The position numbers and the translations under genes are program-made. The notes under the pieces were generated by a model that saw nothing but the letters and a program-made list of their open reading frames with translations, did not search any database and was not told the DNA's origin. From assembly GCF_026210795.1 (NCBI RefSeq), contig NC_089442.1, positions 4,182,501 to 4,246,500 of the forward strand: DNA of 64,000 nt, given 5' to 3'. Of the stretch, positions 1 through 64,000 are shown one piece after another (the stretch's first letter is position 1; each line of letters begins with the position of its first letter). The stretch comes from Rhizophagus irregularis. Taxonomy: Eukaryota > Glomeromycota > Glomeromycetes > Glomerales > Glomeraceae.

Positions 1-708
1 TATGGTTAAGGAATTAGGATTAAGATAAGATCTGGGTTCGCTGAAGTTATTAAATTTGATGATGTTATTTGGAAAATAAAATTTACAGTTATAAAAGTGA
101 TAAATTTTAATTTTTTTTACAGATGACATTACCTAGATGCCATTTTTCAGAGAGAAAGTTAGTAAAATTCATAAAATAAATATAACAATAAAAATTATAG
201 CATAATAAAATATTAATATTAAAATAATGTTTATTATATAATTAATTTAAGTATTTTAGTTATATTAATTTCTATTAATCAATTATTAATAATAAAAAAA
301 TAATGTTTATCAAATACAAGATGCATTAAAACTGGTTTAATAAGCATTTAAATTAAATATTTTTAAAGCAAGCATTTAATAAATAGTTAATAAATGCTTA
401 GTTTAACTTTGTGATATATAATTTTATAAAAAAAATGAATTAATACTTTTATTTCCAGATTTGTCAATTTTATAATTTGTTTCATTTTTAATAATTCTGA
501 CATCTTTTTACTGTTTTTTACAAATATTTTGCAATATTTTTTAATTATTTTAATAAAAAATGGTGCAAAAACATTTTTTATTAAGCAATTTAATTTATTT
601 TTGCAATATTTTTTAATTCTTTTAATAGAAAATGTTGCAAAAATGTTAGTTAATTTGTTATTGATGATTACTGAAACTGATTAATTTCAGTAATTAACAA
701 TACTATTA
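1..708. other. AT-rich intergenic DNA
   Basis: Very AT-rich sequence with homopolymer runs and short imperfect direct repeats (for example two copies of a TTTTGCAATATTTTTTAATT stretch near 525 and 600). I see no open frame with coding character and no RNA gene. Confidence 0.6.
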
Positions 709-1883
709 GGATGCTGTTAGATATTACCTAATATTTTAGGGGGAAGGAGGGTAACTAAAAATCTTAGGTTACATACAATATTATATAAGAAATTATATAT
801 ATAACATATCTTACCCAGAGGTATACTTGCCGTTCAAACTAAAATTCTGTAAATGCCCACCCAAACCCAAATCCCATGGGATTTGGTGTAATGTCAAAAC
901 TAGAAAAATTAAGTTTGAACGGCCATAACTGGACAAATCAGCTAAACCTGGATAAATTGGATAAATATGGACAAATTAAACAAAATTCCAAATCCAAACT
1001 GAAATAATCTGGACAAAGTGAATATCCCAAATCCAAACTAAATTTCAAATTTACGATTCAATTTATTATTTATAAATTTATTAATTATTACAATTATGTA
1101 TAACAGAAATTACAATTTTATATTAAAATTTTAATAAAAATAAACTATCTTAATCATCATGTAACAAGTCTTTAATATTAAAATTTTTGTCTCTAAATTC
1201 AATTTTTGATTCATTTATATTTGCTTAATTTTCATTAATAGAACCTAATTGATTTATATTTAACTAAATTAATTTGCTTATTTCCAAATTTAATCCATTT
1301 TCATTTTGCAATTACAAATCATTATTCTCTTCACTGTCATCATCAAAAACTGGAAATGAATCATTATCCTCAAATAAATTGATACCTTCTTTCATTACTA
1401 TAGTAATTTGGTTAAAAGCAGTGGTGAATTCATCTTGACTGATGTTATTATTAATAAAATTTAATTCACTTGGAGCATTTGCAATTAAAAAAGAATGGAT
1501 TTAAGCCAATGATTCCAAATGAAATATATTCATTCTAAATATTTAATTAATGATATTTTTAGATATTAACATTAAGATGATTAAATAATATTAGAAAGGA
1601 ATTTAAATTTACTTATTTTGTCTCTTACATAAATTGGGGGAAATCCATATTAAATTTGTCATTTGTCTATCAGATTTTGGATTGGTCTGAGTTTGGCCAT
1701 TTGGAATTATAAGTTTTTCCAGTTTTTCCATCATGGGATTTTAGGAAGTGCTGGAAAATCCCATTTGTCCTGATATTTCCACTGGACAAATCCCAAACTT
1801 TTGGGTTTGAACGGTAAGTATACCCAGGGGAGGGGGGTAAACTCTTATATTAAAGTGATATTAGGTAATATTTGATAGTACCC
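709..1883. mobile_element. Non-autonomous Harbinger-like element, TTA target duplication
   Basis: The ends are inverted repeats: the left end starts GGATGCTGTTAGATATTACC and the right end, read in reverse complement, starts GGGTACTATCAAATATTACC. Each is followed by TAATAT and a G/C-rich tract. TTA flanks both sides (706-708 and 1884-1886), the 3-bp duplication expected of the PIF/Harbinger superfamily. There is no transposase inside; a second element (822-1822) is nested in it. The superfamily assignment rests only on target size and end structure. Confidence 0.55.
822..1822. mobile_element. Non-autonomous hAT-like element nested in 709-1883
   Basis: The ends are inverted repeats reading TATACTTGCCGTTCAAAC on the left and TATACTTACCGTTCAAAC in reverse complement on the right. 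The flanks are an 8-bp duplication with one mismatch (CCCAGAGG at 814-821, CCCAGGGG at 1823-1830). An 8-bp duplication points to the hAT superfamily. Subterminal blocks rich in CCCAAATCC / GGGATTTGG recur in both orientations. No coding capacity is recognisable. Confidence 0.7.
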
Positions 1884-2139
1884 TTATTGATCAATTTAAT
1901 TTAATTTCAATTTGGCAAAAACTATACTAAATTAAACCAATCAGAGCTCTACATTTATCAAACTGTTTATTAACCTATTAAGAAACTGGATCATAAATTA
2001 ACTTATTTACCTATTAAGAAAAATTCAAATCTGTTAAATTTCAAATAAAATGCCCAAACTTTTTTAGCAATTTTTATAATTTTCTTAGTAATACCATCAA
2101 AAATTTAACTATCATATGATTTTTGTCCTATATTATAGT

Positions 2140-2362
2140 TAAGATTATTAGAAAAACTAAAGGGTTTTAGCAAGTTAACAAAATGTTAAAATAGTAAAAT
2201 TTTATTAAAAAAATAGTAAAACTTTAAAGAAAAGCAAACCCTGATGAAACTTATTATAAATACTAAAACTGCTAAAACTTTGACAAAACTATAATAAAAC
2301 TATAGTAAAATCATAAAAAAACTAATTATAGAATTTTAAAGAAGTTTAGGTAAGCAATCTTG
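2140..2362. mobile_element. Degenerate copy of the TAAGGTTGC MITE family
   Basis: Shares the body motifs of the better-preserved MITEs at 27.1, 37.1, 43.9 and 47.0 kb: tracts built on AAACTATAATAAAACTATAG and AAACTTATTATAAATAC. The decayed ends are TAAGATTATTAGAAAAACTA on the left and GTTTAGGTAAGCAATCTTG on the right. The target duplication is no longer clear. Probably an old deletion derivative of the hAT family that includes 18092-38319. Confidence 0.6.
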
Positions 2363-2448
2363 ATTTTATAGTATTATGTACTAATATATAAAAATAAACA
2401 GTAATAAATAAAATGTGACAAATAAGTTTTTATTTACTTAAAAAAACT

Positions 2449-4146
2449 ACCGTATATAGTGGGCCACAGTACCCCAGGTATCTTGCAAAAATCGGGGGTT
2501 TGACCCTGTACCCCCGGTGTCACCCCCGTCTGCCACCCGGTGGTAAACAAAGTTTCCTGCTTCTGTTATATGTGCTCTCAGCGAAACATTAATATTCTCG
2601 CTTGGTTTAGTTTTATTACTACTTAACTTTCTAATTGCGATAGCTCTCGCCACGATATTTCATCCATTATCTTCTTTCAAAATACGATAGTTCTCTTTAC
2701 AAAAGTTTATATTTTATTCATTTCATAATTCTTGTTATGACATTAAATTCACCATGAATTTGTCCAATTAAAATTAATTAAGCGAACATTACAATAAAGT
2801 TTAGGGCGAACCTATTACCTTTAAAATAACATTACGCTTTACTAACAATTAATTAAACAAAATTACTTTTTCATCATAAGAAAATAGTAACAAAAACAAT
2901 CGAAACAATTAATTTTCATATAAAGGGTATTTTATTTATTCTTCATAAAATTCACAATTAACTAATTTACTTAAAGTTTTACATCGTATCTGACGACTGT
3001 CGAATTCGCTTCCCATTCCGCTCCTATTTAAACCAACTTTCTTATTCTTTCTTTTCTTACTTCTTATTTCTTTCTAATATTTTATGTTATGTGTTCTTTT
3101 TTATGCGTTATCTTATATGCTATTTATATATTATCTTTTCTAATATGTTATACTATTTTAATATGCTATCTTTTCTTTAAAATAATCTTTCAAATATTAT
3201 GTCGTAAAGATATAATCCATCTTTTGTGGCTGTGCTATCTTTTCTTTAAAATAAAATAATCTTTCAAATATTATATCGTAAAGATCCATCTTTTGTGGCT
3301 GTGCTATCTTTTCTTTAAAATAAAATAATCTTTTAAATATTATATCGTAAAGATCCATCTTTTGTGGCTGTACTATCTTTTCTTTAAAATAAAATAATCT
3401 TTTAAATATTATATCGTAAAGATCCATCTTTTGTGGCTGTGCTATCTTTTCTTTAAAATAAAATAATCTTTTAAATATTATATCGTAAAGATCCATCTTT
3501 TGTGGCTGTGCTATTTTTTCTACTGCGTCTCGTCAGCTATTCTTCTACTACGGCTGCAGTTCATCAATATTTTACATGTTTTTATTTTTTTGTTCCTTTA
3601 ATTCGCTATCATTCCTTTTTATATGATTATCATTTGTGGCTTATGATTACTCCTCCTAATTGTTCTTATTGTTGAACTTGATAAACTGGTCGCTAAGCCA
3701 CATCGATCAACTCCCTACTTGATCTATTGATTCTCCGTTAATCATTTAATAAACATTACATCATGTAGATCATTCCTTCTCCTAAAAGTTTATCCTTTCC
3801 GGTTAATTTTATCCAATCATGTGACTTTCTATCGTTTTATCTTTCATTCCATATTATTCCTCCATATTATGCGATTACTTCAGTATCTATGGCTACACTG
3901 GGTACTAAACAAAGCCTAAAAATTCCGTTTTTTGTGAATATCTCATGATCTACTGGTCCAATTTGAACGATCTTTTTTTTATTTTGAAGAGCTCAATGAG
4001 AGCTATCAAACAAAAAAAGATGGCTCAAATCTGATCACTAGATCACGAGATAATTGTAAAATATCCCCCTGGGTACTATACAATTCTATGAAATTTTTCA
4101 AGGGGGTACTATGCATATGAGAGTACTATGGCCTGCGATATACGGT
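2449..4146. mobile_element. 1.7-kb element with ACCGTATAT inverted termini
   Basis: The left end starts ACCGTATATAGTGGGCCACA and the right end, in reverse complement, starts ACCGTATATCGCAGGCCATA, so the terminal repeats are long but imperfect. No clear target duplication was found. The interior holds a G/C-rich patch near 2480-2550 and a 69-bp tandem array (3200-3512), and near 3940-4060 an inverted repeat around a GAGCTCAATGAGAGCT core. The minus-strand ORF of 68 codons at the left end lies in the terminal region and is not a credible gene. Superfamily not assigned. Confidence 0.55.
3200..3512. repeat. 69-bp tandem repeat, about 4.5 copies
   Basis: The motif CCATCTTTTGTGGCTG recurs with exact 69-bp spacing (3286, 3355, 3424, 3493), with a first copy near 3218 carrying a small indel. 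Because 69 is divisible by three, the minus strand stays open and spells a 23-residue repeat starting MDLYDII. I regard that open frame as a by-product of the period, since there is no credible start context or non-repeat sequence around it. Confidence 0.85.
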
Positions 4147-4670
4147 AAGTTCTTTAAATAAATATATATAAATATCTGATATGGCAAAATATCTACTGTC
4201 ATATAATAGTAAAATTCTGGAAAAAATTGATTTTTATGTGAAAATCATGTGATATGTGATCTGAATTATAAATTAAACAAACTTTAATTAGCATTAAAAT
4301 ATAACAAATTTCTTATTTAAGTTATTTGTAAGTTGGTAAGATATAATATTACATTTGAATCATTAAAAATTTGAAATATATCTTCTTAATTACCATTTAA
4401 ATCATTATCTTTCAATATATATAATTTTTTATATTATAATTAAAAAAATTAAAAGAAATAATAAAATTAATAAGAAAATATATAAAAATATGAGAAATAT
4501 AATAAAATGATTAATATAATAATAAGAAAATAAATGATATTACAAATATAAACTTTTCTCATTATTTTTCATATCAATATTTATTTCAGATACTTGAATA
4601 TATTTATTACTTTTTTTTCAATAAATGAAAATTTATATAATCACATTTAGTTTTAGTTTATATATAATAT
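4147..4670. other. AT-rich intergenic DNA
   Basis: Runs of A/T with scattered TATAAT-like strings. No gene or element ends were recognised. Confidence 0.5.
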
Positions 4671-5540
4671 ATATCTATCTGCCAAAAGTATTTGGACACT
4701 TCTAAAAAATGACCATTAAATTACATTATTTTAACATTCAGTGATCAGAATTTAATGATTTTGATTCATTGAATTTGTCTAATTGAGACGCATCTAACTG
4801 CAGTATTTTCAAGTCTGTAAGATCAATAGATCAAAAGTTATTACTGATAGTAAAATGCAAATAACTTTTGATCTATCAATCTTAGCGATATGAAAATAAT
4901 AGATATAATGTAACTTAACAAGACAAATTTAATGAATTATATTTCATCTTTCTAAGTTTGATAGAGAAGAAAATGTTGTGAAATTTGTATATGTCAAATT
5001 TTTAAAAATAAATAATGAATTATTTGCATTTTACTGTTGAAAATAACATCTGATCCATCAAATTTAAAGACATAAAAATATTGCAATTAGATTAATCTTG
5101 TTTATTGAATCATAAATAACTAAATTCTGTTTACTAGTTATTGAAATAATGTGATTTAACTTTATAAATAAAGTAATTTATTTTTCATCTTTAAAAATTT
5201 AACAAATACAAATTTCACAACATTTTCTTCTCTATTAAACTTAGAAAGATGAAATATGATTCATTAGATTTGTCTTACTAAGGTATATTATATCTATTAT
5301 TTTCATATCTCTAGAATTGATAGATCAAAAGTTATTTTGCATTTTACTGTTTAAGACATTTAGTAATAACTTCTGATCTATTAATTTTACAAACTTGAAA
5401 ATACTGCGGTTAGATGCGTCTCAATTAGATGAATTTAATGAATCATAAATTATTAAATTCTGATTACTAAATGTCAAAATAATGTGATTTAATGGTCATT
5501 TTATAGAAGTATCTGGATACTTTGGCAGGTGGATGTATAT
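4671..5540. mobile_element. Fold-back element with Tc1/mariner-like ends
   Basis: Nearly the whole 870 bp is an inverted repeat. The left arm begins around CTGCCAAAAGTATTTGGACA, followed by a block containing GACCATTAAATTACATTATT. The right arm, in reverse complement, begins CTGCCAAAGTATCCAGATAC, followed by GACCATTAAATCACATTATT. The TGCCAAAAGTATTTGGACAC type of end in a TA-rich flank is typical of Tc1/mariner elements. No transposase is present, so this would be a MITE or hairpin derivative. Internal blocks with GATCTATCAA also occur in both arms. Confidence 0.65.
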
Positions 5541-6246
5541 ATCTGAAAATATTATATTTTTTTAAGTATTAATAAAAAAACGTTATAAGTAAATTTTTGA
5601 TGGTAATTTTTTTTTTTATTGAATTATACTTTAGTTTTTATAAATTTATAATTTATATTAATGTTTTTTTTATTATAAATAATTATTTTTGTTGATAATA
5701 TTTTATATTTTTTCCTCTTTTTCTTTTTTGCACCTTTAAATTTTTCAAATAATATTTAATAAAAAAAAAAAAAATATCAAAAATCTATATGTATAATGTA
5801 TAATTCAAAATTATTTATTGCCTAATACTTATTTGCTTATATTGTAAAATAAAATACTAATTATTATAATTTTTTATTAGGTCTATTAAGTATAATTTAT
5901 ATCTTATTAGGAAAAAAAGCAGCAAATTATCCAAATAAATCGCGTAGATTGTGCCAACAGCATGTGTAACTTGAATTCAAGAAATTTGACTGGAAATTTA
6001 GATGTAGAAAGGTAATCACTGTTTTTTAGGGTATCACTTTTTTTAAACTTCATTATGTCCAATATTATAGTGCAGCCTGCAGACTTTTATCCTATTATCA
6101 AGGTTTTTTCTTGAAATTTATTTATTAGTTTAAATACATATTGGATATATTGAATAAATTTTTTTTTTTTTAAACAAAAAAAACTTATTCTTTATAAGTT
6201 CGGATGTGCAGCTGGTAAAAGTTTAAATCCGATCAAGAATCTTACA
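5541..6246 (+). promoter_or_regulatory. Upstream region of the GRR1-like gene, possible 5' UTR exon
   Basis: AT-rich leader region. Around 5940-6011 the base composition becomes more balanced and ends at AAAG|GTAATC, a good splice donor. A pyrimidine-rich tract and candidate acceptors lie at about 6198 and 6211, just before the start codon at 6247. Joining them gives short frames that stop at once, so if spliced this is a non-coding leader, possibly with a small upstream ORF at 5962. No TATA box or operator stands out from the AT background. Confidence 0.3.
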
Positions 6247-8119
6247 ATGGCCTCAGAGAAACTCTTATCTGAACAAGTTACAAAACAGACTTTACCCTCT
6301 CAAGCTTCCCAAAATTCATTAGCAAAAGCTTCTACTATACCTTCTGAATTGATCCTTCAGATTTTCAAATATGTTACCTCTACTGCCGACCTAAAATCTT
6401 GTATTCTTGTTTGTAAATCATGGTGTCGCTGTGGGGTTGAACTCTTGTGGCATAAACCAGTATTTACTGGATATGGTTCTCTCATTAAACTACTAGTTAC
6501 TTTATCACGAAGTACACAAACTTTTCCGTATGCTCTCCTTATCCGTCGCTTAAACTTCTCCTTTTTGGGGGAGCATGTAAGCGACGAAATATTAAAACGT
6601 TTAAGTTCTTGCGAAAGATTAGAAAGACTAACTCTTGGAGGATGTAGAAGACTTACAGATAATGGACTCCTAAAATTATTAGATAAAGCAGATGGGTTAG
6701 TTGCACTAGATGTATCAGACATTGAAAATTTGACGGACGCAGTTGTAGAACTAGTAGGTGAACGATGTCGAAGATTGCAAGGATTAAATGTGAGCTTATG
6801 TAAAAAAGTTTCAGATAAAGGTATCTTGGCTGTCGCGTCAAAATGTAGGAGTCTGAGAAGGGTATGTATTGTAATTTAAAAGATAAAAATTGTGCCGATA
6901 TTACACAACAAAGGTTTATAACAGCATTAATTTTTTTCTTACGTGTGGTTTTTTTATTCGTATTATTATCCAATTATTAATATAGATAAAACTTAGCAGT
7001 TGTGACATTATTACTGATGAATCCGTGGTTATTTTGGCTAAGAATTGTCCGCACCTTCTTGAGCTTGATCTCACCAATTGTAATCAAATAACAAATGATG
7101 CAATCCAACCCGTTTTCGAAAACTGTACACAATTACGCGAGCTTCGACTTGCTTGTTGCACCAAACTTACTGACGAATCTTTTACAGAAACTATGCCAGC
7201 CTTGTACGAACAATTACGTATTTTAGATCTTACATCCTGTGCACTCATCACTGATCAAACTTTACTCAAAATTGCACATAGTGCACCCAAGTTACGTAAT
7301 CTTGTTCTAGCAAAATGTGGTAATATCACAGACGAGGGAGTTTATCATATAACTCGTTTGGGGAAGCACTTACATTATCTTCACTTAGGTCATTGCTCGC
7401 GTATCACAGATCATTCAATAACTCATCTGGCTCGTCATTGTACACGGTTACGATATCTTGATTTGGCCTGCTGTACTCAACTCACAGACGCGTCAGTATT
7501 TGAACTATCACATCTTCCTAAATTGCGTCGTATTGGATTGGTAAAATGTGCTCTTATAACAGATCAAGCAATCTATGCCTTGATTGAAAACCGGGTCGTA
7601 CAGCATACGTTAGAACGTGTGCATCTGTCTTACTGTGTAAATCTTACCGTTCCTGCAGTTTTAGAATTAGTAAATTCATGTTTTCGTTTAACACATTTAT
7701 CTCTTACTGGTGTTCCAGCCTTTTTACGTCCAGAAGTTCAACAATTTTGCAGACAAGCTCCCAAAGAATTCACACCACATCAAAGACAAGTGTTCTGTGT
7801 TTTTAGTGGGAAAGGGGTTAAAGACTTAAAACAATATTTGAATAGTACGGTTATAGCACAACAAAGAAATAATCGAATTGCTAATGGAGTTGGTAACATA
7901 AATGATCAGGTCGTCGGTCCAGTTGCAGCTGTTAGTGCTGACATTGAGGAATCCGTAGTTTCTGAAGCAGAAGGAGTGGGTGGGGATATATCTGAGGGTG
8001 GAGAGGGTGAGAACGAAAATAGGCACAGCCAGAATGATAATAGAAATAGGAATCGTGTCTCGGATCGTAATCCTGAGGGTGAAGATGGAGATGTTGGAAA
8101 TGCACTCTTGGATTTTTGA
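6247..8119 (+). CDS. GRR1: GRR1-like F-box/leucine-rich repeat protein (SCF substrate receptor)
   Basis: Two exons, 6247-6861 and 6986-8119, give 582 residues. The intron starts GTATGT and ends TATAG, phase 0, and removal continues the LRRs (RSLRR then IKLSSC). An F-box occupies about residues 31-73 (starts IPSELILQIF). About twelve cysteine-containing LRRs follow (pattern L-x-L-x-x-C-x-x-I/L-T-D), to about residue 445. A conserved block after the LRRs (FTPHQRQVFCVFSGKGVKDL) matches the fungal Grr1 family as I know it. The tail is acidic and Asn/Glu-rich. By family knowledge, Grr1 recruits phosphorylated substrates such as G1 cyclins to the Skp1-Cullin ubiquitin ligase in nucleus and cytosol and links nutrient sensing to the cell cycle. 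The gene is intact and ends 381 bp from the convergent ECH1-like gene. The main alternative is a paralogous F-box/LRR protein of unknown substrate. Confidence 0.93.
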
Positions 8120-8500
8120 TTGTGAAAAAAATAAACATTAATATTAGAAGTGCCTTACGATGAATGTGATATGGCAATAATCGCTTTGCTTTAAAGCAAA
8201 TTCATATATTCAAATTTCTTCTATCCGTTAATCTGTGGCATTTAGTTGTTTTTTATATTATTATTATGAATAATTGGTAAATATTGTGCAATGAAAATAT
8301 AAATACGAATGAATAGACATAATTGGGTACAGCTTTGTCACAAAAACACTGTATTTACGGGTTTTCTTTATATTGTAATGCATATTCATGAAAGTCTCAT
8401 TAGTCTCATTAGAAATGTTATATAAATGTTAACATCACTTTAAATATTATAAATATTACTAATTCGAAAACAAATTTTTTCAACAATAACATATAATATA
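8120..8500. other. Convergent 3' intergenic region
   Basis: 381 bp between two convergent stop codons. AATAAA-like strings occur on the plus strand just after the GRR1-like stop (8129-8134) and T-rich tracts serve the minus-strand gene. These are plausible cleavage and polyadenylation regions for both genes, but no specific site can be fixed. Confidence 0.4.
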
Positions 8501-9982
8501 TTATAGCTTAGAGAACTTTGGTTTTCTTCTCCCCATAGTAGCATCAACAGCTTCCATCAAATCCTTTAGTACATAGGGAATAAAAAATTTAGATTGAATA
8601 AATAATCATAAAGAGAACTTTTTATATTTTACCTACACTACTATTTAGCATTGCTCCATTCCAAGCTGCAGTGTAGGCAAGACCTTCAGCGACAGAATGA
8701 TCGCGGGAAAAATTTAAAAGATGCCTAAATAAATAATATAATTAGAATGAACCTTCGATGTTCAAAAATATAATCATGCTAAATATTACTTTGCTAAATA
8801 TTACTTTGTACTTAATATAGCTATTGGAGACTTGCTAGCAATAATATTCGCCGTTTTTAATGCTTCCGCTATTTTCAAAATTATTATAAGTAAAATATAA
8901 ATATAAATAGTATATATATAATATGCTTACTTAAAGCTTCTTCTTTAGTACTAAGAACTTTATTCACAAGACCAATATTAAGCGCCTCGGTTGATGAAAA
9001 ACTTACAACAAAATAAATACATATGTTAGTGTGTACGAAATAGAAACAATGCAAATAGTTCATCACATACTTTCGCCCTGTTAAACATAATTCTCTAATA
9101 AGACTGTTGTTACCAACAATTTTAGGTAAACGTTGCAATGTGCCTATTATTTAAAGATAAGACGATTAATTCGTTAGGAAGAACATAATATTTGAAAGGA
9201 TCCATCTTACCAACATCAGCTGCAAGACCGAGATCGACTTCCTAGTCAAGAAAATTATAATGAAAAATAAATATATACATTCATATATATATATGTTAAT
9301 GAAATTAGCTAACCTTGACACTAAAAAAGGCGTCTTTTGAGCAATATCGAATATCACAAGCCGTAATCAAATCAACTCCAGCTCCAATGCATCCATTATG
9401 AATAGCAGCAATCACTGGTTTGTCACATTGTTCAACTGATGAAATTGAATCTTGAGTTACCTTTATCATTATAAAATATTATATAGCTTATGAGCAACAG
9501 TCAACAGTGTAAGTTAATAATTATATAGGATAAAATCACCATACAAGCAATTCCTTTCGTGTGTTTAAAGCACGACGTGCAAAATCTTTTTCTTCAGCAT
9601 TATTATTTATCCCTTGTAAATTATTTACTAAAAGGTTTATAATACATATTAGTTCACAATAAAAACATAATATGAAATAATTAAGATAACAAACAGTCTA
9701 TCCCAGCGTTGAATAATTTGCCAGCTCCTGATATTACGACAGCTCTAACGTCTGAATCTAATGCTATTTGTTTGAAACAAGCGTGCAACTCTTGCCAAGA
9801 ACTAAATTTTAAATATATACTTTATTGTTAAAAATTTTTATTTTAGAAACCAAAATTTAAAGAAACTAGACGGACATTCGATCAAAAGCGTTTAGTTTAG
9901 TGGGTCGATTGAGCTCCACATGAAGCACAAATTGAGACGGAAAATTTATTTTTAAATTTTTGAAAGTAGAGTAATCCTGCAT
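8501..9982 (-). CDS. ECH1: Peroxisomal delta(3,5)-delta(2,4)-dienoyl-CoA isomerase, ECH1-like
   Basis: Ten exons (minus strand): 9876-9982, 9695-9801, 9545-9627, 9314-9460, 9211-9241, 9071-9143, 8931-9001, 8805-8868, 8637-8724, 8501-8563. All joins keep phase and give 277 residues ending SKL, a peroxisomal targeting signal. The crotonase fold aligns without gaps to mammalian ECH1 over most of its length, including [22 protein letters not shown] and [18 protein letters not shown]. The ECH1 catalytic residues are at D129, E149 and D157 with the family spacing (20 and 8), so isomerase is preferred to plain enoyl-CoA hydratase. It acts in beta-oxidation of unsaturated fatty acids with odd-numbered double bonds, plausible for a lipid-fed fungus. 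The first intron has a weak GTCCGT donor, chosen because it restores the family length (NAFDRISWQE). The other introns are 37-165 bp. Confidence 0.94.
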
Positions 9983-10245
9983 TTTTTTTTTCTTACATGC
10001 AAAATTCGTAGTTTATAAAATGATGATCTTTCTAGATCATGTGAATTTTATCTATGAACGTATTTCATTAAACGTGATTCATTTAATTTTAATATTGCTA
10101 AAATAATGGGAAAAGATACAATAAAATGATGATAAGCTTTAACATATGCATTGCATAAAACAGATTTTTAAGATAAAAGAATATAAATATATATTTGTAA
10201 GAAACTAAAACCTTCCATTCAATAATCAAATGAATATATATTAGT
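9983..10245 (-). promoter_or_regulatory. Intergenic region between DED1-like and ECH1-like genes
   Basis: 263 bp separating two minus-strand genes. It must hold the 3' end of the helicase gene and the promoter of the isomerase gene. The sequence is AT-rich with no distinctive binding motif that I can defend. Confidence 0.4.
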
Positions 10246-13385
<3,140 letters not shown>

Positions 13386-13989
13386 CCTTATTTGAAGCTT
13401 TCCAGAATTTCTTTAGAAAACTATTATTAGATTCAAATTCGTATAAATTCTATAAATTCCTGAAGTCAAGTGATTTGACGCGCATTGTTATAATAGGAAA
13501 TTTTGACGAAACTCCTGAACAATGACCATTCTTTATATAGAATAAAAAACACCGTTTTTGTGTCTATATTTGATTCTACCGGCGTAGTCGGCGCAGTAAA
13601 CTGGTTACCAATAAAGTTTCAATTTATTTTTTTTGGAAAGTAACTTTTATAAATTCAATAAAAAAATTTAATCCAATCAATTACTTTAAAGTAAATTTGA
13701 TATTAAAAAGGTTATATTTATAGGTATTGCTAAATCTCATCACAAATGATTCTTACTGCACTAGTATTAGCAAATATCAACAGGCAGAGTTTCATTAACA
13801 TTTTTAATTCTGCCTAAAATTCTATTCTAATTCTGGTATCACCAGCAATTCTACCAATGTAATTCAAATTTACAACCTTTCTAAAATAATTAACTATTCC
13901 TCTATGCAAATTATAACTCCTATTATAACTCCTAAAATTTTAAGCAAAAATTTTGTAAAAAATCTATATATTTTATATAAGTAATTTCT
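13386..13989. other. 5' flank of the helicase gene and AT-rich spacer
   Basis: The first 150-200 bp must contain the minus-strand promoter of the helicase gene. The remainder is AT-rich; it holds short repeated TTCTG / CAGAATT-type words but no coding frame or transposon end that I can support. Confidence 0.45.
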
Positions 13990-14372
13990 TTTTTTATTGC
14001 TATTTTCAAATTAGTATAATCTATATAGATCACCTATTTAAGGTAATAGGTATTTATAAATCTAAAAAATCCAGAATTTTCTTGGATAAATATGTAGAAA
14101 AGGGCAATTATTAGCAATTTTTGAAGGAATTTATATAGAAATTTTAATTATTTAAGTAGTTTTCCTTAAAACTTTATGTAATATTACTATACTTTTAAGA
14201 AAAACTACTTAAATAACTGAAAATTTCCAATATTTCCTCTGGTAATCACTAATAATTGACCTTTCTCTATATAGTTATTCAGAAAAAATCTGGATTTTTC
14301 AGATTTGTGAATATTAATTTCTTTAGAGAAATAACTTATAAGAGATTACATTAATTTGAAAATGACAATAAA
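13990..14372. repeat. Long imperfect hairpin (about 190-bp arms)
   Basis: The left arm (about 13990-14168) and the right arm (about 14185-14372) are inverted copies: for instance TATTTAAGTAGTTTTCCTTA pairs with AAGAAAAACTACTTAAATAA, and TTTTCAAATTAGTATAATCT with the reverse complement of AGATTACATTAATTTGAAAA. It could be a fold-back MITE, but the outer ends blend into AT-rich sequence and no target duplication was identified. Confidence 0.6.
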
Positions 14373-14870
14373 TTAAAAATCACTGATAATAGCTGAATTC
14401 TAATCAAAAATTTCAGTAAGAATTTAAGAATTTATTGATTTTAGTATTATTTTGCTTAATTTTGGTCAAAAATTTCAGTAAAAATTTATTAATTTTGGTA
14501 TTAATTTTGGTAGTAATAATTAGTATTAACTTTAATAAGAATTTTTTAATCATAATTCTTCATAATTCTTTATTGTTGTACATTATTATGACTCTTTTAA
14601 TTATCTAATACTTATAATATAATAGTAATAAATAAGAAAAAATAAATTTGCATCTTTATTTTTTATATTATAATAACTTAAATTTATATATTTTAAATAT
14701 AACCAATTTTTTTAAACTTATAATATACCAGTAATATCATTTAATAATAAAGTTTATATTTTAAAATTTAGATTTTATTTTAATTTTTTTTTTTAATTTA
14801 TATTATTACTTTAATTAATTAAGTACTAATTTTTGAAATATATTATAACTAAAAATATTAGTATTTGGCC

Positions 14871-15045
14871 AACTTTTTATTAGAAGTCTGGTAAAATTTT
14901 TAATCATTAAAAATAATTTTTCTATAAACTAAAAAGAAAAAATACCTTTTTTTTTATATATTGCAATTAATAAATTTTTCTTTTTAGTTCATAGAAAAAT
15001 TATTTTTAATAATCAAAAATTTTACCAGACTTTTAATAAAAAGTT
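14871..15045. repeat. Compact hairpin element, about 70-bp arms
   Basis: The arms start AACTTTTTATTAGAAGTCTG on the left and, in reverse complement, AACTTTTTATTAAAAGTCTG on the right. They continue through GGTAAAATTTTTAATCATTA-type sequence to a 35-bp loop. The flanks carry similar AATATTARTATTT strings. Probably a small MITE. Confidence 0.65.
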
Positions 15046-15873
15046 AATATTAATATTTTAATTTTTATGGTAAATTTAGATCTAACATTCCTGTATAAAT
15101 GCTTAAGTTTCATATCTTATCACATGATTTATATTTAAAATTTAATTGGCTAATTTTTAAATAAAAGTTTACTGATCTAATTCACAATTAATAATATTAA
15201 AAAAGTGGTTTATTAATAGTTTTAAAAATTATTTATTTAATTATTTTATATTACCAGATTTTATATTAACTCTACTTTTTAAAGAGGAAGAATAATTAGA
15301 AATAAAAGGATCAAAATAAATAAAAAAATAAATGAAAATTAAATGAAAGAGATGAAGAAAAGTAAGGTTTAAACAAAAAGAAATGAGAAGAAACAAAATT
15401 AAATAAAAGTAGAAAAGAAAAATAAAAATAAATGAAATGAACGATAGAAAAACAGAAATTAAAATTGCATAAAAAGGAATAAAAATTGAATGAAACAGAT
15501 AGTAAGAATGGAGTGGATAATAATAATAAGTTTTATTTACCTTAACTTCAATAGTCAAAACTATTTTAAGAAGCCATTTCAAAATTAACTAAAAAGAACA
15601 TAGTTAATAAAAGCAAAGAAAAAAACTAACATAATAGAAAAGTGATAAAATAACAAACAAATCTCTAGAAGTTAATTTGAAATTTGGCAAAAAAGAAATG
15701 CAAAGGAGTATGTATTGTAAAAGAAAAATACATTTAAAAAAAATGATGATAAACAAATAATTATTTATTAATCATATGATAATATTCATCATACTAGATT
15801 AAATTGTATCATCTTCTGTGAAATATATATTATTCTTAATTTTATATTGTATTTTAAATTAGTACTTTAATTT
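15046..15873. other. AT-rich spacer with purine-rich strand
   Basis: Between about 15280 and 15720 the plus strand is nearly all purine with A plus G tracts (GAAAGAGATGAAGAAAAG-like). The pyrimidine frame on the minus strand stays open by composition only. No gene is supported. Confidence 0.5.
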
Positions 15874-16224
15874 GAATTAATTTAAAATTCACTCCAGGTT
15901 ATTTTTAATTTTAATCACCCGAGGTGATTACTTTAATTTTTAAATTTAATTTCACCCTCGGGTTATTTTAAATAAATTTTAATATTATTTCATCTCAGAT
16001 GATTTTAAATTTTTTTCGGGGTAGTTTTTAAACAGGGTGAATTTAATTATTTTTAAATTTTTTTTATTTCTTAGGGGTGAACAATTATTTTAAATTTTAT
16101 TTCACGCAAATCTATATGTCAAACACATTTCTTTCAAATAAATATTTGTCTCACTAAACTATTTTCGTTTATAAAATGTGATAATTAATGCAGTATTACT
16201 TATCCTTGCAAATTCTTTATTATA

Positions 16225-18091
16225 ATGGAATTAGACTGGGAATCCTACATAAATTTTCCCAAAAATAGCGAAGATACCTTTTATATATCTTTTCCCGAAA
16301 GTAATAGTAATGAGTTAAAGAATATTACTCCTCTTAATAGTTATTTTTCCATTGAGTTAGAAAATATTACTATATTTTCTAATAGTTATTTTTCCGTTGA
16401 AGATACTAGTATACCTCCAAACAATAATTTTTCTGTTGTAGAACCTCTATCTAATGCAATAGAATCTATAGAACTATCTGAATCTTTATCTAATAATATA
16501 AGCACTTCTGATTATTCTACTTATTAGTATAATCTCACTATTGGAAATAGTTTTGATGACTGAAAATCTGTTGATAGATTTATACACAAATATTGCCTAC
16601 TTGTATTACCGTGACTGCTGGCACGAGGTTAGTCAGGACTGATAGAAGGAAAGAGACTTTGGTTATCAGGTTTATTGAAATGATAAAGATTTAAATGATT
16701 ATACTATTACCTGTCACAAATCATTTCGTTATTCTCTAAGTGGTAATTATGAGGCACGTAAGAAAATTAATCAGAATGAACATCGTGTGCGAGATTCTAA
16801 CAAAACAGAATGTGAGTGGCATTGCAACTTCAAATTACCAAAAACAGAGCAACAAATAAGATGTACAATATTAGTAGATGTATATAATCATGAATTAAAT
16901 TCCACTGAGATTGCTCATCTTAATGCAAGATATCGTTAATTCAATGATAACATGGTACAGGTCTACAGGATTTGAGATTTTTTATAGATTGCAAGGTTGC
17001 GCCCATTATACAATTAGAGATTCTTAAGAAAAAACATCTATATCATGTTTTTCATAAGCAAGATGTCTATAATTCAATCTATAAGCTACGTGAAAATTGT
17101 AAAAATGAATTTCCAGACAGGATCCTGCTTACTTATAAGATAGGTCACCCCCAGGCCTAAGATAAAAATCATATATAAAATTCTTTGCAGATCCTACTAT
17201 AAAAGGAAATTTTATGTTACATTGTTATGATTTTTTTTCTTTTTAGCTAATTAACCAATAGAATTTAAGAAAAAAGTAAGGTAAAAACTATTAGTAAAGG
17301 GCCAATTTTTTACGGTAACTTTTATTATAAGTAAGCGGGTCCTCTCCAGACTCTGGTTCATTTCTTAATAGTTTTTTTAAAAAAATGACTGAGGATCTGA
17401 ATTGGAAAGTGTTTATTCGTCACTCTGGTAATGAACGTCATTTATCGGGCATTTTTTAGATATCATCTGAGCAGCAGGATTTGTATCACCGTTTTCACAA
17501 TGTATTATTGAATGACAATACATGCAAAACTAACAAATACAACATGTATCTAAGTGTATTCATAGTCAGGGATAATTATGGAAGGTTCTGAAATGTGGCA
17601 AATGCATTTGTAGAGGATGAAATGGCATCTACATATATATGGATCCTGCAATGCTTAATAAAAGTAACTAATAATTTGACTCTAAAATCATTTTGGACTG
17701 ATTCTGAATCTGATCTAATCAATACATCATCTCATGTTTCCCCAATAACACCTTATTTTTACTGTCTTTTTCATATATGGCAGAATATTATAAAACATCT
17801 TAAAGCAAAATTAGGTGAAAATTTTCTTTCTTTTAGTAAAGCATTTTATTCATGTCAAAATGCTTTAAGTATTGAATTGTTATTGTTTAAACAAAAATGG
17901 AAATCAATGATAGATTTATTTCCAGAATGTCAATCTTATATGACAAAAGCTTTATATCTTAATCATTCTAGTTGTGCTAAATCTTATTTACCATTCCAAT
18001 TTAATGGTAGAATACAAAGTACTCAAAGCGTTGAATCTTTTAATGCTATTATTAAGAAAGCAGTAAACAGCACTAGTACTAGTACTTTCTG
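16225..18091 (+). pseudogene. MULE transposase, N-terminal part (decayed)
   Basis: Starts at ATG 16225 with a Ser/Asn-rich leader of about 100 residues. The rest is FAR1/MULE-like: a zinc-binding DNA-recognition region (WHCNFKLPK, then a His-containing YNHELNSTEIAHLN block), an HVFHKQDVYN block typical of fungal MULEs, and the transposase core (NVANAFVEDEMASTY, then FWTDSESDL, then a HIWQN block). It is broken by stops near 16525, 16553 and 16976, at 17457-17459 (Trp codon to TAG) and 17589-17591 (probably CGA to TGA), by at least one frameshift, and by a 225-bp insertion (17119-17343). It is cut at 18091 by the hAT nest. The C-terminal part is at 38328. It would have catalysed MULE transposition; it is now non-functional. 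Confidence 0.85.
17119..17343. mobile_element. 225-bp MITE inside the MULE transposase
   Basis: The ends AGGATCCTGCTTACTTATAA and, in reverse complement, AGGACCCGCTTACTTATAAT are inverted repeats. The flanks TTCCAGAC (17111-17118) and CTCCAGAC (17344-17351) are an 8-bp duplication with one mismatch, so hAT-like. The transposase frame reads EFPD before and PDSGSF after the insertion, confirming that it interrupts the coding sequence. Confidence 0.8.
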
Positions 18092-18864
18092 TAAGGTTGC
18101 TTGCTGAAACCCATTTGGCCTAATGCGAAATGTCGAAACTCTTATATTGTAGCGAAATGCCGAAATGCCAAAACTCTTATATTGTAGCGAAATGCTGAAA
18201 TGCTGAAATCTGCCAAAACTTCCTAAAATGCTGAAACTTCTATGACTCATTTATCTATAGTTTCGGTATAACTAGCTATAAGATCTTAATATAGTTACGC
18301 CATATTTATCTTTTTTTAATAGTATACATATTAGTTAACAGAGCTGTTGATCACTCGGTATTTTTATTATTTTTCTTCCAACTTTTTTTTACTTTATAAT
18401 ATTTACATTATGATTGTGGTAAAAAAATGACTATTATTATATAATTGTAATAATATCATATAAAATGTTATATATGTATAACGCGTTTTTACATTTTTTA
18501 TTAATAACCCCTATTAACTAGTGTTTGTATCCGGTTAATATCTGGATAAAAAAATCTGTTACCGTTAAGAATTTTTAAATCCGATTATCCAGAAAAATTA
18601 TTTTTTGCTAAACTGGGCTTAATCTGTGATATTTGTGAATAACTAACAGGTTATAAACAGATTTGTATCTGGATATAAAAGTAAATAACCCATGAACCTA
18701 ATATAATTTTTTCACACAGTTTTATTTGTATTTATAGATTTATAAAAAAAAAATAAAAAATTTTTATTCAAAAATTGCTTTATTGAAATTCATTATGAGA
18801 TTTATATAAAGTATATAAGTATATAATAGAATAATAAATTCTAAACGTCAAGAATAGTTACTTG

Positions 18865-20939
18865 TTGAGCTGAAGGGTGAATACTAGCAAAATAGTGACT
18901 ATTTCATTTTAAGAATATAACACGGCTAAATAACTCAGGTTTAATTCATGTTCTTTTAACAGTTAAAAGGTTACCTGCATCTGAGAATAGTCATTCTGAA
19001 GGAGTAGATGCCGCTCGAATGCCTAATATCTTTCTAGATAATTGGCTTAAAACTGGAAATTTTTCTTTTTTTTCATTCTACTAAGCATATAGATCTTTTT
19101 CAAACGGAATCTCTTCTAATGCTAAATAATCACCTATTTTATTTTCGGTTATTAATAGTTTAGTAAAGGCATCAAATAGTGATCTTTTTTTTTCGCTGAG
19201 ATGAAGCTGGAGGTGAGGATGAAGCAGTAGAGGGTTGGTTGGACTTTATTTCATTATATTTATTTTGCAATTCATTTTCTGCAACTTGCTTTTGGTCTGG
19301 CGTAAATGATTGTAATTTTTTAAAATGTGGATCAAGAAGGACAGCCAGAAGAGCTTCTGATGATGCTGGATTAAAATAATGAATCATTGCATCATACAAA
19401 TTTTTTTTTACTTGATCTAAAATATTGCGAGTATTAATAGGTGTATTAATTTCCCTATTTTTTTCTAATTCAGAAACTTCCCCAAAAGCATCAACAGTTC
19501 TATCAAGATTAATATCAGTAAAGTTATTGTTACTTGAAGATGGACGAATCCATTTCATAATTTCAATTATAGTGGGATTCATACTACTGTAAGTACAATA
19601 TTTGCTTCCACCTAAATAATCTGTTGCGTCTGCAAAATGTGAAAGTACTTTAGTTAAATCCAAAATTAATGACCATTCGTCCTCTGTTATCATTATATTT
19701 CTTAGTCGCTTTGCATCCTTTTGGGAATCAGGATTAGACTCAAGCTTAAGGTGATTAAGTAATCCCTTAATGTATCCTTTTAGTTTGATAAGACGATTCC
19801 AAGCTAAGTAACTAGAATTTCATCTAGTTGAAACGTCAGCAATAGTATTCAGATATTTAGAAATTTTGGAAGCATCCTAAAATAAAGTAAATTAAATAGA
19901 ACGTGTATGTAGTCAATATTATTTAATAAATTTTAATTTATTTTTTAAAATGAATTGTTTTAACGTGTTTTCAGTGTATTTACATTTCATATGGTGGCCG
20001 TCACCTATAAACCACACTAATATTATGTGACTTCAAATTTTTATAAATTGTAAATTGAATAGTAAAAAAAAAAACTAAACCGATAAAATGATAGAACAAC
20101 ATGTACTGAACATTTCTATCGGGTTATTTTATAGAATTTAATAAGAATTTTAATTAATATTATGGGTTAAAGTTAGATAATTTTAATAAGTAGCCATAAT
20201 AAAAACATAAAATTTCAGACTAGTTTTTATGTAATTTTTATGGATTTTACAAAAATTCCATGGAAATCCACAAAAATTCCATGTAATATAGCAAAAAAAA
20301 ATTTTGCTGCTTATGCGGCAATTATTATATTTTAGCAAAGTACTTTAAAAATAAGTTACACAATATAAATAAATAAAATTTTAAATTTCGGACTATTATT
20401 AATATTGTTGTTTATAGGTGACGACCACCATATTACATTTTTTCCTTATTATTAATAAAAAAAATAATTAAATCAATAATATATACTACAGGCTCTTCAC
20501 CTTCCTTATTATTAGCAAGAGAAGGATGGTCTTTTTGAATCTTTTTAAGCCTTTTGGACTGTTTAGGCGGCATAAAAAAATCTATCAAACGTTTTACCCG
20601 TAATATCAGAGTTTTCGCTACATGCAGTCCCTTTCCTACTACCAACTGTAAAGTATGTGCAAAACAGCCCATCCAATTAACTCCATTTAACAATTTAACT
20701 GCCTTTTTTATATTTAAGCCATTATCTGTGGTGATTGTAGCTGTAATATATCTTATTTTCCATTTCTTTAAAATACCTTCAAAACATTCAGCTATATGCT
20801 CAGCGTTATGTGGATATTGGACATATTCTATCGCAAGTATAACCTCTTTAAGGATGAATTCTGGATCTATATACGAACATGTAATTTCAAGAAATCCTTT
20901 CTGATTCCTGCCAGTCCACAAATCTGCTGTTAGTGCCAC
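18865..20939 (-). pseudogene. hAT-1 transposase, catalytic and C-terminal part (decayed)
   Basis: Reads from 20939 down. It begins LTADLWTGRNQKGFLEITCS (hAT motif with the first catalytic Asp region), then ITATITTDNGLNIKKAV (second acidic motif) and GCFAHTLQLVVGKGL. A gap follows, then IMITEDEWSLILDL. The dimerisation region near 18900-19110 contains FPVLSQLSRKILGI and a PSE-stop-LFSDAGN block. Stops include TGA at 18991-18993 (reverse strand, where Arg is expected) and a Trp-to-stop change near 19825. This is the same subfamily as hAT-2 at 42-47 kb. The N-terminal part lies beyond the CACTA-like insertion at 32695. Confidence 0.85.
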
Positions 20940-21289
20940 ACACAGGTAAAATGCTGACCAATCGGGTACCTACCTGATTGGTAACTTTTTTTTTGATCAG
21001 TCACCTGATTTATTTGATAGTTAGAAATTGTTGTATACTTCAATCGGGTATCAATAAGGTTATTACCCAATTGATAACTATCGTATAATTTAAATTTACT
21101 GATTGTTTTATATTTGATCAATTGGTATTTAAGTTTAACTTTTTTTTAACTATAATATTGGCTGATCAATAAGATTGCCCGAAATAACAACACGTGCTGT
21201 ATTGAATATAACGGTTTTAGCTTCAGATTACCTTCTTTTAGATGAAGTTAAAGCCAATCTTTAAAAGTTAAACCAATCTTTAACTCATT

Positions 21290-22140
21290 TTTTTCTTTAT
21301 TTTACTTTTTAAATAAAACGGAAAGTTTTTTGACATTTCGTTTTTTTTATTTTGAATTTTTATTAAAATTTGTCAGAATGTTTGTTAACGTTCCGATTTA
21401 TTAATTTTTTTATGGAAACATTTTTTCTTTAAAAAAAATCTACCGGAATATTAACTAACGTTCTGATTTATTAATTTTTTTATGGAAACATTTTTTCTTT
21501 AAAAAAAATCTACCAGAACATTAACTAACGTTCTGATTTATTAATTTTTTTATGGAAACATTTTTTCTTTAAAAAAAATCTACCAGAACATTAACTAACG
21601 TTCCGATTTATTAATTTTTTTATCAAAACATTTTTAACGTTTTGAACACTTTTTTTTTAAAAAAAAATCTATAGGAACGTTAACTAACGTTCCGATTTAT
21701 TAATTTTTTTATCGAAATATTTTTAACGTTTTGAATACTTGTTTTTTAAAAAAAAATCTATAGGAACGTTAACTAACGTTCCTATTTATTAATTTTTTTA
21801 TCGAAACATTTTTAACGTTTTGAATGTTCTTTTTTTTAAAAAAAACCCATCAGAACGTTACCTAACGTTCTGATTTTTAAATTCTTTTATTGAAACATTT
21901 TTAACGTTTCGAATACTTGTTTTTTAAAAAAATCTGTAGGAACGTTAACTAACGTTCCTATTTATTAATTTTTTTATCAAAACGTTTTAACGTTTCGAAT
22001 GTTATTTTTTTTAAAAAAAACCTATCAGAACGTTACCTAACGTTCAGATTTTTAAATTCTTTTATCGAAACGTTTTTAACGTTTCAAATACTTGTTTTTT
22101 TAAAAAAAAATCTATCAGAACATTTGTTACGTTCCAATTT
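21290..22140. repeat. 70-90-bp tandem array with AACGTT(A)ACTAACGTT palindromes
   Basis: Units of exactly 70 bp at 21441, 21511 and 21581, then units of about 85-90 bp with an added TTTTTAACGTTTTGAA segment. Each unit carries a palindrome of the GAACGTTAACTAACGTTC type beside an A/T homopolymer tract. Probably subterminal repeats of the CACTA-like element that could bind its second protein. Confidence 0.8.
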
Positions 22141-22439
22141 TTTAATTTTTTCTCGCCCTGTAAAAAAAGTCGATCCATTTTTATTTTCCATCTTTTTATT
22201 TGTAAAAGGTTCATATTTCTGATATCATGGAATTTATCAAATTGTTCATATTTTCCGTGACAGAAATAACGGTCGATTTCGTCATTTCGACACTATTCTG
22301 ACTTGTATCAGATAGATCATTGGATCCGATGAATAACAGATTATCAGATCAATGATCTTTTTTTTTATAAAAAAATAAAAAAAAAAGTTTATTTTTTATT
22401 AACCTTCCCACAGAACTAACAGAATGTTGGGGGATTTTT

Positions 22440-23010
22440 TAAATAATGGACGTTAGTATCATTTACTAACGTTCCATTTTCTTTTTTTTTTATTGTAGGA
22501 ACCTTCAAGACGCTTCGAAACTAACGAAACATCTCTAAGGTAAATAAAGTTAAGCGGGGGAATTTTTTTTTAAATAATGTTACGTTAGGCATTTACTAAC
22601 GTTCCATTTTCTTTTTTTTATTGTAGGACCTCAAAACGCTTCAAAACTGACGAAACGTCCTGAAAGGTAAATAAAGAAGGGAAAGGGTGAATTTTTAAAT
22701 AATGGACGTTAGTGTCATTTACTAACAGTCCAATTCTTTTTTTTTTATTGTAGGACTCTCAAGACGCTTCGAAACTGACGAAACGTCTTGGAAGGTAAAT
22801 AAAGAAGGAGGGGAGTATATTATTTTTAAATTATGAACGTTAGTATCATTTACTAATGTTCCATTTTCTTTTTTTTTATTATAAGACCCTCAAGACGCTT
22901 CGGAACTGATGAAACGCCTGGAAGGTAAATAAAGAAGGGCGTGATTTTTTTAAATTAGGAACATTAGTAGGCATTACTAACGTTCCATTTTCAAATTTTT
23001 TTTAGGAACG
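22440..23010 (+). repeat. Tandem array A: exon-like modules flanked by splice-site consensus
   Basis: Four units of about 125-130 bp. Each contains a 38-41-bp balanced-composition module (core ACGCTTCGAAACTGACGAAA) preceded by a T-rich tract ending ATTGTAG or ATAAG and followed by GTAAATAAAG. The rest of each unit is AT-rich with an AACGTTAGTATCATTTACTA-type inverted motif. Modules start near 22498, 22628, 22756 and 22888. On the plus strand they look like repeated micro-exons with introns, but no continuous frame with a start codon was found. Confidence 0.7.
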
Positions 23011-23545
23011 ATCCCGGACTTCAATATGAATTTTGGATCAGTAAGTTTCGAAAGTTTACTTAAACTTTCAAAACTTTTAATATTTTTTTTAAAAAAATAA
23101 TAATTTAATTTAATTTTCTTTGTTTTTTAGGTACATTGGCTCCGATCTTTGAACTTGGACTTTAGATCGGTAATGGCAAGTTTCGAAGAGCTTAGCTTCA
23201 AAACTTTTTTTTTTCTTTGTTTTTTAGGTACTACCGGTTCCCTTGGATATGGATCAGTAACGGTAAATTTCAAAAAGTTTCGTTTTGAAACTTTTTTTAA
23301 TATTTAAAAAAAATATTTAATTTTTTTTCTGTTTTTTTTGGCACTATCAGCTATTGGTTCCGATCTTTAGAATTGGATCGGTAACGGTAAGTTTTGAAAA
23401 GTTTCGTTTTAGAACCTAAAAAATATTTATTTTTTTTTCTGTTTTTTTAGGTACCATTGTCTCCGATCTTAGACTTGGATTTGGATCAGTGAGTTTTGAA
23501 AAGTTTCATTTCGAAACTTTTTTTACCAGATCCTAGAAAAGTTTC
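23011..23545 (+). repeat. Tandem array B: second family of exon-like modules
   Basis: Five units of about 105-120 bp with modules of about 30-40 bp (core CTCCGATCTTAGACTTGGAT). Each is preceded by a T-rich tract ending TTTTTTAG or similar (one unit ends TTTTTTGG) and followed by GTAAG, GTAAC, GTAAT or GTGAG. The first module (23007-23041) abuts the last of array A. Each unit also carries a GTTTCGAAAAGTTTC-type palindrome. No protein product can be proposed. Confidence 0.65.
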
Positions 23546-23559
23546 AAAAGTATAAGAAT

Positions 23560-24107
23560 ATGATAATATTCACAGGTCGAAGGGGCACCATTGTCCAAAA
23601 TTCAAAAAATGCAAATTCCCCATTTTTCTGGAAAATGGTGGGAAATTGTGGAAAATGCTACATTACGCTGAGCAATTTTTTGGAATAGCATTGTTACAAC
23701 ATTGTCCGATTTAGCAAATCTTATGAAATTTTGGGAAAATACTACATTACACCTCAAATGTAACATTTCGTAACATTGTTATAACATTGTTAATTAAATC
23801 AAATTTTGCTTTTTTTTTGTCAAATGGTGCATTTTTATGAAAATTCTGCATTTTGCCACCAATGTAATATCATTGTAACAACATTTCATAACATTGTTAT
23901 AACATTGTCAATTAAAATCAAATTTTGCTTTTTTTTTGTCAAATATTCCGATTTTCTGCCAAATGGTACATTTTTTATGAAAATTCCACATTTTGCCACC
24001 AATGTAATATCATTGTAACAACATTTCATAACATTGTTATAATATTGTCAATTAAAATCAAATTTTGCTTTTTTTTTTGTCAAATATTCCGATTTTCTGC
24101 CAAATAG
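23560..24107. repeat. Tandem repeats of about 120-135 bp (AACATTGTTATAACATTGT units)
   Basis: Repeated blocks containing AACATTGTTATAACATTGTC, AATCAAATTTTGCTTTTTTT and TTCCGATTTTCTGCCAAATG, each two to four times. Overlapping frames of 60-70 codons arise from the repeat and are not genes. Related AT-rich words without a fixed period continue to about 24540. Confidence 0.75.
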
Positions 24108-24109
24108 TA

Positions 24110-24281
24110 CAGTCAAACCTTGATATAACGAACCCTCGATATAGTGAATTTTTCAGACAACTATAATAAATTTCCCCTTGCTATAACGAATTAACCAATC
24201 AAATCTCTTAAAATCTTCACTATAGCCCTATAGCGAAGTTGAGGTCTGGAACCTAGGGTTCGTTATAACAAGGGTTGACTG
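24110..24281. mobile_element. pogo/Tigger-like MITE, 172 bp
   Basis: The ends are CAGTCAACCC/CAGTCAAACC-type inverted repeats: CAGTCAAACCTTGATATAAC on the left and CAGTCAACCCTTGTTATAAC in reverse complement on the right, both continuing GAACC. TA flanks both sides. This is the classic pogo/Tigger terminus (CAGT...TATAACGAA). It sits in the array region of the CACTA-like element. Confidence 0.88.
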
Positions 24282-24558
24282 TACATTTTTTATGAAAATT
24301 CCGCATTTTTTAGCAAATTTCATGCAAATTTCATGTTTTTTTGGTCAAATGTTACATTTTTCGTTAGAATGTTATTTTTTTTCAACACTTTTTTTGCAAA
24401 ATGTACATTTGTTGACATTTTCTAGAAAGATGTAACATTTTATCGAAAAATTAGATCATTTACTAAAAAAATGCGACATTATTTACTGAATATTGAATAA
24501 TTTGATATAATAATCAGATAATTTCGCAAAAAAAAAAAAATTATTTATTATGGTAAAT

Positions 24559-27500
24559 TTAAATGTGAAATCTTCTATTTAACGGTAAAATGGCCAAGTA
24601 TTCAGTACGTTTGTATTTAAATTTTGCTGGAACAAATCTATCTAATATGTGATGAACCGGAATTATACTATCAACCGAAGAATTAAAAAACTCCTTTTTC
24701 CAAAGTTCCGGATCATTCGTAAAATCATCAGAATCTTCGCTAGAAAAAAAAAATCTGATGTTTGCGGTCGCAGCGGGTTTATACCAATTCACAAAAGCCA
24801 AATAATGTTCCGTCAGACCATTCGGAAGATGAACTGTATGTTTGAAATAGAATTGTACCTGGCCGGGATATGTGTCTATATCATTTCCACGTTGTTCTAT
24901 AAAACGTGCTAAAATATAAGAGCTTCTAATATACCTTTTGGATAATATTGACCCAAAATATTCTGCACCGATGCGCAATCTGCCATATTGTGTGATATTT
25001 CCAGTTACAGCAATGTAATTTTTGGTTGATGAAGAAGGATCTAACCGTGGTCGGCTAAAATTATATTCTTCATAAGCGTGATTGTAGTAATCAACTAGTA
25101 AATCCAAAATATCATCCGGTAATATGACATTCAATTTTATCGGACTTAAAAGTTCTCCAGGATATTCCTCCGTTCCTGTTGCCCCGCCAGAAACCAGCTT
25201 TTCAGATATGTCTAAAAATGCCTGTAATTCCTCACTTTCGAGAGATTCATTTTCGTTATCGTCAGTTGTATCATCATTTAAATCAAGTATTTGAAAAATG
25301 GCCTGATGATTTAGAGCCAATGTATTGAATCTTCGTTCAATTTAAGAACTCTGCATCATAAATCGCATAATTTCCGGTTCAATTTTTCGTCTACTATTAG
25401 GTAAACTCCCTGTATAATTGTAAAATCGTAAGTAATAATTCTGAATAATTTGAATAATATTATTGTAAATATCAACCAAGAATTCCATTCATCCTTTCAA
25501 AGGAGAAACACCAAAATGAGTAAAGAGGACCGTAATCTTTACAACATTTGTTCAAGTGTAATGAAAGATGTAAATTTGGTGTTATTGAAACTTCTCCGTA
25601 ATTCGTTTCGATAAGTTTCAAAATTTCAATTAAATGTTCATGCGCGTCATCTAAATTTTTGATTGTAACAATCCTTCGGACTAATATAGAACAAGCTTGG
25701 CTGAAATGTACTAAGATTTTCCGGTCTTCTTGGTCCAAAAATCCCAAAGAACGACTCTGGCATAAATCAGGAAAAAATTTTTCCATTCGTTAGCCGTTAA
25801 ATTGGAAAATCCTTCCCCAATATCTATTTTATGAGGAATTCGACTGATTTCTGATGGTGGATAAATATTGTTCATGTTTTTTTGAATTTTCGTCAGATCA
25901 TCCATATTTATTTTACCATGTCCTAACCAAAGCCATTTTACGATAAATGATGCAATTCCTATAAATAAATTATGCATCTGGTCCACAGGTAAAAATCGTA
26001 TCAGATCGAAATAAGACAAACGGAGCATTTCTGACCATCTCGCGTGATATTGCTTCGTATGTCTTTTTCTAGCTTCGTTGCTTTTACATTTTCTCCATTC
26101 CAAAGCCATTTCTTGATGACTATTCGCGCTTTTAGCAACAAACCATTCGTCAATATCATCCATGCCACTAAAATTTCTATTTCTTGCAACCTTTAAGCAT
26201 CTGTGACAGCTTACATTGGCTGAATAATGGCCACATAATTTTCTAGCAGCTGGTATATCGCAGCAACAAGCAATTACTGCGCATTTTATCAATTTTCCGG
26301 ATAAATGTTCAGAAGTTCTGTCTAATCCCACTCCTTCCCAAAAAGTTTGAAATCGATCAACAATTGGCGCCAAGTAATGATTTATCTGATGTAGGCTTGG
26401 TTCATTAGGGCCTGGCATTAATCCTAAAATGAGCATATTTTCGGGTTTAAAGCGCAATTCTCTTGGGAGATTGCAAATAGCTCCATATATAGCACCAGAA
26501 CTATGAATTGTCCTTTCAAATGGCTGAAACCAATCGACGTTAATCATAATACCCAAATGATCATCCGCATGTTCTTTATTAAAAAATCTTTGTTCGTCAG
26601 ATTCATCATCCACTATTATTCCATCACTATTTGAGAAATTCTTCCAAATTTCACCATCATATACATCACATAAGACTCGGTCGTTGACGCTTCTATCGGC
26701 CCATAATTTAAGATTTTTTTCAAAGTTTAGCCTTTGATACATTTGTAAAAGTTGCTCTTTTATACTGGGCATCGGATAAATTAATAATGGCGCATTAACA
26801 ACTTTACCATCGTCTAGTTTTTTTTGTTTTGATAATGGAGCATTGCATTGTCGAAGTGAACAATGATTTGGAAATTGTACATGACCACATTTTTTTATTG
26901 CTTTGTATTGTTGGATTGTGTGTTGTTTAACATCATCTATATTATGTAATTTGTGACATGAAGGACATACGGAAAATTTGACAAATTGATGCTTCAATCC
27001 TAATTTCTTTCTTGCAGTATACAACGAAGTAGGAAAATCTTTAAAACGATCGTAATTAAAATTTGTTAAAATATGTTTGATGAATTTAATTAATGTATCG
27101 ATTGCGGTATCTGCTAGTCGAAACCTAGTTTGATACCTCTAAGGTTGCTTGCCGAAACCTAGGGGTTTAGGCAAGATGGCGTTTCGCCGAAAAGCGAAAT
27201 TCTGCCGAAACTATATTAAAGTTATATTAAAAAACTGGCGAAACTTTGGAGAAAGGCGAAACTGCCAAAACTTATTATAAATGCCGAAACTGCTGAAACT
27301 CTGCTGAAACTATAATAAATCTATAGTAAAATTTTGATGAAACTAATCGTAGGATTTTGAAGAGGTTTAGACAAGCAACCTTAAATACCTCAAAACAAAC
27401 ACAATTATCCAATCTTCAATATTTTGCAGATTTTCATTAATATTGTTTGGAAAATCATAATTCGGTGGAGAGTAATCTTCAAAAATGTTGGTTTCTTCGC

Positions 27501-27990
27501 CATCATCATCCCCATCATCCCCATTATCGCTATCATCCCCATCATCGTTATTATCCCCATCATCCCCATCATTGTTATCATCGCTATCATTCCCATTATC
27601 GTTATCATCGCTATCATCCCCATCATCGCTATCGCCATAATTATCAGTTTCTTCGTTACTGTCATTGTTATCATCACTGTCATTTATATTTTGCATTTGA
27701 GTGTCACGCTCCAAATAAGTATTATACCTGCTTCGTTTTCTCCTTTTCGAAGAAAATGTTGACAAATTTTCTGATGATGATGTGCTTTCTTGAGGGTTGA
27801 TAGAGATTTCTTCATTAACGAATGACGATCTAATACTCATTGGGTCATTTGAAGTAGTTGCATCATCAAGACTTAGACTCATTGAATGTTTTTGTTTGGT
27901 TCTTGGATCAACATACTTTCTGTTGCATTTATTACAATAACATTTTTCTTTAGTTCTTGTTTTAACGCGTCTTTCATTAACATTCATCAT
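24559..27990 (-). pseudogene. Tnp2-like CACTA transposase, disrupted
   Basis: Reading down from ATG 27990: a small Cys motif (CYCNKCNRKYVDPRTKQKH), then a long Asp/Asn-rich acidic stretch (about 27480-27690), then the Tnp2 core. Core motifs are CPSCHKLHN, NVDWFQPFERTIHSSGAIY, NLPRELRF, LGLMPGPNEP, CHRCLKVARN and LPVDQMHNLFIG. Further on come HLSLHLNKCCKDYGPL and SFERMNGILG, then after a likely intron (GTTGAT to TACAG, about 25368-25480) SRRKIEPEIMRF and an acidic C-terminal domain ending at 24559. Defects: a MITE at 27140-27383 whose removal restores the frame (VLRY then QTRFRLAD), a one-base loss in a T run near 25731-25735 that shifts the frame at VLWDF, and one in-frame TAA near 25343. Everything else is intact, so decay is recent or partly assembly error. 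Confidence 0.85.
27140..27383. mobile_element. 244-bp TAAGGTTGC MITE inside the Tnp2-like gene
   Basis: The ends are TAAGGTTGCTTGCCGAAACC and, in reverse complement, TAAGGTTGCTTGTCTAAACC. The flanks GATACCTC (27132-27139) and AATACCTC (27384-27391) are an 8-bp duplication with one mismatch. Same length as the copy at 37146. The body holds CCGAAAAGCGAAATTCTGCC-type short repeats. The hAT-type duplication links it to hAT-3. Confidence 0.9.
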
Positions 27991-28441
27991 TTTTTCAAAT
28001 TTTGATTTAATTTTACAAAATGTGAATTTAACCAAAATACCAGCATTTCGCTGTAATAAATAATCAGACGATACATTTTTATTTTTTTCGAACATCAATA
28101 TATCAATTGTATATACATTTTTATTTTTTTCGAGCTTCAATACATCAATTGTATATTTTTTTCGAACATCAATACATCAATTGTAGATCAATACATAATC
28201 GAAAGTGAATATGTTACATTTTAACAGATCTACAATAAAATTTAACTTTCAGTATACTCCTTGTTTAACTTTTTATAGCCAAATTATTCTTAATTATATA
28301 CTTAAATATATCAGCGATAACAATAAATTTAACTTTCAGTATACTCCTCGTAACCTTGTTTGACTAAATTTATATATTAAATTCCAAATTATTCTTAATT
28401 ATATTCTTAATATACTTAGCGATTGGCTAACTAATTCCAAA

Positions 28442-28640
28442 CACACGTCAAATGATCAAAAATAGGCAAAAAAAATGGCGCAAATCGCATAAACTATTCG
28501 CAAATTTGTATAAACTATTTACAAATAGTATAGGTTAATTCGTAAATAGCCAAAAACAGCCAAAAATAGCCAAAAATAGCCAAAAATAGCCACTGCTTTT
28601 CGCGCCATTTTTTTTGCCGATTTTTAGCATTTCGACCTGT
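28442..28640. mobile_element. 200-bp MITE with GGCAAAAAAAATGGCGC subterminal blocks, copy 1
   Basis: An inverted pair: CACGTCAAATGATCAAAAAT then GGCAAAAAAAATGGCGC at the left, and in reverse complement CAGGTCGAAATGCTAAAAAT at the right, with internal tandem AGCCAAAAAT units. A second copy in opposite orientation is at 36036-36234, so this is a mobile family. No clear target duplication. It lies between the divergent Tnp2-like and 29001 genes. Confidence 0.7.
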
Positions 28641-29000
28641 AAAAATTAGCGATGACCAAAATAGAACAATTCAAATCATTTAACTATTTAACTATTTTCC
28701 AAAATCAGCGATGACCAAAATAGAACAATTCAAAAATTATTTAATTATTTCAAACAATTATGCGAAGAAAACATTTAATTGGAATAAATATATAAAGAGT
28801 GATTTTTTTTTTACAATACAAACGTTGATTTTGCAATTTTTGTTCCTTTACATTAAAATCGTCTTTACAATTTTCAAATTATTTTATTTTTGTTCCTTTC
28901 TAATTTTTTTTTTACTCAACTCTTTTTTTACTTTACGTTTCTTCAATTTTACATTCGTTCCTTCCACATTTCTAGCTTTTACTTCATTTCTTTTCTGATA

Positions 29001-30994
29001 ATGACCAAAAAAAGAAGTTTGTTAACGCGTCGTACTCGTACACTACATTCTCCTTTATCCATCGACGCTTCTCATGATGGACAGGGCATTCAGACAGTTC
29101 GCTCTTTATCACACTTAAATTCAGCCAAATCCATCGACCAAATACACAATCGTAATCGATTAAATAGGTCATCAAGTCTGGATACTGAAGGTATAATTTA
29201 CGTTTTGGCGGATAATTTGGCAGATCATTCGAAATTTTGATTAAATAGCAAACTTAATTTAAAAATTACTATTTTTTTTGTACATTAAGAACGTATTTCA
29301 CGACTTGAACGGGGAATGTCGTCAATTCAAGAACAAATGTCTACTGGGTTCAGGCAAATAACGAGAATGCTGGAGCGTTCTCTGAACTCACAAGAACGTT
29401 CACGACAAAATCGACAAATAGAATATATTCAGGTTGATGATGATGATGACGAAGATGAACTTGATAAACAAGACAATGAGGAATATATCCCTGAAAAAGA
29501 TCTACATTCGTTGCAAGAGACAGCACAAAAACAATATAATAAGAAGCATTGAAAAGAAATAAAAGTTTGTTTTGGTATATTTTTATTATTTATATGACGT
29601 TTAAACTCATTAATTTTATCAATTTTCATTTTATAGAACGAAATTAAAATTCTAATTCGTAGCGCAAAAATCGATGAAATTCCCATCGATTATACGAAGA
29701 AGTTCGGCGAGATTGCACCACAATTGGAAAAGGATCTGATTCCCCGTATTTAATCACTTCTTGAATAACATGGTATTTGTGCAACATTAAGTATAGTTCG
29801 GGATGTGTTCTCGGATTTGCATAAAAATGGCCGACGTAAATGGAAAGAAAGCCAGCTTAACGAGGCAGAAATAAAACAAAAAAAATAATGAGCCATATAA
29901 TCAACCGTTTATCAGAAGTAAGGGCAGTGACATTTATTACATAATATCTATTTACTATAAGCCCATACTCCCCCACCCCCATGTAATATGAAAAATCTTA
30001 CGTTACACTTATATGTTATATGACCTTTAAATACCCTCCCACCCCCTAAAATATTACGTAATAAATGTCACTGCCCTAAGTTAATCAAGTTCCAAATTTT
30101 TAGGTAATATTGAAAATTACTAATAGTTATTTTAATTTAAGAAACGGGAACGAAGGATGAAGAGCGCATTAGCCATGAAGAATCACCCCGATTATTGAAA
30201 ATCTTTTAAAAAACGCGGTATCAAGGATATTAATGAAATATTAAACAAGAACGAATACCACTCTCCTGAAGAGAGTGATCCGGAGAATGATCCAAACGCA
30301 TCCACAGACTGCAAAAACCTTTTTGTTTACAAATTATCATGGAGATCTGATGAAGTAAGTCAGACAATTCATTTTGTTTATGCGCAGTGACACTAAAATG
30401 TCTTTATCAATACGTGATTGGTGCTTCTGGTTTCGCCAAATCTTGACATATCAATTTCCTTGCATGCTTTCGAATTTTGGAAAAATGCCAAACCTCAAAA
30501 ACAACAGAAGTTTATCTATTTCTAATACACGTTTATTTTTAGTTAACGAACCTTCTACATTCAATTGACGAGTACGTGGAAAAATATTTTCCAGAAAATA
30601 AGAGAGTACGTCCTCGTATCCTTAAAGATGAATTTTGGAAAAATAAGAAAGTACCACCAAATTTAAATTGGTGGACACTTAAAGACGGAAAGCGAGAATC
30701 TCCCTCAGTCCATAAATCTATTGACGAAGAATCAGATGATGAGTCGGAATCGGAGAGCGAAGAGGAGGAACAAAGTCAACAAAGTCAACCAAGTTATGGT
30801 AATTGTGTATTACCGTTCTCTTTTTTTTTTTATAGAACGGAATTTTTAGAAAATTTTTAAAATTTTTCTTTTAAGATCTCAACGTCGATAAATTAGATAT
30901 AAATGCTGAATCTGATAAAGAAGAAGAGGGTGAGGATGAGGTAAACGAGCTGGAGCAAGAGGAAACGTCATTATCACAGACATCGGGACGATGA
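29001..30994 (+). pseudogene. Second gene of the CACTA-like element, function unknown, multi-exon
   Basis: I do not recognise the family. ATG 29001 opens a basic Ser/Arg-rich exon (29001-29190). A GTATAA...AAG intron joins it in phase to 29290, giving TEERISRLERGMSSIQEQM, a coiled coil, then an acidic DDDDDEDELDKQD patch. Later exons recognisable by phase include about 29637-29882 (EIPIDYTKKFGEIAPQ, ICATLSIVRDVFSDLHKNG), about 30141-30354, 30543-30798 ([16 protein letters not shown]) and 30876-30994 (acidic, ends QTSGR). Stops at about 29752 and 29767, two more near 29887, and a 155-bp MITE (29922-30076) break it. Divergent from the Tnp2-like gene, it occupies the place of the DNA-binding second protein (TnpA-like) of CACTA elements, which is only an inference. 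Confidence 0.6.
29922..30076. mobile_element. 155-bp Harbinger-like MITE
   Basis: Near-perfect inverted ends (GGGCAGTGACATTTATTAC on both sides) are flanked by TAA (29919-29921 and 30077-30079). The 3-bp TAA/TTA target and GGG start fit PIF/Harbinger MITEs. The interior carries a C-rich tract CCCCCACCCCC. It interrupts the second CACTA-associated gene. Confidence 0.88.
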
Positions 30995-31389
30995 TCAAAC
31001 AAACAATCTAAACAATCCTCCAAAACCCCACCATTACCACTGCAAAAACCCCCATCATCACAGAAAACTTCTCAACAAACACGATCATCAAAAAGAATTT
31101 CAAAAAATAAAAAATCCACAAACAAAAACAACGAAGCACTTGATGAATTGCAGGAAGTTATTGACAACATGCGTGATCAATCGAAAAAAACAAATAAAAA
31201 ATCATCATCCAAACCATCGTCTGAAAGAATCAGAACATATTCATGATAATGTTCCTCACAGAACCTCAAAAGAAAAAGAAAAAGAACAATAAGGGTGTAG
31301 GAAGAATATGTAGGGATATTAATGGATTATATAATAAATATCAAAATATATGTAATATTTTTGACAATTTTTATTTCAAATTTGGTAAA

Positions 31390-32105
31390 TTTGGCGTCAT
31401 TACTAAAAATTTACCTAAATTCAGCACAATTTGCATTACGTTTGCATAAAATTACTAAAAATTTAACTAAATTCACCACAATTTGCATTACGTTTGCATA
31501 AAATTACTAAAAATTTGCCTAAAATTCACCACAATTTGCATTACGTTTACATAACATTACTAAAAATTTAACTAAATTCACCATAATTTGCACTTCGTTT
31601 ACATAACATTTCTAAAAATTTAACTAAATTCACCACAATTTGCATTACATTTGCATAACATTACTAAAAATTTAACTAAATTCACCACAATTTGCACTTT
31701 GTTTACATAACATTACTAAAAATTTAACTAAATTCACCACAATTTGCACATCGTTTACATAACATTTCTAAAAATTTAACTAAATTCACTACAACTTGCA
31801 TTACGTTTGCATAAAATTACTAAAAATTTAACTAAATTCACCACAATTTGCATTACGTTTACATAACATTACTAAAAATTTAACTAAATTCACCACAATT
31901 TGCACTTCGTTTACATAACATTACTAAAAATTTGACTAAATTCACCACAATTTGCATTACATTTGCATAAAATTACTAAAAATTTGCCTAAAATTCACCA
32001 CAATTTGCACTTCGTTTGCATAAAATTACTAAAAATTTAACTAAATTCACCACAATTTGCACTTCGTTTGCATATCATTACTAAAGATTTGCCTAAAATT
32101 TTCCA
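31390..32105. repeat. 52-53-bp minisatellite, about 13-14 copies
   Basis: Unit: TTACTAAAAATTTAACTAAA followed by TTCACCACAATTTGCATTAC and GTTTGCATAAAA. Units differ mainly at GCATTACG/GCACTTCG and TTTGC/TTTAC. It lies near the right end of the CACTA-like element and ends just before its subterminal repeats. No coding frame persists. Confidence 0.88.
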
Positions 32106-32694
32106 CAATTTAATGATAATTTACTGAAAAATTTCTCAACATTTGAATTAGGAATTCTGTAGGAATTCCGCCATTTTGACAAAATTTGCCAAATTGTAAG
32201 ACCTCCATTATCCCAAAATTGTAACACAATTTACCCCAATTTACCGGGATAATTCTCAATTTTCCAGAAAAATTCCAGGCAAATTTTGCGACAATGACAT
32301 CTGTTCGACCTGTGATTATTAGTATCATAATTTATATATGGAATTATTAAATAATGTACTGATTTTTGTAATTTAATATTTTAATGTAAATTCTAAATAA
32401 TTTTAAATAAAAATACATTGTTATAAATTAATCGAAAAGTAATCAATCAGTATACTGACATTTAATCAAAAAGTTATCAATCAGTATACTGATATGCCAA
32501 ATAGTAAATATCTTATTGGTAACTATTAATACCTGATTGCTTTCTATTGAATATCCCGATTGGTACTCGAGTATCCTCCTTTTGTGCCATCTTTTGGCAG
32601 CAATCAGATTTACTGATTGATGAAAATTTTTAAAAAAATAGGGACCAATCGGATGGAATTCGGTCACCTGATTGGTCCCCAATTTGACATCGTT

Positions 32695-33330
32695 CGACTA
32701 GTGACAGATATTGCTTCCTTTCCAATTTGCTCTACTATTTTCGGATATGTAAAATTATATGCTTGATATATAATTGCCTTTATGGTTTTTGCTTCTGGTA
32801 CTAAAAATGCAGGATCTAATTCATTGCAAAAAATACGAAATGATGGGTTATTAACAACTGAAAAAGGTTGTAAATCATCAATAATCCAATTAACCAAAAA
32901 TTGACAAAATGTATTTTGCCGTTTTTCTGGATGTTTTTCAATTACATCAAGCTTTTGTTGTTTATCCTACAAAATTAACAAAAAAGAAATTATATTATAT
33001 TACTATTTGAATATTAAAATACTTTACTGATTTAACTATAAACTATACCATACCGCAGGTTGTTTTCCATCTTTAGTTATTTTATGAACAGACCATAAAT
33101 GACTAATTCCATTACCCATTGAACTATCATGTTTAAGTTTCACATTACATTTTTTTTCCTTTTCCCCTTCCACTTGACATATTATAATTAATTCATCTTT
33201 ATCATTAAACCCTTCGATAAAATACTTCCATATTCAGCTAGTTTTTTTTCTTGAAATTTTTTGTTTCTTTTTTACTGGTTGAATAGAATCTTCATAAGGT
33301 GGTATATTTGGAGAAAGAGCAGTAAGAAAG
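32695..33330 (-). pseudogene. hAT-1 transposase, N-terminal part (BED-type region)
   Basis: Reading down from about 33330: a region resembling a BED zinc finger (YFIEGFNDKDELIICQVEG, KCNVKLKHDSSMGNGISHLW), then a probable intron (about 32968-33055) and DKQQKLDVIEKHPEKRQNTF, FCQFLVNWIIDDLQPFSVVN, FRIFCNELDPAFLVP and KEAISVT. It stops where the CACTA-like element begins; the remainder continues at 20939. The first part carries stops and frame breaks (near 33240 and 33345). Confidence 0.75.
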
Positions 33331-35319
33331 GGTGTAATACTACTTTGTTATGTCATTTTGAATATAAACGTATGAAGATAGTGTGTTACAAGTTGTCTAT
33401 TAACATGAAACTAAAACAAAAATGACAATAAATTTCAAGTTTTTGACGCGTTATATCTGTAATACATGCTTCTTCACATGATTTCGGTCAATGGTCATTA
33501 GACATTAGTAGCACGATTAGCATTAAATTGGATATTCGCTAACTTAAATGGATATCTGTTATAGTTAACGGTTATATCTGGATAACCCGTTTAGATTAAA
33601 TCCAAATCTGGATAACTGTAAAATTCAAAACTTTTTATCTGGATACTTGATTTTTAACGGATATCCACTATTACAATCAGATATGCTAAACCCGAATACA
33701 AACACTACTATTAACAACCCCTTATATGATCATGTATCATTTAATTTTGTTAATGTCAAAATGGCCACTGATTTAGAAGTTTCATCTATTCTTGGCAAAC
33801 AAAAAAGTAAGAGAGGAAAGCCGTTAAATTCAATAAGGAAAGATATCAATAAAAGAGAATCTGTTGGCTCAGGTAAATTTTCTGCATTTTGCAAGTATTG
33901 TAAAATAACTTGGAAGCGTGGTGAAGTCTCAAAACTTGAAAAATATCTTTCCAACCACTGCAAAAATGCCTCAGCAACAATTGTGAGAAAATATATGTCA
34001 AAAATATTGGAATGGCAAGATAAAGTGACTAAAAAAGAAAACTTTCAAGTGGTCAACAATATATGGACAATTATCACGATTCAACAGACCTTTTTGATAC
34101 AAGAATTACATGAATTAACCGTGCATTAATTAAATTTTTTGTTTCATGCGGAATATTATTTCGTATAGTTAAGCACCCTTTTTTTATAAATTTTATAAAA
34201 GAGCTCAATGGTGGGTATGATCCGCCAACAAGAGAAATGTTAGCAAGTCAAATGCTAGAATGGGAACTAACACAAGTGAATAATAAAGTGAAAACAGAAA
34301 TTGAGAGTGAAACTAATTTAACAATAGGTTTATGGCAATATAATTTATTTTTATTTTATTTCACTATCATAATTTTTTTTTATTTATTTAGCTTTTGATG
34401 ATCGCTAAACCTCACACACTCACCAATTTGGAATTTTATTGTAATGATGCCATCAAAAAAAGAATATCTATATTAACTATCTGATTTATCAGAATGTTCA
34501 CATACTGCAGAATATTTATCATCAGTTATCAAAAAGATAATTGTTGATATTGGGGTTGATCAAATATCGGCCGTAGTCTCTGATAATGCTTCAAATGTTA
34601 GAAAAGCATTCAAGATAAGTTTCCAATTATCGAAAATGTTAGGTGCATCACGCATTGTATAAATTTGATAGTATGCGATATTGTAAAAGAAGAATTTGGA
34701 GATCATTTGTTACGCCGAATCAATATCTTGACTTCTTTTTTTCAAAAATTCACATCAAGAAAATTCAAAATTAACTCAGTTAATCAAAGAAAAGGGGATT
34801 GTTGGCGGTAAGTTGAAATCATATTGCAAAATGCGTTGAACTACGGCAAGTGAATCAGTTAATTCAGTAATTAACTTGGAACAAATCCTTATGGAAATTG
34901 TTGCCAATAATGGTAACTTATTAGCAAATGATAGTATTGCTCAAATTATTCAATCACGAAATTTTTTTCAGACTTACAAATCCTTGCATTTGTACTGGAA
35001 CTATTAAGGAAAGCTGTATTAGCTCTAGCTACACTTGCGGATTGTTTTCTTAGTTTGGCTAGACTTGCAGCTGTATTGAATAAGTTACCAAAATTATTTA
35101 ATTCCTGTTTTTGTAGCCATTGTGTTAAAGTTATTAATGAACGTTTTAATAAGTTCGATGATAATAAATATATCACATGTTTTTTTTTAAATTCCCATTT
35201 CAGAAGTGCAGCATTAAAAAAAGTTTTTCTTAAAAAAATTATAAAATGTGTTGCTGCAATCGGTAAAAGACTTGGATTCAATCTTTACAAAATTGATATT
35301 TTACTCAGTCAGTTACGAA

Positions 35320-35885
35320 TAGAGTTCCGAATGGGTCAGGTCAAGTCAGGTTAATTGATAAATCTGACCTGAAATTTTTTTTCAGGTCAGGTCAGGTCAG
35401 GTTATATCAGGTTGTCTGTTTGACCTGACCTGACCTGAAACCTAAAAAATTTCAGGACTATTTTTATTAAAGTATTGAAAAAAAACGGTACAAAACTTTT
35501 TTTTTTAATATAATATTATGAAAAAAAATGTTTTTGCAACGTTTTTTATTAAAATATTGAAAAAAATATTGCAAAACGTTTTTTTAATATAACATTATGA
35601 AAAAAATGTTTTCGCAACATTATTATTGAAATATAAAAAAAAAAACGTTACGAAACATTTTTTTAATATAATATTATGAAAAAACATTTTCGTAACGTTT
35701 TTTTTCGAAATATTGCGATTCAACATTTTTATATTAAAATCATATAAAAAAGTGAATCCCAATACTGCAATTCACTTTTTTTTATATAGAATTAATATAA
35801 AAAAAGTGAGTTGCGGTATTGCGATTCACTTTTTTATATAGATTCTATATAAAAAAAGTGAGTTGCGATATTGCGATCCACTCAA
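35320..35885. mobile_element. TAGAGTTCCG element, right end missing
   Basis: Begins TAGAGTTCCGAATGGGTCAG and runs parallel to the complete copy at 45711-46594: GGTCAGGTCAGG tracts, then GAAAAAAAATGTTTTTGCAA units, then AAAAAGTGAATCCCAATACT units. It stops near 35885 without the matching terminus. It interrupts the hAT-3 transposase just after LLSQLR. Confidence 0.75.
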
Positions 35886-36035
35886 TTGGTGAAAGTTGAT
35901 TGCTACAGATCCAAAACCTGAATTATTGCCATCACTTACTTTCAATATGTCCAAATTCAGCTACATGCGCACGTGGATTCTCAACCTTAAGGTGACTTTT
36001 GAGAGACGTTTAAACCTCAAATTGGCAACATTAGC

Positions 36036-36234
36036 ACAGGTCGAAATGCTAAAAATTGGCAAAAAAAATGGCGCGAAAAGCAGTGGCTATTTTTGGCTAT
36101 TTTTGGCTATTTTTGGCTGTTTTTGGCTATTTACGAATTAACCTATACTATTTGTAAATAGTTTATACAAATTTGCGAATAGTTTATGCGATTTGCACCA
36201 TTTTTTTTGCCTATTTTTGATCATTTGACGTGTG
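36036..36234. mobile_element. 200-bp MITE with GGCAAAAAAAATGGCGC blocks, copy 2
   Basis: Inverted copy of 28442-28640: left ACAGGTCGAAATGCTAAAAA, right (reverse complement) ACACGTCAAATGATCAAAAA, with internal GGCTATTTTT tandem units. It sits in the hAT-3 C-terminal coding remnant. Confidence 0.72.
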
Positions 36235-36581
36235 TAGAATTGATGTATAAGTTAATTACCTATTGAAAATCTAATTCCAAAACAGAACTTGGTTATTATA
36301 GAGTCGATTAAAAGAAAAATGTACGTCTTAGTAATGACGAAATAAATATTCATATAGCGGAGACTTTCAAAGAAACGGACGAGGATGATAATGATGATCT
36401 TACTCTTACTCATAAATCTACTGGTAGTGAAAAAATTCCAAAAGACAATTGTTATATTTTAATCGAACCTGTATGGATCAACAAATTTATTGATTTATCA
36501 CACGATTTAATAATTAAAGATATTAATGTTTTAAAGGATCTCTTAGACGATTTTGATGAGAATATGAACAATGACAACGCA

Positions 36582-36692
36582 GGTCGAAAAGTGAAAAATC
36601 AGGCGTCAATCGATCACCAATCGGTCGCCAATCAGGCTCTATGATTGGTGACTGATTGGTGACTTATGTTTTCGGACATGCCTTCTGAACTT
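36582..36692. mobile_element. Short MITE of the CAGGTCRAAAAGTRAAAAATC type
   Basis: Starts CAGGTCGAAAAGTGAAAAAT with CACCAATCGG repeats in both orientations. The related and more symmetrical copy is at 55396-55511. It splits the acidic tail of the hAT-3 transposase (MNNDNA then SNDAGSSEDD). Confidence 0.5.
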
Positions 36693-36823
36693 TAAGTAAG
36701 TAATGATGCTGGTAGTAGTGAAGATGATAATAAAAATGGGAAAGGCTATTATAATTATAATGTAGATGATTTATTATATAGTACTGATGAAGAGGAGGAA
36801 AACTAATAATTAATTTTCACGTT

Positions 36824-37063
36824 TAAGGTTGCTGGAGAAACTAGGAAGTTTTGGCAAGTTGGCGAAATGCTAAAATAGCGAAACTTTACCAAAACTATAT
36901 GAAAGTCTTATTAAAAAATTAGCGAAACTCTGAAAAAAAGTGAAATTTAACAAAACTTATTATAAATGCTGAAACTGCTAAAACTTTGCCAAAACTATAA
37001 TAAAACTATAGTAAAATCTTGGAGAAACTAATCGTAGAATTTTGGAGAGGTTTGCAGTCACAA
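36824..37063. mobile_element. TAAGGTTGC MITE with a decayed right end
   Basis: Left end TAAGGTTGCTGGAGAAACTA and a body with AAACTATAATAAAACTATAG match the 43865 copy. The right terminus is altered (GAGGTTTGCAGTCACAAGCA) and no duplication is visible. It is followed directly by an (AAT/AAC)n tract. Confidence 0.65.
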
Positions 37064-37145
37064 GCAGTTTAATAATAATAATTATAATAACAATAACAAT
37101 AACAATTATAACAATTATAATAATAATAATAATAATAATAATAAT
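37064..37145. repeat. (AAT)n/(AAC)n microsatellite
   Basis: About 80 bp of TAATAATAATAATTATAATAACAATAAC-type trinucleotide repeats. It supplied the ATAATAAT target used by the next MITE. Confidence 0.95.
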
Positions 37146-37389
37146 TAAGGTTGCTTGTCTAAACCTCTTCAAAATCCTACGATTAGTTTCGTCAAAATTT
37201 TACTATAGATTTATTATAGTTTCGGCAGAGTTTTGGCAGTTTCGGCATTTATAATAAGTTTTGGCAGTTTCGCATTTCTCCAAAGTTTCGCCAGTTTTTT
37301 AATATAACTTTAATATAGTTTTGGCAGAATTTCGCTTTTCGGCAAAACGCCATCTTGCCTAAACCCCTAGATTTCAGCAAGCAACCTTA
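37146..37389. mobile_element. 244-bp TAAGGTTGC MITE, reverse orientation
   Basis: The ends are TAAGGTTGCTTGTCTAAACC and, in reverse complement, TAAGGTTGCTTGCTGAAATC. A perfect 8-bp duplication ATAATAAT flanks it (37138-37145 and 37390-37397), though in an AAT tract this is weaker evidence than usual. Length and sequence match the 27140 copy in inverted orientation. Confidence 0.88.
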
Positions 37390-38100
37390 ATAATAATTAT
37401 AAAGTTTTGCCAATGAATTAATATATTAAATATATTATGTATATCTTAAATCCACCACGAACGTCGTGAGAACGAGTATCATGAAGAGTTATATTATTGA
37501 TCAATAGACAACAGGAGTTGGTAAAAATGCTGCATAGTGCTGAAAGGTCCATTCCTATAAAAAAAGAGAAAAAAAAAACGTTAATAACACTCTTATATTA
37601 AAGCATAAAACTCTTCCCCCTTCCTTTATAATTACCACTTTAGAATGTCTAGCAAACAAGTCCAAGCAGCTGCAAATCTAATAATAAAGTATATTTAGTA
37701 TTGAACCAAGAAATAAACAAAAGTAAAAGAAAAATAAACTTGCCGTTAATTCCATGTTTAAGAAAGTCTACATACAATACAGGGCCTATCACATATATAA
37801 ATATTAACGTCAAAACTATATGTTATGGAGGGCCGAGAACTCTATAATGCCGAGATCACTAAGCGCAAAACTATGAGTCTTGCAGAGTAGAATCGCCAAA
37901 CTAAAAGAACTAAAAGAAACAAATTCCATATTCGATAAGTATCTTTCAAGAATTTTGTTTTATAGCTTTTTTTTATGTATTTTTTTAATTACCCATTTCT
38001 TTAAACAGAAAAAAATTTTTGATAAATTATTTATTTTAAAAAAAAATGTTTAATTTAAAAAATGTTGATTAAACTTTTTTTCGTTAATGGCTGATCATCT
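37390..38100. other. Non-coding 3' part of hAT-3
   Basis: No recognisable coding or element ends. AT-rich, with a modest GC patch at 37450-37480 (CACGAACGTCGTG palindrome). From about 38110 the subterminal GAAACTGCC-type repeats of the hAT-3 right end begin. Confidence 0.5.
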
Positions 38101-38327
38101 ATCCATATGGTATAATTAATTTAAAATGGTAAAAATTTCTTATTAATTGCCAAAACTATAGTAAATCATTATAAGAAATGATGCTGAAACGCTGAAACAG
38201 TTTTGGCAGTTTTGGCAATTTTGGCAGTTTCGGCATTTTAAGATAGTTTGCGAAACTAGTTTCGGCAGTTTCACATACGCCTTCTTGCCGAAACTCCCTA
38301 GTTTTGGCAAGTAATCTTAACTCTCTG

Positions 38328-39530
38328 TGACGTTAAAAAGCTATTAACAAAAGACATGAAAGTGAATCCAAATATTATCAACTAATTACAGTTGAAATTT
38401 CTCATTTATCATTCCAGTTTTTTTCTAATATTGACGTAATTCTTATCCATTTCTTAACACCACTTGTATTGTCATGGCAAAGATTTCAGATTTCTCAGTC
38501 ATTTACTTATGAAGATCAATTGGTAACATCATTTATTGAGGTAATAAATCATTTCACAAATCATGTGTTTAAGTTAGATATAAAAATATTAATATTTACT
38601 TTATTTGTTATATATTATATAGGATTTGAAATCTAATACCACCAGTACTGATTTTGTAGAGAATTTAATTGACAAACCCCAAGTAACATTACAATTACTT
38701 CTAAGTGGTATTGAACTTGAGAATATTATTGAAATATGAAGAATACGTCATATAGGTGGATTATCATAACGTAAAAATTTAGTGGCACTGTTATCTGATA
38801 GAACTCACTGTACTTACATGGAAACAGTTACAAAAGGCATTATCTGTCACCATTTCTGAAGGGTAATGTTATATTCAAATTCAGCAAAATTTCATATTAA
38901 CATGATATCTGCTAGATAGTACAAAGATAATATAACTAATTTAAATTGCAGTTTTGAAAATTCACCACCATCTCAAAATAACTTTACACTTTAAAGTTTG
39001 CGTTATTTTCAAGGAGTAAAACATATTCAACCTAATGAAATTATGTGCCAAAATAATTCCAAAGAAATCGATTTGAAGTTGCATTTTCTACAGCAAAAAC
39101 TGCTATAAATGTTGCTTTAAAAATAAAAACTGATGAAGAATTAATTAAGATACTAAAAGATTTTATTGCAGCCAAATATGAAAAACAATCAGAAAGAAAT
39201 GATTATACTAATAATAATTTAGAAGTGAATAATTATATAGAAGATCAATTGACACAAGATACTAGCAATATAATTATTCCTTACAACACTTAATTGGGCA
39301 GATTACTAATCCTAATGTTACTAAAATATGAGATGCTCCCTTAAAGAAAAGATTAAAGAGCGCTATGGAATTATCAAAAAAATAGGTCCCAATATAAGAA
39401 AACCTGAATGATTCAAATTATCAAGTGGCAAAGAGTCAACGCAGGTGTCTGTTATGTGGAAAATCTGGTCATTATCAGAAAAAGTATCTAAATGCTAGGA
39501 ATGGAAAATATAGAGGTATTATACTATACT
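38328..39530 (+). pseudogene. MULE transposase, C-terminal part (decayed)
   Basis: Directly continues the 16225-18091 frame after the hAT nest (DVKKLLTKDMKVNPNIIN). Fragments: FQISQSFTYEDQLVTSFIE, STDFVENLIDKPQVTLQLLL, IRHIGGL, a SWIM-like block (LLSDRTHCTYMETVTKGIIC then HHF), ENSPPSQN and KRLKSAMELSKK-like sequence. It ends with a zinc-knuckle-like CLLCGKSGHYQK near 39450. Multiple stops and frameshifts, and a probable intron near 38540-38622. The SWIM and zinc-knuckle order is standard for this fungal MULE type. Confidence 0.8.
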
Positions 39531-39781
39531 TCCATAGTTTTATACCAGAATGCACTCTTTATTTGATTTTTTATTGTACTAATAATTACTTTAATTAATA
39601 TGAGAGCAGCGTAGATTTTTATGTATTGTAACTCTATATTAGAAAATTATAATCAGAGAGAAGAACGACAGATATTTTTGATGTAATTATTAATGTAATT
39701 CAAATACTAATAAAAATATTATTTAGTTGTTATAAACAAGGTTTATTAATGTAAATTATATAATACATATGTTATTTATTA

Positions 39782-39936
39782 GAGTAAATTTATTCATCGC
39801 ACGTGCGATGCATCGCCACTTTCCTTTTTTGTAAATTATTTATGTTGATCAACCTGCTTATACATCGCCACCCCCCTTAAAATGGCAATGATAAACATAA
39901 AAATTTGCATCGCACGTGCGATAAATAAATTATTTC
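39782..39936. mobile_element. 155-bp MULE-type MITE with CATCGCACGTGCGATG palindromes
   Basis: Inverted ends: GAGTAAATTTATTCATCGCA on the left and GAAATAATTTATTTATCGCA in reverse complement on the right, each followed by a CGTGCGATG palindrome. A perfect 9-bp duplication TATTTATTA flanks it (39773-39781 and 39937-39945), indicating Mutator-like mobilisation. It lies inside the 3' end of the large MULE. Confidence 0.88.
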
Positions 39937-40243
39937 TATTTATTATATTAAAAAATAAATTAATTTTTTTTTGAAACGTAAAATTTGATGTCACATGACC
40001 AGATGATTTTCACCTGGGGTGAATGTTAAATTTATCCCTTTAATTTATTATATCTTTAAATTTTATATTACTATATATTATTAGTATAGGATTAATTTTA
40101 CATTCACCTCCGGTGAATTTCACCTTGATCTGCAATGCATTAAAATTTTAAATTTACCCGGTGAAATTCACCAGGTGATTTCATATTACACAAACGCGTA
40201 GCGCATATTTTGTTTTTTGCTTTCTTGTAGTATTATTTCCAAA

Positions 40244-40382
40244 ATGGCTGGAACTTCTTTAAGGTAAGATTTTTTTTATTTTCTTATTACTTTGCTAGTT
40301 TAATGTTCTTTTTCTCTTATGCTAACTTGTTAACTTGTTTTTCAGAAAACAATTTCAAATAACTTCAAGAGGTTTAAAGTAA
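40244..40382 (+). CDS. Possible spliced micro-ORF in the non-autonomous MULE
   Basis: ATG 40244 in a good context (AAAATGGCTGGAAC). Exon 1 40244-40263, an intron with GTAAGA donor and TTTTTCAG acceptor, exon 2 from 40346. Joined frame: MAGTSLRKQFQITSRGLK then TAA (18 residues). A second donor-like GTAAGA overlaps the stop, so splicing into the downstream array is also possible. No homology recognised. It is listed because the splice signals are unusually clean for a transposon interior; it may be a leader or chance. Confidence 0.25.
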
Positions 40383-40416
40383 GACTCACTTTTATTGCTA
40401 GTATTTTGCTATTTTA

Positions 40417-41613
40417 TTGTTTTCTTTATTGAAAATAATACTAACAGTTTCTTTTATTTTCTATCATCACTTTATTCCCTTTTCATTTTCTATATCCATT
40501 TCACTCCCTTTTCATTTATTTGCTATTATTTTTTTCGCTCCTTTTGTTTTTTATTATTTCATTATTCCCTTCGCCTCCATTTTATTTTTCTATCATTCCC
40601 TTTGCTCCCATTTTGTTTTTAATTATCCTTTTCATTTATCATCATCCCTTTCGCTCCCATATCATTTTTCATCACTCCATATCGCTCCATATCATTTTTC
40701 ATCACTCCATATTGCTGATTGCTCCATATCGTTTTTCATCACTCCATATCATTCCATATCGTTTTTCATCACGCCATATCGCTCCATATCATTCTATATA
40801 CTCCATATCATTTTTCATCACTCCATATTGCCCCATATCATTTTTCATTGCTCCATATTGCTCCATATCATTTTTCATCACTCCATATTGTTCCATATCA
40901 TTTTTCATCACCCATATCATTTTTCATCATTCCATATCGCTCCATATCATTTTTTTCATCACTCCATATTGCTCCATATCGTTTTTCATCACGCCATATC
41001 TTCCCATATCGTTCCATATTGTTTTTCATCACTCCATATCGCTCTATATCATCTTTCATCACTCCATATCGCTCCATATCGTTCCATATCATTTTTCATC
41101 ACGCCATATCGCTCCATATCATTCTATATACTCCATATCATTTTTCATCACTCCATATTGCTCCATATCATTTTTCATCACTCCATATCGCTCCATATCG
41201 TTCCATATCATTTTTCATCACTCCATATCGTTCCATATCGTTCTATATCGCTCCATATCACTCCATATCACTCCATATCATTCCATATTATTTTTCATCA
41301 CTCCATATCGCTCCATGTCATCTTTCATCATTCCATATCGCTCCATATCGGTTTTCATCATTTCATATCGCTCCATATCATTTTCCATCATCTCCATATC
41401 GTTTTTCATTACTCCATTTCGTTTTGCAACATTCCATTTCATTTTTGTCATTTCATTTCATTTACATCATCCCATTTCACTCCCATTTTGTTTTTCATCA
41501 TCCCTTTACTCCAATTTCATTTTTCACATTGTCTTTTTAATTTCATCATCCACTTCATCCCTTTTTTACATATTCATTTCTTTTCCGTCATAAAATTATT
41601 AATTGTTAACTGA
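40417..41613 (+). repeat. Tandem CTCCATATC / ATTTTTCATCA array, open in three frames
   Basis: From about 40650 to 41410 the plus strand is built of ATCACTCCATATCGCTCCAT and ATCATTTTTC modules in variable order. All three forward frames stay open for 270-398 codons because the modules lack stops, giving Ser/Ile/Phe/His-rich products (SISFFITPYRSISF-like). The preceding 240 bp is also T/C-rich. I treat this as a repeat, not a gene, though transcription of one frame cannot be excluded. Confidence 0.75.
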
Positions 41614-41952
41614 ATTATAAAGGATTATATATCTTATGCATTACTATAGGGTTTAAATTAATAAAAAACTTAGATTAAATGGTTAGTGGATGGGTGTAAT
41701 AGTTTAATTAAAGTTATATATATTCTTGTAATTTAAAAAGAAACTTTTCGTTAATAAAACTTTATAAGTTCATGCTAAATGGTCAATAGAAAAACTTTTT
41801 ACACGTTTTTATTCAAACATAAAAATTTGAAGTTACGTAATTACCGATCTTAGCAAAATTTTAATATAATAATAAATATCACGTGATATGGTGAAATTCA
41901 CCTCCCGGAGTCCTCCGGTGAATTTAACCTCCAGTGAGCGTTAAAATGATCC

Positions 41953-42317
41953 ATTAGTATATATAATTTATTCTCAATTTTTAATAATTAATTTTTTTAT
42001 TTTTAATGCAAAATATAAATTAACTAGTAGTTTTTTTTACTTTTGATTTTATGATTTTATTTTTAATTTTAAATTTATTTCAATTTATTTATTTTCATTT
42101 ATTTATTTATTTATTTTTTATTTAACCGCCAATTTCTTTTTTTAGAAATTTGTGTAATGTTTAAACCATCACTTTATATCATATTCTCAAACTTTCAAAA
42201 ATTACTAAGTATTATTTGAACTTAGAATTTTTTTAATGAAAAAATCATATTTATTACCTTATTCGTCATATAGTTAATTTCGGTTAAGTTCTGTAATTCC
42301 AGTCAAATTATACAATA
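41953..42317. other. AT-rich spacer
   Basis: No coding frame. A tract near 42130-42160 (AGAAATTTGTGTAATG) recurs inverted near 53485-53510, just outside the opposite pogo-like end. Confidence 0.45.
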
Positions 42318-43864
42318 CAGTCAAACCTCTATATACCAATATTGCTATTTTAGGAAAAAAGCATTGGTATTAGTGTTCAGTTCTGAATTGTTAGTGATTT
42401 AATCAGATCCAACCATAATTAAGATGTAAAATCCGGATTGACATTTGCTAAAGAATTTTTTATCTGATTTCTAAATCAGGTCAAAACTGGTTTAACTGTT
42501 ACATTAACGATTATTTAACAGATAGATAACGGATAGATAATGGTTTGCAAATATAAAAATTTATTTAAAATTAAGATAAATTTAAAAATGTAAATTTAAA
42601 TTTCAAATTCCTTTATTATAATAAAATTTTAAAATTTCAAACATTAAAAGTCAAGGATGAATTGTATTAAAATTGGACGCATTTCTCTTTAAAAACATAA
42701 TCTTTTTGAATAATTTTAGTTTCATTCTCGTTCTTTTATTTGTTAGTAAATTCCCAGCATCTAAAAAAAGACACTCACTGGCAGTTGAAGTTGCGGAAAC
42801 TGCTAAGTATTTTTAAGCAAGAATACTTAGGATGTGAAAATTCTTTTTTTTTTCATTTCACCATGCAAGAGAATTTGATTCTATAGAAATTTCGGGCAGC
42901 TTAAGATATTCTTCAATCTCATTAACAACCACTGTATTAGGTTTGAAAAGCTGTGCCATCAGAGTCTTCCTTTTTTTTTGAAGTTTTTGATTGAGTTGAC
43001 GAATTAGTTATGCTAGGACAACTAGGTTGGCAATTTTTCCTTTCTTTTTCAAATAATTTTTGTAATTGATGTTTTGTATCAATTCTCTAAGTTTCAGGAG
43101 CAAAATCAAGTTTTTTAAATCTAGAATCAAGTATAGAAAGTATTAGGTTTCAGTGGTAAGGGTCAGATAATACTTTATTATATTTTTATAAAGTTTTGAT
43201 TTAACTAAATTTAACAATCCAAATGTATTAAGTGGTTCATTAATTTTACTCTTTAGTGTTGAATCCTGCTCTTCTTCTTCTACATCATTACTTTCAAATG
43301 CATCATCTTTTTCATCGGAATCTTGATTATATGATAAACCAGTTGTTACTGTTTTAATAATCTCCATTAACATTAGTACACATATACTATTTGTAACATA
43401 TTTATTCCCTACTAAGTCTTCTGTCACTTCAGCAAATGATAATAGTACTTCTATTAAATCAGCAATGAGATTCCATTCATCATCAGTAATCATTATCTGG
43501 TTTAATCGTTTTGCATCTTTTTTTGAATCCAAATCTGAATTACATGATAAAGTATTTAATAAAATTTTGATCTATCCTTTTAAATATAGTAAGTAGCTGG
43601 AGTTCCATTATGTAGATACATCATTAATTAATTGGAGATATTTAGCCGTATCTTTCACATTCTAATATTGTAGTAAAGTGTAAAGAAAATTAAATAAATT
43701 ATTAAATTAGTTATATTGTAAATATAGATTAAAGATTTATCAAAAAAAAATAATAATAATAATAAAAATACTACAATTATTTCTTTTTCTCTTTCATTTA
43801 GATTTTCATCATTTACTGAATTCACATTCAAATATTTTTTTGGATGTCTTCTAAACATTCAGAT

Positions 43865-44054
43865 TAAGGTTGCTGGAGAAACTAGGGGATTTTGGCAAGT
43901 TGGCGAAATGCCAAAATGGTGAAAAGCGAAACCTGATGAAATCTATTATAAATGCCAAAACTGCCGAAACCTTGCCAAAACTATAATAAAACTATAGTAA
44001 AATTTTGGAGAAACTAATCATAGAATTTTGGAGAGGTTTAGGCAGGCAACCTTA
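43865..44054. mobile_element. 190-bp TAAGGTTGC MITE in the hAT-2 transposase
   Basis: The ends are TAAGGTTGCTGGAGAAACTA and, in reverse complement, TAAGGTTGCCTGCCTAAACC. The flanks ATTCAGAT (43857-43864) and GTTCAGAT (44055-44062) are an 8-bp duplication with one mismatch. Confidence 0.88.
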
Positions 44055-44664
44055 GTTCAGATTATTTTGGACGCATGAAAAATTCGATTAGCTGTTTTAC
44101 TTGCACAATTAGAACTTTAGCTGGAACTAATACTTTTTCAACTATAAGTTGAATAGTATACGCACTAAATCTTTGCCAACTAATATTTTTTATATTTGCA
44201 ATTGCTCTTTTTATATTTGCAGTATTATCTGTTGTGATTGTAAAAACTTTATCATATAAATTCCATTCTTTCAATATTTCTTTCAAACTTTCTGTAATAT
44301 GTTGAGCAGTATAAGAATATTTCACATAATTGACTGTTAAAGTAATTTCGTTGAGGTTAAATTTCATATCAATGTAAGAATAAGTTACACCAATATATCC
44401 TTGTCCAATTATTGATACACTTTTTGCATTTACCTTAAGTTTTTCAATTAATGTTGGCAATATGAAATTATAGGCACCATAAATAACCTTTTTAATGCCT
44501 TTTTCATCTGGCATTATAAAATCTGGATCCAATTCACTAATATATCGGCAGAATGCAGGACTTTGAACAATGTATAATAGCTGAAGATCTTCAATAATCC
44601 AATTAGTTAAGAATTGACAAAGTTCACGTTAGTGACCTTCTTTGTATTTGTGAACTCGAACAAT

Positions 44665-45045
44665 AGAAAAGCCAGCTCGTAAGCTTTTAAGCTAAGCTAA
44701 GCCAAGCCAAACTAAGCTGCAGTTATCGCTTAGCTTGGTGCTGGCTTAGCTCGATTTATTAAAAATTAAAACTAAAGTTTCAAAACGTGATAACTTCGCC
44801 AATATTGCTCCAAATTTAATGAATTTACTACCATTCGATTCCTCTTGATGAGACGAATCTAATTGTAGTAAAATCATTAAATTTGGAGCAATATTGGCGA
44901 AGTTATCACATTTTGAAATTTCAGTTATAATAAATTTTATATGATTTTGAAAATGAGCTAGCTTGTAAGCTTTTGGAACAAGCCAAGCTGAGCCAAGCTG
45001 AGCTAGCCCTTAGCTCAGCTCAAGCTGGCTCATATAGAGCTTTAT
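44665..45045. repeat. AGCTAAGCC-rich repeat block with internal hairpin
   Basis: Short tandem AAGCTAAGCTAAGCC units on the left and GAGCCAAGCTGAGCCAAGC units on the right are inverted relative to each other. Between them is a hairpin whose arms carry CGCCAATATTGCTCCAAATT around a CCATTCGATTCCTCTTGATG core, one of the palindromes described at 47.7 kb. The right edge ends GAGCTTTA like the TARAGYTC family, but no target duplication was found. Confidence 0.6.
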
Positions 45046-45710
45046 TGTTTGGTTCTGTATAGTAAAATAGTAATTTATTAAGGGTAGGGTCTTTTTGTTG
45101 ACTCTGTAGTTAACTTAGTGATCAACTTGTATAACATTTTAAAAATAGTATTTCATGTGATGATCAACAATAATAGCCAATAAAATCAATCAATTTCACG
45201 TGACAATTTTTTAAGAAATATTTCGCACGAAAGAAAAATCAAAGAAAAAATTGAAAAAAACTTCAGAAATTTTCACAGTTTCACTAATTTGTCGTCTATA
45301 ATGATTATAATTATTTTATTTTGTAAGATAAATTACAAAAAATAAAATATTACAATAAAAATTAATATTTAAGTACTCTCAGTAAATGATTTTTGATTCT
45401 TTATCCAAAAAATAAATAAATTACTTTTTAATAACAATAACCCACTCCTTGATAACTTCAATGCAATATGCTTATTCATAATTACTATGTATAATCTATC
45501 CATAATGAAAAAAAGTAATAATTAGAAAACTACTAGAAATCTAAAAATAGAACAATATAGAACTATAAATTTAAGGAATAGTTTATAGTAAACTTTCAAA
45601 AAATCTGTCTTACCATTATATTATTATATAAGTGAATTTGTAGATAAAGAAGCTGGTTTAAGTTTGGTAAGAAAATAGCACAAACTGACTGAGTTAACGT
45701 AAGTAATGAG

Positions 45711-46594
45711 TAGAGTTCCGAATGGGTCAGATCAGGTCAGGTTAATTGATAAACCTGACCTGAAATTTTTTTTCAGGTCAGGTCAGGTCAGGTTATATCA
45801 GGTTGTCTGTTTGACCTGACCTGACCTGAAACCTGAAAAATTTCAGGACTATTTTTATTAAAGTATTGAAAAAAAATGGTACAAAACTTTTTTTTTTAAT
45901 ATAATATTATGAAAAAAAACGTTTTTTGCAACGTTTTTTATTAAAATATTGAAAAAAATATTGCAAAACGTTTTTTTTTAATATAACATTATGAAAAAAA
46001 TGTTTTCGCAATGTTATTATTGAAATATTAAAAAAAAAATGTTACGAAACATTTTTTTAATATAATATTATGAAAAAAACGTTTTCGCAACATTTTTTCT
46101 TGAAATATTGCGATTCAACATTTTTATATTAAAATCATATAAAAAAAGTGAATCCCAATACTGCAATTCACTTTTTTTTATATAGAATTAATATAAAAAA
46201 TGAATCGCAATATTTCAACTCACTTTTATTATATAAAATCAATATAAAAAAGTGAATCGCAATATCGCAACTCACTTTTATTATATAAAATCAATATAAA
46301 AAAGTGAATCGCAATATCGCAACTCACTTTTATTATATAAAATCAATATAAAAAAGTGAATCGCAATACCGCAACTCACTTTTATTATATAAAATCAATA
46401 TAAAAAAAGTGAATCGCAATACTGCAACTCACTTTTATTATATAGTAGAATCAATAGTTTCAGGTCAACAGGTTAATCGTTAAGGTCGAGGTCTTAAATG
46501 CCCATGCACCTGATTTTTCAAAAATCTCGTACGACTGAATTTCAAGTCGATCGAGTCAGGTTACCTGAATTTGGCTGACCTGTTCGGAGCTCTA
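45711..46594. mobile_element. 884-bp non-coding element with TAGAGTTCCGAA ends
   Basis: The ends are TAGAGTTCCGAATGGGTCAG and, in reverse complement, TAGAGCTCCGAACAGGTCAG. A perfect 8-bp duplication GTAATGAG flanks it (45703-45710 and 46595-46602). The interior has GGTCAGGTCAGG tracts, AACGTTTTTTGCAACG-type inverted units, and a 59-bp tandem array (about 46190-46440) of AAAGTGAATCGCAATATCGC plus AACTCACTTTTATTATATAA. The ends resemble those of the 57400-62849 element. Confidence 0.9.
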
Positions 46595-47004
46595 GTAATG
46601 AGCAACTTTAAGGTATAATGAGCAACTTGCAACTGAACTCTTGACAAGTAAAACTTTTTGAAAATAAAGCATATACTAAAAAAACTAATTAAACCAGGTA
46701 TAACAACTTTTTAAAAATATGGAAATAAAAAATTTAAACAATAATAATATGTTTCTTTAGTGGCTTGGCTTTGTCACACTTTTTTTTAATTGATAAAATT
46801 GACTTAGGTCATGATTAACATTATATTGCATATGTGTAACCATATGATCAAAATACCCTACCCTTAAGTACTGTACTTTTAATTTAATATTCACAAAAAA
46901 TGAAGGAAAAATTAAGAATAAATTAATGAAAAATACTGACATTATTTATTTTGCCTTTCTTTGCTATTTCATAATCATTTAATAAGTGGTTTATACTTTA
47001 TAGC

Positions 47005-47249
47005 TAAGGTTGCTTGCCGAAACCTAAGGGGTTTAGGCAAGATGGCGTTTTGCCAAAAAGCGAAATTCTGCCAAAACTATATTAAAGTTATATTAAAAAA
47101 CTGGCGAAACTTTGGAGAAAGGCGAAACTGCTGAAACTTATTATAAATGCCGAAACTGCTGAAACTCTGCTGAAACTATAATAAATCTATAGTAAAATTT
47201 TGATGAAACTAATCGTAGGATTTTGAAGAAGTTTAAACAAGCAACCTTA
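47005..47249. mobile_element. 245-bp TAAGGTTGC MITE in the hAT-2 transposase
   Basis: The ends are TAAGGTTGCTTGCCGAAACC and, in reverse complement, TAAGGTTGCTTGTTTAAACT. A perfect 8-bp duplication TTTATAGC flanks it (46997-47004 and 47250-47257). It splits the BED region after STGNAI. Confidence 0.93.
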
Positions 47250-47699
47250 TTTATAGCATTTCCAGTTGAACCGTCATTAATATAAAGGGTTCCACATTTA
47301 TTTCCATTAAGATCAATAACTTTACATCTTTTAAGTGGTTTTCCTTTATTACTTGTTTTTTCTTTAATGTCTACATCTTCAAAATATTTCCATGTCCAAC
47401 TTCTCTTTTTTCGATTGCTTATTGCTTTTATTTCTTTCATCTTTGGCTGTTCTCTAGGGTGAGGTTGATCCTGTCCTATTTAAAGTTGCCTGCCAAAACT
47501 CTACAGGCCATTGTCGAAATGTTGAAACTAAAATGCCGAAATGCTGAAATAGTTTTGACATGTCGAAATTGTCAAAACCTAAAAATATTATGTTTCACAT
47601 ATATAGTTGTTTCCGAAATTCAATTGGCAAATCCGAAATCTGAAATTACGAAATCGTAATTGATTACGTATTCTGAAATTCTGAAATTTGCATAATAGT

Positions 47700-49075
47700 G
47701 CAAAATTGCGAATATCTCGGGATCTAGTGATCAGATTTCGATGATCTTACTACCATTCGATTCGTCTCATCGAGGCGAATCTAATGATATGTGTTTCATA
47801 TCTATAGCACCGATATTAATGGAGTAAAATTACTATAAACATTTAATGAATTTTGGTATCGGAGTACGATCTAGTGATTAGATTTGAATGAATTTACCAC
47901 CATTCGATTCGTCATGACGAGACGATTCTAATGGCGGTAAGATCATCTTTCTAGCATTGAAATTGGCGGAGCTATTACGCTATAAATATTTAAAAGTTAT
48001 TGGTATCGGATCACGATCTAGTGATTGGATTTAAATGATCTTACTACCATTAGAATTGTCTTATCAAGACGAATCAAATGGTAGTAAGATCATCCAAAAC
48101 GGATCACTGGGTGCTGAGTTATTATTTGTTAAAGTTTTTATATATAAATCGGCCAAAATTAAGGCTAATTTTGGCCAAATATTTTCGTAATACGAAATTA
48201 ATTACGGAGTCCAAAATCAATTACGGAATACGGAGTTTTTTAATGAATTACTTAATAATTACAGAATTACGTAATTACATATTTCCGTAATACTAAAATA
48301 ATTTCGGACACAAATATATTCACATAATAACTCAGCATTCAATGATCGTAGAAAGATACACTATATCTCGTTGGAATCGTCTCATAACGACGAGTCGAAT
48401 GGTAGTTAGATCGTCTTTCTACAATCACTGGATGCCGAGATATTGAGCAAAATGTTAAAAATCAGCATTTTGTATTTTGCGATACTGTGCCATTTGACGT
48501 TTCACATAATAACTTGGCATCCAATGATCGTAGAAAGATGCACCATATCTCGTTGGAATCGTCTCATAACGACGAGTCGAATGGTGGTTAAATCGTCTTT
48601 CTACGATCACTGGATGCCGAGATATTTAATGAAACGTCAAAAATTGGCATTTTGTATTTTGTGATACTGCTCCATTTGATGTTTCGCCTATTATCTCGGC
48701 ATCCAGTGATCGTAAAAAGATGATTTAACCACCATTCGACTCGTCGTTATGAGACGATTCCAACGAGCTATAGTGCATCTTTCTACGATCATTGAATGCT
48801 GAGTTATTAAATGAAACGTCAAATGGCGCAGTATTGAAAAATACAAAATGCCAATTTTTGACGTTTTGCTTAATATCTTGGCATCTAGTTATATTAAAAA
48901 GATGATTTAACCACCATTCAACTCATCATTATGAGACAATTCCAACGAGCTATGGTGCATCTTTCTACAGTTATTGGATGTCGAGTTATTATGTAAAACG
49001 TCAAATGACGTAGTATCTCAAAATATAAAATGCTGATTTTTGACGTTTCGCTTAATATCTCAGCATCCAGTAATT
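47700..49075. repeat. Array of palindromic units with CGTCTC/GAGACG cores
   Basis: About seven palindromes of the form ACCATTCGACTCGT/CTCAT-AACGAGACGA spaced 140-200 bp apart. They are centred near 47772, 47925, 48066, 48390, 48567, 48746 and 48930, with one more at 52538 beyond the SINE-like units. They alternate with AGCATCCAGTGATCGTAGAAAGATG and its inverse. Neighbouring units are in alternating orientation, so the region could fold into large cruciforms. Related palindromes occur at 44850 and 57.58-58.41 kb. Confidence 0.75.
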
Positions 49076-49091
49076 GTAGAAAGATGATCTA

Positions 49092-50079
49092 GAGGGTTGA
49101 TCACCCTTTCTCAGTGGTAAGTGACTGAGACCCTCATTAAGCCTGAGTATGGTGAGGTCGCAGGTTCAATTCCGCTGATCCTGAAAATTAAACAAATTTT
49201 ACTGCGGACGCTACAACCAATAGTGGGAAGGTACAGGAATTAGCGTAGTTGGACTGCATCATGGTGAATTAGTGTGTACGGTTAGGCTGCACATTTCAAC
49301 TAAGGGTTATAGTGTCCTTCTAACGTTCCCTATGAGGCCATTGACATGTACGCAGTCCTGTCCTTGAAGTCACTACTATACCTTGGGGGACTTCCTGTCC
49401 GGGTGGTCACTCTATGATACCACTTGGGGTCAGTAATGGCTAGATGGTCGTCCTAGATGGTAAAACTGAGGGTGTAATATCTTAGTGGTAGTTTAACCTT
49501 CTGTTAGGTCTTAGACCAACTAAGGTGTTCGTGCACAAAACAGGTAGCATGGTCATAAAGTTCGATTCCCTACTCTTTGGGTCCTTGTTGGTGATCCCTG
49601 GTGGTTGATACCCACCATAAGGGGTGATCCTGAACAGATGCCTGCTACTTTTTGTCTGAGTGGTCACTACAAAGTATACCACTTGGGGTAAACAACTGTA
49701 CTATCGGTGCTAAGTAATCGCGGGCTGTGGTGGCCTTTGAGTGAGACTTAGTACCTAAAATGGTGGTATGAAAGGGTACTAGATGGTTGATGCTACCTGT
49801 CAAAAGTCCTCCATGAAAGTAGGTGCTCTCTAAAGGTCGTGAAAATAAATTGAGTTATGTAAGTATCATTACAATAGGTTTAAGGACAAGTAGGCGGTGT
49901 ATTATAGCTTCAGATCGGAGCTTAAATGTGGCCCGATGGGGGATGTCTTCAATAGTAGTGCTGTTACCTGAGGAATTAAATACTCAGTATAATAGTTGTC
50001 CAATATAGATGATAGGATACTGACCCGAGACTAGTCTCATAAGAGGCAGTGGGTAGTCTGGCCGTAAAGCACTAGCAAA
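49092..50079 (+). mobile_element. SINE-like unit 1 with two tRNA-like promoter modules
   Basis: A 988-bp unit of balanced composition, clearly unlike its AT-rich surroundings. Near its start it has a tRNA-like module: CTCAGTGGTAAGTGA (A-box-like, about 49110) and GGTTCAATTCC (B box, 49163-49173). A second module has CTTAGTGGTAG (49481) and GTTCGATTCCC (49560-49570). It is flanked by GTAGAAAGATGATCTA (49076-49091) and GTAGAAAGACGATCTA (50080-50095), 15 of 16 identical, which fits a retroposition target duplication. No reverse transcriptase and no clear poly(A) tail. Confidence 0.7.
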
Positions 50080-50221
50080 GTAGAAAGACGATCTAGGGGG
50101 TTGATCACCCTTTCTCAGTGGTAAATGACTGAGACCCTCATTAAGCTTGAGTATGGTGAAGTCGCAGGTTCAATTTCGCTGATCACAGAAATTAAACGAA
50201 TTTTATAGCGAACGCTACAAC

Positions 50222-50499
50222 TAGGGATGGCAACAGTTATAATCATAACCGTTTAACAGACCGTTTAACCACATTTAACTGATCGTTTGACCGACCATTT
50301 AAACATTTGACTGATTATTTTTAACCGTTTAACTGACCATTTGACTAATTATTTAAGTAAAATGGTATAACTGACCGTTTAACCGACCGTTTAACTGACC
50401 GTTTAACCGATTTTTTAACCGATCATAACCGACTGTTTAAATTTCTATAACTGATTATAACTGACCATAACCAACCATAACCAACCGTTGCCATCCCTA
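50222..50499. mobile_element. 278-bp hAT-type MITE (TAGGGATGGCAAC ends)
   Basis: Inverted ends TAGGGATGGCAACAG and, in reverse complement, TAGGGATGGCAACGG. A perfect 8-bp duplication GCTACAAC flanks it (50214-50221 and 50500-50507), and unit 1 provides the uninterrupted site at 49210-49217. The TAGGGATGGCAA terminus is a familiar hAT end. The interior is degenerate AACCGTTTAACTGACCG tandem repeats. Confidence 0.95.
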
Positions 50500-50845
50500 G
50501 CTACAACCAATAGCGTGAAGGTACAGAGATTAGCATAGTTGGACTGCATCATGGTGAATTAGTGTGTACGGTTAGGCCGCACATTTCAACTAATGGTCAT
50601 GATGTCTTTCTAACGTTCTTTATGAGGCCATTGGCATGCGCGCAGTCCTGTCCTTTGCGTCACTACTATACTCGTGGGGGGGGGGACTTCCCGTCCGGGT
50701 AAGGGTCACTTTACGATACTGCTTAGGGTCAGTAATGGCTAGATGGTTGTCCTAGATGGTAAAGCTGAGGGTGCAATGTCTTAGTAGTAGTTAGACCTTC
50801 TGTTAGGTCTTAGACTAACCAAGGTGTTCGTACGCAGAACAGGTA

Positions 50846-51713
50846 AGCAGATGCTCCGCAAAATTCGGGTCTAATCCAGATAATTCAACCCGAGTGAATT
50901 TTAAATCGGGTCGGTACTAACAATTTTAATAACTCGTGACCCGCATGACCCAACCTGTCGGGTTGGGTTATTCATTTCCTTGACTCGGGTTTTGATCCAA
51001 ATTAGACTCAGATAATCATTAAAATCACTGATCACATATTGATTACGCGTTAATATTAATTAATTTTATATAATTTTGTTAGATGAATGAAGTAGTATAG
51101 CGAAAATTGCTAAAGACACCTTGCAATTACAGATATGTGTATGAATTATTATTAATTATTAATATTACATTAGCTAATAAGTTTATTTTGATAATTAATA
51201 AAGCAACCAGCGTTCAGCCAGTAGAAAGGTATTTGCCAGGTGGAACCGATTTGATAGCTGCAAAAAGATGTAGTGCTTAAAGCAGATACAATTAGAGCAT
51301 GCATGTGTTTAGAGTTCTGGCAGTCATAAAATATAGTCAAATTTCTGTTAAAGCAAGTGATACAATTTCGATTTCATAGTTCAAATATAAAGCAATAAAT
51401 AAACAGGAATTAAAGATATCTTTAAATTCGTGCTTAGCTTTAATTTTAATAATAAAAAGTTGTGTGACCTATATGATCATCTTTTAGATCAATTACCTTG
51501 CGTTATTGAAGAAATTATGTTTGAAAAAATATTTTTGATATATTACTTAAACGCATCTGACAATGAAAATTACTAAAATTTTGGGTTTAACCTGGGTTAT
51601 TCGAATTAAATATACTCGGGTCGGGTTAAACTCGGATCTTTTCTATTTTTGCTGGGTCGAGTCAGATATATTCTTCAAATCCGACCGAATCCGACCTGGC
51701 ATGGAAGACTCAG
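50846..51713. mobile_element. 0.87-kb insertion in SINE-like unit 2
   Basis: Alignment with unit 1 shows foreign sequence between ACAGGTA (ends about 50845) and GCAGGTA (starts about 51714), a near-duplicate of 7 bp. Edges contain TTCGGGTCTAATCC on the left and GGGTCGAGTCAG / AATCCGACC words on the right, in inverted arrangement. Coding capacity not seen. Exact ends uncertain. Confidence 0.6.
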
Positions 51714-52273
51714 CGCAGGTAGCTACATTGAAGGTGTGCCGAATTTCCTACGTCCCTTGTATTCTGAGATTATTCATTGGTTACGATACCCTACTATAAG
51801 TGAAGGGGTGATCCTGGATAGATACCTGCTACTTTCTGGGTCTGATGAGTGTCACTTACAAAAGTATACAGCAGGGTAAACAACTGTACTATCAGTGCTG
51901 GGTAATCGCGAGCTGTAGTGGCTTTTGAGTGAGACCTCGTACCTAAAATGGTGATATGGAAGGGTACTAGATGGTTGATGCTACCTGTCAAAAGTTCTCT
52001 ATGAAAGTAGGTGATCTCTAAAGGTCATAAAATAAATTGAGTACCAATATCATGCAATGGGTTTAAGGACGAGTAGGCGGTGTATTCCTAGCTTCAGATC
52101 AGCCTTAAATGTGGCCCGATTGAGATGTCCTCATATATGGTGCTGTCTGCTTAAGAACACAAAGATTTGGCGGTATAGTTATTCCTCGTGACGATAGATA
52201 CGGCACAACGACCGCAAAAGAGGGGAGAGGGACTCTAGCCGTATAAATACTAGCAAAGTAGAAAGACGATCTA

Positions 52274-52504
52274 TAAATAGAGTACCAGTATCATGCAATG
52301 GGTATAGGATGAGTAGGCGGTATATTCCTAGCTTCAGATCAGCCCTAAAAAAGTGGTCTGATGGGGAATGTCTTCTATAGTGGTGCTGTTACCTGAGGAA
52401 TTAAGTACTCAGTATAATGGTTGCCCAATAAAGATGATAAGATACTAGCCCGAGAATGCCTCAAAGAAGAGGTAGAGAGAGGCTTGGCCGTAAACACTAG
52501 CAAA
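52274..52504 (+). mobile_element. SINE-like unit 3, 5'-truncated
   Basis: A 231-bp copy of the 3' part of the SINE-like unit, from AGAGTACCAGTATCATGCAA to CTAGCAAA. It is flanked by GTAGAAAGACGATCTA (52258-52273) and GTAAAAAGACGATCTA (52505-52520). The 5' truncation and fixed 3' end are typical of LINE-driven retroposition. Confidence 0.7.
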
Positions 52505-53481
52505 GTAAAAAGACGATCTAACCACCATTCGACTCGTCATTATGAGACGACTCTAACGAGCTATAGTACATCTTTTTACGATCATTGGATGCCAAGTTAT
52601 TATGTAAAACGTAATATTTTTAGGTTTTGACAATTTCGACATGCCAAAACTCCCTAATTTCGACAGGCAACTTTAGTCCTATTATTCCTATATCATTCAT
52701 AATAATATAATCGCGTAATGTAAAACAAAATGAAATGAGAAAATCACATAATGTAAAATAAAAGAAATTGATGTAAAGTAAAAACGCAAATGGTAAATTA
52801 TATCATTCAACAGATCATTTGACATCTGCTAACCAATCCGGATTAACCAACCTTTATCAGATTTAACCGATTGAATCTAATCGGCTAATTTGATATTTGA
52901 ATAACAATCTGTTATTAAAATTTCAAACCGGATATCTGATAATAACAGATATCCATTATCAATCCAGATTAACAGTTTACAGGTTTGAGCACTAATCAGT
53001 ATATCGAATTATTAGTTTATAAAAAAAATTTTATATGCCGATATTATTATAAATAACGTAATTAATATAAGTATAAAATATTTTAATATATATAAACATG
53101 CAATTTTAATCTACATTTATAAAATTCAAAAAATTTATTAATAAAATTGTATCAATTATATCAATTATATATTACATTAGGAATTAGAAGCAAAATTGTA
53201 TTAATTATATAATTACATTAAGAATTAGAAGTAGGAAAAATTGCATAACTTTATTTATGTGATTTAAACTTAAATAGTTAATATATCGGTATATAAATCA
53301 GATCTATATATACATTACTATATGAGGGACAAAGGAATAGTATTAAACAATATTATATCATGAAATCATATAAAATATTGGTATAATAAGGTTTTTTTAT
53401 TAGTTAAAAAACAGGAAAATTAAAATTATCGGTATAAGCAAATATTGTTATATATTGTATCAGTATATAGAGGTCTGACTG

Positions 53482-53743
53482 TATTACACAAATTTTTAAA
53501 AAAGAAAATTTTACTTCTGACAAAAAATGGAGCAAGTTAGTTACACAAATTTCCTAAAAAAAAAATGATCTTTATATCACATGATACTAGCAGAACTCCG
53601 TCATTTGCTTCATTGTCTCAATTAACTAATTTTCCATTAAAAAAGTGGCAAAACTTTAATATTACTTGGACTAATCGCTTTTTGGATAATGCAAAAGAAT
53701 TATTAGATTCAAATACTTTTACTAAATTAAAGAAAAAAATATG
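53482..53743 (+). other. Short flank with a 70-codon open frame
   Basis: An open frame from ATG 53565 (MIFISHDTSRTPSFASLSQL...) has mixed composition and runs into the 53744 element, where it ends. It could be the remnant of a gene interrupted by that insertion, but I do not recognise it and saw no continuation beyond 56719. Confidence 0.25.
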
Positions 53744-54675
53744 CATATGGGCTGATTTGTCTACCTTTAATTAAAATATTAATTTTATTACATTTTTATT
53801 ATACAAAATACTATATAATATACAGTAAAATGGAAATGAGTATTAAAAAATTTTTATTTAATATTATTATACTATAATTTGGTAAATATTTCTTTTAAAT
53901 TAATATAATTCTTAGAATTTACTATATATGTTAAAAATTTGTATCTCAACTTAAAATGTAAATATCTCCAGATCCAGTGATCCAATTGGCAAGCTCTTTT
54001 TTCGTTCATATAGACCAGATCAAGTGCTTTCCAAAGAGCCTAAATTTATAAAAAATAGATTAGTGGATCCCAAGATATTTGCATTTAAGCATGTTAAAAA
54101 GTTCGTACATCAACTTTAAACGTAAATATCTCTGAATCTAATGATTCAATTGGCGAGCTCTTTTTTCGCCTATAAATTCCAGAATAAGGGCTTTCCAATG
54201 AGCCTAAAATTATAGAAAACGGATCAGTGAATCTTGATATATTTGCATTTAAAGATGGTAATACAAACTCTGATATAAAATAATTATTTTTATTGTTTGA
54301 AAATATTTATTATGATACCATCTTTTATATGATATTTTTATTATACTTTTATAAACATTTATAGCTACTAAGGCTATATAAATTTTTATTTTACTTTATT
54401 TTTTATTAAAATATACTTACTTTTTAATAATATATGTTAAAAAATCCATATATATGAGAAATGGGTTTTTTATTAGTGAAATGGGTTTTTTCACAGCTTT
54501 TTTACATTTAATAATTTAAGTTTCACAAATGTAAATTTTTGTTCAACTTATTATTTAGTCAAGTAATCATCAATCAGATGATTTTTTGGTATTACAAACC
54601 AATTTTGAGTAACAAAAATTGTGAAAATCAATCAATAACTCTTTTTAATGCAGAGTAGACAAATCAGCCCATATG
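53744..54675. mobile_element. 932-bp element with CATATGGGCTGATTTGT ends, copy A
   Basis: Ends: CATATGGGCTGATTTGTCTA on the left and, in reverse complement, CATATGGGCTGATTTGTCTA on the right. A near-identical copy in inverted orientation is at 55789-56719. Internal blocks include ATATCTCCAGATCCAGTGAT and GAAATGGGTTTTTTATTAGT. The CATATG at each edge could be part of the target; no other duplication seen. Non-coding. Confidence 0.75.
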
Positions 54676-55788
54676 GTTTTATTTTTATTTTGCAAAAGTG
54701 GGTAACTTCTTAATACTCACTGTGATCACTTTTTGAGAATTACTGGTCTCGTCATGATGATAAATTATAAAATTATATTTAAAACTTTATTAGAAAATTT
54801 GATTTGTAATACATTATACAGTATATAAAAAAATAAAATCAGTTTATTTAATATCAGTAAATTTTAAACACTTGTCATCCTAAAAAGAACCTCACATATA
54901 CACTATTAGGTAAAATTTGGACTATGAGAGTAATTTCTACAGTTAAATACATACTTTGAAATCCTTCTTTTAGTCTATACTTACAGGAAATTTCAGCAAG
55001 ACTTATTATAAAATAATAAAAAAAAGGATTTAAATTAAAAAAGCCAGGGTAAAAAAAGGGTTAATAATTATATATAAGATAACAAGTACACCAAAATCCC
55101 AAAACATTATATTTGTCTAATCATCCCATTAGGTTAGCTAATGATCTTAGTAAAGTCTAAATTTCAGCTAAAATAGTAAATTTATCCTTGTTGACTAAGC
55201 TTTTCTGTTTTAAAGTAGATTGCTTTTTTTTAAAAAAACTTTTCCTCATGCTTCTATCTATCTTATTTCTTCTGTAAGACATTCACATCTTTTCTTTAGT
55301 TCTGCTTTTGAAAAAGATTCATTTTTTTTGATGGCTTATTTTTAAATTAATTCAAGATAAGTAAAAAATAACATATTTAAATATCTTCAAACAAAGGTCA
55401 AAAAGTAAAAAATCAGGCATCAATCAGTCACCAATTGGTCACCAATCAGTTATCCTGATTGGTGACCGATTAAAGCATCGATTGATGCCTGATTTTTCAC
55501 TTTTTGATCTGTGAAATTTTTAAAGTTGAATTTAATATTAATAGTTTTATCCAAGTTTACCCAAATATTGAAATATATGACTAACTTCTACATTTTGAAT
55601 TATTTTGAAAGCTAAAGCATATATATTATATCACGTGACTTCTATCATATAACTTTTATCACGTGATTTCATCATAAATATTATATCTTATCACGTAACT
55701 TACAATTATATGACCTTTTCTATTTATCTATTCCATATGATCAAGTCCAATATCTACAGTTACAGCGATAGTAAAATTTTGACATTTC
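54676..55788. other. Spacer between the two inverted copies, with a hairpin MITE at 55396-55511
   Basis: Mostly AT-rich. At about 55396-55511 an inverted repeat (AGGTCAAAAAGTAAAAAATC on the left, ACAGATCAAAAAGTGAAAAA in reverse complement on the right) encloses CACCAATTGGTCACCAATC repeats. It is related to 36582-36692. Further right, TTATCACGTGA words repeat near 55630-55690. Confidence 0.55.
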
Positions 55789-56719
55789 ATATGGGCTGAT
55801 TTGTTTACTCTGCATTAAAAAGAGTTATTGATTGATTTTCACAATTTTTGTTATTCAAAATTGTTTTGTAATACCAAAAAATCATCTGATTGATGATCAC
55901 TTGACTAAATAATAAGTTGAACAAAAATTTACATTTGCGAAACTTAAATTATTAAATGTAAAAAAGCTGTGAAAAAACCCATTTCACTAATAAAAAACCC
56001 ATTTCTCATATATATGGAATTTTTAACATATATTATTAAAAAGTAAGTATATTTTAATAAAATATAAAGTAAAATAAAAATTTATATAGCCTTAGTAGCT
56101 ATAAATGTTTATAAAAGTATGATAAAAATATCATATAAAAAATGGTATCATAATAGATATTTTCAAACAATAAAAATAATTATTTTATGTTGAAGTTTGT
56201 ATTACCATCTTTAAACACAAATATATTAAGATTCACTGATCCGTTTTCTATAATTTTAGGCTCGTTGGAAAGCCCTTGTTCTGGACTTTATAGGCGAAAA
56301 AAGAGCTCGCCGATTGAATCATTAGATCTGGAGATATTTACGTTTAAAGTTGAGGTATGAACTTTTTAACATGCTTAAATGCAAATATCTTTGGATCCAC
56401 TGATCCATTTTTTATAAATTTAGGCTCTTTGGAAAGCCTTTGATCTGGTCTATATGAATGAAAAAAGAGCTTGCCAATTGGATCACTGAATCTGGAGATA
56501 TTTACGTTTTAAGTTGAGATACAAATTTTTAACATATATAGTAAGTGCTAAGAATTATATTAATTTAAAAGAAATATTTACCAAATTATAGTATAATAAC
56601 ATTAAATAAAAATTTTTTAATACTCATTTCCAATTTACTGTATATTATATAGTATTTTGTATAATAAAAATGTAATAAAATTAATATTTTAATTAAAGGT
56701 AAACAAATCAGCCCATATG
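55789..56719. mobile_element. 931-bp element with CATATGGGCTGATTTGT ends, copy B (inverted)
   Basis: Reverse-complement copy of 53744-54675 with only scattered differences (for example TGTTTAC for TGTCTAC). Together the two copies form a 3-kb inverted repeat with a 1.1-kb spacer. The small minus-strand frame at 56586-56813 spans its edge and is not credible. Confidence 0.75.
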
Positions 56720-57399
56720 TCTCATTATATATGTCTTCCATTGTTCTAATATTTCTACTGGTTCTATAATCAATAGTTAATAAACTGCGACTTATTCTGT
56801 ATAGCTTAACCACATATGTCTTTCACTTTATCTAGATTATATCTAGTCAGAAACCCAGGAAAATTCCATTTTTATAATAAATGAATAAATCAGAATTTTT
56901 GCTGTATTATGGAATAAAACAGAATTTTTATAATTTTTAACAATTTTATTCTGACATGTGACAACTAGCCAATCATTATTGTATATTTTATAACTATATT
57001 GTAATAAAAGTTTCATTAAAAAATGTGATTTTGCAATTTTGCAATATCTATTTGTCCTATCACTAGCACAACCTAAGTTAGCTTATATTAATATGTAAGT
57101 CGGCTAGAATTATCACATATTTCTTACTATAATTAGTAATTTTTTATCAGAATAAAATCAGAATTTTTTCTTTATTGTAATAAAAATTTGCGATTTAATA
57201 TTAGAATAAATCTGGATTATACTTCAAATGAGTCAAGTCGAGTTAAGTTATATATAAATTTGACTCGACTCATATTAAATTGAGTTGAGTTAAGTCGAGT
57301 TAAAATTATAAAAAATATAAACTTGACTCAATTCAAGTCAAGTTAACCGATTAAACTGAATTGAACTGAATTGAGTTAAATCATGTGATTTATTTTGAC
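56720..57399. other. AT-rich spacer ending in GAGTCAAGTCGAGTTAA repeats
   Basis: No gene. From about 57225 there are short inverted and direct TTGACTCGACTCAA-type words. Similar words in inverted order occur at 63840-64000, so these may be the subterminal regions of one larger element that surrounds the 57400 element. Confidence 0.45.
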
Positions 57400-57559
57400 T
57401 AAAGCTTCGAACAGGTCGGTTTGGCCTGGATTATAGATGGTTCAGATTAGAGCCAAAATCCGTAAGAACTGAACCAAAAAACTGGTGGTTCAGTTCGGTT
57501 TAATCCGATTTTTATAAAAATGCAAAAAATCGAATAACCGCCCATCTAGTTATCGTATA

Positions 57560-58440
57560 AAGCCGAGCCATATATCATTTGATTCGTCTCGATGAGACGC
57601 ATCGAATGGTGGTATGATCATGTCTCTAGCATCAATAGATCATATATTAGCTTACGCTAAATGATTTATAAATAATTGGAATTAGCAAGCTATCTATTAG
57701 TGCTAGAGATATGATCTTAGCACCATTCAACGCGTCTCAGTGAGACAAATCCAATGAATATAAATTCATCTGTGTATGACTACTGGATGGCGAATAATAT
57801 CAAGTTTCGCATTTTTTTAAAATTTTCGAGCATTAAAAATTAAAAATTCCGATACATGAATTTATTCATCATCCAATGGTCATACAAATATGAATTAGGA
57901 CTCATTGGATTCGTCTCGATAAGACGAGTCGAATGGTAATTAGATCACGTCTCTAGCATCAATAGATAGCTTGCTAATGCCAAATTTTTATAAATCATTT
58001 AGCGTGAATTAACTTACGATCTATTAATGCTAGAGACATGATCTCACCACCATTCGACTCGTCTCATTGAGACGAATCCAATAAATCTTAATTCATATTT
58101 GTACGACCATTGGACGACAAATAAATTCATGTATCGGAATTTTTAATTTTTAACGCTCGAAAATTTTAAGAAAATGCGAAACTTGATATTATTCACCATC
58201 CAGTAGTCGTATATGGACGAAATTATATTCATTGGATTCGTCTCACTGAGACGCGTCGAATGGTGCTAAAATCATGTCTCTAGCACCGATAGATAGCTTG
58301 ATAATTCCAATTATTTATAAATCATTTAGTGTGAGTTAACGTGTGATCTATCGATGCTAGAGACATAATCTTACCACCATTCGTCACGTCTCGTTGAGAC
58401 GAATCCAATGATATATAGCTCAACTTTGTACAATCACTAG
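57560..58440. repeat. Nested palindrome array with CGTCTC/GAGACG cores
   Basis: Six palindromes of the type ACCATTCGACTCGTCTCATT-GAGACGAATCCAAT, near 57598, 57738, 57918, 58066, 58240 and 58393. They are separated by ATGTCTCTAGCATCAATAGA and its inverse. The block as a whole is an inverted repeat centred near 57990. It is the same motif family as 47700-49075. Confidence 0.78.
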
Positions 58441-58802
58441 ATGGGTGGCTATTTGATTTTTCGCATTTTTATAAAAAATCGGATTAAACTGAACTGAACT
58501 GCTGGTTTTTCAGTTCTAACAGTCAGTGTGCATGTCCCCTGATCGGGTTGTGTAACATTTTTAATTAAGAAATCTGCATGTTGCATATCATAGTAAAAAA
58601 TCCAAAAACATATAGAAAACCGCAAAATTCAACAACTTTCCATTTGTCTGTAACAAAATATTACATCATATCATGTGATAAAAAGTGGTTAGGTTTATTG
58701 TTCGAGGTATGTTAATATTATTATTGTTCGTTTTAATATAATATTGTTCCTCGTTTAAAAGAATCTTAACGTCAAAGTTTGCATAAATTTTAATTTATTG
58801 AT

Positions 58803-61800
58803 ATGGAGACTTATGAAATTACTTTTGAAGAAAAAACCCCTTTATATTATAGTAGTCAAGAAATATTTTCAGAAGAAACTGAAGAAGATCTTGACACTTC
58901 TTTTGATGAACTTTCTGAGTTAGAAATATTTGAATTTAATGAAAAAAATTATATTAATGCGCAAAATGCACTAGAACAAGAAGTTGTGGAATATTCAAGT
59001 GATGAAAACGAAGAAGAATTTGGTACATACGAAGACCAAGAAGTTCCTCCACCTCCTGTTGAAGATGCAAACGAACCTGTATATAGACTTAATCCAGCCA
59101 TGTATACAAATTTTTCACCATGTATTCTAATTGATTATTTAGATAATAAATTGCAAACTTGTGGTCAAACTAAAAATGTTAGGAATTTATGCCAATTAGT
59201 TGGAGTTTGGCAAATAGATGAAAATGCAGTATCAGAATACCAGTCAAAAGGAATACCATTGGGGGTGTGTATGAGTCATTTCAATTATGATCAAAAAAAT
59301 CATAATGCATTTATAAAACAATTGCGGAATCCTGAACAAAGTGAAATTAGCCGTCGACGTTGCTTATTGTGTTCTAAAAATTTTCATTTCTTTAGCCGTG
59401 GAATTGGATGTAAAGATCATTTATGGAAAATGTGGGGAAAATATATCCAAATTCCATGTGTTGGTCTCTATACATGTAATGCAGTACACGAATGCCAAGG
59501 TATTTCCCAGCGAATTTTTGATGATGTTTCAACAATTCAATATATTTGTTATAATTGTTATGAATCTTATGGTGGGCATTTAAACCGTCGACCTGGTTCT
59601 GGCAAACGAAAAACAACTTGTGAACAACATAAATTGCATAAAGAAGATACATCCAAAAGTTTAAAATTATTGGCTCAGTGGCTTACGTATGTAGCAGATA
59701 CTGAAACAGAAGAAAAAAAAGAAATAATTCTCGCTTCTATGTTAGTTCCAGCTTTAAAATTTTTATATACTCCATCTGAAACACCCTTAAAGTATGAATA
59801 TTATAATCCTAAAGATAATACACGTTATTTAAATCTTGATGAATTTAATAATACAAATAATATTGATGATTCAATTAAATTTTTAATTGAAATTTTACCT
59901 AAATTGCCCAGTTACTTTTTTTTAAAATTATTATTAAATATAAATCGTATAACGGATATTACACAACCAAAATTAGACTGGACGGATGATAAATGGAAAG
60001 AAATTGGAGAAAAATTGGGAAATGAAGTATGGAATTCGCGTAAAATAGTTACAGATAAAAAATCAGAAATACAATTACCAATTTCTCTTAATGCATATTA
60101 TGAAAGTTTTCTAAATTTTCTAAGAGGTTTTTTTGATGGGCTTATTGGTGAAATTTTTAAAAAAAAATTAATAAATTTAAATAAAAAACGAAAACAACGT
60201 GAAAAACCTTTAAAACAATTAGATGTTGAACATATTACCAAATGTGTAACATTTTTTGCTTCACTTATAATAAGTATGGCATTTCCTTATCTTGGTGTTT
60301 GGTTTACTTTCAGGTAATGGCTAGTATGTCTCGAAAATCACGCCTCTTTTTTTCATTTCGCCAACTCTTATCTACTCTTCATATAAGTGGTCATACTGAT
60401 AGTAATGAACGCCGAATAGAGAAACAACGAATGGATAAAGTTAATCCAACTGAAAGATTAATAAAAGGACCAAATATATGGAATTTGGTGGTTATAGATA
60501 ATATTGATTTCAAAGAAAAATCTTTTACATACGGAAATATTTTTGACACCACACGCAAAAGTTCTCATACAACGCTACGAATGGCATTTCAAATGCGGAT
60601 GCCAATTCCTTTGGAAGAAAGAGTAGATGATAAAAAAAATATAACATCTCCAACAGGTCTTTTTGGCATGAATGATCTGATGAAAGACACATGGGATAAG
60701 TTTGATGATATTATTGATAATCTCTTAAATTTTCAAACAAGTTCTGAAGGACAACTTCTTTACAATACCGATTTTGATATGGCAGCTATTCACCAAAAAA
60801 TTCTTGAAAATGTTGATCATGGTTGTTTAGCTGATGCACCTAATATAGTCATATTAGAAACTGGAGGAATTCCAAATTCAGACGAAGGAATATTTCAATC
60901 CACAGAAATGTACAAACAAGACTTTAATTTAGGACCGGATGATTCCTTGGATGTGGTAGCTGATGAAGCAATCTTGAAGACTAATAAAACAGAGAAAAAT
61001 ATGGCCGAAATTGCGTCCTATTCTTGGCCAGTGGCACACATCCAAGGATATGTGTGGAGTTTTAATTGTATTATTTTCGAGCTATGGAATTTTTGACCTA
61101 GCAAAAGTATCAGGAGTCAAATTCTTGGATAAATTGGACAAAATTGTTGATTATCGTTCTACAGTTCGTGTTTTAGAGTTAATATGGTGTGCAGTAACTA
61201 TATCTATTCGCATATATATGAAAAAAACAAACCTTTAATAAATATAATATAATGGATTCAAATAGTGGTGCCAATAATATTTTACGAATATGGTATCTTT
61301 ATTATAAATGGGCATCAATTTTCAAAGCACATCGTGTAGGAATCCGTGTTGGCAATTATAAATTGCAGAAAAATGCTTTGTCTTGTTTTGCTGGTTTATT
61401 TACATCAGCAGGAAAATCAAACTATTCGTCATCAGTTACTCAATATCTTGGAATGCTGGCTCAATACCCAAAACTTGAAGAAAAATTGAATGTGTTTCGT
61501 CAGTTAAAATTGATAACGATGAAAACGAAAGGGTCACTACTTCGCATTGACGAAGCCCTTGAAACCTTCGGAGCTAAGTTTATCAAACAGAACATTACCG
61601 GAAATGTAGTTGATGATAATAAATTAAAATTACAAGTCAAAGCCGCCCAGAGGAACGAGATCGTATAGGAATCTTATTATCAGAATATCTTAATGATCCT
61701 TGTGGATCAATTGGACAAAGAAGCTGTAGATACCCGTAAAACGGCCATGTGGAAACTAGTAAACGAACTTTTGTCAGCATTTGAACATTCTGATGATTAT

Positions 61801-62327
61801 AATCGTTATCAAAATCCTTTATGGAGTACTACTACTCCTGATCATATTACGGCGGACAGTATTAGACGTCTTGAAAACTGTTTTTCTGATGGAATTTTGA
61901 GAATAGAAGAAATTTTCCTACAAGATGTCATTTCAATACAAAAAAGTAATAAAGTTGGAAGGAGAAAATTGGGAATTACAAGATGGAAACCTAATGACCA
62001 AAATTCAAAAAAAAATAAAAACAAAATGGCATCGAGTTCAAATACAGAAAATTCTATTTCTGATCAACAGGTGCCAACTAATTTGATACCTCAAGTAGTA
62101 ATTATAGATAAAGATGGGCCGCTAATAAAAAAGCAAGACAAAGCACGTCGTGAAACTAAACCCGAAGAAAAGAGTCTTTTAGAACCATTAGTGACTTGTT
62201 CGAGTATCCGAATGATGAACAAATGGAACAAGTTAGGGAATTGCTAGGAAATGAATGGGATAAGGATCGAATTTATCAATATATATCTCGTCATGTACGT
62301 AATAAAAACAATAAACATAAATAATTT
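58803..62327 (+). pseudogene. D-x-A-I / QWHTSKDM protein (DUF6589-like), putative transposase, frameshifted
   Basis: The first frame (58803-60317, 504 residues) starts with an acidic leader (1-90). A Cys/His-rich zinc region follows (C187, C190, C203, H206, C219, C225, C231, C249, C252, C273, H276), then a basic end. After a frameshift near 60310 it continues SRLFFSFRQLLSTLHISGHT, GPNIWNLVVIDNIDFKEKSF, TTLRMAFQ and IVILETGGIPNSDEGIF. Then VVADEAI and, after a probable one-base insertion near 60975, RPILGQWHTSKDM, FSSYGIFDLA, VDYRSTVRVLELIW, WYLYYKWASIFKAHRVGIR, SAGKSNYSSSVTQYL and DEALETFGAKFIKQNITGN. The tail ends about 62327 (YISRHVRN). At least four more frame breaks lie near 61240, 61640, 61725 and 62195. 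Wording matches the fungal DUF6589 family as I remember it. Function unproven; its TIR/TSD setting suggests a transposase. Confidence 0.7.
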
Positions 62328-62938
62328 ATTATATATTACCTTAAATAAACTTGGTCTTTAATAAGAAGCCTTTCAAGCGTTTCATTATATATAAAAAAAA
62401 TGCCATTTTTCGTTAAAAAGTCCTGTTGTATATGGTTTCTTAAAGTGGTTACGTCAAAAGAACTGCTAAAAACTAAGTTCGTTGGGTACTTTTTTTGATT
62501 TAAAAGTTGGTAGCAAAAGAATCTCGCTTTAATTTGCAAAAATAGGTGAAATTTCCGATAGGTGATAAAAATTTCGCAGGAAGCAAGGGAGGGCCAAACT
62601 TTTACTTATTTTAATAGAAGAAATGTTGTTGAAAAAAGTTTATCGAAGGTGAAGAACGATTATATTGTGGCTTAGAACGAAAGTCTTTAATGGAATATCT
62701 TGAACGAATGTTACACAATAATTTTTAATATGATCGGCAATGTAAAATGGACATGCACACTGACTGCTAATACCTGAACCGAACTAAACCGAATTTTGAA
62801 CCGGTTTTGAATCAGTTCTTCAGTTTAGCCCAAACCGTTCAGAGCTTTAATTTTGACTATACTGATCATTTCCTTTTTGGCGATAGCCATTTCATAAATT
62901 CCATTTTTGTAAAATTTAAAAATTTTTTGTCTCAGATT

Positions 62939-63789
62939 TAAAGCTCTAAATGGTCCGGATTGGTCCGAGTTGGAGAAAATTCTTGCACGACTGAAAAATT
63001 AGTTCATTTCAGTCCTGGCCCAGTTTATATTAAAAGGAGTCAACTGACCAAACACCGAACCGACCAGTTATTTTGGTCCGATTCCGGTCGGCCTCTATAA
63101 TAAAAACGTTGCGAAAACATTTTTTTAGTTATAATTACTTAGAAAAACATTTTGCAACATTTTTTCATTAAGTTGATTAGAAAAACATTGCGAAAACGTT
63201 TTTTCTAACTAAATATACTTAGAAAAAATGTTTCGCAACGTTTTTTCGTTAAATTAATTAGAAAAACATTGCGCAAACGTTTTTTCTAATTAAATATGAT
63301 AAGAAAAAACGTTTCGCAACATTTCTTCTTTAAACTAATTAGAAAAATATTGCGCAAACGTTTTTCTAATTAAATATGATAAGAAAAAACGTTGCGCAAC
63401 GTTTTTTCTTTAAACTAATTAGAAAAACATTGCGCAAACGTTTTTTTTAATAAATATAATTAGAAAAAACGTTGCACAACGTTTTTTCTTTAAATTAATT
63501 AAAAAACGTTGCGCAAACGTTTTTTTATAATAATATGTTAAAGAAAACGTTATGCAACGTTTTTTTATTTAATAATTAAATAATCGCAACGGTTTTAATA
63601 TAAACTATTGCGAAAATATTTATCAGTCCGGTCCGGTCCCAACCTGTTTTTTCAGTCCGGGTTTATAATCCGAAACTGGATCGGACTGGACCAAATATTT
63701 TGGTCCGGGTTGAAGCATCAACCCAGACTGGACCAATCCGAATTTTCAGTCCAGGTTGTCGGATTAGGACCAACCTGATTAGAGCTTTA
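62939..63789. mobile_element. 851-bp non-coding element with TAAAGCTCTAAATGG ends
   Basis: The ends are TAAAGCTCTAAATGGTCCGG and, in reverse complement, TAAAGCTCTAATCAGGTTGG. A perfect 8-bp duplication CTCAGATT flanks it (62931-62938 and 63790-63797). Interior: GGTCCGG / CCGGACC words near both ends and an array (63105-63590) of about 85-bp units made of AAAACGTTGCGCAACGTTTT-type palindromes. The ends share TARAGYTCYRAA with the 57400 and 45711 elements. Confidence 0.9.
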
Positions 63790-64000
63790 CTCAGATTTTA
63801 TGTAACATAGCTTCCCAAAAAGGAAATTCTATAATTTTGGCTGGAATTATAAGTTAATTTGATTTGATTTAACTTGATTTGATTTTATTAAATTATTAAC
63901 TTGACTTGACTCAATTCGATTTAATTATAATTTTCAATTTGACTCAACTCAACTCAATTTAACCAACTTGTAAGTTAACTCAACTTATTTCAGAGCACTA
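63790..64000. other. Right edge of the window: GACTCAACTC-rich sequence
   Basis: Short TTGACTTGACTCAA and TGATTTGATTTAAC words, inverted relative to those at 57225-57380. The window ends CTTATTTCAGAGCACTA, whose reverse complement TAGTGCTCTGAAATAAG looks like another TARAGYTCYGAA-type terminus. Confidence 0.4.

What the first reader, a model, noticed from the sequence alone, without database searches (positions are those of the whole stretch)
57400..62849. A TIR/TSD-bounded transposon whose only gene is a DUF6589-like protein
Seen: inverted ends (TAAAGCTTCGAACAGG / TAAAGCTCTGAACGG), a perfect 8-bp duplication ATTTTGAC, subterminal repeats, and a single decayed gene (58803-62327). The gene has a Cys/His zinc region followed by conserved VVADEAI, RPILGQWHTSKDM and DEALE.FGAKFIKQNITGN blocks. 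Known: domains of this type are annotated only as of unknown function in fungi, as far as I recall. Inference: the protein is the transposase of a hAT-like or separate superfamily of DNA transposons, with Asp (ADEAI), Asp or His (QWHTSKD) and Glu (DEALE) as candidate catalytic residues.
Basis: partly seen in the sequence, partly recalled or inferred. Interest (0 to 1): 0.85.

Follow-up and report, generated by a model that had tools for sequence, protein, structure and literature searches.

The report
A jumping gene nested inside another
What looked like one fungal jumping gene is two, one inserted inside the other; the inner one carries what is very probably its own cut-and-paste enzyme, related to a protein family whose job was unknown, and it leaves a 4-letter footprint where it lands.

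Summary
The outer one (TIR TAAAGCT.., 8-bp TSD ATTTTGAC) is a ~1.2-kb palindromic MITE: 10 of 10 fetched gene-less copies have perfect 8-bp TSDs and a single CTAA at the empty site. The gene sits in an inner 4,247-bp element (58520-62766) with 18-bp TIRs CAGTCAGTGTGCATGTCC and a 4-bp TSD, CTAA. Of 41 gene loci, 30 have a CARTC TIR pair round the gene; 27 of 30 have exact 4-bp TSDs, all with central TA; shuffled mean 6.2. Of 15 TSDs predicted from left ends, 12 right ends were found and 10 matched. TIR type broadly follows the protein tree. The protein is remotely DUF6589-like, below Pfam's cut-off. Its core model matches P-element transposase (Z 12.1), then Hermes (8.0), with conserved D, D, E in RNase-H order. 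It is very probably the inner element's DDE transposase. Three copies on different contigs differ by 4-7 substitutions. Ends and TSD fit none of hAT, P, Kolobok, piggyBac or CMC; Academ could not be tested.

The parts
57392..57399 (.). left 8-bp TSD (ATTTTGAC) of the OUTER element
57400..58519 (.). left ~1.1 kb of the OUTER palindromic MITE (TIR TAAAGCT..)
   Evidence: 10 of 10 fetched gene-less copies align over these 1120 bp (88-92% identity)
58516..58519 (.). left 4-bp TSD (CTAA) of the INNER element
   Evidence: single CTAA at the empty site in 10 of 10 outer copies
58520..62766 (+). INNER transposon, 4247 bp, carrying the DUF6589-like gene (decayed in this copy)
58520..58537 (+). left TIR CAGTCAGTGTGCATGTCC
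62749..62766 (-). right TIR, perfect inverse of the left one
62767..62770 (.). right 4-bp TSD (CTAA) of the INNER element
62771..62849 (.). right end of the OUTER MITE, ending ..AGCTTTA
62850..62857 (.). right 8-bp TSD (ATTTTGAC) of the OUTER element
58803..60317 (+). transposase pseudogene, N-terminal ORF with the Cys/His cluster
60230..61096 (+). transposase pseudogene, second frame (IDNIDFK .. VVADEAI)
60978..61238 (+). transposase pseudogene, third frame (LGQWHTSKD .. VDYR)
61222..62247 (+). transposase pseudogene, two later frames (61222-61668 with DEALETFG, 61669-62247)
60497..60499 (+). codon of the candidate first catalytic Asp (IDNIDFK; D548 of the L007 protein)
   Evidence: (25 of 25 rows covering it)
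60962..60964 (+). codon of the candidate second catalytic Asp (ADEAI; D703)
   Evidence: (28 of 29 rows)
61561..61563 (+). codon of the candidate catalytic Glu (DEALE; E905)
   Evidence: (27 of 28 rows)

Best explanation
Two nested DNA transposons. Inner: a ~4.2-kb cut-and-paste transposon (58520-62766) that encodes one protein of about 1,000 aa, with an N-terminal Cys/His cluster followed by an RNase-H-like DDE core with a helical insertion, remotely related to Pfam DUF6589. Proposed mechanism: the protein binds the ~18-bp CARTCR.. TIRs, uses the Asp (IDNIDFK), Asp (ADEAI) and Glu (DEALE) to cut the element out and join its ends to a target staggered by 4 bp around a TA, which leaves NTAN duplications. 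Outer: a ~1.2-kb palindromic MITE with 8-bp TSDs into which the inner element jumped at a CTAA. Shown: element limits, TIRs, TSDs, the empty site, the link between TIR type and protein lineage, near-identical copies at different places, shortened copies of common structure. Inferred: catalysis, the triad, TIR binding by the Cys/His cluster, cut-and-paste rather than another mode.
For: Copies L001-L003 match only 58517-62769, with distinct flanks and 4-bp TSDs. A CARTC TIR pair round the gene in 30 of 41 loci, exact 4-bp TSD in 27 of 30; shuffled mean 6.2, maximum 14 in 10,000. TA core in 27 of 27 exact sites, against a TA dinucleotide frequency of 0.101 in the fetched DNA. Predictions noted before fetching for 15 loci: right TIR found in 12 of 15, 10 of these 12 with the predicted TSD. 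Single CTAA at the empty site in 10 of 10 outer copies. TIR type on the protein tree: 10 changes, shuffled mean 22.2, 0 of 200 as low. All 4 weak PF20231 candidates in the genome lie on this gene; 6 of 8 chosen members hit PF20231 at E 5e-5 to 4e-3, always on the same stretch. Core model: P-element transposase Z 12.1, Hermes 6.5-8.0.
Against: 11 of the 41 loci lack a TIR pair: L004 (a matching right end lies 20 kb away with TTAC/TTAT; that both ends are of one element is inferred), L005, L019, L033, L037, L038 with one end only, and L009, L010, L023, L027, L028 with none or a doubtful one. Three of the 30 pairs have imperfect TSDs (L011 2 of 4, L014 and L016 3 of 4). Foldseek alone finds nothing at E <= 0.001. 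The full-length model ranked Hermes first (Z 7.8), with P element not among the 50 listed. RAG1 (5.2-6.2) scores no better than Cas12 or Hsp70 folds. All PF20231 scores (16-23 bits) are below the curated 27, and one of the eight members hit an unrelated family (reovirus GTase) at E 2.6e-4, so such E-values can be chance. The window's own fragments hit no Pfam family. TIR type E is not clustered beyond chance (42 of 500 shuffles as low). The N-terminal part of the model is poor. Distances between the acidic residues were not measured.
Confidence: 0.9

Rival explanations
1. The inner element is a glomeromycete branch of the described Academ superfamily, not a new superfamily; DUF6589 would then be the Academ transposase core.
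For: From recall, Academ makes 3-4 bp TSDs. Academ is listed among the transposase models used for R. irregularis (passages of PMC11075540) and is reported as long elements abundant in bivalves (passages of PMC10294476), where from recall DUF6589 proteins are also common.
Against: No Academ sequence was available; nothing here ties the two by sequence. The AcademH paper is not held.
Confidence: 0.4
2. It is a highly diverged member of the P superfamily that changed its TSD length from about 8 to 4 bp.
For: Core model closest to P-element transposase, Z 12.1, rmsd 4.0, 263 aligned; termini begin with CA, as recalled for P.
Against: 4-bp instead of ~8-bp TSD; the residue three before the conserved His is Gly in 9 of the 13 rows shown that cover it, Arg in 3 and Asp in 1, so no C/DxxH; no THAP among the Pfam matches of 26 members at E <= 1; no meaningful sequence match to a PDB chain.
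Confidence: 0.1
3. The gene is cargo, or a domesticated host gene, and the TIRs are mobilised by another transposase.
For: 11 of 41 loci have no TIR pair in the searched DNA.
Against: TIR type and protein lineage go together; the gene is the only long coding region in the element; the core fold is nearest to transposases.
Confidence: 0.04
4. One reading: one 5.45-kb element with the TAAAGCT TIRs and 8-bp TSD carries the gene.
For: The TIRs and the ATTTTGAC duplication do flank the gene in this window.
Against: Gene-less outer copies with their own perfect 8-bp TSDs and the empty site (10 of 10; chosen because their two ends lay ~1.2 kb apart); near-identical gene copies elsewhere lack the outer ends.
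Confidence: 0.01

Closest known systems
Pfam PF20231 (DUF6589), family of unknown function
   Same: The weak matches fall on profile positions 270-360 (mostly 295-360) and on the same C-terminal stretch of this protein.
   Different: Scores stay under the curated cut-off; 23 of 26 members scanned (some of them fragments) gave no match at E <= 1, nor did the window's own fragments at E <= 10.
Drosophila P-element transposase (6p5a, 6pe2)
   Same: Core model aligns with VIA-align Z 12.1 over 263-270 residues.
   Different: 4-bp NTAN TSD instead of ~8 bp; no C/DxxH; no sequence similarity found.
hAT transposase Hermes
   Same: Core with helical insertion, Z 6.5-8.0.
   Different: TSD 4 bp not 8; no hATC or BED domain in the Pfam scan of 26 members; termini CARTC.
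Chapaev / CMC
   Same: 3-4 bp TSDs with TA-rich targets; Chapaev3 uses TWA (passages of PMC4079192).
   Different: Termini CAG/CAA rather than the invariable CAC..GTG.
Academ
   Same: 3-4 bp TSD (recalled).
   Different: Could not be compared: no sequence at hand and the AcademH paper is not held.

Membership tests
TIR DNA transposon | TIRs with fixed-length TSDs at independent loci | tested here: met
   30 of 41 loci with a TIR pair, 27 of 30 exact 4-bp TSD; empty site
DDE/D transposase | RNase-H-like core with three conserved acidic residues in order | tested here: met
   D548 25/25, D703 28/29, E905 27/28 rows; core model nearest to P-element transposase and Hermes; Foldseek alone not significant
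DDE/D transposase | the three acidic residues meet in space | not tested
   model coordinates not at hand
DUF6589 (PF20231) | score over the curated cut-off of 27 bits | tested here: not met
   best 22.6 bits, E 5.2e-5: a relative, not a member by Pfam's rule
hAT | ~8-bp TSD | tested here: not met
   4 bp in 27 of 27 exact sites; ~8 bp for hAT and P from a passage of PMC3706591
hAT | hATC dimerisation domain | tested here: not met
   not among Pfam matches of 26 members at E <= 1; a remote form could be missed
P | ~8-bp TSD | tested here: not met
   4 bp
P / hAT / MuDR / Kolobok / Dada group | C/DxxH after the second Asp | tested here: not met
   9 of 13 rows shown have GxxH, 3 RxxH, 1 DxxH; signature from passages of PMC9587614
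Kolobok | TTAA-specific TSD and RR..YY termini | tested here: not met
   TTAA in 3 of 27 sites; termini CA
piggyBac | TTAA-specific TSD | tested here: not met
   TTAA in 3 of 27 sites
CMC (Chapaev) | 5'-CAC..GTG-3' termini | tested here: not met
   termini CARTC; definition from a passage of PMC4079192
Academ | transposase sequence similarity | not testable with these tools
   no Academ sequence at hand; AcademH paper not held
Sola2 | transposase similarity (4-bp TSD alone fits) | not testable with these tools
   no sequence at hand; 4-bp TSD for Sola from a passage of PMC10741241

The most novel reading that the evidence does not exclude
DUF6589-like proteins define an undescribed superfamily of eukaryotic cut-and-paste transposons, with a P/hAT-type RNase-H core, CARTCR TIRs and 4-bp NTAN target duplications, that diversified into about seven TIR types in one glomeromycete genome and moved recently; the Pfam family of unknown function is its transposase core.
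Probability: 0.5. Interest if true: 0.75.

Novelty: new variant of a known kind. Interest (0 to 1): 0.6.

Why it matters
It gives a mobile function, with exact ends, target site and candidate catalytic residues, to relatives of a conserved family annotated only as of unknown function. It supplies a diagnostic (CARTC TIR plus NTAN TSD) for sorting part of the R. irregularis repeats, two-thirds of which were unclassified before the curation reported in PMC11075540 (abstract passage). It also shows how a nested insertion can lend a gene the wrong TIRs.

Tried and rejected
Pfam on the five window fragments: no family at E <= 10. PF20231 in the own genome at E <= 0.001: none, and no control genome rang; repeated at E <= 10. 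Relatives in viral and bacterial/archaeal contigs: 318 and 43 pattern matches, none confirmed by tblastn. PDB by sequence: nothing meaningful. Foldseek alone on PDB and on viral models: nothing at E <= 0.001. NCBIfam on three proteins: nothing at E <= 1. Text search for DUF6589: 0 papers; a search for it with three other terms, at least three of four required, gave 0 papers; a third search was too broad to tell; only CC-licensed PMC papers are held. AcademH, catalytic-domain and KDZ papers: not held. A TIR/TSD scan without any motif gave many AT-rich chance pairs with TSDs up to 10 bp, some ranked above the true pair; 14 of the 27 sequences scanned there showed the CARTC pair, and the motif for one search was taken from these, so sharing of CARTC is partly by construction (the TSDs are not). 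hAT, P, Kolobok, piggyBac and CMC membership were considered and set aside (see Membership tests). In the VIA-align lists, families that do not appear are not excluded. Right-end matches without a left partner (most of those ranked 9 to 22) were not followed.
Full report
Observation. The window lies in a 146.7-Mb genome of 32 contigs; by size and contig number I take it for Rhizophagus irregularis, which is recalled, not tested.

One element or two? Protein searches of the own genome gave 96 matches to the N-terminal ORF and 83 to a C-terminal one. Clustering all 96 and 82 of the 83 gave 75 places, 54 with both parts. The three closest copies (L001, L002, L003) align to the window only over 58517-62769 at about 98%. 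Their ends are CAGTCAGTGTGCATGTCC in inverse orientation, with flanking 4-bp duplications ATAT, TTAT and ATAT; the window has CTAA. The outer ends recur elsewhere without the gene (only 40 of 633 and 40 of 118 first-look candidates were scored, so copy number is a lower bound). I fetched 10 outer copies, chosen from the listed matches because their two ends lay about 1.2 kb apart, so that they lack the gene is by choice. What was not chosen: 10 of 10 have perfect 8-bp TSDs, and 10 of 10 carry a single CTAA exactly where the window has CTAA on both sides of the inner element. So a 4,247-bp element inserted into a 1,199-bp palindromic MITE.

Do other copies of the gene obey the same ends? I examined 41 loci (the window and 40 other places, chosen by match score and open frames, not at random). 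An unanchored scan of the first 27 showed the CARTC TIR pair in 14. With that motif, 18 of 41 had a TIR pair (at least 11 of 14 matches) round the gene; 17 of the 18 had an exact 4-bp TSD, and L016 matched 3 of 4. For 15 further loci with a left TIR but no right end yet I wrote down the expected TSD first (14 plus L004), then fetched more of the right flank: a right TIR was found in 12 of 15 (not L004, L033, L037), with the predicted TSD in 10 of 12 (L014 3 of 4, L011 2 of 4). Total: 30 of 41 with a pair, 27 of 30 exact. Shuffling right ends among loci gives a mean of 6.2 and a maximum of 14 in 10,000 trials. All 27 exact sites read NTAN; TA makes up 0.101 of dinucleotides in the fetched DNA. 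The 11 loci without a pair: L004 (a matching right end 20 kb away, TTAC/TTAT); one end only in L005, L019, L033, L037 and L038; none or only a doubtful end in L009, L010, L023, L027 and L028. No extra flank was fetched for L005, L027, L028 and L038.

Mobility. L001-L003 differ from each other by 4-7 substitutions and 3-8 indels over about 4.2 kb but lie on different contigs with different flanks and TSDs, so I infer recent movement. Three shorter copies (L070-L072) lack window 59173-62082 and hold instead about 164 bp that do not match the window element (L071 has about 300 bp more); L071 has both TIRs and a TTAT duplication, L070 and L072 have one damaged end each. The common structure suggests a non-autonomous form that moved. 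On a tree of 36 C-terminal domains, with TIR types that I assigned, the type needs 10 changes against a shuffled mean of 22.2 (0 of 200 as low); loci labelled as without TIR were one of the eight labels, type E alone is not clustered beyond chance (42 of 500 shuffles as low), and near-copies help such clustering.

The protein. L007 has an uninterrupted frame of 1,014 aa; near relatives of the window copy have long frames too (L002 921 aa, L001 512 and 664 aa). Pfam gave nothing for the window's fragments and only weak chance-like hits for five chosen proteins. Of 26 members, 3 hit PF20231 (best E 3.6e-4), and of 8 members of the clade with TIR type F 6 did (E 5e-5 to 4e-3, 16-23 bits, cut-off 27). 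One of those 8 also hit an unrelated reovirus family at E 2.6e-4, so E-values of this size alone prove little. The stronger point is place: in the whole genome the PF20231 model raised only four candidates, and all four lie on this gene, on the same stretch of the profile. I read this as a true remote relation to DUF6589 and not as membership by Pfam's rule.

Fold and active site. The full-length model (63 rows) is good only in the core; VIA-align ranked Hermes first (Z 6.5-7.8), then RAG1, Transib and ISCth4 mixed with other RNase-H-like folds. The core alone (444 aa, 44 rows, pTM 0.80) matches P-element transposase at Z 12.1 (rmsd 4.0, 263 aligned), then Hermes at 6.5-8.0; RAG1 (5.2-6.2), ISCth4 (5.5) and Transib (5.3) stand level with Cas12 and Hsp70 chains. 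Foldseek itself finds no hit at E <= 0.001; P element is its second hit at E 0.19. The tool's own caution is that middling Z can be a common arrangement; the P-element match stands 4 units above the next. Conserved acidic residues fall in the expected order: D548 (25 of 25 rows) in the first strand, D703 (28 of 29) just after a later strand, E905 (27 of 28) in the helix that follows the helical insertion; window codons 60497, 60962 and 61561. D551, D564, D766, D901, E902 and E936 are about as conserved, so the exact triad is an inference; distances were not measured. The N-terminal Cys/His residues probably bind the TIRs; this is inference.

What it is. It works like a DDE cut-and-paste transposon with a P/hAT-type core. 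Membership: TSD length and termini exclude hAT, P, Kolobok, piggyBac and CMC as defined in the passages seen. Academ and Sola2 allow 4-bp TSDs (Sola from a passage of PMC10741241; Academ recalled) but no sequences were at hand. I therefore call it a superfamily-level lineage of uncertain placement, with about even odds of being undescribed.

Papers. PMC11075540, PMC10045372, PMC9587614, PMC4455052, PMC3706591, PMC4079192, PMC10741241, PMC10294476 and PMC10799480 were seen as passages only. No paper in the searched library holds the word DUF6589.

Noticed in passing
57392-58519 + 62771-62857: The outer element is a highly repeated ~1.2-kb palindromic MITE (633 first-look candidates for its left end in the genome, 40 scored) with TAAAGCTC TIRs and 8-bp TSDs, hAT-like by ends (recalled rule); no transposase for it was sought.
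   Followed up: partly
L020:4541-5656 (G000:C19:3207840-3208955): Here the nesting is the other way round: a MITE of the outer kind lies inside a gene-bearing element that runs 880-6747 and is 1.2 kb longer than its close relative L011. Its TSD was not checked.
   Followed up: no
L070, L071, L072: Shortened copies (1.5-1.8 kb) of the inner element lack the same middle part and share ~164 bp of other sequence, which suggests a non-autonomous lineage mobilised in trans.
   Followed up: partly
L013:25-1037: A diverged relative (about 70%) of the palindrome lies in the left flank of another gene copy.
   Followed up: no
63097-63297: Repeats spaced about 80 bp, partly palindromic, just right of the nested elements.
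   Followed up: no
L004 and G000:C24:6146-18079: Two old copies have their gene parts or ends 10-20 kb apart, apparently split by later insertions.
   Followed up: partly
L014 and L016: Both show the same imperfect TSD (ATAT/ATAA) and are sisters on the tree, perhaps a segmental duplication of one insertion rather than two.
   Followed up: no
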